The translations under genes were made by a program, and so were the position numbers. The notes below the pieces were generated by a model. The model worked only from the letters and a program-made list of their open reading frames with translations, was not told the origin of the DNA and made no database searches. Positions 1 to 64,000 of a stretch of 64,000 nt of DNA are shown here, piece after piece (within the stretch, counting starts at the first letter, position 1; every line of letters starts with the position of its first letter). Origin of the DNA: Corynebacterium kalidii (lineage in GTDB: Bacteria > Actinomycetota > Actinomycetes > Mycobacteriales > Mycobacteriaceae); assembly GCF_022869005.1 (NCBI RefSeq), contig NZ_JALIEA010000011.1, positions 124,001 through 188,000 on the forward strand. Direction: 5' to 3'.

Positions 1-171
1 CCCGGAGACCTCGCGGGCGGCCATGCCGGCGATCTTGGATACGACGACGTCGGCGACCGACGTCCGCCCGTGGTCGGTGAACAGGTCGGAGTCGGCCGGG
101 GAGTCGTCGCGGACGGCGGGTGCGGAGGAGTTGGAGGAGCCGGAGTTCTTCGTGGAATCGTTGTCGCTCAT
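1..171 (-). CDS. Asp23/Gls24 family envelope stress protein, 5' part only
   Basis: The gene runs off the left edge; 57 codons are visible from the ATG at 171. The first 30 or so residues are a Ser/Asn/Asp-rich disordered tail. From about residue 36 the sequence G-R-T-S-V-A-D-V-V-V-S-K-I-A-G-M-A-A-R-E begins, which is the start of the Asp23/Gls24 domain. Family members are small cytoplasmic or membrane-anchored proteins linked to envelope and alkaline stress; the exact role in corynebacteria is not settled. It is divergent from the S10 operon, and the two share a 678-base intergenic region. The C-terminal part of the domain cannot be seen. Confidence 0.8.
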   Translation of the reverse strand, partial: MSDNDSTKNSGSSNSSAPAVRDDSPADSDLFTDHGRTSVADVVVSKIAGMAAREVSG

Positions 172-303
172 GGAGAGGGCCTCACTGTTCTTGACGGTGC
201 CGATGGACGGTGGCATGGACAGGACAGTCTCAAGCGTACTCACTTTTCGTGGTGCCGCTGGTGAGGACGCCCGACACCGGTGTTCCGCGGTAGGTGCCCG
301 GAT

Positions 304-332
304 TTGATGGAACGGGGTCTTCGTGGTTAAAT
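304..332 (+). promoter_or_regulatory. candidate promoter of the S10 operon
   Basis: TTGATG at 304-309 and TTAAAT at 327-332 are separated by 17 bp. This is the best -35/-10 pair I found upstream of rpsJ. It is a reading by eye only. Confidence 0.35.
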
Positions 333-800
333 AGCGGACGTTGCTTTGACATTGCGTCTGAGCGCCATTGCTTTGTGCCCCGCCATCAGGCCGTATCGGA
401 ACCGGTGGCAGGGACGGTGGTAGCGCAAGACGACGCAGATGGTGAAGTGAGCATGAACCTTCATCGGCAGTTCCCCTCGGGTCGGATACATATCTGGTCC
501 CGGGTTGCGCTGTCGTGCGGTAGCCCACGTGGAGACGGCGGACACGCCCGACCGCGGGGACCGGAGTGGGGCATGGCAAATAAACAGCGGCAGTAAGTGA
601 AGATCCCGGCCACCACGTTGGAGGGGCTCTTCCTCACCATGATTCGGCGGCGTCCCGGGAGTGCCTGGGCGCCGGTCGGACGGACACCGTGTTTGCCATC
701 GTCTCCACGACGGCACCGGGGCACCGTGAGACCAACCGAAGTCATAACTGGCGACTGTGCCAGGCCCCGGGCCGGACAGCGTTGACATTGAAAAGAAGTT

Positions 801-827
801 CTCTCGGGCCCGGCTCCCGGGCGAGAG
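801..827 (+). promoter_or_regulatory. stem-loop in the rpsJ leader
   Basis: CTCTCG (801-806) pairs with CGAGAG (822-827), and CCCGG (809-813) pairs with CCGGG (817-821), with a CTC loop and a two-base G bulge. The hairpin ends 7 nt before the GAGGAAG ribosome binding site of rpsJ and has no T run, so it looks regulatory rather than terminating. In E. coli the S10 leader is the target of L4 autoregulation; the mechanism here is unknown. Confidence 0.45.
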
Positions 828-849
828 AGACACGAGGAAGAGGACTAGC

Positions 850-1155
850 GTGGCGGGACAGAAGATCCGCATCAGGCTCAAGGCCTACGATCACGAGGCA
901 ATCGACGCTTCTGCGAAGAAGATCGTCGAGACGGTCACCCGTACCGGTGCCCGTGTGGTCGGCCCTGTGCCTCTGCCCACAGAGAAGAACGTGTACTGCG
1001 TCATCCGCTCGCCGCACAAGTACAAGGACTCGCGCGAGCACTTCGAGATGCGCACCCACAAGCGCCTGATCGACATTCTCGACCCGACGCCGAAGACCGT
1101 TGACGCCCTGATGCGCATCGATCTGCCGGCGAGCGTCGACGTCAACATCCAGTGA
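850..1155 (+). CDS. rpsJ: 30S ribosomal protein S10
   Basis: S10 is a 30S head protein (also the NusE antitermination partner). The start is the GTG at 850 ([10 protein letters not shown]), preceded by an AGGAAGAGGA-type Shine-Dalgarno; longer in-frame extensions upstream are not conserved-looking. The product is 101 residues, the normal length, with the typical C-terminal T-P-K-T-V-D-A-L-M. It is the first gene of the S10 operon. Confidence 0.97.
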
Positions 1156-1208
1156 TCTCGTCAGAGATCGTGGACTTGAGTCTGAACTGAGGCAGCGGAG
1201 ACTGAATT

Positions 1209-1865
1209 ATGAGTGAAAACGAGATCAAGGGCATCCTGGGCAAGAAGCTCGGCATGACCCAGATCTTCGACGAGGACAACCGGGTCGTGCCGGTCACCGT
1301 CGTCGAGGCTGGGCCGTGCGTCGTCACCCAGGTGCGCACCAAGGACATCGACGGCTATGAGGCCGTCCAGATCGCCTACGGCGACATTGACCCGCGTAAG
1401 GTCAACAAGCCGCAGGCCGGTCACTTCAAGAAGGCCGGTGTGACCCCGCGCCGCCACGTCACGGAGCTGCGCGTCGACGACGCCTCCTCCTACGAGGTCG
1501 GCCAGGACATCACCGCAGAACTGTTCAGTGACGTCGCCTTCGTCGACGTCACCGGCACCTCCAAGGGCAAGGGCTATGCTGGCGCCATGAAGCGCCACGG
1601 CTTCGCCGGCCAGGGCGCCTCCCACGGTAACCAGGCCGCTCACCGCCGCGTCGGTGGCATCGGCGCCTGCGCCACCCCGGGCCGTGTCTTCAAGGGCACC
1701 CGGATGGCAGGCCGCATGGGCAACGAGCGCGTCACCCTGCAGAACCTGAAGGTCGCAAAGCTGGACGTCGAGTCCAACCTGCTCCTCATCAAGGGTGCCA
1801 TCCCCGGAGTTAACGGCGGTATCGTCACCGTCAAGACCGCAGTGAAGGGCGGTGCACACGCATGA
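1209..1865 (+). CDS. rplC: 50S ribosomal protein L3
   Basis: L3 is an early-assembly 50S protein near the peptidyl transferase centre. The 218-residue product has the family start ([13 protein letters not shown]), the basic central [11 protein letters not shown] loop that reaches into the 23S core, and the end V-K-G-G-A. Length is normal. It lies 53 bp after rpsJ and overlaps rplD by 4 bp (ATGA). Confidence 0.97.
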
Positions 1866-2527
1866 GCAACCTGACTCTGAACGTCCAGACCGCTGACGGT
1901 GCCACCAACGGCTCGGTCGAGCTGCCCGCGTCCATCTTCGACGTGGAGCCGTCCATCCCGCTGATGCACCAGGTCGTCGTGGCCCAGCTGGCCGCGAAGC
2001 GCCAGGGCACCCACGCCACCAAGACCCGCGGCGACGTCCGCGGTGGTGGTCGCAAGCCGTTCCGCCAGAAGGGCACCGGCCGTGCCCGTCAGGGTTCGAT
2101 CCGCGCGCCGCACTACACCGGTGGTGGCACGGTCCACGGCCCGCAGCCGCGTGACTACGACCAGCGGACCCCGAAGAAGATGAAGGCCGCCGCCCTGCGC
2201 GGTGCCCTCACCGACCGTGTCCGCAACGAGCGCATCCACCTGGTGGAGGAGCTCGTCGCAGGCCAGACTCCGTCGACCAAGGCCGCACGGGCGTTCATCG
2301 AGCGTCTCACCGACCGGAAGTCCGTCCTGGTCGTCCTCGGTCGCGAGGACGTCACGGCGTGGAAGTCGGCCAACAACCTGCCGAACGTCCACACCCTGGC
2401 TTTCGACCAGCTCAACACCTACGACGTGCTGAACGCAGACGACATCGTGTTCTCCGTCGAGGCGCTCAACGGCTTCATCGCCGGGGCTGACACCGCCAAG
2501 GCCGCCGCCAAGGAGGAGGCAAAGTGA
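1862..2527 (+). CDS. rplD: 50S ribosomal protein L4
   Basis: L4 lines the exit tunnel and, in E. coli, represses the S10 operon. The 221-residue product contains the conserved tunnel loop [20 protein letters not shown] at about residues 60-80. It is translationally coupled to both neighbours: it overlaps rplC and rplW by 4 bp each. Confidence 0.97.
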
Positions 2528-2829
2528 GCACCATCGCCGACCCCCGGGACATCATCGTCGCCCCCGTCGTCTCCGAGAAGTCCTACGGACTCATGGAGCA
2601 GAACGTCTACACGTTCCTGGTGAACCCGGACTCCAACAAGACCCAGATCAAGATTGCCGTCGAGCAGATCTTCGGTGTGAAGGTCGCCAGCGTCAACACC
2701 CTGAACCGTGAGGGCAAGCGCAAGCGCTCCCGTACCGGTTACGGTCAGCGCAAGGCCACCAAGCGCGCCATGGTGACCCTGGTCGCCGGCAGCGATCCCA
2801 TCGACATCTTCGGTGGTGCGACCGCGTAG
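2524..2829 (+). CDS. rplW: 50S ribosomal protein L23
   Basis: L23 sits at the tunnel exit and is the docking site for trigger factor and SRP. The GTG start at 2524 overlaps the rplD stop. The 101 residues contain the family segments V-V-S-E-K-S (about 15-20), Y-T-F-L-V (about 28) and [10 protein letters not shown]. Normal length. Confidence 0.96.
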
Positions 2830-2867
2830 CGGCCGCGCACACCGACAGGTAAAGAGAGAGCAGAAGT

Positions 2868-3710
<843 letters not shown>

Positions 3711-3725
3711 AGGAGGTAGTTGAGA

Positions 3726-4004
3726 ATGCCACGCAGCCTCAAGAAGGGCCCGTTCGTCGACGAACACCTCCTCGCGAAGGTGGACGTTCAGAACGACGCC
3801 GGCACCAAGAAGGTCATCAAGACCTGGTCTCGCCGGTCCACCATCCTTCCCGATTTCATCGGCCACACTTTCGCCGTCCACGACGGCCGGAAGCACGTCC
3901 CGGTGTTCATCGACGATTCGATGGTCGGTCACAAGCTGGGCGAGTTCGCCCCGACGAAGACCTTCAAGGGTCACGTCAAGGATGACAAGAAGGGTCGGCG
4001 ATAG
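3726..4004 (+). CDS. rpsS: 30S ribosomal protein S19
   Basis: S19 is a 30S head protein that contacts S13 and the A-site tRNA. The ATG at 3726 gives [10 protein letters not shown], the canonical N-terminus, with AAAGGAGG about 10 bp upstream across the rplB stop. The product is 92 residues, the usual length. An earlier in-frame GTG-type start at 3720 would add two residues and is less likely. Confidence 0.96.
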
Positions 4005-4006
4005 AC

Positions 4007-4372
4007 ATGTCTGACACCGCTGTCAACAACGCACGCGCCACGGCCAAGTTCGTCCGGGTCACCCCGATGAAGGCCCGCCGCGTCATCGACACCATCCGCG
4101 GCAAGTCCGTGGAGGACGCCCTGGCACTGCTGCGCTTCGCGCCGCAGTCGGCCTCCGAGCCGATCGCCAAGGTCGTCGCCTCCGCAGCGGCCAACGCGGA
4201 GAACAACTTCGGCCTGGACCCCCGTACGCTCGTCGTCTCCGAGGCTTTCGCCGACGAGGGCCCGACGCTCAAGCGGTTCCAGCCGCGCGCCCAGGGTCGG
4301 GCTTTCCAGATCCGCAAGCGCACCAGCCACATCACCGTGGTTGTCGAGAGCCAGAAGGGAAGTGCTCAGTAG
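4007..4372 (+). CDS. rplV: 50S ribosomal protein L22
   Basis: L22 lines the nascent chain tunnel. The 121-residue product shows [13 protein letters not shown] near the start and the tunnel beta-hairpin [18 protein letters not shown] near residues 87-105. Its stop overlaps the rpsC GTG by one base. Confidence 0.97.
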
Positions 4373-5115
4373 TGGGCCAGAAGATCCAACCCCACGGCCT
4401 CCGGCTGGGTATCACTTCCGAGTGGCGCTCCCGCTGGTACGCCGACAAGCAGTACGCTGACTACCTCGCCGAGGACATCAAGATCCGCGAGTTCCTGTCG
4501 AAGGGCCTCGACCGCGCCGGCATCGCCGACGTCGTCATCGAGCGCACCCGCGACCGGGTCCGTGTGGACATCCACACCGCCCGCCCGGGCATCGTGATCG
4601 GACGTCGTGGCTCCGAGGCCGACCGCATCCGCGGTCAGCTGGAGAAGCTCACCGGCAAGCAGGTCCAGCTGAACATCCTCGAGGTCAAGAACATCGACGC
4701 GAACGCTCAGCTGGTGGCACAGTCCATCGCCGAGCAGCTGAGTAACCGCGTGGCATTCCGCCGCGCGATGCGCAAGGCCATCCAGTCCGCGATGCGTCAG
4801 CCCGAGGTCAAGGGAATCAAGGTCGTGTGCTCCGGCCGTCTCGGCGGTGCCGAGATGGGCCGCACCGAGCGCTACCACGAGGGTCGCGTTCCGCTGCACA
4901 CCCTGCGCGCCGAGATCGACTACGGCACCTACGAGGCCCACACCACCTTCGGACGCATCGGCGTCAAGGTGTGGATCTACAAGGGTGACGTCGTCGGCGG
5001 CCGCCGTGAGTCCCTGCAGAACGCACGCGACGAGCGTCCGCGCCGCAACAACCGTGAGCGTCCGCGCCGCGGTGGTGCCCGCCGCCAGCGTGCAGAGCAG
5101 AAGCAGGAGGGTTAA
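4372..5115 (+). CDS. rpsC: 30S ribosomal protein S3
   Basis: S3 is part of the mRNA entry channel. The start is GTG ([13 protein letters not shown]). The KH domain motif V-I-G-R-R-G-S-E is near residue 79. The 247-residue length includes a C-terminal Arg-rich tail (about residues 220-247) that is common in actinobacterial S3. Confidence 0.97.
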
Positions 5116-5118
5116 CCC

Positions 5119-5535
5119 GTGCTTATCCCCAAGCGCACGAAGTACCGTCGCCAGCACCGCCCGCACCGTTCCGGTGTGTCCAAGGGTGGTAACCGGGTGA
5201 CGTTCGGCGACTACGGCCTGCAGGCCCTGGAGCCGACCTACATCACCAACCGCCAGATCGAGTCCGCCCGTATCGCCATCAACCGCCACGTCAAGCGTGG
5301 TGGCAAGGTGTGGATCAACATCTTCCCGGACCGCCCCCTGACCCAGAAGCCGCTCGGCGTGCGTATGGGTTCCGGTAAGGGCCCCGTGGAGAAGTGGGTG
5401 GCCAACGTCAAGCCCGGCCGCATTCTCTTCGAGATGTCGTACCCCAACGAGGAGATCGCCCTTGAGGCACTCCGTCGTGCCGGCAACAAGCTGCCCTGCA
5501 AGGTGCGCATCGTGAAGAAGGAGGATCAGTTCTGA
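5119..5535 (+). CDS. rplP: 50S ribosomal protein L16
   Basis: L16 organises the A-site region of the 50S subunit. The GTG at 5119 gives [14 protein letters not shown], the normal N-terminus, with an AAGCAGGAGG Shine-Dalgarno. The 138-residue product contains [12 protein letters not shown]. Its TGA overlaps the rpmC ATG by one base. Confidence 0.97.
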
Positions 5536-5768
5536 TGGCTACCGGAACCCCGGCTCACGAATTCCGCGAGCTCAACAACGAAGAACTGACCACCCGTCTC
5601 ACGGAGGCGAAGGAAGAGCTGTTCAACCTGCGCTTCCAGTCCGCCACCGGTCAGCTGTCCAACAACCGTCGACTGGGCACCGTGAAGCGCGACATCGCCC
5701 GGATCTACACCGTCCTGCGCGAGCGCGAGCTCGGACTGTCCACCGTCCCCGGTGGTGACGACGCATAA
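5535..5768 (+). CDS. rpmC: 50S ribosomal protein L29
   Basis: L29 is a small helical protein next to L23 at the tunnel exit. The 77 residues carry the family features E-L-R-x-L-N-N-E-E-L and L-F-N-L-R-F-Q-x-A-T-G-Q-L, followed by [12 protein letters not shown]. It overlaps rplP and rpsQ by one base at each end. Confidence 0.96.
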
Positions 5769-6049
5769 TGAGCGAGGCTACTGTGAGCAACGAGAACACC
5801 AAGGGCGCACGCAAGGTCCGCTCCGGATACGTCGTGTCCGACAAGATGAGCAAGACCATCGTGGTCGAGCTCGAGGACCGTAAGCGTCACGCGCTGTACG
5901 GCAAGATCATGCGCACCAACTCCAAGGTGAAGGCGCATGACGAGAACGAGACCGCCGGCGTCGGCGACCTCGTCCGTATCGAGGAGACCCGCCCGCTGTC
6001 CAAGGACAAGCACTTCCGTCTCGTCGAGATCATCGAGAAGGCCAAGTAG
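5768..6049 (+). CDS. rpsQ: 30S ribosomal protein S17
   Basis: S17 is a primary 16S rRNA binding protein. The 93-residue product has [14 protein letters not shown] near residues 19-32 and the end [11 protein letters not shown]. It is the last gene of this operon and is followed by a strong terminator. rplN, which normally comes next, is 23.5 kb away. Confidence 0.96.
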
Positions 6050-6082
6050 TCCCACCCGGGACCGCCCCTCCTCGACGCGGTG

Positions 6083-6125
6083 ACGCCCCCGCCCCCGGTT
6101 CACACCGGTGGACGGGGGCGTTTCG
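6083..6125 (+). terminator. Rho-independent terminator after rpsQ
   Basis: ACGCCCCCG (6083-6091) is a perfect inverted repeat of CGGGGGCGT (6113-6121), with a second small CCGGT/ACCGG pair inside the loop, followed by TTT. It ends the S10 operon before the accessory block on the opposite strand. Confidence 0.85.
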
Positions 6126-6179
6126 CATGCCCGCACCCCGCGCCCAGGGCCGCAGCGCGGGGTGCCCGCCGTCAGGGGG

Positions 6180-7793
6180 TCACGCCTCGGGCGACGACGC
6201 AGGACGCTGGAGCGACTGGTCCTTCTTGCTCACCTTGCCCACGCCGGTCACGGGGAACTCGTCGACGATGTCGATCACGTCCGGGACCGCGAAGCTGGCC
6301 AGGCCCTGTCCCCGGGCGTACCTCTTCAACGCCGTGGGCTTCAGGGGGCCGGGGGCGCCGTCCCGGGGGATGACCAGGGCACGGACCTTCTCGCCGAGCA
6401 ACTCGTCGGGCATCCCGACGACGGAGACGTCGTGGACACCGGGGTGGGTGAGCAGGACGTTCTCCACGGCCTCGGGGGCGACCTTCTCCCCACCGCGGTT
6501 GATCTGGTCCTTCGCCCGGCCCACCACGGTGAGGACGCCGTCGACGAAGGTCACGATGTCACCGGTGCGGTAGAAGCCCTCGGCGGTGAACGACCGGGCG
6601 TTGACCTCGGGCGCACGGTGGTACTGGCGGATGGTGTACGGCCCGCGGGTGAGCAGCGCGCCCGGTGTGCCCGGCGGCACCTCGTTGTCGTCCTCGTCGA
6701 CGACGAGCACTTCGTCGTAGGGGCTCATGGGGCGGCCCTGGGTGGCGACGACCTCGGCGACGTCGGCGTCCAACGGGGTGTAGTTGACCAGCCCTTCCGC
6801 CATGCCGAAGACCTGCTGGAGGTTCCAGCCGAGCTCGGGGCGCACGCGACGGGCCGCAGCCTCGGAGAGTTTCGCCCCACCGACCCACACCGTGCGGACA
6901 CTGCCGAGGTCGTGGGCGGCACGGTCGGGGTAGTTGAGCAGGCTGATCAGCGCCGGGGGAACCAGGGCGAGGTGGGTGACCCGGTGCTCCTCGATGAGCG
7001 GCAGGATCTCGGTCGGCAGCGGCCCCGGGGCGAAGACGACGGTCGCACCGACCTGCACGGCACCGAGGATCCCCGGCGAGCTCATCGTGAAGTTGTGGGA
7101 CGCGGGCAGGGCGACGAGGAGGACGTCGTCGGCGCGCAGGTCGCAGACGTCCACGGAGGCGCGGACGGAGTACAGGTAGTCGTCGTGGGTCCGGGGGATC
7201 AGTTTCGGCACTCCCGTTGTGCCCCCGGAGAGCTGCAGGAACGCCAGTTCCTCCGGTGCTCCCGGGGTCTCGGGCGAGGGGCCGTCCGCCGGCCAGGGCT
7301 CCACGGCCCGGTCGTCGACGAGCACGGTGGTCAGCGTCCGTCCGTCGGGCAGTGGACGGGCGAGGTCGGCCTGCACCCGGCCCAGGTGCTTGTTCGGGTG
7401 GGCGGTGCCGATGTAGTGGGTGGCCGGGGCGTGGGCGGCGAAGTGGCGGATGTCGGTGGCACCGTGGGCGGGGAGGGAGAACACCGGGACGGCCCCGATC
7501 CGCCAGAGTGCGAAGACCGTCTCGAGGTAGGCCACGCTGTTGGGCAACTGCACGATGGCGCGGTCGCCACGGCGGATGCCGGCCCGGGTCAGGACGGCGG
7601 CGGCGCGGGCGACGGTGTCGTCCAGTTCTGCCCAGGTCAGTGAGCGTACGGCGTCGACGGCGGCAGGCGCGTGCGGCCGTGCCTCGACGGTGCGTCGGAA
7701 GAGCTTCCAGTGGGTGTCGCCGTTCCACACACCCAGACGGCGGTAGTGCTCTGCGGCGTCGTGGCTGAATCCGTTGGGGAGGGTGTCGGTCAT
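6180..7793 (-). CDS. aryl-acid adenylating enzyme, 2,3-dihydroxybenzoate-AMP ligase type (EntE/DhbE/MbtA family)
   Basis: This enzyme activates an aromatic acid with ATP and loads it on an aryl carrier protein, the first step of catecholate or phenolate siderophore assembly. The 537 residues show the ANL core: [10 protein letters not shown] near 186, the aryl-binding H-N-F-T-M-S-S-P-G near 232-240, [11 protein letters not shown] near 328, Y-R-T-G-D, and a C-terminal Lys in G-V-G-K-V near 516. In the DhbE scheme the Ser in S-S-P-G and the Val in G-L-V favour 2,3-dihydroxybenzoate, whereas Cys and Leu mark salicylate enzymes; the Phe after H-N is more salicylate-like. It overlaps the NRPS gene by 4 bp (ATGA), so the two are one operon. 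Confidence 0.88.
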
Positions 7794-10700
7794 GGCTGTG
7801 GTTCCTCTGTGCTGGTCAGGGCGGAGTGGATGACGGGGGCGATGTGTGCCCAGCCGTCGTCGCCGGTCAGTCCGGCGTGGGTGGTGGGCAGGAACAGGAC
7901 GTCCGGCTCATGGGGGAGCGTGTTGCGCCAGGCGGGCGCCGGCGCCCAGACGGGGTGGCCGGCCGGGCCGGCCGGCTCGGCGAGGCGGCTGTCGGCGCGG
8001 GTGGCGACGAAGACCTGGGCCTTCCCGGAGAACCCCGACATGTCCACCGGTGTCGCGGTCCGGAGCAACCGGTCGCAGAACTGCAGGTTCCTGGTGAGCA
8101 GCCCGGCATCGGCGTCGGTCCCGGTGAGGGCCCGGAGTTCGTCCGCAGTGAGCCCGACGGCCGGGTCGGTGTCTCGGTCGGCGCCTGGGGCGGCCGCTCT
8201 GCGTGGCGCCTCCCCGGCGGGGTAGGCGTCCATGATGCCGAGGTAGGTCACGGTGTGGCCCCGGCGGATCAGCTCTGCGGTCATCGCCTGGGCGACGACG
8301 CCGCCGAAGGAGTAGCCGAGCAGGCGGTACGGGCCCTGTGGATGGACCCTGAGCACGGTGTCGACGTAGCGGGCGGCCAGGCCGGACACGTCGTCGACCT
8401 GCGGCAGTGCACCGGGCAACTGCAGGCCGGTGACGGGGATGCCGCCTTCGTCAGCCGCACTGAGGTGCGTGGCCAGACCGCGGAACGGCAGCGCGAGCCC
8501 GCCGGCGGGGTGGACGCAGACCAGCGGAGCGCCGGTGCCGGCGGCCAACGGCAGGACGTCCTGACCGGGGGAGACGTCAGGGGCGTCCGAGCCATGCACG
8601 TCATCCGGGGCGTCGGGTGCTCCCGGGGCCAGTCGTGCGGCCAGGGCGGCCGGCGAGCCGGTCTCGACGATGTCCTGGATGGTGACGGCCTCCAGACCGT
8701 GTGCCCGGAGCCGCCGGAGCTTCCCGAGCAGCCGCATGGCGAGCAGTGAGTGTCCGCCGATGTCGAAGAAGTTGTCGTGCACGTCGACCTCCCCGCGCCC
8801 GAGGAGGTCGGCCATGACCCCGGCGATCGTCGCGGCGGTCGCCCCGGCTGCAGTGGCTGGCGCAGTGTCGGCACCTGTGTCGGCCGCATCGCCTGACGCT
8901 CCGGCGACGGCGCCCGCATCGTCGGTGCCGGTCGGTGCGACCTGGGTGGGACGCCACGGCGGGGTCACTGCGGCGACGGCGTCGAGTACCTCGCCGACCG
9001 TCGTCGCCGGCCCGTCGGACAGGTGGGTGAGCACCTGGGTCAGGATTTGCGCCGCACGCTCGACGAACGCCGGGTCGACCAGGGCCTGCTCGTGCGCCAG
9101 CAGGATCCGCGGGGTGTCACCGGGCGGGACGACGACGGAGAGCGGGATGTCGGTCGTGCCGGCGGAGTGGACCCCGGCGACGGCCAGACGTGCCGGGTCG
9201 TCACCGCCGGTGGCGTCGTCGAGCGGCGGGAAGTTGTCGTAGACCACGAGGGTGTCGAAGAGGGGACCGACCCCGGCGAGTTGTTCGACGTGCACCAGCG
9301 GGGTCGAGGCGTGTGCGGTCATCTCCGCCTGGGCCCGGCGGATGCCGGTGAGCAGGTCGGTGAGCGGGTCGGCACGGTGTAGCCGGACGCGGGAGGGCAG
9401 GGTGTTGATGAACAGGCCGACGGTGTTCTCGATGCCCTCGAGTTCGGTGGGGCGACCGGAGACCGTGGTGCCGAAGACGATGTCGTCGCGCCCGGTCAGC
9501 GCCGCGAGGGTGAGTGTCCAGGCGGTCTGCAGCACGGTGTTGGGGGTGACCCCGTCCTGCCGGGCTCGTCGCAGCAGACCGGCCGCGGCGTCCGGGGCGA
9601 TCTCCTGCACGGATTCGCCGCCGACCGCATCAGCTGCGGCGTCGGGTGCGGCCGGCGGGGCCAGGGCAGCGACCACGGTCCCCTGGTCGAGTCCGTCCAG
9701 CCGTGAGCGCCAGGCGTCGTCGGCGTCGCGGGGGTCCCGGGCGGCGAGCCAGCGGAGGTAGTCGGAGTACGGCGTGACGGGCGGAAGGGGCTCGTCGTGG
9801 TAGATCGCCAGTAGGTCGCGGAGCATCACCGGGGTGGACCAACCGTCGGTGAGCAGGTGGTGGCTGCCGAGCACCAGGCGTGCCGTCGGCGCGGGGCCCG
9901 CCTCGTCCGGCAGCAGCACCAGGGTGGCGGTGACCAGTGGTCCGGTGCCGGGGTCGACGGAGCGTGCGGCGGTCTGACGCAGCAGGTCGTCCGCTGCGGT
10001 GACGGCGGCGTGGCGGGGCAGCTCCCGGAGGTCGACGGTGCGCCAGGGCAGGGTGACGCTGCGGGGGATCAGCTGGACCGGGGCGTCGCAGGTGGTGCTG
10101 TCGAAGCGGGCACGCAGCAGGTCGTGGCGGGTGAGCACGTCGTGCAACGCCGCATGCAGCCGTTCGGGGTCGACGTCGCCGCGCAGGTCCACACCCGCGG
10201 CGAGCACGTAGCCGTCGCCGCCGCGGAGGCAGTGGTAGAGCATCCCTTCCTGGAGGGGTGACAGGGGTAGCACGTCAGCCAGTGGCCCGTGGTGCCGCTC
10301 CCAGGTGTCGATGGTGGCCTGCGAGACCCCGCCGACCCCGTCGACCCCGTCGACCCCGTCGACCCCGTCGATATGGAGGTCGGACGGGGAGGCTCCGCCG
10401 TCGGTGCTCAGCGACAGCATCGCCAGTGCGGTGGCGGCGTCGGTGATCCGGTGCAGCAGGGCGTCTGACCCGCTGGCCCCGTCGCAGGCCCCGTCGCTGT
10501 CTCCGTCGCCGGTGTCAGCTGCCGTGGTGAGCGCGAGTCCGGTGTCGCCGACGGTCAGCAGCGGGCAGGCCGCGGCGTGGCCGTGCGGGACCATCCGGGT
10601 GTCCCCGCAGGTCACGGTCACCGCAGGCGGCGGGGTCGCGCCGCCTTCCACATCGCCGTCCGTACCGGTGCCGGCGGTGCTGCCGGTGGTGGTAGCGGCG

Positions 10701-13700
10701 TCAGTACGGGCACGGTGCTCCTTGGCGTGCAGGAGGGCGGTCCGGGCGGAGGCCGGCGCTGTGCCCGGGAGCGCGGGGACGTGGCGGACGGAGCTGAGTG
10801 CACCGACCGGGGTGGTCGACGTGGTGCCGGACGGGCCGCGTCGCCCACGGGTGATCAGGTCGACGGGACCGCCGGTCGCCAGCAGGGCGATCGCGACAGC
10901 GGCGTCCTCGGCCGTCGCCGAGTACAGCGTGACGAGTCGGGTGAGGGTATCCGGGTGTCCTGGCAGGGGTGCCCGGCGGGTCCGGGCCGGTGTGGAGGTC
11001 ACGTGCCGGGGTGCCGGTGCCCCGGACCGCCACGAGTGCCCGGTACCGGCCGCCGCCCGGTCACGGGGGCGGCTGCGTCCCGGGAGGTCGTCGGCGAGGG
11101 TGCCGGTGAGGATCCCGGAGAGGTCGTCGAGGATCCGTGCGGCGGAGGCGGCGTCGGCCACGCCTGCGTCGACGGCCACCCGGACGGTGGCTCCGTGGTC
11201 GTGCCCGTCTGACCCGGTGGAGACCGCGATGCGCCACACCACGCCGGCCGTCGGGTCGAGCGACGCGGTGAGTTCGTCGTCGGTGACGGTAGCGGGTGCG
11301 ATGAACGACTCCGCCGGGACGAGGGGAACCCGGGGGACGATGAACCGTGGGTTTGCCCGGTCAGTTCGGTCACTCTCGTCGAGGACGGACCGGAGGGCAC
11401 CGTGGGTGTTCATCAGGGTGGTGACGGCGTGTGCCACGGCAGCGGCCTCCGGTGTGGCGTCGCCGGGGACGCCTAGATGCCCGAGATAGGTCGGCCGGGG
11501 ACCGGTGACGGTACCGGTCGGCACGGCACCGGTGGCGTAACGCAGAGTCTGGTCGGGATCGGTGCCGGTGTCCGGTGTGGTGCCGGCACTGGTCGTGCTC
11601 AGATACCCGGTGGCGGCGACCCGTGTGGCGCCGGCGGCGACATCACACAGGTCGACGCCGGTGAGCAGGTCCTTCGCCTGGATCGCCCAGCCACTCCGGC
11701 GGAGCCGTCCTGCGGCGGTGAGGGCGCCGATACTGTCACCGCCGAGGGCGATGAAGTCCCGTCCCAGGTCGACCGTGGTGGTGTCCGGGGCGCCGAGGAC
11801 GTCGGCGACGACGTCGGCCAGCGCCTGTTCGGCGTCGGTGACCGGACGCCGTCCCGGGGCTCCGGCGGCGTTGGGCTGCTCGGCCGGGTGGGGTGGTTCG
11901 GCGGCGAGTGCGGCCAGGGCCGTGCGGTCGACCTTCGCGCCGACGGTGAGGGGAAGCCGGTCGTGCACCAGCACCCGGGTGGGGACGAGGTGGCCCGGCA
12001 CCAGGGCCGCGAGCTCGGTACGCAGTGCTGCCCCGGTCACTGACCCGGAACCTGTCCCGGAGTCGGTGGTCACGTGTGCGACGAGTCTGAGCGCGCCGGG
12101 TTCGCCGACGGTCGCGACGGCGGCGCCGGTGACCCGGGGCAGGGTGAGCAGGGCCGCCTCGACCTCGGCGGGTTCCACCCGGTGGCCGCGGATCTCCAGC
12201 TGCTCGTCGGCACGGCCGCGGAAATGGTGGGCGCCGCGGCCCGTCCCGTGCGGCGAGGGGACCCAGGTGACAAGGTCGCCGGTGCGGTAGCGACGGGTGC
12301 CGCCGGTGCCGTCGGTGCCGCCGGTGCTGTCGAAGGCGGCGGCGGTCTGGTCGGGGCGGCCGTGGTAGCCGAGGGCCACCTGGGGGCCGGACAGGTACAG
12401 CTCGCCGGTCTCGTTTTCGGGGACGGTCTCGCCGTCGGTGTCGAGGATCTCGGCGGTCATCCCGGGGACAGGGGTGCCGATGGTCACCGGGCCGGCGGTG
12501 ACACGGGCGGACAGTGCGTCGACGGTGGTTTCGGTGGGGCCGTAGACGTTCCACGCCGCGAACGACGGTCCCGACGCCTGCGCGAGACGGTCCCACAGCG
12601 ACCGGGGTACGGCTTCCCCTCCCAGGATCACGGTTGATACGGGTGACTCATCGAGCACCCCGGCGTCGATCAGGGCACCTGCCAGTGACGGTGTGGCGTC
12701 GAGGACGTCGATCCCGTCGTCGATGAGCGCGGCACGCATCGAGGCGGGGTCACCGACCGTGTCGGTGGGGTAGAGGTGCACGGTCGCGCCGGTGAACACC
12801 CAGGACAGCTGGTCGATCGCCGCGTCGAAGGAGAACGACGCGGTGTGGGCGACATGCAGGCCGGTGCCGCGTGCCCGTGACCACGTATCCGGGTAGAGGG
12901 TGGTGTGGTGCCCGGCGAGCAGGGCCTCGACGGCGGTACGGGGGACCCGGACCCCTTTGGGTGTTCCGGTCGTCCCCGAGGTGTACAGCAGGTACGCCAG
13001 GCCCTCGGGCACCGGGGCGCCGGAACCCGGTGAGGGCACCGGCCGGACGCCGTCCTCGTCGAGGACGGCGACGGCCCCGGAGTCGGCGAGGATCTGGTCG
13101 CGCCGGGCCTGCGGGTGGTCACGGTCGAGGACGACCGCCACGCGGTGGGACCGCCAGACGCCCAGGAGCGCGGCCGCGAGGTCGGGGCCCTTCGGCAGGT
13201 CCAGGGCGATGACGTCGTCGGTCCGGGACCGGCCGGTGACCAGCGCGGCGAATTCGCCGATGCGGGTGGCCAGTGCCGGTCCGGCGAGGTCGGGTGCGGT
13301 GCCGCCGACGAGGCGTCCGGTGCCGTACGCCAGGCTGTCGACGAGGTCGTCGAGGCCCGGGTAGTCGTCGGGCAGGGGAGCTCCGGCACGCTCCCGGGCG
13401 GCGGTGGCCCGCTCCTGCGGGGTGCGTAGCCGGATGCCGTGCAACGGCCCCTCGGCGGTGAGCAGTGCGCGGATGTCCTCGAGCCGTCGGCGTGCGGTCG
13501 TGGCGTCCACGCTCTGCGGGTCGGTCTCGAAGGCGAGGTCCACACCGCCGTCGGACGTCGGGGTGACGACCAGGACGAGGTCTTCCGGAGGTCCGCCGGC
13601 GACATTGCGCAGCACCCCGGGGATGCCGTGGAAGTCGAGGCCGACGTCGAAGGTCTTCAGGTTGAGTCCGACGCCGTGCAGGACGGCCGGGGTGCCGAGT

Positions 13701-14815
13701 TCGCGGGCGAGCTCACTGCCGGGGAAGCGCTGGTGTCCCCGGGCGGCGTCGAGGGCGTCACGGGCCACGCCGGCGAGGTCGGTGACCGTGGCGTCGGCGT
13801 CGACGGGGAACCGCAGCGGCAGCATGTTGACCAGCATCGCCGGGGTGCGGCGTAATGCCCCGGAGGTCCGGGCCATCATCGGCATGGCGATCAGCGCCTC
13901 GCAGTCGCGGCCCGTGCTTCCCCCGCCTGTGCTGCCGGTGCCGCCCCTGCCGGCGATGCCGAGTTTGCGCAGCCAGGCGGCGTAGGCGGCGACGACGATG
14001 TCGGACCACACCAGTCCCCGGCGCTCTGCGCGGGCCTGGAGGGCCCCGACCTCGGAGGCCCCGAGACGCACGGAGGTGGTGATGCTCGCGGTGCCGGCAC
14101 CGTGGACGAGGTCCTCGCGTCCGGTGGTGTCCGGCAGCGGGTACATCTGCGCGCGCCAGAAGTCCCGGTCCGCCGCGTGGTCGGGGCCCTCGCGGTAGGC
14201 GCGGTCGGCGTCGACGATCTCGGCGATGGTGGCGAACCGGTTGCGCCGGGCGGGCTTCCCGCCGGTGAGGGCGGTGTAGTGCGCGGCGGTGCGTCTGGTC
14301 AGCAGCGCGGCGCTGTAACCGTCGACGATGATGTGGTGGTACAGCTGTATGCACCAGACCTCGCCGGGTTCGCCGTTGTGGCTGGCGCCGAGGTCGAGGA
14401 CGAGGTACCGGAACAGGGGCCCGTCGGTCATGGTGCGCCAGCGTTCACCGCAGGCGGCTTTCTCCGCGTCGATGATGGCCTCGGCGGTGAGACGGGGGTC
14501 GGGTGCCCCGGACAGGTCGACGATTTCGGGGGGTGAGGCCGGGGCCGGGTCGACGTACTGGCGTGGGCCGTCGGCCCCGTCGGTGAAGCGCAGCCGCAGC
14601 GTCTCCGCCTCGTCGACGGTCAACCGGACGGCCTCGGCGAGTGCGGCCGTGTCCACCCCCGGCCCCGCGCCGGGCCGGCCCGTGGGGCCACCGCGGAGCT
14701 GGAGAACCTCGCCCACGACGTAGTAGGGCGACGTCGGGTCGAGTCGCTGGGCGTTCCAGATGCCGAGCTGTGCCGCGGTGAGGGGGAGGAGTGACGGGGA
14801 CGACTGGGGCGACAC
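7790..14815 (-). CDS. dimodular nonribosomal peptide synthetase with degenerate E domain and A-less second module (C-A-T-E*-C-T-TE)
   Basis: 2341 residues; a siderophore-type assembly line. C1 has Y-H-H-I-I-V-D-G near 159-165 and an EntF/DhbF-like N-terminus. A1 spans about 480-970, with Y-T-S-G-T-T-G-T-P-K-G near 608, F-D-A-A-I-D in core A4 and Y-G-P-T-E-T-T near 757. T1 has L-G-G-D-S-I near 1023, the form that normally precedes an epimerase. An E-like domain (about 1085-1480) has D-A-G-V-A-D where the catalytic H-H-x-x-x-D should be. C2 has S-H-H-L-L-T-D-G-W-S near 1651. T2 has I-G-G-H-S-L near 2022. The thioesterase has G-Y-S-F-G-G near 2167 and a His in T-H-A-G near 2310. No A domain lies between C2 and T2. 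Reading the pocket by hand gives an A1 code of roughly D-A-D-D-I-G-V-V-D, suggesting a polar or basic substrate; this is tentative. It is divergent from the aryl carrier gene and preceded by a DtxR-like box. Confidence 0.92.
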   Translation of the reverse strand: MSPQSSPSLLPLTAAQLGIWNAQRLDPTSPYYVVGEVLQLRGGPTGRPGAGPGVDTAALAEAVRLTVDEAETLRLRFTDGADGPRQYVDPAPASPPEIVDLSGAPDPRLTAEAIIDAEKAACGERWRTMTDGPLFRYLVLDLGASHNGEPGEVWCIQLYHHIIVDGYSAALLTRRTAAHYTALTGGKPARRNRFATIAEIVDADRAYREGPDHAADRDFWRAQMYPLPDTTGREDLVHGAGTASITTSVRLGASEVGALQARAERRGLVWSDIVVAAYAAWLRKLGIAGRGGTGSTGGGSTGRDCEALIAMPMMARTSGALRRTPAMLVNMLPLRFPVDADATVTDLAGVARDALDAARGHQRFPGSELARELGTPAVLHGVGLNLKTFDVGLDFHGIPGVLRNVAGGPPEDLVLVVTPTSDGGVDLAFETDPQSVDATTARRRLEDIRALLTAEGPLHGIRLRTPQERATAARERAGAPLPDDYPGLDDLVDSLAYGTGRLVGGTAPDLAGPALATRIGEFAALVTGRSRTDDVIALDLPKGPDLAAALLGVWRSHRVAVVLDRDHPQARRDQILADSGAVAVLDEDGVRPVPSPGSGAPVPEGLAYLLYTSGTTGTPKGVRVPRTAVEALLAGHHTTLYPDTWSRARGTGLHVAHTASFSFDAAIDQLSWVFTGATVHLYPTDTVGDPASMRAALIDDGIDVLDATPSLAGALIDAGVLDESPVSTVILGGEAVPRSLWDRLAQASGPSFAAWNVYGPTETTVDALSARVTAGPVTIGTPVPGMTAEILDTDGETVPENETGELYLSGPQVALGYHGRPDQTAAAFDSTGGTDGTGGTRRYRTGDLVTWVPSPHGTGRGAHHFRGRADEQLEIRGHRVEPAEVEAALLTLPRVTGAAVATVGEPGALRLVAHVTTDSGTGSGSVTGAALRTELAALVPGHLVPTRVLVHDRLPLTVGAKVDRTALAALAAEPPHPAEQPNAAGAPGRRPVTDAEQALADVVADVLGAPDTTTVDLGRDFIALGGDSIGALTAAGRLRRSGWAIQAKDLLTGVDLCDVAAGATRVAATGYLSTTSAGTTPDTGTDPDQTLRYATGAVPTGTVTGPRPTYLGHLGVPGDATPEAAAVAHAVTTLMNTHGALRSVLDESDRTDRANPRFIVPRVPLVPAESFIAPATVTDDELTASLDPTAGVVWRIAVSTGSDGHDHGATVRVAVDAGVADAASAARILDDLSGILTGTLADDLPGRSRPRDRAAAGTGHSWRSGAPAPRHVTSTPARTRRAPLPGHPDTLTRLVTLYSATAEDAAVAIALLATGGPVDLITRGRRGPSGTTSTTPVGALSSVRHVPALPGTAPASARTALLHAKEHRARTDAATTTGSTAGTGTDGDVEGGATPPPAVTVTCGDTRMVPHGHAAACPLLTVGDTGLALTTAADTGDGDSDGACDGASGSDALLHRITDAATALAMLSLSTDGGASPSDLHIDGVDGVDGVDGVGGVSQATIDTWERHHGPLADVLPLSPLQEGMLYHCLRGGDGYVLAAGVDLRGDVDPERLHAALHDVLTRHDLLRARFDSTTCDAPVQLIPRSVTLPWRTVDLRELPRHAAVTAADDLLRQTAARSVDPGTGPLVTATLVLLPDEAGPAPTARLVLGSHHLLTDGWSTPVMLRDLLAIYHDEPLPPVTPYSDYLRWLAARDPRDADDAWRSRLDGLDQGTVVAALAPPAAPDAAADAVGGESVQEIAPDAAAGLLRRARQDGVTPNTVLQTAWTLTLAALTGRDDIVFGTTVSGRPTELEGIENTVGLFINTLPSRVRLHRADPLTDLLTGIRRAQAEMTAHASTPLVHVEQLAGVGPLFDTLVVYDNFPPLDDATGGDDPARLAVAGVHSAGTTDIPLSVVVPPGDTPRILLAHEQALVDPAFVERAAQILTQVLTHLSDGPATTVGEVLDAVAAVTPPWRPTQVAPTGTDDAGAVAGASGDAADTGADTAPATAAGATAATIAGVMADLLGRGEVDVHDNFFDIGGHSLLAMRLLGKLRRLRAHGLEAVTIQDIVETGSPAALAARLAPGAPDAPDDVHGSDAPDVSPGQDVLPLAAGTGAPLVCVHPAGGLALPFRGLATHLSAADEGGIPVTGLQLPGALPQVDDVSGLAARYVDTVLRVHPQGPYRLLGYSFGGVVAQAMTAELIRRGHTVTYLGIMDAYPAGEAPRRAAAPGADRDTDPAVGLTADELRALTGTDADAGLLTRNLQFCDRLLRTATPVDMSGFSGKAQVFVATRADSRLAEPAGPAGHPVWAPAPAWRNTLPHEPDVLFLPTTHAGLTGDDGWAHIAPVIHSALTSTEEPQP
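10325..10370. repeat. 9-bp tandem repeat inside the NRPS gene
   Basis: Five adjacent copies of GACCCCG(T/C)C encode a V-D-G repeat on the - strand. It lies in the linker between the degenerate E domain and C2, so it looks like a flexible, length-variable hinge. Confidence 0.85.
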
Positions 14816-14838
14816 CGGTGGTCCTTTCAGGATCGAGG

Positions 14839-14857
14839 GTTGGAGAGGCTTACTTAA
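14839..14857 (-). promoter_or_regulatory. DtxR-like iron box upstream of the NRPS operon
   Basis: Read on the - strand, TTAAGTAAGCCTCTCCAAC matches the corynebacterial DtxR consensus TTAGGTTAGCCTAACCTAA at 13 of 19 positions by my count. It lies 24-42 bp before the NRPS start, between that gene and the divergent aryl carrier gene, and could control both. DtxR with Fe2+ represses siderophore genes in this group. Confidence 0.5.
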
Positions 14858-14928
14858 TATCGAAAGGGGTGGTACAGTCTGCGCGGTCGCCGCAGCGGCG
14901 ATCCCCAGACACGACGGAAGGCTGACAC

Positions 14929-15228
14929 ATGGCTGACATCACCGGTACGACGGACGAGACAGCGGCGGACGAGACAGGCGAGGCCCGGGTGGACGCCACG
15001 ATGCGGCGACTGCTCGCCCGGGTGGCCGAGCTGCTGAACACCGACGTGTCCGACATCGACACCGACGAGGAGCTCATGGACCAGGGGCTGGACTCGGTCC
15101 GCCTCGTGGAGATCGTGACGTTCCTGCGCAGGGAAGGTTTCGACGCGGACTTCGCCGACCTGGCCGAGGACAGCTCCGTCGACGCCTGGCGCGAACTGCT
15201 CGTCGACCAGCTCGCCGACGGGCTCTAG
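14929..15228 (+). CDS. free-standing aryl carrier protein (ArCP)
   Basis: A 99-residue acyl-carrier-type protein. The phosphopantetheine site is Ser56 in Q-G-L-D-S-V-R-L, the form seen in the aryl carrier part of EntB/DhbB. An acidic helix typical of carriers (D-T-D-E-E-L-M-D) precedes it, and about 20 disordered residues lead in. No isochorismatase domain is attached, unlike EntB. It most likely carries the aryl group loaded by the adenylating enzyme at 6180-7793 and offers it to C1 of the NRPS. It is divergent from the NRPS and convergent with the free-standing A domain, 3 bp away. Confidence 0.88.
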   Translation: MADITGTTDETAADETGEARVDATMRRLLARVAELLNTDVSDIDTDEELMDQGLDSVRLVEIVTFLRREGFDADFADLAEDSSVDAWRELLVDQLADGL

Positions 15229-15231
15229 GCG

Positions 15232-16998
15232 TCAGGGCCCGCCGGGCCCACCGGCGAGGGCCTTGAGCGCGGCGCGGTCGAGCTTCCCGTTGGGGCTCAC
15301 CGGCAGTGCGTTCAGCTCCAGGATCCGGCTGGGCACCATGTACTCGGGCACCTGGCGGGCCAGCCGGGCGCTGAGCTCCGCGACATCGACACCTGCGCTG
15401 ACACCTGCGCTGACACCTGCGCTGACACCTGCGCTGACACCTGCGCCGGCACCTGCGCCCGTGCCGACGACGAACGCGACGAGGGTGCCCGTGTCGTCGG
15501 CGACGGCGGCGGCCATGCGCACCCCGTCGAGATCACGGAGCCGGGACTCCACCTCGCCGAGTTCGACACGGTTGCCGCGGATCTTCACCTGGTCGCCGAT
15601 ACGTCCCAGGAACTGCAGCAGCCGGGTGCCGTCGACCTCCGTCCAGGCCACGATGTCGCCGGTGCGGTACATGCGTCCGCCGTCCACGTCCGGCCGCGGC
15701 GAGTCCACGAAGACCTCGTCGGTGAGCTCCGGGCGGCCGGCATAGCCGTTGCCCACCTGCGGGCCGGAGACGCACAGCTCGCCGGGCCGGTCCCACCGGT
15801 CGGAGGCCGGGTCGACCTCGTCGCCGTCCTCGTCGATGACGTACACGCCCACGTTGTCCTCCGGCAGGCCGAGCAGACTGGCGCGGTCGTCGAAGTCGGG
15901 TGCGCCGACGAGGGCGTCGGTGTACTCCACCCAGGTGACGTCCATCGCCGCCTCCGTCGGGCCGTACAGCCCGTGGACACGGCAACCGATCCCGTCCCGT
16001 GCGCGGCGCACGACGTCGGCCGGGACGGCTTCACCGCCGAGCAGGAGATGCCGGATCCCCGACAGGGACGACAGGGGCGTGCCGATGTCGTCGAGGACGT
16101 CGAGCAGGACCCGCATCAACGACGGCACCATCGACAGGACGGTCACCCCGTGGCAGGAGATCATCTCCACCATGGCGTCGACGTCGCCTGGCCACCAGTC
16201 CGGCCCCGGGACCACGGTCGTGCCGCCGGTGGACAACGGGCCGAGGAGTTCGGCCACGCCGACGTCGAAACTGACCGGGGCCTTCTGGAGCATCCTGATC
16301 TCCCCGGAGTCCCCGGTGTCGGCGGTGTCCCCGGTTTCCCTGAGGACCCGGCCCATCCACTGCAGGTGCGCGCACACCCCGAGGTGGGTGTTCAGCGCGC
16401 CCTTGGGGGTTCCGGTGGTGCCGGAGGTGTAGATCAGGTAGCAGTCGTCGGTCGGGAGGACCGGGCGGGACAGGTCGCCCGGCCTGAAACCCGGCCCGTC
16501 CTCCGACAGGAACGCCCGCCCCAGCGGGGAATCGTCGGTGACCGTCCCGCCCACCGGCGGAGTCGCGAGGTCGGTCGCCGCGGGCAGTGACGCGCCGCCG
16601 AGGGCGAAGGCGGCGGCCGGGTCACAGTCCTCCAGGATGAAACGGACGCGTTCGGGCGGGTACGAGGCGTCGACCGGCACGTAGACGGCGCCGGCCCGGA
16701 TGACGCCGACGGCGACCACCGGCAGCCACCCGCACCGGTGGGCCAGCACGACCACACGGTCACCGGTGCCGATGCCCTGTGCGCGCAGGTACCGGGCGAC
16801 GGCGCTGGAGCGGCGGTCCAGCTCGGCGTAGCTGAGCGTCCCGCCGTCGCCGACCACGGCGGGACGTCCACCCCCGCCGGTGACCGTGCGGTGGAGCAGC
16901 ACGTCCAGCGTGGTCGGCTCGATCGGGGCGGCCGGGCCGAAGCGCAGGTCGCCGGGGCAACCGGTGTAGAAGGACGTCGCGGTGTCGGGTGCGGTCAC
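15232..16998 (-). CDS. free-standing NRPS adenylation protein
   Basis: A 588-residue amino-acid adenylation protein with no carrier or condensation domain. Motifs are Y-T-S-G-T-T-G-T-P-K-G near 189, F-D-V-G-V-A-E near 241, Y-G-P-T-E-A-A near 345, Y-R-T-G-D, and N-G-K-L-D-R near the end. Hand-read pocket residues are about D-V-A-S-L-G-L-M-D, partly like serine-type codes; the substrate is uncertain. Because the NRPS has a C-T module without an A domain, the obvious role is to load T2 in trans. It overlaps the monooxygenase gene at 16995 by 4 bp. A Val-Ser-Ala-Gly repeat is inserted in the C-terminal subdomain. Confidence 0.88.
   Translation of the reverse strand: MTAPDTATSFYTGCPGDLRFGPAAPIEPTTLDVLLHRTVTGGGGRPAVVGDGGTLSYAELDRRSSAVARYLRAQGIGTGDRVVVLAHRCGWLPVVAVGVIRAGAVYVPVDASYPPERVRFILEDCDPAAAFALGGASLPAATDLATPPVGGTVTDDSPLGRAFLSEDGPGFRPGDLSRPVLPTDDCYLIYTSGTTGTPKGALNTHLGVCAHLQWMGRVLRETGDTADTGDSGEIRMLQKAPVSFDVGVAELLGPLSTGGTTVVPGPDWWPGDVDAMVEMISCHGVTVLSMVPSLMRVLLDVLDDIGTPLSSLSGIRHLLLGGEAVPADVVRRARDGIGCRVHGLYGPTEAAMDVTWVEYTDALVGAPDFDDRASLLGLPEDNVGVYVIDEDGDEVDPASDRWDRPGELCVSGPQVGNGYAGRPELTDEVFVDSPRPDVDGGRMYRTGDIVAWTEVDGTRLLQFLGRIGDQVKIRGNRVELGEVESRLRDLDGVRMAAAVADDTGTLVAFVVGTGAGAGAGVSAGVSAGVSAGVSAGVDVAELSARLARQVPEYMVPSRILELNALPVSPNGKLDRAALKALAGGPGGP
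15388..15459. repeat. 12-bp tandem repeat in the free-standing A domain gene
   Basis: Six copies of a 12-bp unit (GACACCTGCGCT; the last two slightly diverged) encode the repeat G-V-S-A on the - strand. It falls in a surface loop of the small C-terminal subdomain. The frame is kept, so copy-number change would alter loop length only. Confidence 0.9.
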
Positions 16999-18368
16999 AG
17001 GAGGGTCCTTTCGGGACGGGAGGGGGAGTGTCGCAGGTCGTCCGGGGCCGGTGCCGCCCCGGCACCGAGTCCGGCGAGGACGCGGTCGGAGAGTTCACCG
17101 AGGCAGCTGAGGTTGGCCATGCCGGGACCCTGGGCCATGCCGGCGAGGGTGGGGAGGAACAGCGTCGGGGACATCCCGGACAGCGACAGGTCCGGGCCGA
17201 TCCGGTCCTCGACGGTGGCGGGGGTCACCGCCCCGCCGCAGGCCCCGATGAGCCGGGCGACGACGCGGTCGTCCATCATGCGGGTGAACCACAGCGGGGA
17301 GTTGCCGCGGGCGTCGACGACGAGGTCGACGACCTCCGTCCGGTGGCCGATGTGCAGCTCGGCCAGGCCGTCGCGGTCGTGGACGGCGTTGACCCGGCCG
17401 CGGAGGTGGCTGACGCGGTCCTCGGCCATGAGTTTCTCCTGGACCTGGGTGGAGAACACGCCGCGGTCGCAGCGGGTGACCACGTCCCGGCGGGCGTCGT
17501 CGTCCAGGTCCGTCCAGAGCCGGGGGTCGGTGTAGAGCTCGTTCTCGAAGGGGCCCTCGGCCCGGGTGAAGATCGTGGGGGTGGGGGACACCACGGCGAT
17601 GTCGACGACGTCGTGGGTGATGAGCTCCTCGACGACGCTCGCGGCGGTCTCGCCGCCGCCGATGACCGCCACCCGCGACGCCGTGGGCAGCTGTGCCGAG
17701 GACACCGCCTGCCAGAACCCGGCCACCGAGTAGATGGTGGGCAACGGGGCGATCCGCCGGTCGGAGCGTCCGGGGCCGGTCATCATCAGGGTGTCGGCCT
17801 CCAGCGACGAGGTGGTCCCGTCGATCCGGTCGACGGTCAGCGACCAGCCGTCCGGGTCGTCTGCCCCGCGCAGCCCGATATGCGTGACCTGGCCGTTGAC
17901 CAGGGTCATACCCGTCGTCTCCGCCGCCCAGCGCAGGTAGTCCGCCCACAGGTAGTGCCGGGGGTTGGGGTGGCCGTGGTCGACCCACCAGGCGTAGCGG
18001 TCGGTGTCGACGAGGAACCTGGTCCACCCGATGTCCAGCAGTGCCCGGTCGACGGCCCGGTTCGCCCCGGTGCCACCGGCGATCCGGGTGCGGTAGGGGA
18101 ACCCGATGTCCTTGGTGGGGGAGGTTCCCAGCTGGTGGCGGCCGTCGGTCCAGCCACCGCCGGAACGCCAGTTGCCGCCGACGCCCTGGTGGTCGACGAC
18201 GGTGACCGTCGGCGCAGGGAGGCCCAGGGTGCGCAGGGCGTGGGCCTTGGCGTGGACGGCGACGGCCTTGGGGCCGGCGCCCAGGACGACGAGCGAGGGG
18301 GAGAGTGGGGTCGGCGACGGATGCGGCACGGTGAGGGGTGCTCCTGTGATTCGGTGGTGCGCGGACAC
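16995..18368 (-). CDS. MbtG-like L-lysine (or ornithine) N-monooxygenase, SidA/IucD/PvdA family
   Basis: This FAD/NADPH enzyme hydroxylates the side-chain amine of lysine or ornithine to build a hydroxamate iron ligand. The 457 residues closely track mycobacterial MbtG: V-L-G-A-G-P-K-A-V-A-V-H-A-K near 27-40 (FAD), G-V-G-G-N-W-R-S-G-G-G-W-T-D-G, then L-G-T-S-P-T-K-D-I-G-F-P-Y, V-I-G-G-G-E-T-A-A-S near 231 (NADPH), and near the end F-L-P-T-L-A-G-M-A-Q-G-P-G. Resemblance to MbtG rather than PvdA favours lysine, which is an inference. It is the first gene of a two-gene operon with the free-standing A domain and is divergent from the acyltransferase. Confidence 0.88.
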   Translation of the reverse strand: MSAHHRITGAPLTVPHPSPTPLSPSLVVLGAGPKAVAVHAKAHALRTLGLPAPTVTVVDHQGVGGNWRSGGGWTDGRHQLGTSPTKDIGFPYRTRIAGGTGANRAVDRALLDIGWTRFLVDTDRYAWWVDHGHPNPRHYLWADYLRWAAETTGMTLVNGQVTHIGLRGADDPDGWSLTVDRIDGTTSSLEADTLMMTGPGRSDRRIAPLPTIYSVAGFWQAVSSAQLPTASRVAVIGGGETAASVVEELITHDVVDIAVVSPTPTIFTRAEGPFENELYTDPRLWTDLDDDARRDVVTRCDRGVFSTQVQEKLMAEDRVSHLRGRVNAVHDRDGLAELHIGHRTEVVDLVVDARGNSPLWFTRMMDDRVVARLIGACGGAVTPATVEDRIGPDLSLSGMSPTLFLPTLAGMAQGPGMANLSCLGELSDRVLAGLGAGAAPAPDDLRHSPSRPERTLL

Positions 18369-18414
18369 GGCGTGTAGGCGCAGGGTACTCTGTAACGGCA
18401 GCCCTTATCAAAGG

Positions 18415-18433
18415 GTAGGAATCCCTAACTAGC
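18415..18433. promoter_or_regulatory. possible DtxR-like box between the monooxygenase and acyltransferase genes
   Basis: GTAGGAATCCCTAACTAGC keeps the AGG and CCTAAC cores of the DtxR consensus but matches only about 10 of 19 positions. It sits in the 102-bp divergent spacer, where iron control of both hydroxamate genes would be expected. Confidence 0.3.
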
Positions 18434-18470
18434 GTACATGCTGCATGACCAGCAGGAGAGGGAAACACCC

Positions 18471-19175
18471 GTGACCGAGAAGAACACCCCCATGCCGGGA
18501 ACCCCGGACCTCAGCGTCCTGCACCGGCTGCGCACCGACGTCCCGGATAGCGGGGTCCTCGACACACCACCCCGGATCCCCGCGGAGTACCTGCAGGGCA
18601 CAGACGGGATCTCACTGCGCGTGGCCGACCCGGAGACCGACGCGGAGACGGTGTCGCGGTGGATGAACCGCCCGCACCTGGTCGAGACCTGGGACCAGGC
18701 CTGGAGCGCACCGGCCTGGGCCGCCGACTGGCGGGCGAAACTGTCGACCACCTACGCGGTGCCGTTGATCCTCAGCTACAGCGCCGACGGGGAGCGGCGG
18801 GACGTCGGCTACATGGAGATCTACCGCCCCCACCGCGACGAGATCGGCCTGGCGTACCGCTCCGAACCCCATGACCTCGGATTCCACGTCGCCGTCGGGG
18901 AACCCACGTTGACCGGCAAGGGCATCTTCGGCCCGTTCGTCGGTGCCTTCGCCCGGCACCTGCTGCACTCCGACCCCGCCTGCCGCCTGGTCATCGCTGA
19001 GCCGGACGTGACCAACCACCGGGTCCACCGGGTGCTCCACCGGGGTGGCGGCGTGGACGCCGGGCAGTGGCAGCAACGTGCCGACCGGCGCGTCCGGCTC
19101 TTCTTCTGGCCGGGCGCCGGCGTTGACCCGCTGTCCCGGCTGCACGGTGCCCCGGAGGACGGCGACCTGGCCTGA
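18471..19175 (+). CDS. siderophore N-acyltransferase, IucB/AlcB/MbtK (GNAT) family
   Basis: Enzymes of this family acylate the N-hydroxylated side chain of lysine or a diamine, completing the hydroxamate. The GTG at 18471 is chosen because AGGAGAGGG ends about 8 bp before it; the in-frame ATG at 18438 lacks a Shine-Dalgarno. The 234 residues contain G-I-S-L-R-V-A-D (about 44), W-M-N-R-P-H-L-V-E-T-W, G-Y-M-E-I-Y, G-L-A-Y, and the CoA-loop segment G-K-G-I-F-G-P. The C-terminal E-P-D-V-T-N-H-R-V-H-R-V-L is typical of the family. The acyl donor (acetyl, succinyl, long chain) cannot be told. Confidence 0.85.
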   Translation: MTEKNTPMPGTPDLSVLHRLRTDVPDSGVLDTPPRIPAEYLQGTDGISLRVADPETDAETVSRWMNRPHLVETWDQAWSAPAWAADWRAKLSTTYAVPLILSYSADGERRDVGYMEIYRPHRDEIGLAYRSEPHDLGFHVAVGEPTLTGKGIFGPFVGAFARHLLHSDPACRLVIAEPDVTNHRVHRVLHRGGGVDAGQWQQRADRRVRLFFWPGAGVDPLSRLHGAPEDGDLA

Positions 19176-19197
19176 TCAGCCTGACTGGCCTGACGTG

Positions 19198-20571
19198 TCA
19201 GCCGGTGATGAGCCTGCCGGTGACACCGCTGCCCACCCGCCCGGCCCTGCCGCCGGTGCTCTTCGGGTCGGTCACCCCGGGCAGGCGTACCAGGGTCGAG
19301 CCACCGGTGTGTTCCCGCTGCAGGCGCTTGGCCACCGCGAAACCGTTGACCTCGGGGAGCTGGGTCAGGTCGACGGTGACGTCCGGGGTGGCAGGGGTCC
19401 CTGCCGTGCCTGCGACGCCACGGAACAGGTTCCTCGCGCGCGCGTCCACGGGGTCCGGGGTGGCGTCCGGGGTGCTCTGCGGCAGCCCGGCGTCGATGAG
19501 CCGTGCCAGTGCCGCCAGGCTGACCAGCGTCTGTTCCAGGTGCGGCCACAGCAGGACACCGCCGGCACCGCCGCGTTCGTCGACGACGGTCACCCGGGCG
19601 AGCCGGTGCGTGCCCAGGATCACGTGCGGTACACCGTCGACGGGGCGGACCGGGCCGGACACCGAGACCTTCGCCGGACTGACCTCCACCGTCGCTCCGG
19701 TCGCCGTCGGCTCTGCCGGCTCTGCCAGCTCTGCCGGCTCTGTCGCCGTCTCGATTCCCCCGCGCAGTATGTCGCGGACCGACTCCAGCGTCTTCCGTAC
19801 CGCGGGACCTCCGGTCAGCAGTGCGTCGGTCAGGTCGACGTGCGGGGCGGGCACCGGGAGATCCCGGTCGAGTCGCCCGACGGTCCGGTCGTCGCCGGGG
19901 GACTGTGCCGGCGCGGCGTCCCGTGCCCGCAGGACCACCGGTGCGGCGGGGAGACCGGCGGCGGCACGTGCCAGCAGCACGGCGGCCACCAGGATCTCGC
20001 CGTGCCCGACCCCCAGCTGTGCCGGGAGCAGACGGAGCAGGGCGTCGGGGTCGCTGACGTCGAAGGTCTTGTAGGTCGACGGCCCGCCACCGGCGAACGG
20101 GGCGGGCGGGGCCGTCGCGGCCCGCCGTCCCCAGTCACCGCTGGGCTCGACGGGGGTGCCGTCGAGCAGCGACCTGGCGTCGTCCACCACCGTCGCCCAC
20201 GACGCGGCGTCGACGACACCGCGGTGCACGCACAGCAGCAGGCGGGTGTCCGAGAGTCTGCTGACCCGCCAGACCCGCCCGGTGGCCGGGTCCAGGGAGG
20301 ACGCCAGGGATCCGGGGCCGGTGCCGTCGGCCGCGATGACGTCGGTGGCGGGGACCGGGGCCTCGTCGGGGACAGTGACACTACAGCCAGTGCCGTCTGT
20401 GCCGTCACTGCCGTCACTGCCGTCGGTGGTGAGGATGGCGCGCAGCGCCCCGTGGGTGCCGGACAGGCCGTCGACGAGGGACCGCAGAGTGTCGTCCCCG
20501 ACAGGGCCGGTGGTGTCGAGTGCCGTCCAGTACACGGCGGAGGTCGGAACCGGTGGAACCCTGAAAGTCAT
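19198..20571 (-). CDS. free-standing epimerization/condensation-like domain, catalytic His lost
   Basis: At 457 residues it is the size of one E or C domain. The E-type motif H-H-x-V-V-D-G-x-S-W appears as H-R-G-V-V-D-A-A-S-W near 116-125, so the second, catalytic His is Arg. Further E-like features are V-G-R-L-D-R-D-L-P-V (core E4 region) and a K-T-F-D-V-S start of the second lobe. It shares T-H-G-A-L-R, S-L-D-P-x-x-G-x-V-W-R and V-x-D-A-A-S with the degenerate E domain inside the NRPS, so the two look paralogous. Catalysis is unlikely; a scaffold or interaction role is inferred. The start is the ATG at 20571. It follows the flavin reductase gene by 28 bp on the same strand. Confidence 0.75.
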   Translation of the reverse strand: MTFRVPPVPTSAVYWTALDTTGPVGDDTLRSLVDGLSGTHGALRAILTTDGSDGSDGTDGTGCSVTVPDEAPVPATDVIAADGTGPGSLASSLDPATGRVWRVSRLSDTRLLLCVHRGVVDAASWATVVDDARSLLDGTPVEPSGDWGRRAATAPPAPFAGGGPSTYKTFDVSDPDALLRLLPAQLGVGHGEILVAAVLLARAAAGLPAAPVVLRARDAAPAQSPGDDRTVGRLDRDLPVPAPHVDLTDALLTGGPAVRKTLESVRDILRGGIETATEPAELAEPAEPTATGATVEVSPAKVSVSGPVRPVDGVPHVILGTHRLARVTVVDERGGAGGVLLWPHLEQTLVSLAALARLIDAGLPQSTPDATPDPVDARARNLFRGVAGTAGTPATPDVTVDLTQLPEVNGFAVAKRLQREHTGGSTLVRLPGVTDPKSTGGRAGRVGSGVTGRLITG

Positions 20572-20599
20572 GCCTTGCAGGTTACCGGAGCGGTTCTCC

Positions 20600-21112
20600 T
20601 CAGAGTTCGCCGACGACCGCGACCTGCGACCCGTGGAAGACCAGTGGGGTCTCCGACGGGGCCTGCCCGTGGACGCGGTCGACACGCAGGACGGCGGTGG
20701 TGTGGTCACCGGTGTCGATCTCGTTGACGACCCGGCCGGTGAGGTGGGCCGCGGCGTCGTCGACGAGGACCGCGCCGCGGTCGCTGGTCCACCCGACGGT
20801 GTCGAAGCGGCTGTCGACCGGGCCGGCGAGTTGGCGGACGTGCCCGCGGTGGGCCCTGGTGAGTACCGAGATCCCCAGATGGTCGGCGGTGCGGAGCAGG
20901 GGCCAGGTCCGCGAGGTCTTCTGCACGCTCACCGCGACGAGGGCAGGTTCCAGCGACAGTCCCACATAGGAGCCGACGACGAGGCCGACGGGGCGGCCGT
21001 CGACGAGGGCGGCGACGGTGGTGATCGGGGTGGGGATCGAGGCCCAGGCGCTGCGCAGGGACAGCGGCGTCGGGGTGTGCTCGGGCGCGGTCTGGGTGGT
21101 CGCTGTGGTCAT
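20600..21112 (-). CDS. flavin reductase-like FMN-binding protein (HpaC type)
   Basis: The 170-residue product has the flavin reductase-like fold: V-A-A-L-V-D-G-R-P-V-G-L-V-V-G-S-Y-V-G-L-S-L-E-P-A-L-V-A-V-S-V overall pattern near residues 33-65 and a late D-H-T-T-A-V-L-R-V-D. Such proteins reduce FMN or FAD with NAD(P)H and hand it to a monooxygenase. The ATG at 21112 has AGGAGCTCC upstream. It may supply reduced flavin to iron release or act with an enzyme elsewhere; the partner is not evident. It is divergent from the MFS gene. Confidence 0.75.
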   Translation of the reverse strand: MTTATTQTAPEHTPTPLSLRSAWASIPTPITTVAALVDGRPVGLVVGSYVGLSLEPALVAVSVQKTSRTWPLLRTADHLGISVLTRAHRGHVRQLAGPVDSRFDTVGWTSDRGAVLVDDAAAHLTGRVVNEIDTGDHTTAVLRVDRVHGQAPSETPLVFHGSQVAVVGEL

Positions 21113-21395
21113 GGGGAGCTCCTGGGGTCGTCGTGGTGTGGTCCGGCACCACCGAGTAGACCATGCGGTCTGTCCGGTGGCGAGGATTCGGGATCGGGGT
21201 GAATGGAATTGCCGGCACAGCTCGTCCGCAGCTCGTCCCACCGCGTTCGCCAGTCGCCCGGAGTTTCCGGTCGGGCGGTCAGGGAGTAGGTTTGCAGGGG
21301 TTCTGGCGACGGGACCATGAGACGGGACGACAGCGGCACGACGACTGCAGGAAAGCTGCAGGACAGCTGCGGGACAGCGGAGGAGGATGGTAGGC

Positions 21396-22736
21396 GTGGC
21401 CGACAAGAGCCAGGCAGACGGCGGGACCGGTGACACGACGGACGGACGGCGGTCCGGGCGTGGAGGTCCGCGCCGGCGGACCTGGGGTGGGCCGGCGGTG
21501 CCGGTGGTCCTCGCGTTCGTCGCCGTCGCGGTCGCGGCGGTGAACCTGCGCGCCGGAATCGCCTCGCTCGGCCCGGTGCTGTCCGACGTCCTCGACGCCT
21601 TCGGTACCTCCAGCTCCTACGCCGGTCTGATCACGGCACTGCCGGGCGTGCTCTTCGGCGTGATGGGGTTGTGCGCGGTTCCGGTGGCGCGCCGCCTGGG
21701 GCTCAGCCGCACGATCGTCACCGGCATGGTCGTGTCGCTGGTGGGCCTGGCGGTACGTCCGTGGGTCGGGACGACCGCGGTGTTCATCGTGCTCACCGGC
21801 CTGGTCGTCGCCGGTATCGCACTGGGGAACGTGCTGATCCCGGCCTGGGTGAAGAACTACGGCGGGCGCCGGACGGTGGCGCTGATGACGGTCTACGGCG
21901 CCCTGCTCGGTGCGTCGGGCGCCGCCGGGCCGCTGTCCGCCCTGTGGTTCGACGGGGACGACGCCTGGAAGTGGACGCTGCTGGTGTGGGCGCTCCCGTG
22001 CCTGGTCCAGGTGCTGGTCTGGGTGCTCGTCGCCGTGCGTACCGGTGCGGACTTCCCCGGCGGCCGGAAGACCTCCACCGACGGTGACGCGATCCCCTCA
22101 CCGCTGCCCCAGCCGACCCCGGAGGAGGTGCAGGCACTGGCGCGGACCTCGCTCTGGCGTGCACCGACCGCGGTCTTCCTCACCCTGTTCTTCGGTATCC
22201 AGGCGATGAACGCCTACCTGCAGATGGGCTGGTTGCCGCAGATCTACGTGGACTCCGGGGTGTCCCGGGACGTGGGCAGCATCGCCCTGGCGTTGGTCGG
22301 CGGGCTGAACATCCTCGGCGGCATCGTGATGCCCACCGTCATCGACCGCGCCCGCAGTCTCGCCCCGTTCCCGGTCCTCTTCGCAGTCCTCACCGCCGCC
22401 GGCTACCTGGGGATCCTGCTCGCGCCGACAGCGGCACCCCTGGTGTGGGCGTTGATGCTCGGGTTGGGCGGCTTCTGCTTCCCGACGGCGATCGCCTTGA
22501 TCACCGCGCGCAGCAGGTCGTCGCTGGTGACCGCGCGGCTGTCCGGCTTCGTGCAGCCCATGGGATACTTCATCGCCGGTGTCGGCCCGTTCCTCATCGG
22601 CCTGGTTTACGGACGCACCGGTGACTGGACCGGGATCCTCGTGGCCCTGATCGCCGTCGCGGTGCTCATGGGGGTGCTCGGGGTGCGCGCCGGGAAGGAC
22701 ACCCTCATCGACGACGAGCTGCTCGCGGCACGCTGA
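21396..22736 (+). CDS. MFS transporter, CynX/NimT family
   Basis: A 446-residue membrane protein with about 12 predicted membrane segments, preceded by a 30-residue charged N-terminal tail. N-L-R-A-G-I-A-S-L-G-P-V-L in the first helix is a hallmark of the CynX/NimT group, whose members move cyanate or nitroimidazoles and many unknown solutes. The GTG at 21396 is preferred because GGAGG ends 9 bp before it; the ATG at 21387 directly abuts GGAGG. Its position next to the siderophore genes makes siderophore export possible, but this family is not the usual exporter type. Confidence 0.75.
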   Translation: MADKSQADGGTGDTTDGRRSGRGGPRRRTWGGPAVPVVLAFVAVAVAAVNLRAGIASLGPVLSDVLDAFGTSSSYAGLITALPGVLFGVMGLCAVPVARRLGLSRTIVTGMVVSLVGLAVRPWVGTTAVFIVLTGLVVAGIALGNVLIPAWVKNYGGRRTVALMTVYGALLGASGAAGPLSALWFDGDDAWKWTLLVWALPCLVQVLVWVLVAVRTGADFPGGRKTSTDGDAIPSPLPQPTPEEVQALARTSLWRAPTAVFLTLFFGIQAMNAYLQMGWLPQIYVDSGVSRDVGSIALALVGGLNILGGIVMPTVIDRARSLAPFPVLFAVLTAAGYLGILLAPTAAPLVWALMLGLGGFCFPTAIALITARSRSSLVTARLSGFVQPMGYFIAGVGPFLIGLVYGRTGDWTGILVALIAVAVLMGVLGVRAGKDTLIDDELLAAR

Positions 22737-22762
22737 GGGGGCTCGCCGGGCCGTGTTCCAGA

Positions 22763-22858
22763 GACCGTACCCAGGACCGTGCCCGGTACCGTGCCTAGAA
22801 TCATGTCATGAACCGTGCCAGTAAGCGTCCCAGTAAGCGTGCCGGGAACCGTGCCGCA
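22763..22858. repeat. 12-bp degenerate tandem repeat spanning a start codon
   Basis: About eight units of 12 bp, with the common core ACCGTGCC, run from the untranslated leader through the ATG at 22808 into the first 15 codons of the DUF1345 gene. The protein therefore begins with a short repeat (A-S-K-R, P-S-K-R, A-G-N-R). Units 1-3 are non-coding and units 4-8 are coding. Confidence 0.75.
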
Positions 22859-23509
22859 GTCACCGTCGTACCGTCGCCGTTGCGCACCACCAAGGCGCAG
22901 GTCCTCGCCGCCGCCGTCGCCGGCGTCCTGGGGTGGGCGGTGACCGGCACCGTCATGGACAATGCGTTGGGGGTCATGGTGGGGATCACCCTGGGGGAGG
23001 TCGTGTTCCTGGTACTGTCCACCAGCACGTTGTGGCCGATGGCTCCGCAGGAGACGGCGAGGGCGGCGACCCGCGAGGACCTGGCCCCGTTCGCCGACGA
23101 GGTGCTGGTCGTCCTCGCCGCGGTCCTGGCGATGGTCAGTGTGGTCACGCTCCACCTGGGCACAGGTGAGGACGGGTCGGGGCACTCCGCACAGGCGGTG
23201 ATGACCCTTGTCGGGGTCTTCGGGGCGTGGGCGTGCGTCCACCAGACCTACGCCGTCCACTACGCGCACCTGTACTACGTCGACGAGGACGGGGGCATCG
23301 ACTTCGGCCCGGGCGGGGCACCGTCCTACGTGGACTTCCTGTACGTCAGCTACGCCGTGGGAATGACCTACGGCGTCACCGACTCGACCGTGACCTCCCG
23401 GGACGTCCGCAAGGTCGTGCTGCGGCACGGTCTCGTGTCGTTCGTCTTCGGCATGGTGATCCTCGGGGCGGCGATCAACCTGGTCACCGGCATGTTCGGG
23501 CTGGGCTGA
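22808..23509 (+). CDS. DUF1345 family membrane protein
   Basis: The 233-residue product has several strongly hydrophobic segments (about 30-50, 55-73, 97-113, 130-146, 207-225). The second-half motif Y-V-D-F-L-Y-V-S-Y-A-V-G-M-T-Y-G-V-T-D is the DUF1345 signature. Function is unknown. It has no obvious Shine-Dalgarno because the leader is made of 12-bp repeats, so ATG 22808 is the best but not certain start. It is convergent with the siderophore-interacting protein gene. Confidence 0.75.
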   Translation: MNRASKRPSKRAGNRAAVTVVPSPLRTTKAQVLAAAVAGVLGWAVTGTVMDNALGVMVGITLGEVVFLVLSTSTLWPMAPQETARAATREDLAPFADEVLVVLAAVLAMVSVVTLHLGTGEDGSGHSAQAVMTLVGVFGAWACVHQTYAVHYAHLYYVDEDGGIDFGPGGAPSYVDFLYVSYAVGMTYGVTDSTVTSRDVRKVVLRHGLVSFVFGMVILGAAINLVTGMFGLG

Positions 23510-23524
23510 CGGCGCCGTCTGGTC

Positions 23525-24421
23525 TCACGGCCGCGGACGGCCCTCGATCCAGTAGGCCACCCAGTCGACGAAGGCGGTGTCGACGCCCCACTCGTCGACG
23601 GCCACGCCGCGCACGGCCTTCGCCAGGCCCGCCTCACCGCTGGCCCACACGTACTCTGCCGCGGCGGACGGGTGCCCGTCACCGGCGGCCTTCCGCAGGT
23701 GCGCGGTCACGGCCTCGGCCTCCATGCCGGGGGAGGTGTAGATGATCTGCAGGGAACCGACCCGCTCGGCCCAGTCCTCCGCCAGCCCGCCCTCCAGGTC
23801 GTCGGGGGAGTGGGCGACGACCACGAGGTGGTACCTCGGCAGGTCGTCGGGGTGGTGGTCCTCGGTGAACTCCAGGACCGTCCGCAGCGCGGGGACCGCC
23901 GACGCATCGGCGACGAACAGGGGGCGTTCGGCGTGCCGGATCCAGATGGCGTTGCACAGCCACACCCCGGCGGTGGCGCCCGGACGGACCGCGGCGACCC
24001 AGTCGGCACCGGGGCCGGGGTGGTCGTGGTGCATCACTACGTCCAGGTCGATCTCCCCGGCCTCCTGGCGCAGGTGGCGGACGGTGTACCAGCGCAACCC
24101 GGGGCGCACGTCCTCGTCGAGGGCGGCGACGGCGGCGCGGATGTTGCGTCCGGCGGTGTCGAAGGGGGCGAAGTCGCGGCCGTCCTGCGGCATCAGCAGC
24201 CCGAAGAACTCGTCGGGCCCGGTGAGTTCCAGCTCGTGGAACTCGTCGGAGGCCAGGGTGAGCCGACGCAGGTTCGGGGCGACCGGTTCATTGGCGGTGA
24301 CGGTCACCGGGACGAGTCGCCCACCGAACTCGTCGGCCGGTTCGGTGCCCTCGGTGGGGTCCCTGCGCGGATGCTCGCGCAGTTCGGTGTCGCGGACGGC
24401 GCTGGCGGGTGTGGTGGCCAT
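23525..24421 (-). CDS. siderophore-interacting protein (FAD-dependent ferric-siderophore reductase)
   Basis: SIP-family (ViuB/YqjH) enzymes reduce the iron of imported ferric siderophores so that it is released in the cytoplasm. The 298-residue product has an FAD-binding N-terminal barrel with R-W-Y-T-V-R (the R-x-Y-S/T flavin motif) near residue 115, D-L-D-V-V-M-H-H-D near 131, and a C-terminal Y-V-W-A-S-G-E-A segment near 255. The ATG is at 24421. It is the last gene of an operon with the FecCD-type importer, 41 bp after the ATPase gene, so iron control by the upstream boxes likely covers it. Confidence 0.9.
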   Translation of the reverse strand: MATTPASAVRDTELREHPRRDPTEGTEPADEFGGRLVPVTVTANEPVAPNLRRLTLASDEFHELELTGPDEFFGLLMPQDGRDFAPFDTAGRNIRAAVAALDEDVRPGLRWYTVRHLRQEAGEIDLDVVMHHDHPGPGADWVAAVRPGATAGVWLCNAIWIRHAERPLFVADASAVPALRTVLEFTEDHHPDDLPRYHLVVVAHSPDDLEGGLAEDWAERVGSLQIIYTSPGMEAEAVTAHLRKAAGDGHPSAAAEYVWASGEAGLAKAVRGVAVDEWGVDTAFVDWVAYWIEGRPRP

Positions 24422-24439
24422 GGTGGTTGTCCTCCCGGT

Positions 24440-24476
24440 GCTCGGTGCTCGGTACTCGGTGCTCAGTGGTCGGTGC
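24440..24476. repeat. 7-bp tandem repeat between the importer ATPase and SIP genes
   Basis: Repeats of GGTGCTC and close variants (GGTACTC, GGTGCTC, AGTGGTC) lie across the end of the ATPase gene and the short spacer before the SIP start. No ORF depends on them except the last few codons of the ATPase. Confidence 0.6.
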
Positions 24477-25311
24477 CGGCGGGGCGGTCGCCGGTCTCGG
24501 GTGGTGCGGACGGGACGATCAAGGGCCCGCCGACGACAGGGTCGTCGATGACCACGGCGTCGAGGTCGAAGACGTCCTTGAGCAGGCGCGGGGTGATGAC
24601 CTCGGCGGGGCTGCCGGCGGCCTCGACCGCGCCGTCGCGCATGACCACCAGATGGTCGGAGTACCGCACCGCGAGGTTGAGGTCGTGTAGGACCATGACC
24701 ACGGTGCGGTCGAGCCGCCGGCGGAGTTCGCGCACCAGGTCCAGGACCTCGATGGAGTGGGAGAGGTCCAGGTAGGTCGTCGGCTCGTCGAGGAAGAGCA
24801 CGTCGGTGTGCTGCGCCAGGACCATGGAGATCCACACCCGTTGGCGCTGGCCACCGGACAGCGAGTCCACCGGCCGGTCGGCGAGGTCGGCCACGGAGGT
24901 CATCTCGAGGGCCGCCGTCACCTCCTCCTCGTCGGTGGACGACCACTGCCTGATCCAGCTCTGGTGGGGGTGCCGGCCCCGGGAGACCAGGTCGGACACC
25001 AGCAGTCCGGGTGGTGCGACCGGTGACTGCGGCAGGACGCCGATGATCCTGGCCAGGTCCCGGCGCTTCATCGCGCCGATGTCGGTGGCGTCGAGGTGGA
25101 CGTCGCCCGAGCGGGTGGGCAGCAGCCGGGCCAGCGAGCGCAGGAGCGTGGACTTGCCGCAGCCGTTGGGGCCGATGATCGTCGTCACCGCACCCCCGGG
25201 GAGGCTCAGCGACAGGTCGTCGATGACCGGGGTGCCCTTTCCGTAACCGACGGTGAGTCCGGAGGCGGTGATGGTGTTGGACCGGGTGAGGGTCGGGGTC
25301 TGGGTACTCAT
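24463..25311 (-). CDS. iron-siderophore ABC transporter ATP-binding protein (FecE/FepC type)
   Basis: A 282-residue ABC ATPase powering ferric-siderophore import. Walker A is G-P-N-G-C-G-K-S-T near 50, the signature L-S-G-G-Q-R-Q-R is near 150, Walker B is V-L-F-L-D-E-P-T-T-Y-L-D near 168, and the switch His follows in V-L-H-D-L-N. The sequence is closest in style to FepC/FhuC. It overlaps the upstream permease gene by 4 bp (ATGA). Confidence 0.92.
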   Translation of the reverse strand: MSTQTPTLTRSNTITASGLTVGYGKGTPVIDDLSLSLPGGAVTTIIGPNGCGKSTLLRSLARLLPTRSGDVHLDATDIGAMKRRDLARIIGVLPQSPVAPPGLLVSDLVSRGRHPHQSWIRQWSSTDEEEVTAALEMTSVADLADRPVDSLSGGQRQRVWISMVLAQHTDVLFLDEPTTYLDLSHSIEVLDLVRELRRRLDRTVVMVLHDLNLAVRYSDHLVVMRDGAVEAAGSPAEVITPRLLKDVFDLDAVVIDDPVVGGPLIVPSAPPETGDRPAGTDH

Positions 25312-26465
25312 TCGGTGGAGGTCCTCCGGTTGTTCTGGACGAGGAGGTAGATCAGGAACAGTCCGCCGACCGCGGAGGTCAGCAGCCCCACGGGGAGTTC
25401 GACGGGGAGCAGCGACTGGGTGGCCATGTCGGCGAGGACCAGCAGGCAGGCGCCGAACAGGGCGGAGGCGAGCAGCGGCGGGGTGGGGCGGCCGCAGAGG
25501 CGCTGGGCGATCTGCGGTGAGACGAAGGCGACGAAGCCGATCGGTCCGGCGGCGGAGACGGCGACGGCGGCCAGGGCCACGGAGAACACCAGCAGCGCGA
25601 CCTGGACCCCGGTGACGTTCTGGCCGAGCGACCGGGCGACGTCGGGGCCGAGGACCCCGGCGAGGAGCTGGAAGGAGATCCACGCGAAGACCGGTGCCCC
25701 GACCAGCACGAGGATGATGACCGGCAGCGCCCGGGTCCAGTTCGTGGCGTTCAGTGACCCGGACAGCCACAGTTGGGCCGTGGCGGCGTCGCGGAGATCG
25801 GCGCGGGTCATCAGGAAGTTGATGTAGGCCATCAGCAGCGCCGAGATGATGATGCCGGAGAGGACCAGACGGAAGGGGTCCATGCCCCGCCGGTAGGCGA
25901 GGACCCAGATCGCCAGTCCGGTGAGCAGCCCGCCGGCCAGGGCGGCGACCGGGATGCCGACCCCGGACAGCCATCCGACGAGTCCGCCGGAGGCACCGCC
26001 ACCGAGCACGATGATGGTCACGGCCATCGCGGAGGCGCCGGTGGTGATGCCCAGGATGTCCGGGCTGGCCAGGGCGTTGCGGGTGACCGACTGGGTGAGT
26101 GCACCGGACAGTCCCAGTGCGGCACCGACGGCGACACCGCTCACCGAGCGGGGCATCCGCCACTCGAAGACGACGAGTTCCTCGATACGGGTGGGGTCGA
26201 CGATGAGGTCGCGGAGCACGCTGAGGTGCAGTGCGTCGAAGAACCGTGCCCCGATGACCTCGCTGACCCGGACCGGGGTCAGCGGGTAGTCACCGAGACA
26301 GATCGACGTCAGGAACAGCACGACCGCGGCGACGGCCAGGCCGACGGTGACGGCGACCTGCCGCGGCCGCCACACCGTGGACAGTGCGCCGATCCGGAAC
26401 GCGGGGCGCCCCGGCACCCGGCTGCTCCTGACGGGCGTGCCGGTGGTCGTGTCGGTGGGGGTCAC
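25308..26465 (-). CDS. iron-siderophore ABC transporter permease (FecCD family), second subunit
   Basis: A 385-residue permease with about 10 membrane helices after a 30-residue tail. FecCD hallmarks are G-A-A-L-G-L-S-G-A-L-T-Q-S-V-T-R-N-A-L-A near 115-134, then S-P-D-I-L-G-I-T-x-G-A, and the coupling segment A-G-P-I-G-F-V-A-F-V-S-P-Q-I-A near 300. It pairs with the protein at 26462-27535 to form a heterodimeric channel and overlaps both neighbours by 4 bp. Confidence 0.92.
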   Translation of the reverse strand: MTPTDTTTGTPVRSSRVPGRPAFRIGALSTVWRPRQVAVTVGLAVAAVVLFLTSICLGDYPLTPVRVSEVIGARFFDALHLSVLRDLIVDPTRIEELVVFEWRMPRSVSGVAVGAALGLSGALTQSVTRNALASPDILGITTGASAMAVTIIVLGGGASGGLVGWLSGVGIPVAALAGGLLTGLAIWVLAYRRGMDPFRLVLSGIIISALLMAYINFLMTRADLRDAATAQLWLSGSLNATNWTRALPVIILVLVGAPVFAWISFQLLAGVLGPDVARSLGQNVTGVQVALLVFSVALAAVAVSAAGPIGFVAFVSPQIAQRLCGRPTPPLLASALFGACLLVLADMATQSLLPVELPVGLLTSAVGGLFLIYLLVQNNRRTSTE

Positions 26466-27535
26466 AGTTGCACGACCTTTCTGCGCACCAGCATGTAGAT
26501 GAACAGTGGTGCGCCGACGAAGGCGAGGACGATACCGACCTGGAGCTCCCCGGGGCGGGCGACGAGACGTCCGAGGACGTCGGCGTAGATCAGCAGTGTC
26601 GCCCCGCCGAGTGCGGAGTAGGGGAGGATCCAGCGGTAGTCCGGGCCGGTGACGGCGCGGACGAGGTGGGGGACCACCAGGCCGAGGAACGCGATCGGTC
26701 CGGCGGCGGCGGTGGCGGAGGCGGCCAGCAGGGCGATGACGACCATGCCGGTGGCGCGGGCGGCGCGGGTGTTGACCCCGAGCGCGGAGGCGACGTCGTC
26801 CCCGAGGTTGAGGAGGTTGAGTTGCGGGCCGGTGGCGAAGGCGAGCAACAGGCCGACGACGATGACCGGGAGCACGCCCCAGAAGACCCCCATGTCGCGT
26901 CCCGCCACCGAGCCGACCGTCCAGAAGCGCATGCGGTCGAGGTTGTTCTCGTCGGTGAGGACCAGGGCGCTGATGATCGACTGGAGGACGGCGTTCAGGG
27001 CGGCTCCGCCGAGGATCAGGGTCAGTGGGTGGACGTTCCCGCCACCGACCGACGCCAGCCCGAAGACCACGAACGTCGCCGCCATCGCGCCGCCGAAGGC
27101 CCAGGCCGCGGTCGCACCGGTGCCGGTGACGTTGAACAACGCGAAACTGGTGACCACGGCCAGTGACGCCCCGGCGGAGATGCCGAGGATGCCGGGGTCC
27201 GCCAGGGGGTTGCGGGTGTGGCCCTGGATCAGGGCGCCGGCGACACCGAGGGCGGCGCCGACGACGATGCCGATCAGGGTGCGTGGGAACCGGAGTTCGG
27301 CGATGACCTGGAGGTCGGGGTTCTCGATCCGGTCGTCGCCGAGGGCCGATGGCAGCTGACGGAGCGCGTCGAGAAGGACGTCACCGGGGATGACGCGGGA
27401 ACCGTAGGCGAGGCTCAGCAGGAAGCCGACGGCGAGGAGGGCGACCAGGCCTGCCAGGCCGAGGAGCCTGCGGTGCCGCAGGGCCGCTGTCGCGGAGACG
27501 GGGACACCGGTGGTTCCCGTGGTTCCCGTCGTCAT
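26462..27535 (-). CDS. iron-siderophore ABC transporter permease (FecCD family), first subunit
   Basis: A 357-residue permease, first gene of the importer operon. The motif G-A-A-L-G-V-A-G-A-L-I-Q-G-H-T-R-N-P-L-A and D-P-G-I-L-G-I-S-A-G-A-S-L are near residues 87-125; A-G-P-I-A-F-L-G-L-V-V-P-H near 280 contacts the ATPase. The ATG at 27535 has AAAGGGG 6 bp upstream; a longer in-frame start at 27574 lacks this. No substrate-binding lipoprotein gene is next to it, although one is normally needed. Confidence 0.92.
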   Translation of the reverse strand: MTTGTTGTTGVPVSATAALRHRRLLGLAGLVALLAVGFLLSLAYGSRVIPGDVLLDALRQLPSALGDDRIENPDLQVIAELRFPRTLIGIVVGAALGVAGALIQGHTRNPLADPGILGISAGASLAVVTSFALFNVTGTGATAAWAFGGAMAATFVVFGLASVGGGNVHPLTLILGGAALNAVLQSIISALVLTDENNLDRMRFWTVGSVAGRDMGVFWGVLPVIVVGLLLAFATGPQLNLLNLGDDVASALGVNTRAARATGMVVIALLAASATAAAGPIAFLGLVVPHLVRAVTGPDYRWILPYSALGGATLLIYADVLGRLVARPGELQVGIVLAFVGAPLFIYMLVRRKVVQL

Positions 27536-27602
27536 CGGGCCCCTTTCACTCGTGGTGGACGAGCGTGGTGGCACAGGAAAACCCCTGCCGTCACGCTTGA
27601 GG

Positions 27603-27621
27603 ATAGGTTCACCTTAGATGG
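27603..27621 (+). promoter_or_regulatory. DtxR-like half-conserved box upstream of the importer operon
   Basis: ATAGGTTCACCTTAGATGG matches the DtxR consensus at 11 of 19 positions, with an intact AGGTTNNCCT core. It abuts a better box at 27621-27639, giving a tandem arrangement. Confidence 0.4.
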
Positions 27622-27639
27622 TAGGTGAGCCTCGCGCAA
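27621..27639 (+). promoter_or_regulatory. DtxR-like iron box upstream of the importer operon
   Basis: GTAGGTGAGCCTCGCGCAA matches the DtxR consensus at 13 of 19 positions, including the TAGGTNAGCCT half. It is 86-104 bp before the first permease start. Together with the adjoining box it suggests iron repression of the importer and the SIP gene. Confidence 0.5.
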
Positions 27640-27687
27640 TGAAAGCAGGGGCGGTGCTCCCCGGGGTGTTCCGGGGCGGCAGAGGGC

Positions 27688-28011
27688 TTAGACGAACAGG
27701 CCGCCCAGGCCGACAGCGGCCACGATCAGGCTGATGACAGCGCTGATGCCCTTGACGCCGTCGATCCAGTCGTCACCTTCGCCGGGAGCGAAGGAGCCGA
27801 GGATGCCGCCGTCCGCGAAGAGGTCGTCGAGGGAACCGGAGATGTCGGACGAGCCCTCGCCGGAGCCTTCGCCCGTGCCGGCGTCCGACGACAGGGAGGT
27901 CAGGGAGCCGGGGAGGTCGGAGGATCCGTCCTGGGCGGAGGCGACGCCGACACCGGCGAATGCGACAGTGGCGGCGGTGGCGCCGGCGAGCAGGGTCTTC
28001 TTGATCTTCAT
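27688..28011 (-). CDS. small secreted protein with C-terminal hydrophobic segment
   Basis: A 107-residue protein of no recognised family. Residues 1-26 are a clear Sec signal peptide (M-K-I-K-K-T-L-L, hydrophobic Ala-rich core, cut after A-S-A). The mature part is rich in Gly, Ser, Asp and Glu, contains repeated S-D-L/I-x-G-S-L units, and ends in a 19-residue hydrophobic stretch that could anchor it. The signal peptide is nearly the same as that of the next protein (28478-28822), so the two may be paralogues. Its location beside the importer suggests an envelope role, but none is known. Confidence 0.75.
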   Translation of the reverse strand: MKIKKTLLAGATAATVAFAGVGVASAQDGSSDLPGSLTSLSSDAGTGEGSGEGSSDISGSLDDLFADGGILGSFAPGEGDDWIDGVKGISAVISLIVAAVGLGGLFV

Positions 28012-28477
28012 GTGAGTGTTCCTCTTGAGTCAGGGTGCGCCGGTGCTGAGATGCCGACGCGAAAGAAGGCGATGTACCTGGTCTATCGTCTGATATTCGT
28101 GGAAAAACGTCCACACCACGAGCGGGCCGCTGAGGCCGCTCAGTGTGGCGGTGACGGGTATGAGCGGTGCAATAGCGCCGATTACCTGCGGTGATGATGG
28201 TCTTTGTCGACTCTGCCGGGTCGCGGCCGAACCACTCATTATGGGGGGCTTTGCGGGGGTTCCTTCGTTCCTCAGCGCGTGCAACGGAAGAAATAGGTGC
28301 TACAGACAGAACAACATCACCGTCGTCCTGGCGTCGGCGTGGGGGGCAGGCGGTCGGAGGGGTCGGGTTACGGACATGAGGAGCAGGCATAAGGAAACGG
28401 CCCTGACCGGGGTGGTCAGGACCGTGAGGGGTTCCGTGCTCCGCGGGGGAGCGGGTGCCGCATGGTGCGGCTGGAAA
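28012..28477. other. intergenic region between the two small secreted protein genes
   Basis: These 466 bases are less GC-rich than their surroundings. A - strand terminator hairpin for the right-hand gene lies at 28390-28423. The rest should hold the promoter of the gene at 27688-28011, but I could not assign one with confidence. Short ORFs here have no family features. Confidence 0.5.
28390..28423 (-). terminator. Rho-independent terminator after the right-hand secreted protein gene
   Basis: On the - strand GGTCCTGACC and GGTCAGGGCC form a stem around ACCCC, followed by GTTTCCTTAT. It lies about 55 bp downstream of the stop at 28478. Confidence 0.65.
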
Positions 28478-28822
28478 TCAGAAGGGCAGGGCCGGGAGCT
28501 TGCTGGAGATGTCGGCGACCATGTCGTTGAAGTCGTTCACGGCGTCATTGATGTCCGGCAGGATGCTGATCGAGCCGGCGACGGCACCGCCGAAGTCGTT
28601 GATGACGGTGAGGATCTCGGTGGCGTCCTGGGCGCTGCCGAGGGAGCCCTCGAAGTTGCCGTCCTCGTCGGGGGTGGGGAGGCTGCTCGAGGAGGAGGTG
28701 GTCTCCTCAGTGGGGGTCTCGGCGTTTCCGCCTTCGTCGGTCTGGGCGGCGGCGATGCCGGTGCCGGCGATGGTGACGGTGGCGGCGGTGGCTGCGGCGA
28801 GCAGGCTCTTCTTGATGGACAT
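28478..28822 (-). CDS. small secreted protein
   Basis: A 114-residue protein with a Sec signal peptide (M-S-I-K-K-S-L-L, Ala/Thr-rich core, cut near A-A-A-Q at about 27). The mature part starts with an acidic, Thr/Ser-rich stretch, followed by a predicted amphipathic helical region (about 70-110) with the pattern D-I-N-D-A-V-N-D-F-N-D-M-V. The ATG at 28822 is used because TGAGGT lies 8 bp before it. No known family. It resembles the 27688-28011 protein in its signal peptide only. Confidence 0.75.
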   Translation of the reverse strand: MSIKKSLLAAATAATVTIAGTGIAAAQTDEGGNAETPTEETTSSSSSLPTPDEDGNFEGSLGSAQDATEILTVINDFGGAVAGSISILPDINDAVNDFNDMVADISSKLPALPF

Positions 28823-29539
28823 GTGTATGTACCTCACTGAACTTGTGCGGCCGTCCGGGGGAGAGTTCCCGGGCGGAGGCGGGGGTCCCGCCGTTCGTCG
28901 AAGAAGTTACCAGTGGCGCACGCGTATGTCGTGGGGTAAGTCACTTTCTTTCGCCCCGCGGAAAAGTGCGGCGAGTTGTGAGAGGCTTACCTGACCTTGC
29001 GGGCGTCATCCGGAGGAGTCCGGATGTTCATCTCCCGGTTACCTCGGCGCCCGGGTGACGTCACCGTGATGTGCCCGTCCCGCCTGCGATGGAGACCGCG
29101 TCTTCCCAGGTGGAGGGTAGTATGGGGATGTGGTGGGGATCGCATCGGTGGTGCCGCCCGGAGCTCTCCGTAGGCAGGTGCCCCGCGGGTCCTTCCGGTC
29201 GTGATAATTGTGAATCTAGTCCATAACACCTGTTACTGTGATATGCAGCACATACCGCCGTTCGGGGGTGGGGAATGCCTTCCCGCGGGGTTGCGGCTGG
29301 GTCTGCGGCGGAGGTGCTCGCGCCGGACGGCCGTGCGGTCCGGGTTTGTTCCCACGCCCTACCAGTGGCATACTTGGGCGGTTGCCTGTGGTCCGCAGGT
29401 TCCTCCACCGTGTCGTGTGGCCGTGCCGCGCGTACGTCGGGGAGGGGTCCTGGGGCGGCCACGGAGAGGCACGGACCGCGCGCGTGAGGGTCGGTAATCC
29501 CACGCGCACAGAACTACTAGGTCTACAAGGAGACTAGAA
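28823..29539. other. intergenic region and leader upstream of rplN
   Basis: These 717 bases separate a - strand secreted protein gene from rplN. They hold a candidate promoter at 29346-29374 and a leader of about 160 nt. The AT-richer patch around 29200-29250 may carry a second promoter. No coding signal was recognised. Confidence 0.5.
29346..29374 (+). promoter_or_regulatory. candidate promoter of rplN-rplX-rplE
   Basis: TTGTTC (29346-29351) and CATACT (29369-29374) are 17 bp apart. This would start transcription about 160 nt before rplN. Confidence 0.45.
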
Positions 29540-29914
29540 GTGATTCAGCAGGAATCGCGTCTGAAGGTCGCCGATAACACCGGAGCCCGGGAAATCCTGG
29601 TCATCCGCGTGCTCGGCGGCTCCACCCGACGCTCCGGCGGCATCGGCGACGTCGTCGTGGCCACCGTCAAGGAAGCAGCCCCCGGCGGAAACGTGAAGGC
29701 CGGCGACATCGTCAAGGCCGTCATCGTGCGCACGAAGAAGGAGACCCGTCGTCCGGACGGCTCCTACATCAAGTTCGACGAGAACGCAGCCGTCCTGATC
29801 AAGGGTGTCGACAACTCTGATCCCCGCGGCACCCGTATCTTCGGGCCGGTCGCCCGCGAGCTGCGTGACAAGCGCTTCATGCGCATCGTTTCTCTCGCTC
29901 CGGAGGTGCTCTAA
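29540..29914 (+). CDS. rplN: 50S ribosomal protein L14
   Basis: L14 contacts L19 and 16S rRNA at an intersubunit bridge. The GTG at 29540 gives [16 protein letters not shown], the canonical start, with AAGGAGA 7 bp upstream. The product is 124 residues, with the end [12 protein letters not shown]. It starts its own transcription unit here instead of following rpsQ. Confidence 0.97.
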
Positions 29915-29917
29915 CCC

Positions 29918-30232
29918 ATGAAGATCCGTAAGGGCGATACCGTCCTGGTTATCTCGGGCCCGGACAAGGGCGCGAAGGGCCGGGTCATCGAGGCCTACCC
30001 GCAGCGCGACAAGGTTCTTGTCGAGGGTGTCAACCGCATCAAGAAGCACGTCGTCAACTCCGCACCCGAGCGTGGTGCAGAGTCCGAGGGCATCGTCACC
30101 CAGGAAGCACCCATCCACGTGTCCAACGTGATGGTCCTCGACGCTGACGGCGAGCCCACCCGCGTCGGCTACCGCTTCGATGAGGACGGCAAGAAGATCC
30201 GCATCTCCCGCCGCACCGGGAAGGACATCTGA
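29918..30232 (+). CDS. rplX: 50S ribosomal protein L24
   Basis: L24 initiates 50S assembly. The 104-residue product begins with the KOW motif [20 protein letters not shown] and contains [10 protein letters not shown]. The stop overlaps the rplE ATG by one base. Confidence 0.97.
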
Positions 30233-30804
30233 TGAGCGACAACTACACCCCCCGTCTGAAGAGCCGCTACCGCGGCGAGATCCGGGAGACCCTGAACAAC
30301 GAGTTCCACTTCGACAACGTCATGCAGATCCCCGGCGTGACCAAGGTCGTCGTGAACATGGGTGTCGGCGAGGCCGCCCGCGACTCCAAGCTGATCAACG
30401 GCGCCATCAAGGACCTCACCCTGATCACCGGCCAGAAGCCGCAGATCCGCCAGGCCAAGAAGGCGATCTCGAACTTCAAGCTGCGTGAGGGCATGCCCAT
30501 CGGCGCCCGCGTCACCCTGCGTGGCGACCGCATGTGGGAGTTCCTCGACCGTCTGCTGACCGTCGCCCTGCCCCGGATCCGCGACTTCCGCGGTCTCTCG
30601 GACCAGCAGTTCGACGGCAACGGCAACTACACCTTCGGTCTCAACGAGCAGTCCATGTTCTACGAGATCGACGTCGACTCCATCGACCGTCCCCGCGGTA
30701 TGAACATCACCGTGGTGACCACCGCCACCAACAACGAGGAAGGCCGCGCGCTGCTGCGCGAGCTCGGCTTCCCGTTCGAGGCCGGCCAGAACGCCGCGAA
30801 GTAG
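30232..30804 (+). CDS. rplE: 50S ribosomal protein L5
   Basis: L5 binds 5S rRNA and contacts the P-site tRNA. The 190-residue product contains [17 protein letters not shown] near 40, and F-R-G-L-S near 120. It is the last gene of this short unit. rpsN, which follows rplE in many bacteria, is absent at this place. Confidence 0.97.
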
Positions 30805-30841
30805 TCTTCCCGGCTGCATCGAGGACACCTCGACGCCACTG

Positions 30842-30887
30842 ACGCCGTCCCGACTCCCTGCACGCAGGGGGCCGGGACGGCGTTTTC
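30842..30887 (+). terminator. Rho-independent terminator after rplE
   Basis: ACGCCGTCCCG (30842-30852) pairs perfectly with CGGGACGGCGT (30873-30883), followed by TTTT. Confidence 0.85.
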
Positions 30888-30935
30888 GCGTCCTGCGGAT
30901 GCCCTGGGCAGTCCCGCACCGGTAACGTCGTCACG

Positions 30936-32171
30936 GTGAACCAGCACCACGAGCACGCACGTAGTCCGCACCAGCACCTCACCGCCGTCCGGGACCTCGT
31001 CGACGGACGTGGTGTCCGCGGCGTCACCCACGTCCCGACGTCGTTGGCGTTGGGACGACGGCTCGCCGCGGACGTGACGGCGGCCGAGGACTCACCGGGT
31101 TTCGACAACTCGCAGATGGACGGCTACGCGCTCGCCGGGAGCCACCGGGCCGGCGGCACCTTCCGCGTCGACAGGACGATCCCGGCCGGCAGCGATCCCC
31201 GCGAGATCCTCACCGGCACCGCCGGAGCCGTCGGTGACGCCGTCGTCCCCGTGATGACCGGAGCGCGTCTGCCCGCCGGCACCGAGGCCGTCGTCCCGGT
31301 CGAGACATGCGACCCCCCGGTATTCGGGGCGGCCGAGGTGACGGTGCCCGCGGCACCCGCCGGGCAGTTCCTGCGCCTCCGCGGTACGGACATCCGGACC
31401 GGAGAGGTGCTGTTCCGCGCCGGTGACCGGGTGAACCCGAGGACGGTCGGTGTCGCCGCCGCCCAGGGCATCGCCACCGTCCCGGTGCACCGGGCGGCAC
31501 GCGTGGTGGTCTGCACCGGCGGCGACGAGATCACCGCCGGCGGGGGAGATGGTGCACGCATCCCGGGTGCCGCGACGATCCGCGACGCCAACGGCCCGAT
31601 GCTGGAGGCCCTGTGCCGAGTCCACGGGATCGAGGTCGTCGGTACCGTCCGCACGTCCGACAACCCGGTGGCGTTCCGCGCCGCCCTCGACGACGCCGTC
31701 ACCAAGGCGACCCCCGACGCCGTGGTCACCAGCGGAGGGATCAGCCACGGCGCTTTCGAGGTGGTCCGCCAGACCCTCTCGCAGGAGTCGGACAGCTGGT
31801 TCGGCCACGTGGCACAGCAGCCGGGAGGCCCCCAGGGGCTCGCCCGGTTCCGGGGCGTCCCCGTCATCTGCCTGCCGGGGAACCCGGTCTCCACCGCCGT
31901 GAGTTTCCGCCTGTTCATCGCCCCGGTCCTCGGCGATGCCGCGGATCCGGTGACCGTCGAACTCACGACGGCGGTCCAGGGGCTGCCGGCGAAGGACTGC
32001 TTCCTGCGCGCCCGGACGGAGAACCGCGCCGCGCGGCTGCTGGCCACCCCGGTCGGCGGGGCGGGCTCGCACCTGCTGGCGCAGTCCGTGCCCGCGGACG
32101 TCCTGCTCCGGGTACCCGCCGGTGCCTCGCTCGCCGCGGGGGACACCGTGGAGGCATATCCGCTGGACTGA
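30936..32171 (+). CDS. moeA: molybdopterin molybdotransferase MoeA (first copy)
   Basis: MoeA inserts molybdate into adenylyl-molybdopterin. The 411-residue product has D-N-S-Q-M-D-G-Y-A-L near 60-70, T-G-A-R-L-P-A-G-T-E-A-V-V-P near 107, T-S-G-G-I-S-H-G and C-L-P-G-N-P-V-S near 305-312. The GTG at 30936 has no Shine-Dalgarno; a TAACGT hexamer ends 7 bp before it, so the mRNA may be leaderless. It stands alone, about 15 kb from the second moeA (46995-48224). Confidence 0.88.
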   Translation: MNQHHEHARSPHQHLTAVRDLVDGRGVRGVTHVPTSLALGRRLAADVTAAEDSPGFDNSQMDGYALAGSHRAGGTFRVDRTIPAGSDPREILTGTAGAVGDAVVPVMTGARLPAGTEAVVPVETCDPPVFGAAEVTVPAAPAGQFLRLRGTDIRTGEVLFRAGDRVNPRTVGVAAAQGIATVPVHRAARVVVCTGGDEITAGGGDGARIPGAATIRDANGPMLEALCRVHGIEVVGTVRTSDNPVAFRAALDDAVTKATPDAVVTSGGISHGAFEVVRQTLSQESDSWFGHVAQQPGGPQGLARFRGVPVICLPGNPVSTAVSFRLFIAPVLGDAADPVTVELTTAVQGLPAKDCFLRARTENRAARLLATPVGGAGSHLLAQSVPADVLLRVPAGASLAAGDTVEAYPLD

Positions 32172-32183
32172 CCGTGCGGGGGA

Positions 32184-32215
32184 GGGCACCGCCGGAGGGC
32201 GATGGGGAGGTGCCC
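32184..32215. terminator. possible hairpin terminator between moeA and the catabolic operon
   Basis: GGGCACC (32184-32190) pairs with GGTGCCC (32209-32215). It lies between two converging genes and has no T run, so function in either direction is uncertain. Confidence 0.35.
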
Positions 32216-32239
32216 GGAGCATCGTCGGGCCCGGCGCCC

Positions 32240-33286
32240 CTACCGGAAGTTCGGGACGACGTGGTCGATGAACAGCTGGAGGGACTTCTTCTTCTCTTCG
32301 TGGGACATCGAGTTGTCCGTCCAGAAGGCGTACTCGTCGTAGCCCATCTCCTCGTAGGACTTCAGGCGCTCGGTGATCTCCGCAGGGGTACCGATCATCG
32401 CGCTACGGTGCAGCGCGTCGACGTCGAACTCCGGGCGGTCCTCCACCGACGACAACGGCTGCGGCTCGAGGAAACCGTTCTCCGGGGCTTTCTTGCCGAA
32501 CGCCCAGGAGCTGAAGGTGCGGTAGAAACGGCTGACCGCCTCGGCCCCGGGATGCCACCCTTCCGGATCATCCGGTGAGTGGACGTAGGTGTGCCGCAGG
32601 ACCATGATCTCGGGGTCATGGTCCGCCTCCGGGTGCGCTGCGACAGCCGCGTCGAACTTGTCCTTGAGGTCCTGGACCTCCTCGTCGCCCTTCATCAGCG
32701 GGGTGACCTGGACATGGCATCCGTTCGCGACGGCGAACTCGTGGGTCTCCGGTGTGCGGGCGGCCACCCAGGTCTTCGGCCCGGCGGCCTGCACCGGCTT
32801 CGGGACCGAGGTGGACACCGGGAACGACCAGTGGTCACCGTCGTGCGCGTAGTCACCCTCCCAGAGCTTCTTCACCGCCGGGACGAGTTCGCGCAGGTAG
32901 CTTCCGCCGTCCTTGGCGGACAGCCCACCGGCCAGGCGGTCGAACTCGAACTGGTAGGCACCGCGGGCGACACCCAGTTCCGCCCGGCCGCCACTGATGA
33001 CGTCGAGGAGGGCGGTCTCGCCGGCTGCACGGATCGGGTTCCAGAACGGCGCGATGATGGTGCCCGCACCCAGACGGATGGTGCTGGTGTGTGCGGCGAG
33101 GGAGGCGAGGGCGACCATCGGGTTGGGTGCGACCGTGTACTCCATGGAGTGGTGCTCGCCGGTCCAGACGGTACCGAAGCCGCCAGCCTCGGCCATCGTC
33201 ACCAACTCGACGAGGTTGTTCCAGTGCTCTTCGTGGCTGATGGAGTCGTCCCAGCGCTCCATGTGGATGAACAGTGAGAATCGCAT
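32240..33286 (-). CDS. LLM-class flavin-dependent monooxygenase
   Basis: A 348-residue luciferase-like oxygenase that uses reduced FMN and O2. Family features are G-F-G-T-V-W-T-G-E-H-H near 37-47, A-G-T-I-I-A-P-F-W-N-P near 74-84, and G-R-A-E-L-G-V-A-R-G near 99. Oxygenases of this kind need a partner flavin reductase, which is likely the SnoaL-flavin reductase fusion across the divergent promoter. It is the last gene of the - strand operon starting with the GntR gene. The ring-opening oxygenases of trigonelline (TgnA) and pyridine degradation belong to this class; the substrate here is inferred, not shown. Confidence 0.85.
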   Translation of the reverse strand: MRFSLFIHMERWDDSISHEEHWNNLVELVTMAEAGGFGTVWTGEHHSMEYTVAPNPMVALASLAAHTSTIRLGAGTIIAPFWNPIRAAGETALLDVISGGRAELGVARGAYQFEFDRLAGGLSAKDGGSYLRELVPAVKKLWEGDYAHDGDHWSFPVSTSVPKPVQAAGPKTWVAARTPETHEFAVANGCHVQVTPLMKGDEEVQDLKDKFDAAVAAHPEADHDPEIMVLRHTYVHSPDDPEGWHPGAEAVSRFYRTFSSWAFGKKAPENGFLEPQPLSSVEDRPEFDVDALHRSAMIGTPAEITERLKSYEEMGYDEYAFWTDNSMSHEEKKKSLQLFIDHVVPNFR

Positions 33287-33287
33287 G

Positions 33288-33476
33288 TCAGTTCCTTTCC
33301 GCGATGGTGGTGTTGGTCCGTGCCCAGAGGTGGTGGGGCACCTCCCGGACGATGACGGTGATGTTCTCCGGGGCGGCGTCGACGGTGGACTCCGCGACCC
33401 GGTGGAGGCCGTCGATCAGGTCGCGGAGCTGTTCCGGCGTCCTGCCTTCGGCGATGGAGACGTCGATCAGGGGCAT
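33288..33476 (-). CDS. 4-oxalocrotonate tautomerase family protein
   Basis: A 62-residue protein, the normal length of 4-OT subunits. It starts M-P-L-I-D-V, leaving Pro1 as the catalytic base after Met removal; R-x-L-I-D-G-L-H and V-I-V-R-E-V-P follow the family pattern. Such enzymes interconvert enol and keto dicarboxylates after ring cleavage. It is one bp from the monooxygenase gene. Confidence 0.85.
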   Translation of the reverse strand: MPLIDVSIAEGRTPEQLRDLIDGLHRVAESTVDAAPENITVIVREVPHHLWARTNTTIAERN

Positions 33477-33484
33477 GGCGTGTC

Positions 33485-34969
33485 CTACCCCCTCATGACG
33501 AACGGGTCGGCGACGGGCCCCTCGTCGGTGTTGATCCACACGGACTTCAGGCGTGTGTACTCGTTCATCGACTCGATGCCGTGCTCCACACCGACCCCGG
33601 ACTGTTTGAAACCCTGCCGGGGTGACATCGGGGACATGGCACGGTAGGTGTTCACCCACACCGTGCCGGCCTCCAGGGACTGCGACATGCGCATCGCACG
33701 CTGGAGGTTGGACGTCCAGACGCCGGCGGCGAGGCCGTAGTCGGTGTCGTTCGCCAGGCGGAGCACCTCCTCCTCGGTGTCGAAGGGGATCACCGCGGCG
33801 ACGGGACCGAAGATCTCCTCGCGGCAGACCCGCATGTCGTTGGTCGCGCCGGTCAGGACGGTGGGGGAGAGGAAGTAACCGGGGAGGTCCAGCCCTTCCG
33901 GGCGGGTTCCCCCGTAATGCAGGGTGGCGCCTTCACCGACGCCGATGTCGACGTAGGACTTCACCTTGTTCAGCTGGTCCTCGAAGGCGAGGGGGCCGAG
34001 TTCGGTGTCGTCGGCCAGTGGGTCACCGATCCTGATGGTCGACGCGCGGTGGGTGATCTTCTCGAGGAGCTCGTCGTGGATGCTCCGGTGGGCGAAGATC
34101 CGGGACCCGGCGATACAGGTCTGCCCGGCGGCGGCGAAGATACCGGCGACGGCGCCCATCGCGGCGTTGTCGATGTCGGCGTCGCCGAACACGATGTTGG
34201 GGCTCTTGCCACCGAGTTCCAGGGTGCAGCCGATGAACCGGGACGCGGCGCTGGAGGCGATGTGCGAGCCGGTCCCCGTCGACCCGGTGAACGAGATCTT
34301 CGCCAGTTCCGGGGAGTCGACGAGCGCAGCACCTGCTTCGGCCCCGTACCCGGTCACCACGTTGACGACGCCGGCGGGGAAGCCCGCTTCGACAGCGAGC
34401 TCGGCCAACCGCAGGATCGTCCGCGAGGTGTACTCACTCGGCTTGATGACCAGTGTGTTTCCTGCCGCGAGCGCCGGGGCGAGCTTGGAGATCGTCAGTG
34501 TGAGCGGAGAGTTCCACGGGGTGATCGCACCGACCACCCCCAGGGGCTCGCGCATGGTGAAGTTGATGATGTCCAGCGAGGAGGCGGGGATCTGCGATCC
34601 CTGGACCTTGTCGGCCAGGCCCGCGTAGTAGTAGAGGTACTCCGGTACGTTCTTGAGCTGGCCGGTCATCTCGCGCAGGAGTTTGCCGTTGTCCAGACTC
34701 TCGTACCGGGCGAGCTCGGGTCCGTTCTCGCCGATCAGGTCGCCGAGGCGCCGCAGCAGGTGCCCACGTTTCGTCGCGGTGAGCCCGGCCCATGACCGGT
34801 GGCGGAAAGCGGCGTCGGCGGAGGCCACCGCGGCGGCGACGTCCTCGGCCGATCCGCGTGCGACCTCGTAGAGGGTGTCGAGCGTCGTGGGGTTCGTCGA
34901 GGCGAAGTACTCGCCGTTCGCCGGGGCGTGGTGTTCGCCGTTGATGAAGTGGGTGAGGCGTTCAGTCAT
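33485..34969 (-). CDS. NAD-dependent aldehyde dehydrogenase
   Basis: A 494-residue aldehyde dehydrogenase. The catalytic Glu is in L-E-L-G-G-K-S-P-N near 248, the catalytic Cys in G-Q-T-C-I-A-G near 283, and N-S-P-L-T-L near 152 marks the NAD-binding region. It resembles semialdehyde dehydrogenases of aromatic and heteroaromatic breakdown such as HpaE. In the trigonelline scheme it would fill the TgnC step; this is inferred from context. Confidence 0.88.
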   Translation of the reverse strand: MTERLTHFINGEHHAPANGEYFASTNPTTLDTLYEVARGSAEDVAAAVASADAAFRHRSWAGLTATKRGHLLRRLGDLIGENGPELARYESLDNGKLLREMTGQLKNVPEYLYYYAGLADKVQGSQIPASSLDIINFTMREPLGVVGAITPWNSPLTLTISKLAPALAAGNTLVIKPSEYTSRTILRLAELAVEAGFPAGVVNVVTGYGAEAGAALVDSPELAKISFTGSTGTGSHIASSAASRFIGCTLELGGKSPNIVFGDADIDNAAMGAVAGIFAAAGQTCIAGSRIFAHRSIHDELLEKITHRASTIRIGDPLADDTELGPLAFEDQLNKVKSYVDIGVGEGATLHYGGTRPEGLDLPGYFLSPTVLTGATNDMRVCREEIFGPVAAVIPFDTEEEVLRLANDTDYGLAAGVWTSNLQRAMRMSQSLEAGTVWVNTYRAMSPMSPRQGFKQSGVGVEHGIESMNEYTRLKSVWINTDEGPVADPFVMRG

Positions 34970-35001
34970 GTGGTGCTCCTCTCGGTAGTGGTGTGTCAGA
35001 C

Positions 35002-35029
35002 GTGGGACGTCAACGGTGGGACGTCAACG
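35002..35029. repeat. 14-bp direct duplication at the end of the hydrolase gene
   Basis: GTGGGACGTCAACG occurs twice in tandem (35002-35015, 35016-35029). The second copy contains the stop codon of the hydrolase gene; the first lies in the spacer. Confidence 0.8.
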
Positions 35030-35794
35030 GCGCAGATCCGCGGCGCGTCCGACGTTCTCCCGGATCAGGGCCGCGACATCCTCCGGGTGGGTGTCGGGAA
35101 CCATGTGGCGTGCTCCGCCGATCACGTGGACAGGCGTCCCCGGGATGCGTTCGGCGATGCGGTGACTCATCCCCGGGGTCGACCCGGGGTCGAGTTCGCC
35201 GGTGACGGCCAGGACGGGGACGTCTATCCGGTGGAGGTCGTCCGCCAGGTCCCTGTCTCCCTCCGCGAAGACGCGGTAGGCGTGGAGGTAGGAGTCGACG
35301 TCGTTGGCCAGGAGTATCCTCCGCGTCCGTTCCCGGAGTGCCGGGGCGTCCGGCAGTCCGGCGTCATCGGGGAACCAACGCTCCAGGGCCCGGTTCGCGC
35401 TGAGCGGGAAATCCTCCGCCGCCGTGTTCAGACGCTGTCGGACAGCGGCGGATTCCTCCGGGGTCCTGGCGCAGACGGAACTGACGCAGGTGAGGGACGA
35501 CACCCGTTCGGGACAGTGCACCGCGATGTACTGGGCGATGAGTGAGCCGAGCGAGAACCCGACCAGGTGGACGGGCTCACCGGGGTCGCCGGGCAGCCGC
35601 CCGACGACATCCCCGGCCAACTCGGCGAGACCCACCGGGCTGTCCAGCGGTGGCCGGTCCCCGTGCCCGGGGAGGTCGAGGGCGACGACGGAGTCGGCGT
35701 CGACCTGTCCACCGTCGGTCAGGGCGGCGATGACCGAGTCCCAGATGCTGGCGTCGAGACCGACGCCGTGGAGGAGGACGATGGGCTGTCCCAT
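35024..35794 (-). CDS. alpha/beta-fold hydrolase
   Basis: A 256-residue hydrolase with oxyanion segment L-L-H-G-V-G near 7-12, nucleophile Ser81 in G-F-S-L-G, and a probable catalytic His near 229 in A-R-H-M-V-P. Length and layout fit hydrolases that cleave ring-opened intermediates (2-hydroxymuconate semialdehyde, acetamidomethylene-succinate or TgnD types). Its place in the operon supports a role after oxidative ring cleavage. Confidence 0.83.
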   Translation of the reverse strand: MGQPIVLLHGVGLDASIWDSVIAALTDGGQVDADSVVALDLPGHGDRPPLDSPVGLAELAGDVVGRLPGDPGEPVHLVGFSLGSLIAQYIAVHCPERVSSLTCVSSVCARTPEESAAVRQRLNTAAEDFPLSANRALERWFPDDAGLPDAPALRERTRRILLANDVDSYLHAYRVFAEGDRDLADDLHRIDVPVLAVTGELDPGSTPGMSHRIAERIPGTPVHVIGGARHMVPDTHPEDVAALIRENVGRAADLRR

Positions 35795-35806
35795 GGCGAC
35801 GACCTG

Positions 35807-36361
35807 TTACTTCGTCTCGGTCGAGAGGTCCGCGAGCCGCTGCTGCGGGCGTCCGGTCCCGGTGCCGCCCAGGGCGATGAGGATCTCGTCCGGGTGGGGC
35901 GCGTCGGCGACCCGGCACTCCACGGTCTGGTGGTGCGAGCGGATCGTGGCGTCGGTGAAGTGCTTGAGAGGCATGTCGAACGGGGTCCCCGACACGCCCC
36001 GCCGCTCCACGGCGGGGAGGAGGGTGGACGCGTCGGCGGCGTCGCGGAAGTGGTTGCCGAACTTCAGCGTGTGGATCAGGGCGGAACCGTGCTCGATCTC
36101 GCCGTTGGTCCCGACGATCGCAGCCTTGCCGTACGCCTCGAGGGGGACCCCGAGAGCCTCCATCACCCGGGGAGCCAGCAGCGCGCCGAGGTCCGAGGCC
36201 GTCGCCTCGATACCGGGGGCGAGGTCCTCGACGAAGCCCTGACCCGCCCACGGGTTCCTGATGACGGCCGCGACGACGACGACACGCTTCGCCGGTTCGA
36301 CACTGCGGCCCCCCTCGGAGAAGATCTCGTCGACGGTGGTGGTGATCTTACGGAGTTCCAT
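35807..36361 (-). CDS. amino acid synthesis family protein (PF06684), copy 2
   Basis: A 184-residue protein of the family named Amino acid synthesis (DUF1185), whose biochemical role is not established. The shared pattern V-I-R-N-P-W-A-G near 35, Y-G-K-A-A-I-V-G-T-N-G-E-I-E-H-G-S-A-L near 77-95, and A-D-A-P-H-P-D-E-I near 152 is repeated in the neighbouring gene. The ATG overlaps the stop of that gene by one base. Two family members side by side suggest a heteromer. Confidence 0.8.
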   Translation of the reverse strand: MELRKITTTVDEIFSEGGRSVEPAKRVVVVAAVIRNPWAGQGFVEDLAPGIEATASDLGALLAPRVMEALGVPLEAYGKAAIVGTNGEIEHGSALIHTLKFGNHFRDAADASTLLPAVERRGVSGTPFDMPLKHFTDATIRSHHQTVECRVADAPHPDEILIALGGTGTGRPQQRLADLSTETK

Positions 36362-36993
36362 TAGATAAGTCCTTTCAGGATGTCGGTGGTGACGGGCTGG
36401 TCGGTACGCCGGTCGCCGATCCGGGGGAATGGCCGGGGACCGGTGGACGCCGCTGCGATGACGCAGATCTCGTCCGCGTGCGGGGCGTCGGCGAGGTCCA
36501 CGTCGATGGTCTGGTAGTGGTCCCGGTTGGCGGCGTGGGTCTTGTGCCACATCGGGACGTGCACGGACGTGCCCTCCGGGACCCTGCCGTCGGTGAAGCA
36601 GATGATGGAGGTGCCGCCGAGCAGCTCGCGGACGAGATTGCCGAAGTACGGGGTGTGGACCAGCGCCCCGGCATGTTCGAGCTCGCCCCCGGTGCCGACG
36701 AGTGCGGCTTTGCCGAAGGCCTCGATGTTGTCCGCGCCACCCAGCGAATCCGTCAGCCGCTGCGACAGGAGCGCCGCGAGGACCGGGGCGATCGTACGGG
36801 TCTCGGGCGAGAGGTCGCGGTCCGGTCCGGTACCGGTCCACGGGTTACGCAGCACCGCGATCGCCGCGGCCTTCTGGACAGGCCGGGTGAGTTCGGTGCC
36901 GGCCTCCGAGACGACCTCCTCGTGGACCAGGGTGAGTCTGCGTATACCGAGGCTGGCGCCCAGTTCCTCGAATGTTGTCGGCTTCTCCGTCAT
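36361..36993 (-). CDS. amino acid synthesis family protein (PF06684), copy 1
   Basis: A 210-residue paralogue of the adjacent protein: V-L-R-N-P-W-T-G near 47, F-G-K-A-A-L-V-G-T-G-G-E-L-E-H near 93, and A-D-A-P-H-A-D-E-I near 168. It is the first gene after the GntR regulator and overlaps it by 4 bp. PF06684 proteins are often found in degradation operons with flavin monooxygenases, but no reaction is known. Confidence 0.8.
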   Translation of the reverse strand: MTEKPTTFEELGASLGIRRLTLVHEEVVSEAGTELTRPVQKAAAIAVLRNPWTGTGPDRDLSPETRTIAPVLAALLSQRLTDSLGGADNIEAFGKAALVGTGGELEHAGALVHTPYFGNLVRELLGGTSIICFTDGRVPEGTSVHVPMWHKTHAANRDHYQTIDVDLADAPHADEICVIAAASTGPRPFPRIGDRRTDQPVTTDILKGLI

Positions 36994-37709
36994 TCTTCCT
37001 CCTCTGTGTGGTGCCCGGCGGGGACTCCTCGTCCGAAGTCGTCGCCGAAGCTCTGGTAGAGCGCTGCCCGGCTCGACGCCCCGACATGCGCCCGCATCGC
37101 CGCTTCCGCGCCGTAGGGGTCCTTGTCCCGGATCGCGGCCAGCACGTGGTGGTGCTCCCGGTCGGACTCCGTCAGCCGCTGGGGGTCGGTCACCGTCTTC
37201 TTGACGAGATGGTCGTACGCCAGCTGGTTCATCAGCCAGCCGTAGGTCTCGTAGAGCTTCTCGTTGTCTGCACCCCGGACGAGGGTCCAGTGGAACTCGC
37301 TGACCAGCCTGGCGTACCGGGCGCTGTCACCGGCGCGCGCGGCGTCGTCGGACTCGAGGACGTTGCGCTCGAGGACATCGAGTTCAGGTACCCGGCCCCG
37401 TTGGGCCATGAGGCTCGCGGCCAGCCCTTCAAGCGACTCCTTGAGCTGGAAGAGTTCGATGATCTCGCGACGGGTCGGCTCCCTGACGAATGTGCCCACC
37501 CGCGGCCGGATCTCGACCAGCCCGATCATCTGCAGGGCCTTGAGCGCCTCCCGGACAGGGGTGCGGCTGACGCCGTACTCCTCGGCGAGGGCGGTCTCCG
37601 GGATCTGCTCGCCCGGAGCGAACTCGCCGGTGACGATGCGGGCCCTGATCCTCTCGTGGAGCGACGGTTCGGCTGCTGTCGCCGCCGTCGTTGTGGTCGT
37701 CTGTTGCAT
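36990..37709 (-). CDS. GntR-family transcriptional regulator (FCD ligand domain)
   Basis: A 239-residue regulator. The winged helix-turn-helix is at about residues 17-80 (L-H-E-R-I-R-A-R-I, then E-Y-G-V-S-R-T-P-V-R-E-A-L-K-A-L). The C-terminal helical FCD domain has the metal/ligand pattern F-H-W-T-L-V near 140 and E-H-H-H-V-L near 185. The ATG at 37709 follows TACATT by 6 bp with no Shine-Dalgarno, so the transcript is probably leaderless. It heads the operon down to 32240 and likely represses both divergent units through the TTGNATNCAA sites around its promoter. Confidence 0.88.
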   Translation of the reverse strand: MQQTTTTTAATAAEPSLHERIRARIVTGEFAPGEQIPETALAEEYGVSRTPVREALKALQMIGLVEIRPRVGTFVREPTRREIIELFQLKESLEGLAASLMAQRGRVPELDVLERNVLESDDAARAGDSARYARLVSEFHWTLVRGADNEKLYETYGWLMNQLAYDHLVKKTVTDPQRLTESDREHHHVLAAIRDKDPYGAEAAMRAHVGASSRAALYQSFGDDFGRGVPAGHHTEEEE

Positions 37710-37713
37710 ACAA
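37704..37713. promoter_or_regulatory. TTGNATNCAA operator copy 1 (over the gntR start)
   Basis: TTGCATACAA spans the gntR start codon. It is one of three copies of the same 10-bp palindrome in this region, which points to GntR autoregulation. Confidence 0.55.
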
Positions 37714-37735
37714 GGAATGTAGCCCGAGTTGGCGC

Positions 37736-37745
37736 TTGGATGCAA
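37736..37745. promoter_or_regulatory. TTGNATNCAA operator copy 2 (over the gntR -35)
   Basis: TTGGATGCAA lies at the -35 position of the gntR promoter, whose -10 is TACATT read on the - strand at 37716-37721. Confidence 0.55.
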
Positions 37746-37810
37746 GATCTGCGGGGAAACTACTGAATGGATGTGCATATTTGCAGGTAGTCAGACTTTC
37801 GCCGTGGTGG

Positions 37811-37839
37811 TTGACGTGACGCGCGACACTCTCTATGGT
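37811..37839 (+). promoter_or_regulatory. promoter of the flavin reductase-ALDH-BCCT unit
   Basis: TTGACG (37811-37816), a 17-bp spacer and TATGGT (37834-37839) form a good promoter. The predicted start point falls inside the inverted repeat at 37841-37857. Confidence 0.6.
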
Positions 37840-37840
37840 T

Positions 37841-37875
37841 TTGTGTGTGCAACACAACCATGGTGTTGGATACAA
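37841..37875. promoter_or_regulatory. inverted repeat and third TTGNATNCAA operator downstream of the promoter
   Basis: TTGTGTGTGCAACACAA (37841-37857) is a near-palindrome at the predicted transcription start. TTGGATACAA (37866-37875) is the third copy of the operator. A repressor bound here would block the + strand unit. Confidence 0.5.
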
Positions 37876-37934
37876 CAGAAGCGAGATTCCGGGTATCCAC
37901 GGCACCCCGACACGTACCGAGGAGAGAGGTGGGC

Positions 37935-38897
37935 ATGAGCCACAACCTGAAGAAAGCGATCACCGAAGCCTGGCACGCGGCATGGGACAAGGGGGACGTC
38001 TCGGTCTTCGACCAGCTCACCGACGAGAACTACCGTCGTAAGAGCGCGCACTCGGGCGGTCTGTTCGACCTGGAGGCGATCAAGACCGAGATCCTGGGGA
38101 TCCGTGCGGCGTTCCCGGACCTGACCACCGTCGTCGACCACATCGTCATCGACGGTGACGACCGTGACTGCAAGGCCGCGGTGTACTGGCACTCCACCGG
38201 GACGTTCACCGAACCCCTCGGTGACGTCCCGCCGACCGGGACCAGCGTCGTCACCCACGGCTCCAACCTGCTGACCTTCGACGCGGGGAGGATCATCCTC
38301 GAGGAGGCGACGTGGGACCCCAGCGCCCTGCTCGCGGACCTCGGCCTCAAGTCGCTCAGCTCGGCCTTCGACCAGGAGAACGAGTCGGTCAGCGACAACC
38401 TGGACGGGCGGCCCACCACGGAGGCGCTGAAGGCCTTCAACCGTCAGTTCATCACCGGGGTCACCGTGGTGACCGCCATGGACGCCGACGGTAAGCCGCG
38501 CGGACTCGCTGTGAACTCCTACAACTCGGTGTCACTGGAACCGCCGTTGGTCATGGTCTGCGTGCAGAAGTCCTCGTCGACCTACGCGTCCCTGTTCCAG
38601 GCCAGCCACATGGGCATCAACATCCTCGGTGGTGGCCAGCGGGAGACCCTCCGGACCTTCGCCTCCAAGGGGGCGGACAAATTCGCCGACCTCGACTGGC
38701 ACCAGGGGCCGAACGGGTCCCCGCTGCTGGACGGTTCGTCAGCCTCGATCGAGGTGGAGATCAAGGAGCGCTTCCAGGCGCACACGCACACGATCTTCGT
38801 CGGCCGGGTGCGTTCGGCGGAAGCCACCGACGACGACCCCATCATCTACAAGGCCGGACAGTTCTTCCACAGCTCCGACCTGACCCCGCTCGACTGA
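37935..38897 (+). CDS. SnoaL-like domain fused to a flavin reductase domain
   Basis: A 320-residue fusion. Residues about 5-140 form a SnoaL/ester cyclase-like (NTF2 fold) domain (A-W-H-A-A-W-D-K-G-D, then a W-H-S-T-G-T-F near 80). Residues about 160-320 are a flavin reductase domain (F-I-T-G-V-T-V-V-T, then S-V-S-L-E-P-P-L-V-M-V-C-V near 200, ending in Y-K-A-G-Q-F-F). The ATG at 37935 has GGAGAGAGGTGG upstream. The reductase half would supply FMNH2 to the LLM monooxygenase across the promoter. The fused half may bind substrate or intermediate. It is followed by the aldehyde dehydrogenase. Confidence 0.82.
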   Translation: MSHNLKKAITEAWHAAWDKGDVSVFDQLTDENYRRKSAHSGGLFDLEAIKTEILGIRAAFPDLTTVVDHIVIDGDDRDCKAAVYWHSTGTFTEPLGDVPPTGTSVVTHGSNLLTFDAGRIILEEATWDPSALLADLGLKSLSSAFDQENESVSDNLDGRPTTEALKAFNRQFITGVTVVTAMDADGKPRGLAVNSYNSVSLEPPLVMVCVQKSSSTYASLFQASHMGINILGGGQRETLRTFASKGADKFADLDWHQGPNGSPLLDGSSASIEVEIKERFQAHTHTIFVGRVRSAEATDDDPIIYKAGQFFHSSDLTPLD

Positions 38898-38930
38898 GCC
38901 GGCCAGCACCCCGAAAGGTGAACCACCACC

Positions 38931-40400
38931 ATGACCGATCTGACCGCGTTGCTGTCCGAGGTACCCACCGGCCTGCTGATCGACGGTGACTGGCGCGACG
39001 CCTCCGACAACACCACCTTCGACGTCACCAACCCCGCCACCGAACAACACCTCGCCACCGTCGCCTCAGCCACCAGCGACGACGCCCTCGCCGCCCTCGA
39101 CGCCGCCTGCGCCGCCCAAACCGACTGGGCCCGCACCAGCCCACGGACCCGCTCCGAGATCCTGCGCCGCGCCTTCGACCTGGTCCACGACCGCGCCGAG
39201 ACCTTCGCGACCCTGATGACCCTGGAAATGGGCAAACCCCTGGCCGAGGCCCGCGGCGAGGTCACCTACGGCGCCGAGTACCTACGCTGGTTCGCCGAGG
39301 AAACCGTCCGCCACTACGGCCACCACACCACCGTGCCCGAAGGCACCCTGCGCATGACCACCCGGCACAAACCCGTCGGCCCGTGCCTGCTGATCACCCC
39401 GTGGAACTTCCCGTTGGCTATGGCGACCCGCAAAATCGCCCCGGCCATCGCCGCCGGCTGCACCATGGTGCTCAAACCCGCCAAACTCACCCCACTGACC
39501 GCCCAGTACCTCGCCCAGACGATGATCGACGCCGGCCTGCCCGCCGGAGTACTCAACGTGGTTGCCTCCGCCAGTGCCGCACAGGTCTCGGCACCGCTGC
39601 TGGCCGACCCGCGGTTGCGCAAACTCTCGTTCACCGGGTCGACCCCGGTGGGGGTCAACCTGCTCAAGGCCGCGGCCGACAATGTGCTGCGTACCTCGAT
39701 GGAACTCGGTGGTAACGCCCCGGTGATCGTCTTCGAGGACGCCGACATCGACCAGGCCGTCGACGGGGCCCTGGCGGCGAAGACGCGCAACGGTGGTGAG
39801 GCGTGTACCGCGGGTAACCGTATCCTGGTCCATGAGGCCATCGCGGCGGAGTTCACCGAGAAGTTCGCCGCGAAAATGGCCGCACTGCGTGTCGGTGACG
39901 GTATGGCTGCCGGTACCGATATCGGCCCGATGATCGAGGCCAAGGCGGTGGCGAACCTGCAGTCGTTGGTCGATGATGCCGTGGCCCGTGGTGGCCGGGT
40001 GCGTGTCGGTGGGGGCCCGGTGCCGGGGCCGGGGTTCTTCTTCGCCCCGACGGTGATCGTCGATGCGCCCCGGGAAGCCCGGGTGTTGCGGGAGGAGATC
40101 TTCGGGCCGATTGCTCCGATCGTCACCTTCGGTTCGGAGGCCGAGGCGGTCGTGATGGCCAATGACACCGAGTTCGGGTTGGCCTCGTATGTGTTCTCGC
40201 AGGATCCGTCGCGGATGTACCGGATGGCCGACGGGTTGGAGTTCGGGTTGATGGGGTTCAACGCGGGGGTGATCTCTAATGCGGCGGCGCCGTTCGGTGG
40301 GGTCAAGCAGTCCGGGATGGGTCGTGAGGGTGGTGCTGAGGGCATCGCGGAGTACTCGTCGGTGCAGTACATCGGACAACCCGACCCCTACGCCGGGTAG
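38931..40400 (+). CDS. NAD(P)-dependent aldehyde dehydrogenase, succinate-semialdehyde dehydrogenase type
   Basis: A 489-residue aldehyde dehydrogenase of the SSADH/GabD group: W-N-F-P-L-A-M-A-T-R-K near 157, catalytic Glu in M-E-L-G-G-N-A-P near 259, catalytic Cys in G-G-E-A-C-T-A-G-N-R near 292, and G-V-K-Q-S-G-x-G-R-E-G near the end. It would oxidise a C4 semialdehyde, the expected end of the pathway. The codon choice changes within the gene: the first half is almost all C-ending codons, whereas the second half uses many TTG and other G-ending codons. Confidence 0.87.
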   Translation: MTDLTALLSEVPTGLLIDGDWRDASDNTTFDVTNPATEQHLATVASATSDDALAALDAACAAQTDWARTSPRTRSEILRRAFDLVHDRAETFATLMTLEMGKPLAEARGEVTYGAEYLRWFAEETVRHYGHHTTVPEGTLRMTTRHKPVGPCLLITPWNFPLAMATRKIAPAIAAGCTMVLKPAKLTPLTAQYLAQTMIDAGLPAGVLNVVASASAAQVSAPLLADPRLRKLSFTGSTPVGVNLLKAAADNVLRTSMELGGNAPVIVFEDADIDQAVDGALAAKTRNGGEACTAGNRILVHEAIAAEFTEKFAAKMAALRVGDGMAAGTDIGPMIEAKAVANLQSLVDDAVARGGRVRVGGGPVPGPGFFFAPTVIVDAPREARVLREEIFGPIAPIVTFGSEAEAVVMANDTEFGLASYVFSQDPSRMYRMADGLEFGLMGFNAGVISNAAAPFGGVKQSGMGREGGAEGIAEYSSVQYIGQPDPYAG

Positions 40401-40461
40401 GCACCGGTAGCCACGTGGGTCGACTTCCGGCTCCATTCAACACAGAGACAGGATCCCTGAC

Positions 40462-42432
40462 ATGAACGACAAACCCGACAACACGGAACATCCGGGCGGT
40501 CACCGACGACGAGGTCGCAACCGACCGTCGATCAACCCCGTCGATAAGCTCCGGACCTCGAGGACCCAAGGCACCGTCGGGCTGTACCCGCATGACCTGC
40601 ACCCCGGGCTGGTCCCGGGTATCAGCGTCGAGGAACAGCGCAACCGGTTCGGCCTGGACAGGACGGTCTTCGGGGTCGCCGCAGTCCTCATGGTCTCCTT
40701 CATCACCTGGGGAATCGTGAGCCCCGCGACCGTGGGCGACGTCGCGTCGACAGTATTCGCGTGGTCGCTCGAACACTTCGGGTGGCTGCTCAATAGTACG
40801 ATGATGCTCGGCGTGATCGTCATGGCCTACCTGGCCTTCTCCCGCTTCGGGAAGATCAAGCTCGGCAAGGACGACGAGAAGCCCGAGTTCTCCAGGTTCT
40901 CCTGGGTCGCGATGATGTTCGGCGCCGGGATCGGCGTGGGCATCTTCTTCTTCGGCCCGTCGGAGCCGTTGTCGCACTACCTGTCTCCTCCACCGGAGAC
41001 CGTGGAGGGTGAGACCCCTGCCGCGCTGCACCGTGCCATGGCGCAGTCCCACTTCCACTGGGGGCTGTTCATCTGGGGCCTCTACGCGATGGTCGGCGGC
41101 GCCCTGGCCTACAGCTCGTACCGGCGGGGACGGGTGACACTGATCAGCTCACTCTTCCGGTCCCTCTTCGGCCAACGGCAGACAGAGGGACTGGCGGGGC
41201 GTCTCGTCGACATCATGGCCATCATCGCCACCCTCTTCGGGACGGCGGCGACGCTCGGACTGTCCGCCATCCAGATCGGACAAGGCGTCGAGATCATCTC
41301 CGGTGTCGGTGAGGTCACGAACACCGTGCTCATCGCCGTGGTGGGCGTGCTGTCACTGGGGTTCATCATCAGCGCGGTGTCCGGTGTCGCCCGCGGCATC
41401 CGCTACCTGTCGAACATCAACGTCACGTTGACCCTCGGGCTCGTCCTCTTCGTGTTCCTCCTCGGGCCCACGCTCTTCCTACTCAACCTGATCCCGGCCG
41501 GCATCCTCAACTACGCCGACAACATGCTGGACATGATGAGCAGGGGACTGTCGTGGGGAGACGAGACCATCGAGTTCCAGGCGATGTGGACGGCGTTCTA
41601 CTGGGCCTGGTGGATCGCCTGGACGCCCTTCGTGGGGACATTCATCGCCCGGATCTCACGGGGCCGCACGATCCGTGAACTCGCGATCGTCACGACGCTC
41701 GCGCCGACGTTCATCCTCATCCTCGCCTTCACCGTCTTCGGTGGCACCGCCATCAGCTTCAACAGGGAAGGGCGGGAAGGCTTCGACGGGTCGGCATCCC
41801 CGCAGAACGTCCTGTTCTCGTTGTTCAACGAGCTTCCTCTGGGGGCCATCACCGGGATCCTCCTGATGGTGGTTCTCGCGATCTTCTTCATCACGTCGGC
41901 GGACTCGGCGTCCACGGTGATGGGGACGCTCTCTGAACGGGGCAACCCGCGGCCCCGCAAAGTCATCGTCGTGTTCTGGGGCCTGTGCATGACCGGGATC
42001 GCGGTGGTCATGCTGCTCTCGGGCGGTGAGACGGCGCTGACCGGACTGCAGAGCCTGACGTACCTCGTGGCGATCCCGTTCTCGCTGGTGCTCGTCGGGA
42101 TCGCCGTGTCGTTCATCAAGGACCTCTCGACCGACCCCGCGGCCATCAGGAGGACCTACGCCCAGAACGTCATCCAGAACGCCGTGATCAAGGGACTCGA
42201 GGAACACGGCGACGACTTCGAACTGGAGGTGTCGGCCGCGTCGGACGGCAGGGGAGCGGGCGCGGACTTCGACTCGACCGACGAGAAGGTGACCGGCTGG
42301 TACCGACGCACCGACGAGGACGGCAACGAGATCACCTACGACTACGCCTCAGGGGAATGGGCGGACAGTGACTCGGCCGACGACCCGGCCGACGATCCCG
42401 GTGACGGTCGGGGTGACACCCGAACGCCCTGA
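40462..42432 (+). CDS. BCCT-family transporter (betaine/carnitine/choline type)
   Basis: A 656-residue transporter with 12 membrane helices, a 70-residue N-terminal and a long acidic C-terminal tail (about 560-656). G-A-G-I-G-V-G-I-F-F-F-G near 155 and W-W-I-A-W-T-P-F-V-G near 383 are BCCT hallmarks, including the Trp box that binds quaternary ammonium groups. The last gene of the unit after the two enzymes, it probably imports the substrate, so a betaine-like compound is likely. An osmoprotectant role is possible but less fitting with the catabolic context. Confidence 0.88.
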   Translation: MNDKPDNTEHPGGHRRRGRNRPSINPVDKLRTSRTQGTVGLYPHDLHPGLVPGISVEEQRNRFGLDRTVFGVAAVLMVSFITWGIVSPATVGDVASTVFAWSLEHFGWLLNSTMMLGVIVMAYLAFSRFGKIKLGKDDEKPEFSRFSWVAMMFGAGIGVGIFFFGPSEPLSHYLSPPPETVEGETPAALHRAMAQSHFHWGLFIWGLYAMVGGALAYSSYRRGRVTLISSLFRSLFGQRQTEGLAGRLVDIMAIIATLFGTAATLGLSAIQIGQGVEIISGVGEVTNTVLIAVVGVLSLGFIISAVSGVARGIRYLSNINVTLTLGLVLFVFLLGPTLFLLNLIPAGILNYADNMLDMMSRGLSWGDETIEFQAMWTAFYWAWWIAWTPFVGTFIARISRGRTIRELAIVTTLAPTFILILAFTVFGGTAISFNREGREGFDGSASPQNVLFSLFNELPLGAITGILLMVVLAIFFITSADSASTVMGTLSERGNPRPRKVIVVFWGLCMTGIAVVMLLSGGETALTGLQSLTYLVAIPFSLVLVGIAVSFIKDLSTDPAAIRRTYAQNVIQNAVIKGLEEHGDDFELEVSAASDGRGAGADFDSTDEKVTGWYRRTDEDGNEITYDYASGEWADSDSADDPADDPGDGRGDTRTP

Positions 42433-42440
42433 CGGACAGC

Positions 42441-42476
42441 GCGACCGCACCGTGGCCGGGGGGGCACGGCGGTCGC
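42441..42476. terminator. possible bidirectional hairpin between the BCCT and moaA genes
   Basis: GCGACCGC (42441-42448) with CCGTG pairs with CACGG and GCGGTCGC (42469-42476). It lies in the 46-bp gap between two converging genes and lacks a T run. Confidence 0.4.
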
Positions 42477-42478
42477 CG

Positions 42479-43561
42479 TCAGCCCCCGATCGCGCTCATG
42501 GTGCGCTCGGGCTGCACGTACTCCGGGTCGTTCAGGGTGACGGCGTCGGAACCGTAGGCCCGGGGCTTGCCCCACATGGCGGTGGCCCAGGTCCGGGCCA
42601 CGTCCTCGTCGTCGGCGCCGCCACGCAGCAGGCCCATCAGGTCGGTCTCCTCCTGGGAGAACAGGCAGCTGCGTACGCGGCCGTCGGCGGTGATGCGGGT
42701 GCGGGAGCACGCCGCACAGAACGACTCGGTCACCGAGGCGATGATCCCGACCTTGCCCAGGGCGGTCGAGTCCGGCGAGGCGCCACGTGGACGGACCTCC
42801 CACAACTGTGCCGGGGCGGACCCGCGGGGCACAGGGTCCTCGGTGAGTTCGTAGACCGTGGACAGCCGCTGACGTATCTCGGCCGCCGAGACCAGGTTCT
42901 TCCTGGCCCAGGAGTGGTCGGCGTCCAGCGGCATCTGCTCGATGAACCGCAGCTGGTACCCGTGGTCCAGACACCACGTGGTCAGGTCCACCACACCTTC
43001 GTCGTTCACCCCGCGCATCGCCACGGCATTCACCTTCACCGGTTCCAGCCCCGACGCCTTCGCGGCCTCCAGCCCGGCGATGACCTGGGGAAGCCGGTCC
43101 CTCCTGGTCACCCTGGCGAAGGTCTCCCGGTCCACGGTGTCCAGGGACACGTTCACCCGGGTCAGCCCGGCGTCGACGAGTTCGTCGATACGCTTGTCCA
43201 GACCGATGCCGTTCGTCGTGATCGAGATCGACACCTCCGGGTGCATCGTGCGCACGCCGCGGACGATGTCGGCGAGGTCCTTGCGCACCAACGGCTCGCC
43301 ACCGGTGAAGCGGATGTCCTTCACACCGAGCACGCGCACACCGATGTCGGCGAGGCGGACGGCCTCCTCCGCGGTGAGTAGCTCGTCCTTCTTCAGCCAC
43401 GGCAGCCCCTCGGCGGGCATGCAGTAGGTGCAGCGCAGGTTGCATTTGTCGATCAGCGAGATGCGGAGGTCGTCGGCGGTGCGGCCCCACCGGTCGGTGA
43501 GGCGGAGCCGAGTCGGTGCAGTCGGTGCAGTCGGCGCAGCCGATACAGTTGAAGCGGTCAC
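42479..43561 (-). CDS. moaA: GTP 3',8-cyclase MoaA
   Basis: This radical SAM enzyme starts molybdopterin synthesis from GTP. The 360 residues show the SAM cluster C40-x3-C44-x2-C47 (K-C-N-L-R-C-T-Y-C), F-T-G-G-E-P-L-V-R near 85, a C-terminal cluster F-C-A-A-C-S-R-T-R near 276 with a third Cys in R-S-C-L-F, and the terminal Gly-Gly. Length is normal. It is divergent from modA. Confidence 0.93.
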   Translation of the reverse strand: MTASTVSAAPTAPTAPTRLRLTDRWGRTADDLRISLIDKCNLRCTYCMPAEGLPWLKKDELLTAEEAVRLADIGVRVLGVKDIRFTGGEPLVRKDLADIVRGVRTMHPEVSISITTNGIGLDKRIDELVDAGLTRVNVSLDTVDRETFARVTRRDRLPQVIAGLEAAKASGLEPVKVNAVAMRGVNDEGVVDLTTWCLDHGYQLRFIEQMPLDADHSWARKNLVSAAEIRQRLSTVYELTEDPVPRGSAPAQLWEVRPRGASPDSTALGKVGIIASVTESFCAACSRTRITADGRVRSCLFSQEETDLMGLLRGGADDEDVARTWATAMWGKPRAYGSDAVTLNDPEYVQPERTMSAIGG

Positions 43562-43688
43562 CGGTTCACCTCCGTGGATTGATGTCGTTGTCTACCGGTC
43601 TACCTTGGCACAGGGGGCGGCTGCGAACCAGTGGCGTCTGGTAGCTCCGAACGGCTGTCCGGTACAGCAGGTTGTCCGGACGGTACAT

Positions 43689-43710
43689 CCCCGGGGTCGT
43701 GGCCCCGGGG
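43689..43710. repeat. CCCCGGGG inverted repeats in the moaA-modA spacer
   Basis: CCCCGGGG occurs at 43689-43696 and 43703-43710, and each copy is itself a palindrome, so a hairpin or a protein site is possible. It lies just before a TAGTAT -10-like hexamer for modA. Confidence 0.5.
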
Positions 43711-43765
43711 CGGGTAGTATTGTCCCGCGTACCTGTCCCCGCGTCACTTCCGAGAGCTGGCCCCC

Positions 43766-44641
43766 ATGTCCGTCACCACCGGTCCCCGCACCGCACGCCG
43801 TCGTCGTGACAGCCGCCCTGACGCACCCGCCGTCCGCGGCGCCCTCCGTGTGTGCGGCCTCGCCGTCGCCGGAGCCGGTCTGCTCGTCGCCTCCGCGTGT
43901 TCCGCCCCGGGGGACTCCACGGGGTCCGGCACGTCCGTCGGGACGGTCACCGTCTTCGCTGCGGCGTCGCTGAACAACGCCGGGGACGACCTGGCCGCGG
44001 CCTTCGCCGAGGACAACGACGGCGCGTCGGTGGAGTTCAACTTCGCCGGGTCCTCCGCGCTGGTCCGGCAGATCGGCCAGGGGGCGCAGGCCGACGTGCT
44101 CATCAGCGCCGACGAGGAGAACATGGACGCCGCCCTGGACCTGCGGGCGTTCGAGGGTGCCGAACCGGAGACCGTCGCCACCAACCACCTGGTGCTGGCG
44201 ACCGCGCCGGGGAACCCTGCGGGTTTCGACTCTCCCGACGACCTGTCCACCACCGCGGACTTCCGGCTCGCCGTCTGTGCCGACGGCGTGCCCTGCGGCA
44301 CCCTCGCCAACGACTACCTCGACCGCCGTGAGGCCGACGGGCACAGGCTGGGCCCGTCGACCGTGTCCGAGGAGGCGAATGTCTCCGACGTCTCCACGAA
44401 ACTGGCCACGGGTGAGGCGGATGTCGGCTTCATCTACTCCACGGACGCGGAGGCGCTGCAGAAGAACTCCGCCGACGGCGCCGTGGAGGTCTTCGACCTC
44501 GACGGTGTCGAGCCCAACACCTACCCTGCGGCCCTGTCCACCGACGGGGATGACAATGACACCGCCGTCGCGTTCCTCCGGTGGCTGACGTCCGACCGCG
44601 CCCGTGACATCCTGGCGTCCTACGGTTTCGGTGCAGCGTAA
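43766..44641 (+). CDS. modA: molybdate ABC transporter substrate-binding lipoprotein
   Basis: ModA captures molybdate or tungstate outside the membrane. The 291 residues start with a lipoprotein signal (V-A-S-A-C near 45), then V-T-V-F-A-A-A-S-L-N-N-A near 60, A-G-S-S-A-L-V-R-Q-I near 93, and A-D-V-G-F-I-Y-S-T-D near 217. The ATG is preceded by GAGAG. It overlaps modB by 11 bp. Confidence 0.9.
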   Translation: MSVTTGPRTARRRRDSRPDAPAVRGALRVCGLAVAGAGLLVASACSAPGDSTGSGTSVGTVTVFAAASLNNAGDDLAAAFAEDNDGASVEFNFAGSSALVRQIGQGAQADVLISADEENMDAALDLRAFEGAEPETVATNHLVLATAPGNPAGFDSPDDLSTTADFRLAVCADGVPCGTLANDYLDRREADGHRLGPSTVSEEANVSDVSTKLATGEADVGFIYSTDAEALQKNSADGAVEVFDLDGVEPNTYPAALSTDGDDNDTAVAFLRWLTSDRARDILASYGFGAA

Positions 44642-45434
44642 ACCCGTCACCGCCGTCCCCGCGGCCCTCGCGTGCATCGCGCTGGTCGCGGTGGTGCTGC
44701 TGGCCGGGCCACTGGTCGCCCTGCTGCTGAACATCCCCTGGGAGCGGGCGGTGGAGCTCGTCACCGCCCCGGCGGCGGTGCAGTCGCTGACGCTGTCGTT
44801 GGTCACCGCGTCAGTGGCCACGGTCCTGTGCATCGTCCTCGGCCTGCCGTTGTCGGTGTGGCTGGCGGAGCTCACGCGCCGGCACCCGGGTAGGGGGGAG
44901 GTCGTCCAACTGGTCGTCTACGCGCCGCTGGTGCTCTCCCCGGTGGTCTCGGGCCTGGCCCTGGTGTTCTTCTGGGGGCGGCGGGGTCTGGTCGGCGGCT
45001 GGCTCGGGGACCTCGGTGTCCATGTCGCCTACACCTCCCTCGCCGTGGTCGTGGTGCAGGTGTTCGTCTCCCTGCCGTTCTTCGTGTCCACCACGGTCAC
45101 CGCGCTGCGCGGTATCCCGGTGGCGCTGTCCGAGGCCGCCGCGTTGGACGGTGCGTCGCGCTGGCAGACGGTCCGTCGTGTGCTCGTCCCCGTGGCCTGG
45201 CCGGGCATCGCCGCCGGAACCGTGCTGAGTTTCGCCCGGGCGTTGTCGGAGTACGGGGCGACGCTCACTTTCGCCGGTAACGTCGCCGGGCAGACCCGGA
45301 CCATCCCGCTGCTCGTCGAACTCGGCCTCAGCGCCAACGACATGGACCGTGCATTGGGCGCATGCATCCTGCTCATCGGCATCTACGTGTTCGTCGTCGG
45401 TGGCGTCGTCCTGGTGCGTCGGACGCAGCGGTAG
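44631..45434 (+). CDS. modB: molybdate ABC transporter permease
   Basis: A 267-residue permease with about six membrane helices and the binding-protein-dependent EAA loop (S-E-A-A-A-L-D-G-A-S) near 173. The GTG at 44631 inside the modA end is chosen because the product then starts V-Q-R-K-P-V; a start at 44604 would overlap modA by 38 bp. No ATPase gene (modC) follows, which is unusual. Confidence 0.88.
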   Translation: MQRKPVTAVPAALACIALVAVVLLAGPLVALLLNIPWERAVELVTAPAAVQSLTLSLVTASVATVLCIVLGLPLSVWLAELTRRHPGRGEVVQLVVYAPLVLSPVVSGLALVFFWGRRGLVGGWLGDLGVHVAYTSLAVVVVQVFVSLPFFVSTTVTALRGIPVALSEAAALDGASRWQTVRRVLVPVAWPGIAAGTVLSFARALSEYGATLTFAGNVAGQTRTIPLLVELGLSANDMDRALGACILLIGIYVFVVGGVVLVRRTQR

Positions 45435-45521
45435 GACCCGAACCATCGTTCGGTGATGCCGTACGGATATATTTTCCTGAAAGGTATAACCTGACACTCC
45501 CGTTCAGGTAGGTTCTCAACC

Positions 45522-46412
45522 ATGCTGCTGTCGCAACTCGCCTACTTCGAGGCCCTCGCCCGGGAGGAACACTTCGGCCGTGCCGCGGAATCCTGCTACG
45601 TGTCCACCTCGACCCTGTCCGAGGCCATCCGCAAGCTCGAGGCCGAGGTGGGTTTCCCGCTGGTCAACCGAGGGAAGTCGACCTACCGCGGACTCACCGC
45701 GGAGGGGCGCCTCGTCCTCGACTACGCCCAACGGATCAACGCCGACCAGCGCTCGCTGGAGCAGGACCTCGCCCACCGGCGGGGCAACCTGGACGCCACG
45801 CTCCGCTTCGGGGCGATCCCGTCGGCCGCCGACCGTGCCGCGGAGGTCCTGGGCCGCCTCGTCGACGCCAACCCGTCGGTCCACGTCGAGCTCGTCGCCA
45901 ACCTCACCAGCGAGGACATCGTCTCCCGGGTGCTCGACCACGAACTCGACGCCGGCGTCATCCACCCCGCAGCCGCCGGCGGACACACCCGTGCCGGGCG
46001 CCAGGGTGCCGTCCGGCTCACCGCGCTGGGCTCGGTGTCCTTCAGCGTCGTCGGCCGCAGGGAGACGATGGACCGCTTCGACGGCCATGTCACCGGCGCC
46101 GACCTGGAGCAGCTGCCCGTCGCCCTGCTGGGGCGCGACATGCTCGCCAGGACCGGATTCGACCGCGCCATGGCGGAGGCCGGGGCATCGGTGATCCCCG
46201 CGGTGGAGACCACGTCCATCAGTGCGTTGCGCGCCCTGGCGGCGACGGGCCACTGGGTGTCGGTGGTCCCGTCCTCCGGCGTCGAGTCCGGGGACCTCGT
46301 CTCCCTGCCGTTGAGCACACCGACGGTCGAGATGGACGTGGCGCTGGTGCGGCTCGACACGCGTCCACGGTCGATGCTGATCGGTGCCCTCGACGAGGCG
46401 GCGGGCGCGTGA
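45522..46412 (+). CDS. LysR-family transcriptional regulator
   Basis: A 296-residue LTTR: N-terminal helix-turn-helix (L-L-S-Q-L-A-Y-F-E-A-L-A-R-E-E-H-F-G-R-A-A pattern, then L-S-E-A-I-R-K-L-E) and a substrate domain from about 90. It sits between modAB and the HPP gene, so control of molybdate uptake or nitrogen genes is plausible. The upstream gap has an inverted repeat CCTGAA/TTCAGG (45476-45481, 45503-45508) around a TATAAC hexamer. The stop overlaps the next start by 4 bp. Confidence 0.85.
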   Translation: MLLSQLAYFEALAREEHFGRAAESCYVSTSTLSEAIRKLEAEVGFPLVNRGKSTYRGLTAEGRLVLDYAQRINADQRSLEQDLAHRRGNLDATLRFGAIPSAADRAAEVLGRLVDANPSVHVELVANLTSEDIVSRVLDHELDAGVIHPAAAGGHTRAGRQGAVRLTALGSVSFSVVGRRETMDRFDGHVTGADLEQLPVALLGRDMLARTGFDRAMAEAGASVIPAVETTSISALRALAATGHWVSVVPSSGVESGDLVSLPLSTPTVEMDVALVRLDTRPRSMLIGALDEAAGA

Positions 46413-46945
46413 GCGCGCGGAAGGGGCTGACAACCCTGAGCCGGCTGACAGTGCTGAGCTGGCTGAGGGGACTGGTCACCCCGACGCAGCCCCGGATGCC
46501 GTGGGGTGGGCTCCTCGTGTCGTCGGTCGCCGTGACCGTGGCCGTGGCACTGCTCAGCGGGCTCAGCGAGCTGTCCGGCCACCCCTTCTTCGTGGCGAGT
46601 CTCGGGGCGACCTGCGTCCTGCTGTTCATCCTGCCGGCGGCCCCGTTGTCCCAGCCCCTGAACGTCGTCGGCGGTTACCTCCTGTCGACGGCGACGTCGA
46701 TCATCCTGTTCTCCTACCTGCCGTCGGACTGGTGGTCGCTGGCCCTGGCGACCGGCGCGGTGTCGCTGCTGATGACCGGCCTCCGGGTGCTCCACCCGCC
46801 GGCCGCGACGATGCCCGTACTGGTGACCGCCGGTGGGGAATCCTGGCACTACCTGCTCGAACCCGTGCTCGTCAGCGCGCTCGCCGTCGCGGTGCTGGGC
46901 ATCGTCTACCGCGCGGTGGTCGACGACCGCGTCTGGGGGAGATGA
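46409..46945 (+). CDS. HPP family membrane protein
   Basis: A 178-residue protein with four to five membrane segments. The family signature L-H-P-P-A-A-T near 129 and L-G-A-T-C-V-L-L-F near 67 place it in the HPP family. Some members transport nitrite in chloroplasts and cyanobacteria. It is translationally coupled (GTGA) to the LysR gene, which suggests a shared role. Confidence 0.82.
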   Translation: MSARKGLTTLSRLTVLSWLRGLVTPTQPRMPWGGLLVSSVAVTVAVALLSGLSELSGHPFFVASLGATCVLLFILPAAPLSQPLNVVGGYLLSTATSIILFSYLPSDWWSLALATGAVSLLMTGLRVLHPPAATMPVLVTAGGESWHYLLEPVLVSALAVAVLGIVYRAVVDDRVWGR

Positions 46946-46994
46946 CGGCACCCCTCCGGCCGCCGTCCCACCGCCCGCCGTCGCGGCAGATCGT

Positions 46995-48224
46995 TCAGAG
47001 ACGGATGTAACGCACGGGGTCCCCGGGGGAGAGCCCGTCGGACGGGACGACCGCCAGGGCGTCGGCCACCGCGTATCCGCTGAGCATGTGGGAGTGGGCG
47101 CCGGGCACCGGGGTGAGTCCGTCGCCGTCCACCCGGGTGGGCAGCAGCCGCACCCGGTCGCGGCGCAGCGGGCCGACGGCGTCCGTCGTCGTCCCGCGCC
47201 CCAGGTCCGCGGCCCCGGTGGCGCCACGGCCGGACAGCACCGCGACCGCCGGGGCGACGAAGGAGTGCAGCGCGGCATGCGCGGCGAAAGGATTCCCCGG
47301 CACGCCGAAGACCAGCTGGCCGGAGCGCCGGACGATCAGCGTCGGATGCCCGGGCTGGCAGGCGATCTCGTCGGCGAGGACCTCGTCGGCGACGCGGGTG
47401 ATGAAACGGCGCGCGAAGTCCTGGCCGGATCGGCCCGAACCGCCGGTCATGACGACCAGGTCGGCGTCCTGCACGTCCGGGCACCGCAGCCAGTCCTCGA
47501 CCGCCACCGGGTCGTCCGGGACCCGGTCGGCGCGGACGACCTCGGCACCCCAGCCGGACAACAACGCCGGGAAGGACACCCCGAAGGCGTCGCGGACCTC
47601 ACCGGGCGCGGGGACACCGTGGGTGACGACCTCGTTGCCGGTGAACGCGCACGCCACCCGCGGAGGGGCCACGAGGTCGACACCGTCGACACCGCAGAGG
47701 GCGAGCATCGCGCAGTGCCCGGGGCCCAGCACCACACCGGCGTCGACCAGGGTCTCGCCGGCCGCCCACTCCTGACCGGCCGGGCGGATGTCCCGTCCGT
47801 CGCCGGGGTAGTCGGCCGTGAGGGACGGCCCGGCCCCGTCGGTAGCGTCGGTGTCGTCGGTGCCGCTGACCTGGCTGTTCTCCGAACGCACCACCGCCGT
47901 CGTCCCCTCCGGCAGCAGGGACCCGGTCAGCACCGGCAGCGCCTGGCCGACGTCCAGCGCGCCGCCGGTGTTGTGCACGTTCCGTCCGCGTGCCCCGGTC
48001 ACCGGCAGGGCGAGCAACTCCCACGGCCCAGGGCCGTTCACCGCGAAGCCGTCCATCGCCGAGGACGTGTAGTGCGGCACGTCCACCGGGGCGCTCACCG
48101 GTGCGGCGGTCACGTCGCCGGGGACGGGGGAGCGGTGCACGGTGCGGGGCGGTGTGCCGGGCGTGCGGCAGGCGTCGAGGACCCGGGCGCGGGCCGCGTC
48201 CCAGGTCACCGGTGTGTGGGTCAT
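46995..48224 (-). CDS. moeA: molybdopterin molybdotransferase MoeA (second copy)
   Basis: A 409-residue MoeA: S-S-A-M-D-G-F-A-V near 55, T-G-S-L-L-P-E-G-T-T near 100, M-T-G-G-S-G-R-S-G-Q-D-F near 260, and G-V-P-G-N-P-F-A near 310. It differs strongly from the copy at 30936-32171. Two MoeA proteins are common in actinobacteria and may serve different metals or enzymes. It overlaps mobA by 4 bp (ATGA) and lies in a mobA-linked operon. Confidence 0.85.
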   Translation of the reverse strand: MTHTPVTWDAARARVLDACRTPGTPPRTVHRSPVPGDVTAAPVSAPVDVPHYTSSAMDGFAVNGPGPWELLALPVTGARGRNVHNTGGALDVGQALPVLTGSLLPEGTTAVVRSENSQVSGTDDTDATDGAGPSLTADYPGDGRDIRPAGQEWAAGETLVDAGVVLGPGHCAMLALCGVDGVDLVAPPRVACAFTGNEVVTHGVPAPGEVRDAFGVSFPALLSGWGAEVVRADRVPDDPVAVEDWLRCPDVQDADLVVMTGGSGRSGQDFARRFITRVADEVLADEIACQPGHPTLIVRRSGQLVFGVPGNPFAAHAALHSFVAPAVAVLSGRGATGAADLGRGTTTDAVGPLRRDRVRLLPTRVDGDGLTPVPGAHSHMLSGYAVADALAVVPSDGLSPGDPVRYIRL

Positions 48225-48862
48225 GATGTCCTTCCGTAGCCGTGGGTCACGGCGTCGTCCCAGGTGTCGATGTCCGCGGCGGACGGCAGCGCCGTCTCCC
48301 GCAGGTCCAGCCGGCGCAGCAGCGCCATGACCGGGGCATCGGTGAAGTCCCTGCCGTCGACCGCCGCGCGGAGGGCACCGGAGCGCACCACGCTGAGCAG
48401 CGGCTGCATCCGCCCGTCGACGGTGCCGACGCATCCGGTGGGCTCCTCCAGCGCGGCCGCCAGCAGCACCTCCACCGACTCCGCCGGGTCCACCAGGTCG
48501 GCGGCGAGCAGGAGGACGAGGTCGGTGTCGGCGACCGTCCGGCTGCCCTGCAACGCCGCGACCCCCGCGGCGAGGGCCGCCGCAGGTCCCGCCAGGGGCG
48601 GGTCCTCCTGCGTCACCACGACGTCGGCGGGCAGCCCCGGCAGGTCCAGCGGTGGTGCGACCACGACACGGCCGACGCAGGACGCCGTGGCGTCGAGCAC
48701 CCGGTCGATCAGCCGTCGCCCGTCCGGTCCCGGGAGCAACGGCTTGCGGGGCAGGTCCGCCACCGCGTCCTCCGGTGCCGACGCCGCCAGACGCGAGCCG
48801 GCACCACCGGCGACGATAACGGCATGGACGGTATGGACGGTGCGGCCGGTGTGGTCGGCCAT
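48221..48862 (-). CDS. mobA: molybdenum cofactor guanylyltransferase MobA
   Basis: MobA adds GMP to Mo-molybdopterin for the bis-MGD cofactor used by formate dehydrogenase-type enzymes. The 213 residues have V-I-V-A-G-G-A-G-S-R-L near 15-25 and R-K-P-L-L-P-G near 38, the nucleotidyltransferase motifs, and L-A-A-D near 117 in place of the usual metal Asp pair. The start abuts moaD. Confidence 0.83.
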   Translation of the reverse strand: MADHTGRTVHTVHAVIVAGGAGSRLAASAPEDAVADLPRKPLLPGPDGRRLIDRVLDATASCVGRVVVAPPLDLPGLPADVVVTQEDPPLAGPAAALAAGVAALQGSRTVADTDLVLLLAADLVDPAESVEVLLAAALEEPTGCVGTVDGRMQPLLSVVRSGALRAAVDGRDFTDAPVMALLRRLDLRETALPSAADIDTWDDAVTHGYGRTS

Positions 48863-49132
48863 CTACCCTCCCGCGAACGGCGGCAGGACGTCGACACGTC
48901 CCACCCCGTCCAGGGAGGCCGTCGCCGCGTCCGGCCGGGTGACCGTCCGCCCGTCGACGAGGAAGCTGCACCGGTCGAAGATCCCGGCCAACGTCATCCC
49001 CCCGGCGGTCGCCCCGGTGTGGCGTCTGCCGAGGTCGTCGAGGAGGTCGGCGAGGGTGCCGTCGGCGGGGACCTCCTCGCCCGCGGTACCGCGGGCCGCC
49101 CGGGCGGCGGCGAAGTATCGGATCTCAACCAT
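48863..49132 (-). CDS. moaD: molybdopterin synthase small subunit MoaD
   Basis: An 89-residue ubiquitin-like sulfur carrier ending in P-P-F-A-G-G, the Gly-Gly tail that becomes a thiocarboxylate. A TAGACT hexamer lies seven bases before the ATG and no well-spaced Shine-Dalgarno is present, so a leaderless mRNA is likely. It is divergent from moaC. Confidence 0.9.
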   Translation of the reverse strand: MVEIRYFAAARAARGTAGEEVPADGTLADLLDDLGRRHTGATAGGMTLAGIFDRCSFLVDGRTVTRPDAATASLDGVGRVDVLPPFAGG

Positions 49133-49173
49133 GCCTCCCAGTCTAGCGGGAACGGCGGGTAAGCTGGGTGGTC

Positions 49174-49707
49174 ATGGAAGACGACCTCGCCCACCGCACC
49201 AACCTCACCCACGTCCGCGAGGACGGCTCGGCCCACATGGTCGACGTCACCGCGAAGAACGAGACGAGCCGCACCGCCGTCGCCACCGGGAGGGTCCGTA
49301 CCAGGGCGGACGTGCTCGACATGATCTTCCGGGAGGGGGGCGCCGACCTGCCGAAGGGCGACGCCCTGCCCGTCGCCCGCGTCGCCGGCATCATGGGGGC
49401 GAAGAAGACCCCCGAGATCATCCCGCTGTGCCACCCGCTGCCGCTGGGCAAGATCACCGTCGACTTCAGTCGCGAGGACGGCGGTGACGGTGAGGACGGT
49501 GGGGACGGGACCGGGGCCGTGCGTATCGAGGCGTCGGTGAAGACCCGAGGCGTCACCGGTGTGGAGATGGAGGCGCTCACCGCGGTGACCAGCGCCGCGT
49601 TGACCGTGTACGACATGATCAAGGCCGTCGACAAGCACGCCGTCGTCGACGACGTCCGGGTGCTGGCCAAGTCCGGCGGCAAGTCCGGTGACTGGGACGT
49701 GCGGTGA
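49174..49707 (+). CDS. moaC: cyclic pyranopterin monophosphate synthase MoaC
   Basis: MoaC converts the MoaA product to cPMP. The 177 residues contain [14 protein letters not shown] near 82-95, [10 protein letters not shown] near 129, and D-M-I-K-A-V-D-K near 148, which form the active site. An acidic Gly-Asp insertion near 105-115 is unusual. ATG 49174 is preferred; in-frame GTG 49168 would add two residues. Confidence 0.93.
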
Positions 49708-50204
49708 GCCGCGCACACGTCGTCGTCGCCTCCACCCGGGCGGCGTCCGGTGAGTACCGGGACACCACCGGGCCACTGCTGGTCGAGTGGCTGCGCTCAC
49801 TCGGCCTCGAGGTGCCGGACGCCGCGGTCGTCGCCGACGCCGACGTCACCGGGTACCTCGACGACCTGCTCGGCGGGGACGGGGCACCGCCCCCGGGCGT
49901 CGTGGTGACCACCGGCGGCACCGGTATCAGCCCCACCGACACCACCGTCGCCGCCGTACGCCCGCACCTCACCCACGAACTGCCCGGCCTGGTCGAGGCC
50001 GTCCGGCGCCGCGGCGTCGACGCCGGCGTGCCCACCGCACTGCTCTCCGGGGGCGTGGCGGGTGTCGCCGGCGACGGCGACCACCGGACGTTCGTGATCA
50101 CCCTGCCCGGGTCCCGCGGAGGGGTGAAGGACGGTATCGCCGTCCTCGACCCCGTCCTCGGACACCTGCTCAACCAACTGGAAGGCCGTACCGACCATGA
50201 GTGA
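49704..50204 (+). CDS. mogA: molybdopterin adenylyltransferase-type protein (MogA/MoaB)
   Basis: A 166-residue MoCF-domain protein that adenylates molybdopterin before metal insertion. [11 protein letters not shown] near 69-79 is the binding motif, and L-P-G-S-R-G-G-V near 138 the second. The GTG start overlaps moaC by 4 bp and the end overlaps moaE by 8 bp. Confidence 0.9.
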
Positions 50205-50664
50205 GGACACCACCGACCCCGGCTACGTCGCCGAGCAGACCGGCGTCGTCGTGCACACCGCCGTCTCCGCCGAACCGCTGGAGGCGCACCTCGCCGACGC
50301 CAGGGCCGCCACCGCCACCGACGCGATGGGGGCGGTCGTCACCTTCGAAGGCACCGTCCGTGACCACGACGGCGGCGCCGGGGTGACCGCACTGACCTAC
50401 TCCCACCACCCGAGCGCGCCGGAGACCCTGGCCCGCATCGCCGCCGACACCGTCGCCGAGCACCCCGAGATCCGCCTGTGGGCCGAACACCGTACCGGCG
50501 ACCTGGCGATCGGCGACCTCGCCTTCCTCGTCGTCGTCGCCGCCGCACACCGCGGCCCCGCCTTCACGGCCGTCGCCGCCTTCGCCGACGCGGTGAAGTC
50601 CCAGGTGCCGATCTGGAAGGAACAGGAACTCACCGACGGAACCACGGACTGGGTGGGACTGTGA
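50197..50664 (+). CDS. moaE: molybdopterin synthase catalytic subunit MoaE
   Basis: MoaE transfers sulfur from MoaD to cPMP. The 155 residues show G-A-V-V-T-F-E-G-T-V-R near 46, a H-R-x-G-D-L-A-I-G-D near 99, and the catalytic V-P-I-W-K-E-Q near 138. Normal length. It overlaps moeB by 4 bp. Confidence 0.92.
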   Translation: MSEDTTDPGYVAEQTGVVVHTAVSAEPLEAHLADARAATATDAMGAVVTFEGTVRDHDGGAGVTALTYSHHPSAPETLARIAADTVAEHPEIRLWAEHRTGDLAIGDLAFLVVVAAAHRGPAFTAVAAFADAVKSQVPIWKEQELTDGTTDWVGL

Positions 50665-51776
50665 CCGACCTCCACCGCTACCAACGCCAGATCACCCTCG
50701 CCGGCTTCGGCCTGGACGGCCAGCGGAGACTCACCGACGCCCACGTCGCCGTCCTCGGCGCCGGCGGCCTCGGCTCGCCCGCCCTGCTGTACCTCGCCGC
50801 CGCCGGGGTCGGGGAGGTCACGGTCATCGACGACGACGTGGTGTCGACGTCGAACCTGCACCGCCAGGTGATCCACACCGACGCCGCCGTGGGCTCGCCG
50901 AAGACGGCGTCGGCGCGCCGGGAGATGCTGGCACGTAACCCGGACATCACCGTGCACACCGTGTCGTCCCGCCTCACCGCGGAGAACGCCGTCACGCTCC
51001 TGCGCGGGGCGGACGTCGTCCTCGACGGCACCGACAACTTCGCCGCCCGCTACGCCTGCTCCCACGCCTGCGCCGTGCTGGGTATCCCGCACGTGTGGGC
51101 GTCGATCCTCGGTTTCGACGGGCAGCTCACCGTCTTCGGGATGCCCGCCGGCCCCGTCTACGAGGACGTCTTCCCGACGCCGCCACCGGCCGGCACCGTG
51201 CCGTCCTGCTCGGCGGCAGGGGTGCTCGGGCCGGTCGTCGGGGCCATCGGTACCGCGATGGCGCTGGAGGCCGTGAAGGTCGTCACCGGGGTCGGCAGCC
51301 CCCTGAGCGGCGAGGTCGGCTACTTCGACGGACTGACCGGCCGGTGGGAGTACATCCCCGTCGTCGCCGACCCGTCCGTGGCCGCGCGCGTACGGCGGGC
51401 GCCGACGCCGGTGCCCGGGGAACTGGCCGTCGAACCGTCGGACGAGGGCGTGCCCTTGGAGCCGGTGGTGCAGCCGGTGCAGCCGGTGCCGTCGCTCGAG
51501 GACGCCGTGCTCCTCGACGTCCGTGAACCCGACGAATACGCCACCGTGCACATCCCCGGGGCGGTGAACGTGCCGCTGTCACGGCTGCGCGGTACCGCGG
51601 CAGGGGTCGCCGAGGCCGCGGAACATGCCGCGGAGGCGACGCGGTCGGGGCGTCCTCTCGTGGTCTACTGCGCCGCCGGGACACGCTCGGCGCAGGCCAT
51701 CGGGATCCTCGCCGACGCCGGCATCACCGGTGTGGACTACCCCGGGGGCATCAACGCATGGTTGGAACGCCAGTGA
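50661..51776 (+). CDS. moeB: MoeB/MoeZ-like adenylyltransferase with rhodanese domain, zinc cysteines absent
   Basis: An E1-like enzyme that adenylates the MoaD C-terminus. The 371 residues have the nucleotide motif G-A-G-G-L-G-S-P near 31-38, R-Q-V and D-G-T-D-N-F near 122, and S-C-S-A-A-G-V-L-G-P near 178. A C-terminal rhodanese domain has Y-C-A-A-G-T-R-S near 336, with its catalytic Cys. The Cys-x-x-Cys pair usually found as G-P-C-Y-R-C-L-F-P is G-P-V-Y-E-D-V-F-P here, and the second pair is also missing. The GTG at 50661 overlaps moaE. Confidence 0.88.
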   Translation: MTDLHRYQRQITLAGFGLDGQRRLTDAHVAVLGAGGLGSPALLYLAAAGVGEVTVIDDDVVSTSNLHRQVIHTDAAVGSPKTASARREMLARNPDITVHTVSSRLTAENAVTLLRGADVVLDGTDNFAARYACSHACAVLGIPHVWASILGFDGQLTVFGMPAGPVYEDVFPTPPPAGTVPSCSAAGVLGPVVGAIGTAMALEAVKVVTGVGSPLSGEVGYFDGLTGRWEYIPVVADPSVAARVRRAPTPVPGELAVEPSDEGVPLEPVVQPVQPVPSLEDAVLLDVREPDEYATVHIPGAVNVPLSRLRGTAAGVAEAAEHAAEATRSGRPLVVYCAAGTRSAQAIGILADAGITGVDYPGGINAWLERQ

Positions 51777-52399
51777 ACTTCGAGGAGAACTACGCGGATA
51801 TCGCCTTCGACGAGGCCGTCACCGCCCGGCAGCACGCCCGCGGCGTCGGCAACAGGGTCGACACCTCCGGGGCGTCCGGCGCGGAACTGGACCCACGCGA
51901 CAGCAAGCTCATCCGGCAGGCCCGCCTGTTCATGATGGCCACCGTCACCGGTACCGGCTGGCCGTACGTCCAGCACAAAGGCGGCCCGGCCGGTTTCGTG
52001 AAGGTGTCCTCCACCGCGGCGGGCTCGCGGCTGATGTTCCCGGACTTCGCGGGGAACAGGCAGTTCGTCACCGCCGGGAACCTGGACCGTGACAGCCGCG
52101 TCTGCCTCTTCTTCGTCGACTTCGCGACGCGCTCACGGGTGAAGGTCTTCGGCCACGCGCGCACCGTCGAGGCGGACGACGACCCGGCACTGGTCGAGGA
52201 ACTGCGGGACCTGGGGGACCGGCGCATCACCTCGGCGATCGAACGCGCCGTGATCGTCGACGTCACCGCCTCCGACGCGAACTGCTCCTCCCAGATCACC
52301 CCACGGTGGACCCGGGAGGAGGTCGAGGAACGGCTCGACCTGTACCGGGCCGACATCGCCAGGCTGGAGGCCCGGATCGCGGAACTGGAAGGTCGGTGA
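51773..52399 (+). CDS. pyridoxamine 5'-phosphate oxidase family (split-barrel flavin) protein
   Basis: A 208-residue flavin-binding split-barrel protein (P-Y-V-Q-H-K-G-G-P-A-G-F-V-K near 62 and L-M-F-P-D-F-A-G-N near 85), followed by a charged helical C-terminus. The GTG at 51773 overlaps the moeB stop by 4 bp like the other genes of this operon; an ATG at 51758 is the alternative. Substrate is unknown; coupling to moeB is the only clue. Confidence 0.75.
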   Translation: MNFEENYADIAFDEAVTARQHARGVGNRVDTSGASGAELDPRDSKLIRQARLFMMATVTGTGWPYVQHKGGPAGFVKVSSTAAGSRLMFPDFAGNRQFVTAGNLDRDSRVCLFFVDFATRSRVKVFGHARTVEADDDPALVEELRDLGDRRITSAIERAVIVDVTASDANCSSQITPRWTREEVEERLDLYRADIARLEARIAELEGR

Positions 52400-52408
52400 G
52401 CGTCCCGG

Positions 52409-52425
52409 CCGGGTGAGGCACCCGG
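52409..52425. terminator. hairpin between converging PNPOx-like and fdhD genes
   Basis: CCGGGTG (52409-52415) and CACCCGG (52419-52425) form a perfect 7-bp stem with an AGG loop. There is no T run. Confidence 0.4.
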
Positions 52426-52443
52426 TGCGGACCTCCCCGTGGC

Positions 52444-53364
52444 TCAGGGCGCGAGCTCCCCGGAGTACAGGTTGAAACGGTCACCCCGGGTGAACCCGGT
52501 CAACAACAGACCGGACTCCCGCGCCGTCTGCACCGCCAGGGACGTCGCCGCCGACACCGCGACAAGCCCCGAGAACCCCGCCAGCACCGCCTTCTGCACG
52601 AGCTCGAAGGACGCCCGACTGCTCATCACCAGGTAGACGGCGGCGTCCGGGTCGGACGGGTCACGCCGGAGCACGTCGCCCGGCAGACGGTCCTCCAGCA
52701 GGAGCGCACCGATGACCTTGTCGGCGGCGTTGTGGCGTCCCACGTCCTCACGGATCACCAGCGGACGCCCGTCGGCGGTGAACGCCCCCGCCGCGTGGAT
52801 GCCACCGGTCTTGCGGAACGCCTTCTGCCCCTCACTGAGCAGCTGCGGCAGGGCGATGACCTGCTGCGGCGTCGGCCGCACCGGGTGCACCGCGTAGCGG
52901 CTGCTCTTCATCAGGTCGTCGATGCTGGTCGTCCCGCACACCCCGCACGCGGAGGTGGTCGCCAGGTTCCGGACCGGCAGGTACGCTCGCGCACCGGGGT
53001 CGTCGGCACGCGGCACCAGGGCGACGTCGAGGGTGTTGTAGGTGTTGGCGTTGTCGGGACCGACGGCGCCGGCGCAGTAGCGGGCGGTGACGACGTCGTC
53101 CGCGGAGGTGATCACGCCCTCGGCGTGGAGCAGTCCGTGGACGAGCTCGATGTCGTCACCGGGGGTGCGCATCGTGGTGGTCAGGTCGGTCCCGTCGACG
53201 CGGATCTGCAACGGTTCCTCCACCGCGAGCCGGTCGGCCCGGGTGTCCACCTCGACAGTGCCGACAGTGCCGACAGCGCTGCCGGCACCGCCGGTGCCTG
53301 CCGCGCCGTCCGGGGCACCCACCCGCACCTTGGTCACGCGGGCGTTGTCGATCAACCGTCCCAT
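52444..53364 (-). CDS. fdhD: formate dehydrogenase accessory sulfurtransferase FdhD
   Basis: FdhD passes sulfur to the bis-MGD cofactor of formate dehydrogenases. The 306 residues carry the essential A-C-G-V-C-G-T near 137-143, E-D-V-G-R-H-N-A-A-D-K near 220, and S-S-R-A-S-F-E near 258. A 15-residue Gly/Val/Thr insertion near 20-40 comes from a short 9-bp DNA repeat. It lies 9 bp after fdhF on the same strand. Confidence 0.93.
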   Translation of the reverse strand: MGRLIDNARVTKVRVGAPDGAAGTGGAGSAVGTVGTVEVDTRADRLAVEEPLQIRVDGTDLTTTMRTPGDDIELVHGLLHAEGVITSADDVVTARYCAGAVGPDNANTYNTLDVALVPRADDPGARAYLPVRNLATTSACGVCGTTSIDDLMKSSRYAVHPVRPTPQQVIALPQLLSEGQKAFRKTGGIHAAGAFTADGRPLVIREDVGRHNAADKVIGALLLEDRLPGDVLRRDPSDPDAAVYLVMSSRASFELVQKAVLAGFSGLVAVSAATSLAVQTARESGLLLTGFTRGDRFNLYSGELAP

Positions 53365-53373
53365 CGGCGCCGC

Positions 53374-55692
<2,319 letters not shown>

Positions 55693-55821
55693 GCCGACGA
55701 TCCTAGTCGTGGAGGGGGGACCGTGGCGCCGGCGTGGCCGGTCTACCGTGGCCGTTGTGGCCTCCACTGGGCCGGAACATCACGAAGACCCTGGTGAACG
55801 CGCCGGACGTGTGGCCACACC

Positions 55822-56181
55822 TCAGGGATGTTCGGAGATTCCGTCCAGCGCCCGGGCGGTGATCCGTTCGATCCGGGGGCGGGCGGCGGAGAAAAGGTCA
55901 TCTCCGGAGACGTTTTCTCCCGGTGCCTGGCGTTCGGCGGTCTGCCCGGCGGCCTGTCCCGCCGCCAGGCCGATGAGGAACGCCGTGACCGGTGCGGCGG
56001 GGCGGGAGCGGTTGTGCGCCACCGCGGCGGTCAGCTCGAGGACGTCCCGGACGCTCTGCCGGACGATGTCGGCGGGCAGACCGAGTTCCTCGGCGACCTG
56101 TGACAGCCACGCGTGGGCGCTGACCATCTCCTCCGGGGAGCCCTTGCGGGACGTGCTGCTGGGGTTGCTGGACTGGTTCAC
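55822..56181 (-). CDS. DUF6457 family protein linked to MobA/FdhF
   Basis: A 119-residue helical protein with W-L-S-Q-V-A-E-E-L-G-L-P near 25 and R-P-A-A-P-V-T-A-F-L-I-G-L-A-A-G near 60, the DUF6457 pattern. The family is found next to or fused with MobA in actinobacteria. A helper role in cofactor guanylation is likely from context, but no activity is known. Confidence 0.72.
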   Translation of the reverse strand: MNQSSNPSSTSRKGSPEEMVSAHAWLSQVAEELGLPADIVRQSVRDVLELTAAVAHNRSRPAAPVTAFLIGLAAGQAAGQTAERQAPGENVSGDDLFSAARPRIERITARALDGISEHP

Positions 56182-56267
56182 GGTGCTACGGTCCTTCTTG
56201 TCCGGGGGTGGGTGGGGCGTGGTTCTCGGCTCCCACGCTACCCGGGGCCCCGGACCGGGGGAGGGCC

Positions 56268-56909
56268 CTAGGTGGTCGGGGACGGCGGACCGCCGAGCGC
56301 CTGTCGTGAATGGGCCGCGAGCTCCCGGGCCAGGGCCGGCATCTCGCGGTGCCAGGCCGTGCCGGCCTCACCGTCCGCCCCGTCGCTGACGATCTTGGCG
56401 AGCTGTACGGGGACCCCGAAGCACCGGGCCACGGCGGCGACGGCGTACCCCTCCATGTCCACCAGGTCGGCGTCGGCGGCGAGCCGGTCGCGTGTCGCGG
56501 CGTCCTCGACGAAGACGTCGCCGGTCGCCAGGGTCACCCCGGGGGCCGCCTCCGGGTCGGAGGTGCCCAGGTCGATCGGCGGGTACTCGTCCCGGCCGGT
56601 CAGCGCGGCGACACCGGCGTGGGAGAAGTCGTGGAGCACCACGCGGTCGATCCGGTGCACCCCGGACAGTCCGGGCCGTAGTGCCCCTGCGGTGCCGATG
56701 TTGACCACCGCGCTGGGCAGACCGCCGGCACGCAGGTAGCGGTGCAGACAGTCGGTCAGCGCGAGGGTGGCGTTGATCCGGCCGATCCCGGTCAGCAGCA
56801 CCGGGGCGTCCTCGTCCATGTCGGCGGCCTCGGCGGCGACGGCCACGACGACCAGTGGCTGGCCGGGGACCGGCCTGCCGCGGAACCTTCCCTGGGTCAG
56901 TTCGAGCAT
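56268..56909 (-). CDS. nucleosidase, MTA/SAH nucleosidase-like (PNP/UDP phosphorylase fold)
   Basis: A 213-residue protein of the nucleoside phosphorylase fold: T-G-I-G-R-I-N-A near 40, N-I-G-T-A-G-A-L near 70, V-D-M-E-G-Y-A-V-A near 150 (binding Met-Glu), and S-D-G-A-D near 175 with the catalytic Asp. It would hydrolyse a purine nucleoside or futalosine-like compound. ATG 56909 is used. It stands next to purF, which also belongs to purine metabolism. Confidence 0.8.
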   Translation of the reverse strand: MLELTQGRFRGRPVPGQPLVVVAVAAEAADMDEDAPVLLTGIGRINATLALTDCLHRYLRAGGLPSAVVNIGTAGALRPGLSGVHRIDRVVLHDFSHAGVAALTGRDEYPPIDLGTSDPEAAPGVTLATGDVFVEDAATRDRLAADADLVDMEGYAVAAVARCFGVPVQLAKIVSDGADGEAGTAWHREMPALARELAAHSRQALGGPPSPTT

Positions 56910-56968
56910 GGTCCCCAATCTACCGGAGCACGCGGTGAGGACGCGGTCAGGACGCGGTCAGGACCAGG

Positions 56969-58462
56969 TCAGGACGTCTGGTTGTCCCGCACCCAGCCGA
57001 GGTACTCCTCGGTGACGGTGCCGGTGACGTAGCGGCCGTCGAAACAGCTCATGTCGAGACCGTCGAGACGGGTGTCGGTCTGGCCGTCGAGGATCGCCCC
57101 CTCGAGGTCCTCGACCTTCTGGTAGACGAGGTGGTCGGCGCCGAGCGCCTCGCAGACCTCCGGGACCGACCGGTCGGCGGCGATGAGCTCACGCCGGTCG
57201 GGGATGTTGATGCCGTAGACGTGGGGGTGGCGGATCGGGGGTGCGGCGGAGGCGAAACTGACCTTCCGGGCGCCGGCGGCGCGCGCCATGGCGATGATCT
57301 CGTAGCTGGTCGTGCCCCGCACGATCGAGTCGTCGATGAGCAGCACGTGCTTGCCGGCGAACTCGGTGGACATGGCGTTGAGCTTCTGCCGCACGCTCTT
57401 CTTGCGCACCGCCTGGCCCGGCATGATGAACGTCCGTCCCACGTAGCGGTTCTTGAAGAAGCCCTCGCGGTACGGCAGGTCGAGGACACGGGCGACCTCC
57501 ATCGCCGCCGGGCGGGCCGAGTCGGGGATCGGCATGACCACGTCGACGTCGTCGGTGGGGACGTGCTCGGCGATGGTCGCCGCCAGCCGGGCCCCCATAC
57601 GCAGCCGGGAGTCGTAGACGCTGATGCCGTTCATCACGGAGTCGGGACGGGCCAGGTAGACGTACTCGAAGGAGCACGGCTCCAGGCGGGCGTCGGTGGA
57701 GCACTGCCGCGAGTGCAGGACGCCGTCGTTGGTGATGAACACGGCCTCACCGGGGGCGACCTCGCGGACGGTCTCGTAGTCGGCGTTCTCCAGCACCAGG
57801 GACTCGCTGGCGACGACCCACTCGTCGTGGCCGTCGACGGCGGGGGAGCCGTCCGCCGCCGTCGGACGCCGCCGCCCGAGCACCAGCGGGCGGATGCCGT
57901 TGGGGTCGCGGAAGGCAAGCAGGCCGTGGTGGGCGATCAACGAGATCACCGCGTACGCGCCCTCGATGCGGCCCATCGTGGCGGTGACCGCGTCGAAGAT
58001 GCCGTCGGGGCCGAGGTCGTCCGGGCCGGTGGTCGACTGCAGTTCATGGGCCAGGACGTTGAGCAGCAGCTCGGTGTCGCTGGAGGTGTTGAGGTGGCGA
58101 CGGTCGCGGTGCCGCATCTCCGCGGTGAGTTCCCGGGTGTTGGTCAGGTTGCCGTTGTGCACCAGGGTGATGCCGTAGGGGGAGTTGACGTAGAACGGCT
58201 GCGACTCCTGCTCGTTCGTCGCCGCACCCCGGGTGACGTAGCGGACGTGGCCCAGGCCGGCCGTACCGGTGAGCGACCGCATGTCACGGGTACGGAAGGA
58301 CTCCCGGACCATTCCGCGGGCACGGAAGAGGTGCAGGTGGCCGCCCTCCTCCGCCGTCGCCATGCCCGTCGAGTCCTGCCCGCGGTGCTGCAGAAGCAGG
58401 AGAGCGTCGTAAATGTCCTGGTTGACCGGCTGGTTTCCCACCATGCCGACGATGCCGCACAT
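56969..58462 (-). CDS. purF: amidophosphoribosyltransferase PurF, proteobacterial (no-propeptide) type
   Basis: PurF makes phosphoribosylamine from PRPP and glutamine, the first step of purine synthesis. The 497 residues start M-C-G-I-V-G, so the catalytic Cys follows Met directly; no propeptide is present. The N-terminal Ntn hydrolase domain has L-L-Q-H-R-G-Q-D near 24 and the phosphoribosyl domain has V-L-L-I-D-D-S-I-V-R-G-T-T near 372. M-P-G-Q-A-V-R-K-K-S-V-R-Q-K-L-N and F-D-G-R-Y-V-T closely follow E. coli PurF. The usual actinobacterial PurF has a propeptide and a 4Fe-4S cluster, so this looks like an acquired or second copy. Confidence 0.9.
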   Translation of the reverse strand: MCGIVGMVGNQPVNQDIYDALLLLQHRGQDSTGMATAEEGGHLHLFRARGMVRESFRTRDMRSLTGTAGLGHVRYVTRGAATNEQESQPFYVNSPYGITLVHNGNLTNTRELTAEMRHRDRRHLNTSSDTELLLNVLAHELQSTTGPDDLGPDGIFDAVTATMGRIEGAYAVISLIAHHGLLAFRDPNGIRPLVLGRRRPTAADGSPAVDGHDEWVVASESLVLENADYETVREVAPGEAVFITNDGVLHSRQCSTDARLEPCSFEYVYLARPDSVMNGISVYDSRLRMGARLAATIAEHVPTDDVDVVMPIPDSARPAAMEVARVLDLPYREGFFKNRYVGRTFIMPGQAVRKKSVRQKLNAMSTEFAGKHVLLIDDSIVRGTTSYEIIAMARAAGARKVSFASAAPPIRHPHVYGINIPDRRELIAADRSVPEVCEALGADHLVYQKVEDLEGAILDGQTDTRLDGLDMSCFDGRYVTGTVTEEYLGWVRDNQTS

Positions 58463-58510
58463 TGCGCTGAGGTGTCCTCACTGTGTCCCGGAAGATGGAT
58501 GCAGGTTCTG

Positions 58511-58538
58511 AGCCTACGCCCATAGTTGACCACAACAA
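58511..58538 (-). promoter_or_regulatory. candidate purF promoter
   Basis: On the - strand TTGTTG and TAGGCT are 16 bp apart, about 50 bp before the purF start. Confidence 0.3.
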
Positions 58539-58589
58539 CCGTCCTGGACGGCAGTCGGGTGGGTGTGTCGGGCGCCGGAGGACGCCGTC

Positions 58590-58618
58590 TTGCCTTTATT
58601 TGCCCAGGTTGGTAGCGT
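58590..58618 (+). promoter_or_regulatory. candidate promoter of the rpsH operon
   Basis: TTGCCT (58590-58595) and TAGCGT (58613-58618) are 17 bp apart. The implied leader is about 240 nt. Confidence 0.45.
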
Positions 58619-58624
58619 GAACGG

Positions 58625-58687
58625 GTCTCGCTGTGGGGGCACCTGTGTCCGGCATGGGCCGACCGTCCCACCGCAGCACGTCGAGAC
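58625..58687 (+). promoter_or_regulatory. inverted repeat in the rpsH leader
   Basis: GTCTCG (58625-58630) pairs with CGAGAC (58682-58687), with partial pairing of the flanking CTGTGG and CCGCAG segments. In E. coli S8 represses the spc mRNA by binding a structured site; a related role is only a guess. Confidence 0.35.
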
Positions 58688-58862
58688 TCCTGAACATGAA
58701 CCACTTTGTCGCAGGCCCACCGCCTATCGCGGCCGCGCGGAACACAAGGCAGCGAGCAAGCCGGACTACTGAGTCCGGGGAGCGTCGAGTTGCCGGACAC
58801 CAATGCGCGGTGACGCCCGGGTGGCCGGGGAACCGTGACGAGAAAGGCTAGAGGTCACTTCC

Positions 58863-59261
58863 ATGACCATGACTGACCCCATCGCGGACATGCTGTCCCG
58901 CGTGAGGAACGCGTCCAACGCGTACCACGACAGCGTCTCGATGCCGTCCTCCAAGATCAAGGCGAACATCGCCGAGATCCTGAAGTCCGAGGGCTACATC
59001 GCCGACTACGCCGTCGAGGACGCCTCGACCGGTAAGAAGCTCACTCTGGAACTGAAGTACAGCGCGTCCCGCGAGCGTTCGATCGCCGGGCTGCGTCGCG
59101 TGTCCAAGCCGGGCCTGCGCGTGTACGCCAAGTCCACCAACCTCCCGAAGGTCCTCGGCGGCCTGGGTGTGGCGATCATCTCCACCTCCCACGGCCTGCT
59201 GACCGACCGTCAGGCGACCGAGAAGGGCGTGGGTGGGGAAGTCCTCGCCTACGTCTGGTAG
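58863..59261 (+). CDS. rpsH: 30S ribosomal protein S8
   Basis: S8 is a primary 16S rRNA binder. The 132 residues begin [17 protein letters not shown] and end G-G-E-V-L-A-Y-V-W. It starts a new transcription unit after the block 2 insertion. Confidence 0.97.
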
Positions 59262-59276
59262 AAGGAGGACGAAGCA

Positions 59277-59813
59277 ATGTCACGAATCGGTAAGAACCCC
59301 GTGGTCCTGCCCTCCGGCGTCACCGTCGCCATCGACGGCCAGAACGTCGAGGTCAAGGGTCCCAAGGGAACCCTTTCGCAGGTCATCCCGGCCCCGATCT
59401 CCGTCGTCCAGGAGGACAACGAGATCGTCGTGAGCCGTCCGGACGACCACCGCAAGAACCGCTCCCTGCACGGTCTGTCCCGTTCGCTCGTCAACAACAT
59501 GGTTGTCGGTGTGACCGAGGGATACACCACCAAGATGGAGATCTTCGGTGTCGGCTACCGCGTCCAGGCCAAGGGCAGCAACCTCGAGTTCGCCCTCGGC
59601 TACTCCCACCCGGTCCTCATCGAGGCTCCGGAGGGAATCACCTTCGCGGTCGACGGAAACACCAAGTTCTCCATCACCGGTATCGATAAGCAGCTGGTCG
59701 GACAGATCGCCGCAAATATCCGTCGTCTCCGTAAGGACGACCCCTACAAGGGCAAGGGTATCCGCTACGCGGGCGAGCAGATCCGTCGCAAGGTCGGAAA
59801 GACGGGTAAGTAG
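59277..59813 (+). CDS. rplF: 50S ribosomal protein L6
   Basis: L6 lies near the factor-binding site of the 50S. The 178 residues begin S-R-I-G-K-N-P-V and end [12 protein letters not shown]-x-I-R-R-K-V-G-K. An AGGAGG Shine-Dalgarno precedes the ATG. Confidence 0.97.
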
Positions 59814-59815
59814 AG

Positions 59816-60220
59816 ATGGCACAGAGCACTGCAAGCAACAAGCGCCTCCCGGTGGGCAAGGACATCTCCACCCGTCGCCGCGTCGCACGCGCACGTCGTC
59901 ACTACCGTCTGCGCAAGAACATCTCCGGTACCCCCGAGACCCCGCGTCTCGTGGTGCACCGCACTTCCCGGCACATGCACGTCCAGGTCATCGACGACAC
60001 CAAGGGCCACACCCTGGCCGCTGCGTCGACGATGGAGCCCGACGTCCGTGCGCTGGAAGGTGAGAAGAAGGACCGTGGCGCCCGCGTCGGTCAGCTGATC
60101 GCTGAGCGCGCCAAGGCCGCCGGCATCGAGACCGTCGTCTTCGACCGTGGTGGCTACCAGTACCACGGCCGCGTCGCCGCCCTGGCCGACGCCGCACGTG
60201 AAGGTGGTCTGAAGTTCTAA
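59816..60220 (+). CDS. rplR: 50S ribosomal protein L18
   Basis: L18 binds 5S rRNA. The 134 residues include R[18 protein letters not shown] near 24-42 and V-F-D-R-G-G-Y-x-Y-H-G-R-V near 105. Two bp after rplF. Confidence 0.97.
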
Positions 60221-60260
60221 TGCGCAACGACAACATTTTCACCGACGGAAGGACTGCGTG

Positions 60261-60908
60261 ATGTCGGAACGTGATCGTAACGGCGGACGCACCGCCGACA
60301 ACAACAAGGACAACCGGGACAACCGGGGCCGCGGCAACAACGGCGGTCGCGACGACCGTCGCGGTGGTCGTCGTGACCAGCAGGACGAGCGCTCGCAGTA
60401 CCTCGAGCGCGTCGTGACCATCAACCGCGTCTCCAAGGTGGTCAAGGGTGGTCGTCGCTTCAGCTTCACCGCCCTCGTCATCGTCGGTGACGGCCAGGGC
60501 ATGGTCGGCGTCGGCTACGGCAAGGCCAAGGAAGTCCCCGCCGCGATCCAGAAGGGTGCCGAGGAAGCCCGCAAGAACTTCTTCCGCGTCCCGATGATCG
60601 CCGGCACCATCACCCACGAGGTCCAGGGCGAAGCCGCCGCTGGTGTCGTGTGGATGAAGCCCGCTGCGCCGGGTACCGGTGTCATCGCCGGCGGTGCCGC
60701 CCGCCCCGTGCTCGAGTGCGCCGGCGTCCAGGACGTCCTGTCGAAGTCCCTGGGCTCCGACAACGCCATCAACGTCGTCCACGCCACCGTGGACGCACTC
60801 AAGCAGCTGGTCCGCCCCGAAGAGGTCGCCGCCCGTCGTGGCAAGACCCTCGAAGAGGTCACCCCGGCACCGATGCTGCGCGCCCGCGCTGCAGGACAGG
60901 GAGCGTGA
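60261..60908 (+). CDS. rpsE: 30S ribosomal protein S5
   Basis: S5 is part of the mRNA entry helicase. The 215 residues have a 45-residue disordered Asn/Arg/Gly-rich N-terminal extension, then [17 protein letters not shown] near 50 and G-Y-G-K-A-K-E-V-P near 85. ATG 60261 has GGAAGGA 8 bp upstream; a GTG one codon earlier is possible. Confidence 0.96.
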
Positions 60909-60913
60909 TTGAG

Positions 60914-61099
60914 ATGGCACTGAAGATCACCCAGCTCAAGGGCACTGTCGGAACCATTTCTAAGCAGCGTGACTCGCTGCGCTCGCTTGGCCTGAAGCGT
61001 ATCGGCCAGTCGGTCATCCGTGAGGACGGTCCCATCGTCCGCGGTCAGATCAACACCGTGCGCCACCTGGTCCAGGTCGAGGAAGTAGCAGGGGAGTAA
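60914..61099 (+). CDS. rpmD: 50S ribosomal protein L30
   Basis: The 61-residue product ([13 protein letters not shown], then [14 protein letters not shown]) is normal for L30. It sits five bp after rpsE and two bp before rplO. Confidence 0.96.
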
Positions 61100-61101
61100 C
61101 A

Positions 61102-61551
61102 ATGAGCGAACCCATCAAGCTGCACGACCTCCGGCCGTCCAAGGGTGCCAACACCGCCAAGACCCGCGTCGGTCGTGGTGAGGCATCCAAGGGCAAGACC
61201 GCCGGTCGTGGTACCAAGGGCACCCGCGCCCGCAAGCAGGTCTCTGCCGCCTTCGAGGGTGGCCAGATGCCGCTGCACATGCGTCTGCCGAAGCTCAAGG
61301 GCTTCAAGAACCCGGCCAAGGTCGTCTTCCAGGTCGTCAACGTCTCTGACCTGGCGAAGGCCTTCCCGCAGGGTGGCGACGTGACCGTGGCAGACATCGT
61401 GTCCGCCGGCCTCGTCCGCGCCAAGCAGCCCGTCAAGGTGCTGGGCGACGGCGAGATCTCCGTGGCACTGAACGTGACCGCGGACAAGTTCTCCCGCTCC
61501 GCCAAGGAGAAGATCGAGGCTGCAGGCGGCTCCGTCGCCGACGCCTCCTAA
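61102..61551 (+). CDS. rplO: 50S ribosomal protein L15
   Basis: L15 is an assembly protein of the 50S. The 149 residues contain [10 protein letters not shown] near 6, [14 protein letters not shown] near 24, and [14 protein letters not shown] near 50. It is the last gene before a strong terminator, so secY has its own promoter. Confidence 0.97.
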
Positions 61552-61596
61552 GGAGGACACCTCCACCGGGGCACCCAGCTGCCCCGGGGAGCGGAC

Positions 61597-61640
61597 ACCC
61601 CCGGCCCCACCGGTTCATCCGGTGGGGCCGGGGGTTTTCT
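61597..61640 (+). terminator. very strong Rho-independent terminator after rplO
   Basis: A perfect 17-bp stem (61597-61613 with 61619-61635), a TTCAT loop, and a following TTTT. Confidence 0.95.
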
Positions 61641-61665
61641 GTGTCCCGGGACGCCCCGTGCGGCC

Positions 61666-61765
61666 CAGTGGCAGAGTGTCCGGTCGAGCGGTACGGGGTA
61701 ACGGTTGGTTTCCGCCACTGAAGCGACATGCGCCTCTGCCATTCAGCCGGTGCCTCTGCCACTTC
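61666..61765. repeat. cluster of short direct and inverted repeats upstream of secY
   Basis: GCCTCTGCC occurs at 61732-61740 and 61752-61760. Its inverse, GTGGCAGAG, is at 61668-61676, and CGCCACTGAAGC adds a related element between them. Confidence 0.55.
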
Positions 61766-61840
61766 GGCGCTACAGCGGGCCCACCGGCGTCCCGCGACAC
61801 CCCCGGCCCCTCCCGGCGGACAGGACCGGCGATGGTGCAA

Positions 61841-61854
61841 CGGTCACGTGACCG
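61841..61854. promoter_or_regulatory. 14-bp perfect palindrome upstream of secY
   Basis: CGGTCACGTGACCG is a perfect palindrome about 100 bp before the likely secY promoter. It has the form of a dimeric repressor site; the binding protein is unknown. Confidence 0.35.
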
Positions 61855-61949
61855 CGTCGCAGCAGCGCAGCCGGGACGGTGACGCCCGCGGCCGGCGTCC
61901 GACCCCGCACCGACGGTCACGGAAGTGTAACCTTCCAGGCGACCCCTGC

Positions 61950-61955
61950 TATCCT
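61950..61955 (+). promoter_or_regulatory. candidate extended -10 of the secY-adk promoter
   Basis: TGCTATCCT has the extended -10 form, about 157 bp before the secY start. No convincing -35 was seen. Confidence 0.35.
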
Positions 61956-62111
61956 TGTGCAGTTGTCTGTCCCCCGCGGGCCGCGCCCATCCGAGACCGG
62001 GTGCCACCGGCAGGGGACTCCGTGACCGAACACTCACCCCAAGTAGAAACCTTCGGCGGCCCGCCCCGGGAGTGGTACTCCCGACAGTGACTGCCGAGCC
62101 AGGAGGCAAAC

Positions 62112-63443
62112 GTGACCGCCTTGCTCTCGGCGTTCCGGGATGCTGATCTACGCAAGAAGATCTTCTTCACCCTTGCGATGATCATCCTCTACCGGATCGG
62201 AGCACAGATCCCGACCCCCGGTGTCGACTACGCGGAAGTCACCTCGCAGGTCCGTTCTCTGACCGAGGACGGCGGAAACAGCATGTACACGCTGATCAAC
62301 CTGTTCTCCGGTGGTGCGCTACTTCAGCTGTCGGTCTTCGCGATCGGCATCATGCCGTACATCACCGCGTCGATCATCGTGCAGCTGCTGACCGTGGTCA
62401 TCCCCCGCTTCGAGCAGTTGAAGAAGGAGGGGCAGTCCGGTCAGGCGAAGATGACGGAGTACACCAGGTACCTCACCGTGGCGCTGGCGCTGCTGCAGTC
62501 GGCGGGTATCGTCGCGCTGGCCGACCGCCAGCAGCTGCTCGGCGCGAACGTCCGCGTGCTCCACGAGGACGTCGGTGTCTTCGGTCTGGTCGCCATGGTG
62601 GTCATCATGACCGCAGGTGCCGTGCTGGTGATGTGGTTCGGTGAGCTGATCACCGACCGCGGTGTGGGTAACGGCATGTCACTGCTGATCTTCGCCGGTA
62701 TCGCCACCCAGCTGCCCGCCCAGGGTATGCAGATCCTGCGCAGTTCCGGCGGATTCGTCTTCGCCGGAGTCGTCGCCGCGGTGCTGCTGCTCGTCGTCGC
62801 CGTGATCTTCATCGAGCAGGGTCAGCGCCGCATCCCGGTGCAGTACGCCAAGCGTATGGTCGGCCGGCGCCAGTACGGGGAGACGTCCACCTACCTGCCG
62901 CTCAAGGTCAACCAGGCCGGCGTCATCCCGGTGATCTTCGCGTCGTCGATCCTCACCGTCCCGATCCTGATCACCCAGATCATCCAGTCCGGCAACGCCG
63001 GCCAGGAGGACAACTGGTGGAACCGCAACGTGATGACCATGCTGTCGGACCCGTCCAGCTGGACCTACATCGTGATCTTCGCGTTGCTGATCATCTTCTT
63101 CTCGTACTTCTACGTGTCGATCCAGTACGACCCGAACGACCAGGCCGAGAACATGAAGAAGTACGGTGGGTTCATCCCGGGTATCCGCCCGGGGCGGCCG
63201 ACCGCCGAGTACCTCTGGTACGTGATGACGCGTCTGCTGCTCGTCGGTTCGGTGTATCTCGCCGTCATCGCCGTTCTCCCGAACGTGGCGATTACGATGG
63301 GACTCGCCTCTGACGGCGCAGCCTCCAGTCTGGGTGCGTTCGGTGGTACCGCTATCCTGATTATGGTCTCGGTCGCTCTGACCACGGTCAAGCAGATCGA
63401 GTCCCAGCTCATGCAAGCCAACTACGAAGGATTCCTCAAATGA
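62112..63443 (+). CDS. secY: preprotein translocase channel subunit SecY
   Basis: SecY forms the protein export channel with SecE and SecG. The GTG at 62112 has a consensus AGGAGG 6 bp upstream. The 443 residues have 10 membrane helices with P-T-P-G-V near 34, [11 protein letters not shown] near 81, [11 protein letters not shown] near 180, and G-I-R-P-G-R-P-T near 357. It overlaps adk by 4 bp. Confidence 0.97.
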
Positions 63444-63985
63444 GACTCGTTCTCCTCGGCCCTCCCGGTGCAGGTAAGGGTACGCAGGCCGCCATCCTCG
63501 CCGATTCGCTGGGCGTGCCGCACATCTCCACGGGTGATCTCTTCCGCGAGAACATCTCCAAGGAGACCGACCTGGGCCGTCAGGCGCAGGAGTACATGGA
63601 CGCCGGTAAGCTCGTGCCGACCTCGGTCACCGCGGACATGGTCAGCAAGCGCCTGGACCAGGAGGACGCCGCCGACGGCTTCCTGTTGGACGGTTTCCCC
63701 CGCACGGTCGAGCAGGCCGAGATCCTCGCCGGGATCCTGGAGGGCAAGGGCACCGCTCTGAACAACGTCCTGAACTACCAGGTGTCCGAGGACGTCGTGG
63801 TCGAGCGCATGCTCGCCCGCGGTCGCAGCGACGACACCGAGGAGACGATCCGGACCCGTCTGCAGGTCTACCGGGACGAGACCGCCCCGCTGATCGACTA
63901 CTACTCCGACATCATCGTCAACGTCGACGCCGAGGGTACCGTGGAGGACATCTCGTCCTCGACGCTGGACGCCCTGGACCGCTGA
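63440..63985 (+). CDS. adk: adenylate kinase
   Basis: Adk interconverts ATP, ADP and AMP. The 181 residues have the P-loop [10 protein letters not shown] near 7, the AMP-binding D-G-F-P-R-T near 82, and a short LID (actinobacterial type without the zinc or long LID insert). The ATG overlaps the secY stop. Confidence 0.97.
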
Positions 63986-64000
63986 CGGTAGGCCGGGGAA

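Follow-up and report, generated by a model that had tools for sequence, protein, structure and literature searches.

What does a free-standing epimerization (E)-like protein without catalytic residues do beside a siderophore synthetase that carries a dead E-like domain of its own? The question is raised by a minus-strand gene, here called FREE, in a stretch of 64,000 nucleotides from Corynebacterium kalidii (the window). The first-pass annotation had described FREE as an inactive paralogue of the E-like domain within the non-ribosomal peptide synthetase (NRPS), and had proposed that both copies, one in cis and one in trans, were kept for a non-catalytic role such as docking of the monooxygenase, the acyltransferase or the free A domain. 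The features of the two proteins are listed here, with the basis of each in brackets.

19198–20571, minus strand: FREE, stand-alone E-like protein, catalytic residues lost (ORF, profile and tree)
20206–20226, minus strand: H-R-G-V-V-D-A, residues 116–122 of FREE, at the place of HHxxxDG (orthologue comparison)
19870–19887, minus strand: RTVGRL, residues 229–234 of FREE, where other E domains have TVGWFT (tree alignment set)
19486–19701, minus strand: C-lobe core, FREE residues 291–362, the most constrained part (pN/pS)
19201–19386, minus strand: private C-terminal tail, FREE residues 396–457 (GVTDPK[SA]TGG...), past the E-domain homology (pN/pS; no Pfam match)
7790–14815, minus strand: siderophore NRPS, C-A-T-[E-like]-C-T-TE, 2341 aa (domain annotation)
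about 10316–11590, minus strand: cis E-like domain of the NRPS, about residues 1076–1500, dead and fast-changing (motif, identity and pN/pS)
11153–11170, minus strand: D-A-G-V-A-D, NRPS residues 1216–1221, at the cis catalytic site (sequence)

Homology of FREE and the state of its catalytic site

The FREE reading frame runs from ATG to TGA and encodes 457 aa; its start is supported by a relative, G177, in which a stop codon lies just 5′ of the same ATG. An open frame of 560 aa at 19045–20727, antisense to FREE, is probably a by-product of high GC content. The shared motifs quoted in the first-pass annotation are all present, in FREE as THGALR (residues 39–44), SLDPATG (92–98), HRGVVDA (116–122) and DAAS (121–124), and in the NRPS as THGALR (from residue 1137), SLDPTAG (from 1185) and DAGVAD (1216–1221); much of what they share is common across the superfamily. 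All seven FREE genes found have Arg in place of the catalytic His of HHxxxD and read HRG[VI][VI]D there, and neither EGHG nor GYG occurs in any of the seven. FREE thus has none of the second His of HHxxxD, the Glu of EGHGRE and the Tyr of GYG that mark an active epimerase. The window NRPS has DAGVAD at the catalytic site and contains no EGHG, so that the proposed loss of catalytic residues in both copies is borne out. A split active epimerase, half in cis and half in trans, is excluded, since neither copy has the second His or EGHG.

Pairwise comparison of FREE with the window NRPS aligns 69 residues with 42% identity and an E-value of 9e-8, a value that applies to that single comparison. When a FREE profile was run with the default filters of HMMER against 22 long ORFs, only the NRPS of G119 was reported (5.7e-27) and that of the window was not. 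With the filters off, E and E-like domains scored 19–91 bits in 31 of 31 cases, all four C domains scored below 1 bit (maximum 0.7) and shuffled cis domains reached at most 6.5 bits among the matches listed (300 shuffles of each of three cis copies, 269–297 being listed for each). These filters-off scores, set against those of the shuffles and C domains, indicate that the relation between FREE and the cis domains is more than chance, and the separation of E-type from C domains excludes generic C-domain similarity as the sole explanation. Scores are 37.7 bits for the window cis copy and 54–91 bits for the four cis copies from genomes in which FREE was not found; three of the latter give the best scores of all (G119 91, G203 83 and G233 76 bits). 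At 38 bits, the window copy falls below several E domains from other genera, which reach up to 70 bits. The annotation had named assignment to an unrelated family as an outcome that would count against it; the profile searches place FREE among E domains, and at E≤10 with default filters none of the seven FREE members matched any Pfam family, Condensation (PF00668) included. NCBIfam gave no match at E≤0.01, and Pfam did not recognise the E-like stretch in the NRPS.

In a tree of 38 sequences, which took in 15 of the additional E domains retrieved and included no X-domains, FREE and the cis copies of the siderophore NRPS lineage form one clade (SH-aLRT/UFBoot 97.6/98), in support of the paralogy that had been claimed. 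Within it, the ten cis copies included group as the sister of FREE (96.1/99), and the 20 other E domains, 19 of which have HHxxxD, are split from the dead ones with support of 99.7/100. The cis copy of G162 was excluded from the trees and the pN/pS tables because of frameshifts, its motif being read from one frame, and G082 was left out as it offered no usable anchor. In topology tests, with constraint trees taken from fast searches, nesting of FREE with the cis copies of FREE-bearing genomes and nesting with those of FREE-less genomes each gave an AU p of 0.070 and neither was rejected at 5%; a recent duplication within the FREE-bearing clade is disfavoured, not rejected (AU p 0.07, KH p 0.051). 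The tests also leave standing (p 0.41 and 0.48) a grouping of FREE with intact E domains, which is the same split as that of the cis copies plus the G136 domain from all others. The G136 domain had joined the cis copies with support of 69.8/65 in a first tree of 23 sequences.

The predicted structure of FREE has a mean pLDDT of 50.7, although 10 of the 15 ten-residue blocks from residue 11 to 160 lie at 66–86. A Foldseek search with this low-confidence model returned at least 47 C/E-superfamily entries, judged by title, among the best 50 rows, with TM scores of about 0.2 and poor packing. The eight best matches of the same low-confidence model by Z-score are chains with E domains (Z 9.7–10.3, rmsd 14–17 Å, residues 1–369). 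Carnitine and choline acyltransferases follow at similar values (9.6 and below), so that the model supports the superfamily more than the subtype. The model of the cis copy, built from three sequences only (pLDDT 37.6), had no structural match at E≤0.001.

Distribution and selection of the two copies

The genes around FREE on the siderophore side are listed below; taken together, the gene set would make a mixed-type siderophore cluster.

6180–7793, minus strand: EntE-like aryl-AMP ligase (annotation)
14929–15228, plus strand: free-standing carrier (T) protein, 99 aa, between the NRPS and free A genes (annotation)
15232–16998, minus strand: free-standing adenylation protein, presumed loader of the A-less second module (annotation)
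16995–18368, minus strand: L-lysine monooxygenase-like hydroxylase (4d7e, E 9e-130, the sole solved relative found)
18438–19175, plus strand: GNAT acyltransferase, convergent with FREE, 22 bp apart (annotation)

The gene for the 99-aa carrier protein lies on the strand opposite to the NRPS and free A genes; this protein also occurs in relatives. No DtxR box was found in the window at three mismatches. Weak DtxR-like sites (14/19) occur in the hydroxylase–GNAT intergenic region and close to where the NRPS begins, and a site with 15/19 bases (27598–27616) lies just upstream of a FecCD-type permease gene.

FREE was found in 7 of 242 Corynebacterium genomes, with an open frame in each; eight further genomes match it only within NRPS frames. 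The siderophore NRPS lineage, marked by a hydroxylase orthologue of at least 73% identity (the next being 58%), occurs in 11 of the 242, and all seven FREE carriers fall within these 11 and none among the other 231. In G047 and G019, the NRPS genes are on a different contig from FREE, both being present. FREE was not found in the remaining four lineage genomes (G119, G216, G233 and G203). In three of the four, the gap between the SfnB and GNAT genes is contiguous and too small for FREE; the G203 genome is fragmented, and the absence there is less certain than in G119, G216 and G233. A scan of genome contigs gave five loci, all in Corynebacterium, and a plasmid search with FREE gave no match. 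Across the family, 131 of 401 genomes match FREE at E≤0.001, and among the matches listed none but the FREE of the window itself extends beyond profile position 284 of 438.

The occurrence of the H-R-x-x-x-D site is complementary. It is present in FREE in 7/7 cases and in the cis copies of all four FREE-less genomes, where it reads VHR[GS]VLD, and in none of the seven cis copies of FREE-bearing genomes; these read VDAG..D (window, G066, G163, G177 and, by a frame fragment, G162) or VDPLLRSP (G047 and G019). On parsimony, this pattern suggests that H-R-x-x-x-D was already present before FREE and the cis copies diverged, in which case a dead domain may have been duplicated and its conserved site then kept either in cis or in trans. 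Five distant Corynebacterium siderophore NRPSs (G122, G107, G240, G200 and G097) keep HHxxxD at the E domain, and the lineage is thus plausibly descended from active epimerases. The second C domain of the window NRPS retains SHHLLTDGWS and SPLQEG, sequences of a kind that C domains placed after an E domain would typically carry.

The weight of this pattern is limited. The tree separates the cis copies of FREE-bearing genomes from those of FREE-less genomes as two clades, and the presence and absence of FREE amounts to about one evolutionary contrast, not eleven independent events. Moreover, over 10.9 kb (L057 6397–17308 and L058 293–11198) G047 and G019 share 97% DNA identity in their NRPS genes, against 83–91% for the other stretches common to the two, part of FREE included, apart from one piece of 85 bp. 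This difference suggests recent transfer and weakens the weight of the two genomes for co-occurrence; an assembly effect would be the alternative. In G162 (L024), the NRPS and hydroxylase genes are broken into several frames, as pseudogenes or through sequencing errors, and FREE is intact.

FREE is under purifying selection that is strongest in the C-lobe and the private tail. Over seven pairs, pN/pS is 0.22–0.61 (window–G177 0.43, window–G163 0.43, G066–G163 0.29, G047–G019 0.31, window–G047 0.60, G163–G047 0.61 and G163–G162 0.22). The C-lobe core (residues 291–362) is the most constrained part at 0.06–0.24. The tail (396–457) comes second in most pairs at 0.19–0.48, with 0.76 in the very close pair G163–G162, and constraint is weaker in the N-lobe, which carries the H-R site, at 0.16–0.76. 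As pN/pS is lowest there, the conserved function seems to reside in the C-lobe and tail. The cis E-like domain has the lowest amino acid identity of the seven NRPS domains in all nine comparisons with the window. Its pN/pS for window–G177 is 0.59 (C1 0.33, C2 0.43, TE 0.59), and that of the cis region for window–G047 is 0.86. Rapid change of the cis region is seen in the FREE-less clade as well, where G233 paired with G203, G216 and G119 gives 0.53, 0.77 and 0.62, so the relaxation did not begin with FREE. The proposed non-catalytic role fits the selection on FREE; the idea that both copies were kept is supported for FREE but not for the cis copy, which has lost even H-R-x-x-x-D. Retention of FREE while the cis copy decays suggests a hand-over rather than two retained copies.

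The organosulfur-type neighbourhood and the proposed role of FREE

On its upstream side, FREE adjoins genes of another kind.

20600–21112, minus strand: flavin reductase, 170 aa from the ATG at 21112, co-directional with FREE and 28 bp upstream of it (annotation)
21157–21172, no strand assigned: McbR-like operator TAGACCATGCGGTCTG, 9/10 consensus bases, 44 bp upstream of the flavin reductase ATG (consensus match)
21387–22736, plus strand: CynX/NimT-type MFS transporter, a leftover neighbour of the organosulfur-type cluster (annotation)

The McbR consensus is given as TAGAC-N6-GTCTA in a passage of PMC2723105. Sites with at least nine matching bases are expected 0.47 times per 64 kb (30 mononucleotide shuffles), and similar sites precede the reductase orthologue in nine further genomes (G066, G162, G163, G019, G119, G216, G233, G203 and G120); judged by its consensus, the window site may act as an operator. 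None with at least nine bases was found in G177, where the contig starts near the reductase gene, or in G047, which has no flavin reductase at the FREE locus. In G119, G203, G120, G233 and G216, a second McbR-like site is found close to where the StyA-like gene begins.

In relatives, the cluster comprises a flavin reductase, an SfnG-like luciferase-type oxygenase, an SfnB-like acyl-CoA-dehydrogenase-type protein, NtaA-like and StyA-like proteins and an MFS transporter. The names SfnG, SfnB, NtaA, StyA and DszC-like are presumptive assignments; the Pfam families of the enzymes are only luciferase-like, acyl-CoA dehydrogenase-like, styrene-monooxygenase-like and flavin-reductase. The cluster adjoins siderophore genes or their transport genes in relatives, in several of them between rpsQ and rplN. 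In the window, 5768–29914 holds the siderophore genes and the remaining organosulfur-type genes as an insertion between rpsQ and rplN, the same place as in several relatives; of the five cluster enzymes only the flavin reductase is left, along with the MFS gene. No P450 is found among the annotated neighbours of FREE.

We favour the reading of FREE as a stand-alone pseudo-epimerase that would act as a non-catalytic trans partner of the siderophore assembly line, inheriting the role of the cis domain, and put the probability of this reading at about 45%. FREE would descend from an already inactive E-like domain of the siderophore NRPS lineage. The cis domain would no longer epimerize, its residual non-catalytic role having passed to FREE, which would act in trans on siderophore assembly. 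Most likely, the C-lobe and private tail would be the parts by which FREE binds partner proteins or intermediates tethered to carrier proteins, in the manner of the recruitment platforms formed by X-domains; its partner would be the NRPS or accessory proteins, and its role docking. In favour of this reading, all seven FREE genes occur in genomes of the NRPS lineage, and H-R-x-x-x-D is distributed in complementary fashion between FREE and the cis copies; G120, where the sulfur cluster occupies the equivalent position but that lineage is lacking, has no FREE. Against it, the reductase 28 bp upstream and the McbR-like operator make the transcription unit look sulfur-linked, and FREE is intact in G162 beside a frameshifted NRPS and hydroxylase. 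The single two-clade contrast, the nestings with cis copies left standing by the AU test and the failure of the default-filter profile to report the window NRPS also count against it. Occurrence favours the siderophore link and the apparent operon favours sulfur; the neighbourhood of FREE points as much to an organosulfur-type operon. None of the observations singles out the monooxygenase, the acyltransferase or the free A domain as the partner.

It is possible, though on balance unlikely, that FREE arose from the adjoining NRPS but has its present role in the organosulfur-type monooxygenase cluster, perhaps scaffolding two-component monooxygenases. The main argument is that FREE lies within such a cluster or its remnant in 7/7 genomes, against 5/7 beside siderophore biosynthesis genes; in G177 a run of genes on one strand, flavin reductase–SfnG–SfnB–FREE, ends with it, and the McbR-like operator stands before the flavin reductase in the window and nine genomes. 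FREE is nevertheless open in the two of its seven genomes that have no close SfnG-like orthologue (G000 and G047). Of the ten genomes with an SfnG of at least 76% identity five have FREE and five, G120 among them, do not. The G047 locus keeps only two SfnB-like pieces (L026 9022–9690) beside the intact FREE, with no flavin reductase, SfnG, NtaA or StyA, and of these five enzymes the window retains just the flavin reductase.

The two lines of evidence could be combined in a fuller history, which we regard as improbable in its entirety. A dead NRPS domain would have escaped as a gene, assumed what was left of the cis parent's role (the parent itself decaying further), gained a tail and come under sulfur control, so coupling siderophore assembly to sulfur status. 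More doubtful again is a trans brake or decoy, in which FREE, made under sulfur limitation from an McbR-type operon, would occupy carrier or docking surfaces of the NRPS and tune siderophore production to sulfur. Homology does point to the NRPS and the apparent operon and operator to sulfur control, but the operator is a putative one, identified by its consensus, and in G047 FREE persists with neither the reductase at its locus nor a site of at least nine bases.

There is a still slimmer chance that FREE has acquired a new catalytic activity at the H-R-x-x-x-D site. The H, R and D are invariant in the seven FREE proteins and the four FREE-less cis copies, but Arg stands in place of the general base, EGHG and GYG are missing throughout, and the strongest constraint is in the C-lobe rather than in the N-lobe that bears the site; as described in a passage of PMC6565677, matching motif changes inactivate the kistamicin X-domain and block its channel. 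Least probable of all is a functionless relic, which the narrow distribution and the four lineage genomes without a detected FREE (three with too small a gap) might suggest, but which the seven open frames, the pN/pS values for the whole protein and the C-lobe core, and the conserved tail oppose.

Comparison with known systems

NRPS siderophore genes have been reported in C. variabile (passage of PMC3219685), and words starting in 'epimer' are absent from the main text of a survey of respiratory corynebacteria (PMC12188740). The literature searched, which comprised open-licence PMC papers, yielded no stand-alone dead E domain. FREE resembles the E domains of NRPSs (TycA-E, 2xhg; TycB3-E, 6ta8; GrsA PCP-E; PvdL-E2) in its sequence profile and in the top matches of its low-confidence model; it differs from them in being a separate protein, in having Arg for the catalytic His, in lacking EGHG and GYG and in its private C-terminal tail.

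A dead E domain kept within an NRPS has a parallel in LgrA, for which an inactive cis E domain is described in a passage of PMC8150014; in this respect the window's cis copy is alike, and the presence of FREE is a difference, as that passage mentions no free-standing paralogue. The closest likeness to FREE itself is to the X-domains of glycopeptide NRPSs (4tx2, 6m7l). In the kistamicin X-domain, HHxxxDG is changed to HRxxxDE, and this C/E-type domain is inactive, has a blocked channel and binds an oxygenase, according to the same part of PMC6565677; FREE likewise has HRxxxD for HHxxxDG. Both X-domain structures are among the matches of the low-confidence FREE model (6m7l with Z 8.8, and 4tx2). 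X-domains, as a passage of PMC11546977 describes them, sit in cis in the synthetase and recruit P450 oxygenases, whereas FREE is a separate gene.

The interface domains of hydroxyaspartate siderophore NRPSs are non-catalytic members of the C superfamily that sit in cis and recruit a separate hydroxylase. FREE might be likened to them on this general description, with the difference that it is not in cis.

Inactive C/E-superfamily domains are thus already known as cis recruitment platforms, and, if the preferred reading of FREE as a trans partner of the siderophore assembly line is true, the non-catalytic roles of such domains can be handed to a separate protein. The genomes with FREE and those without it that keep the cis site offer a small, tractable genetic system in which the purpose of a dead E domain might be addressed.
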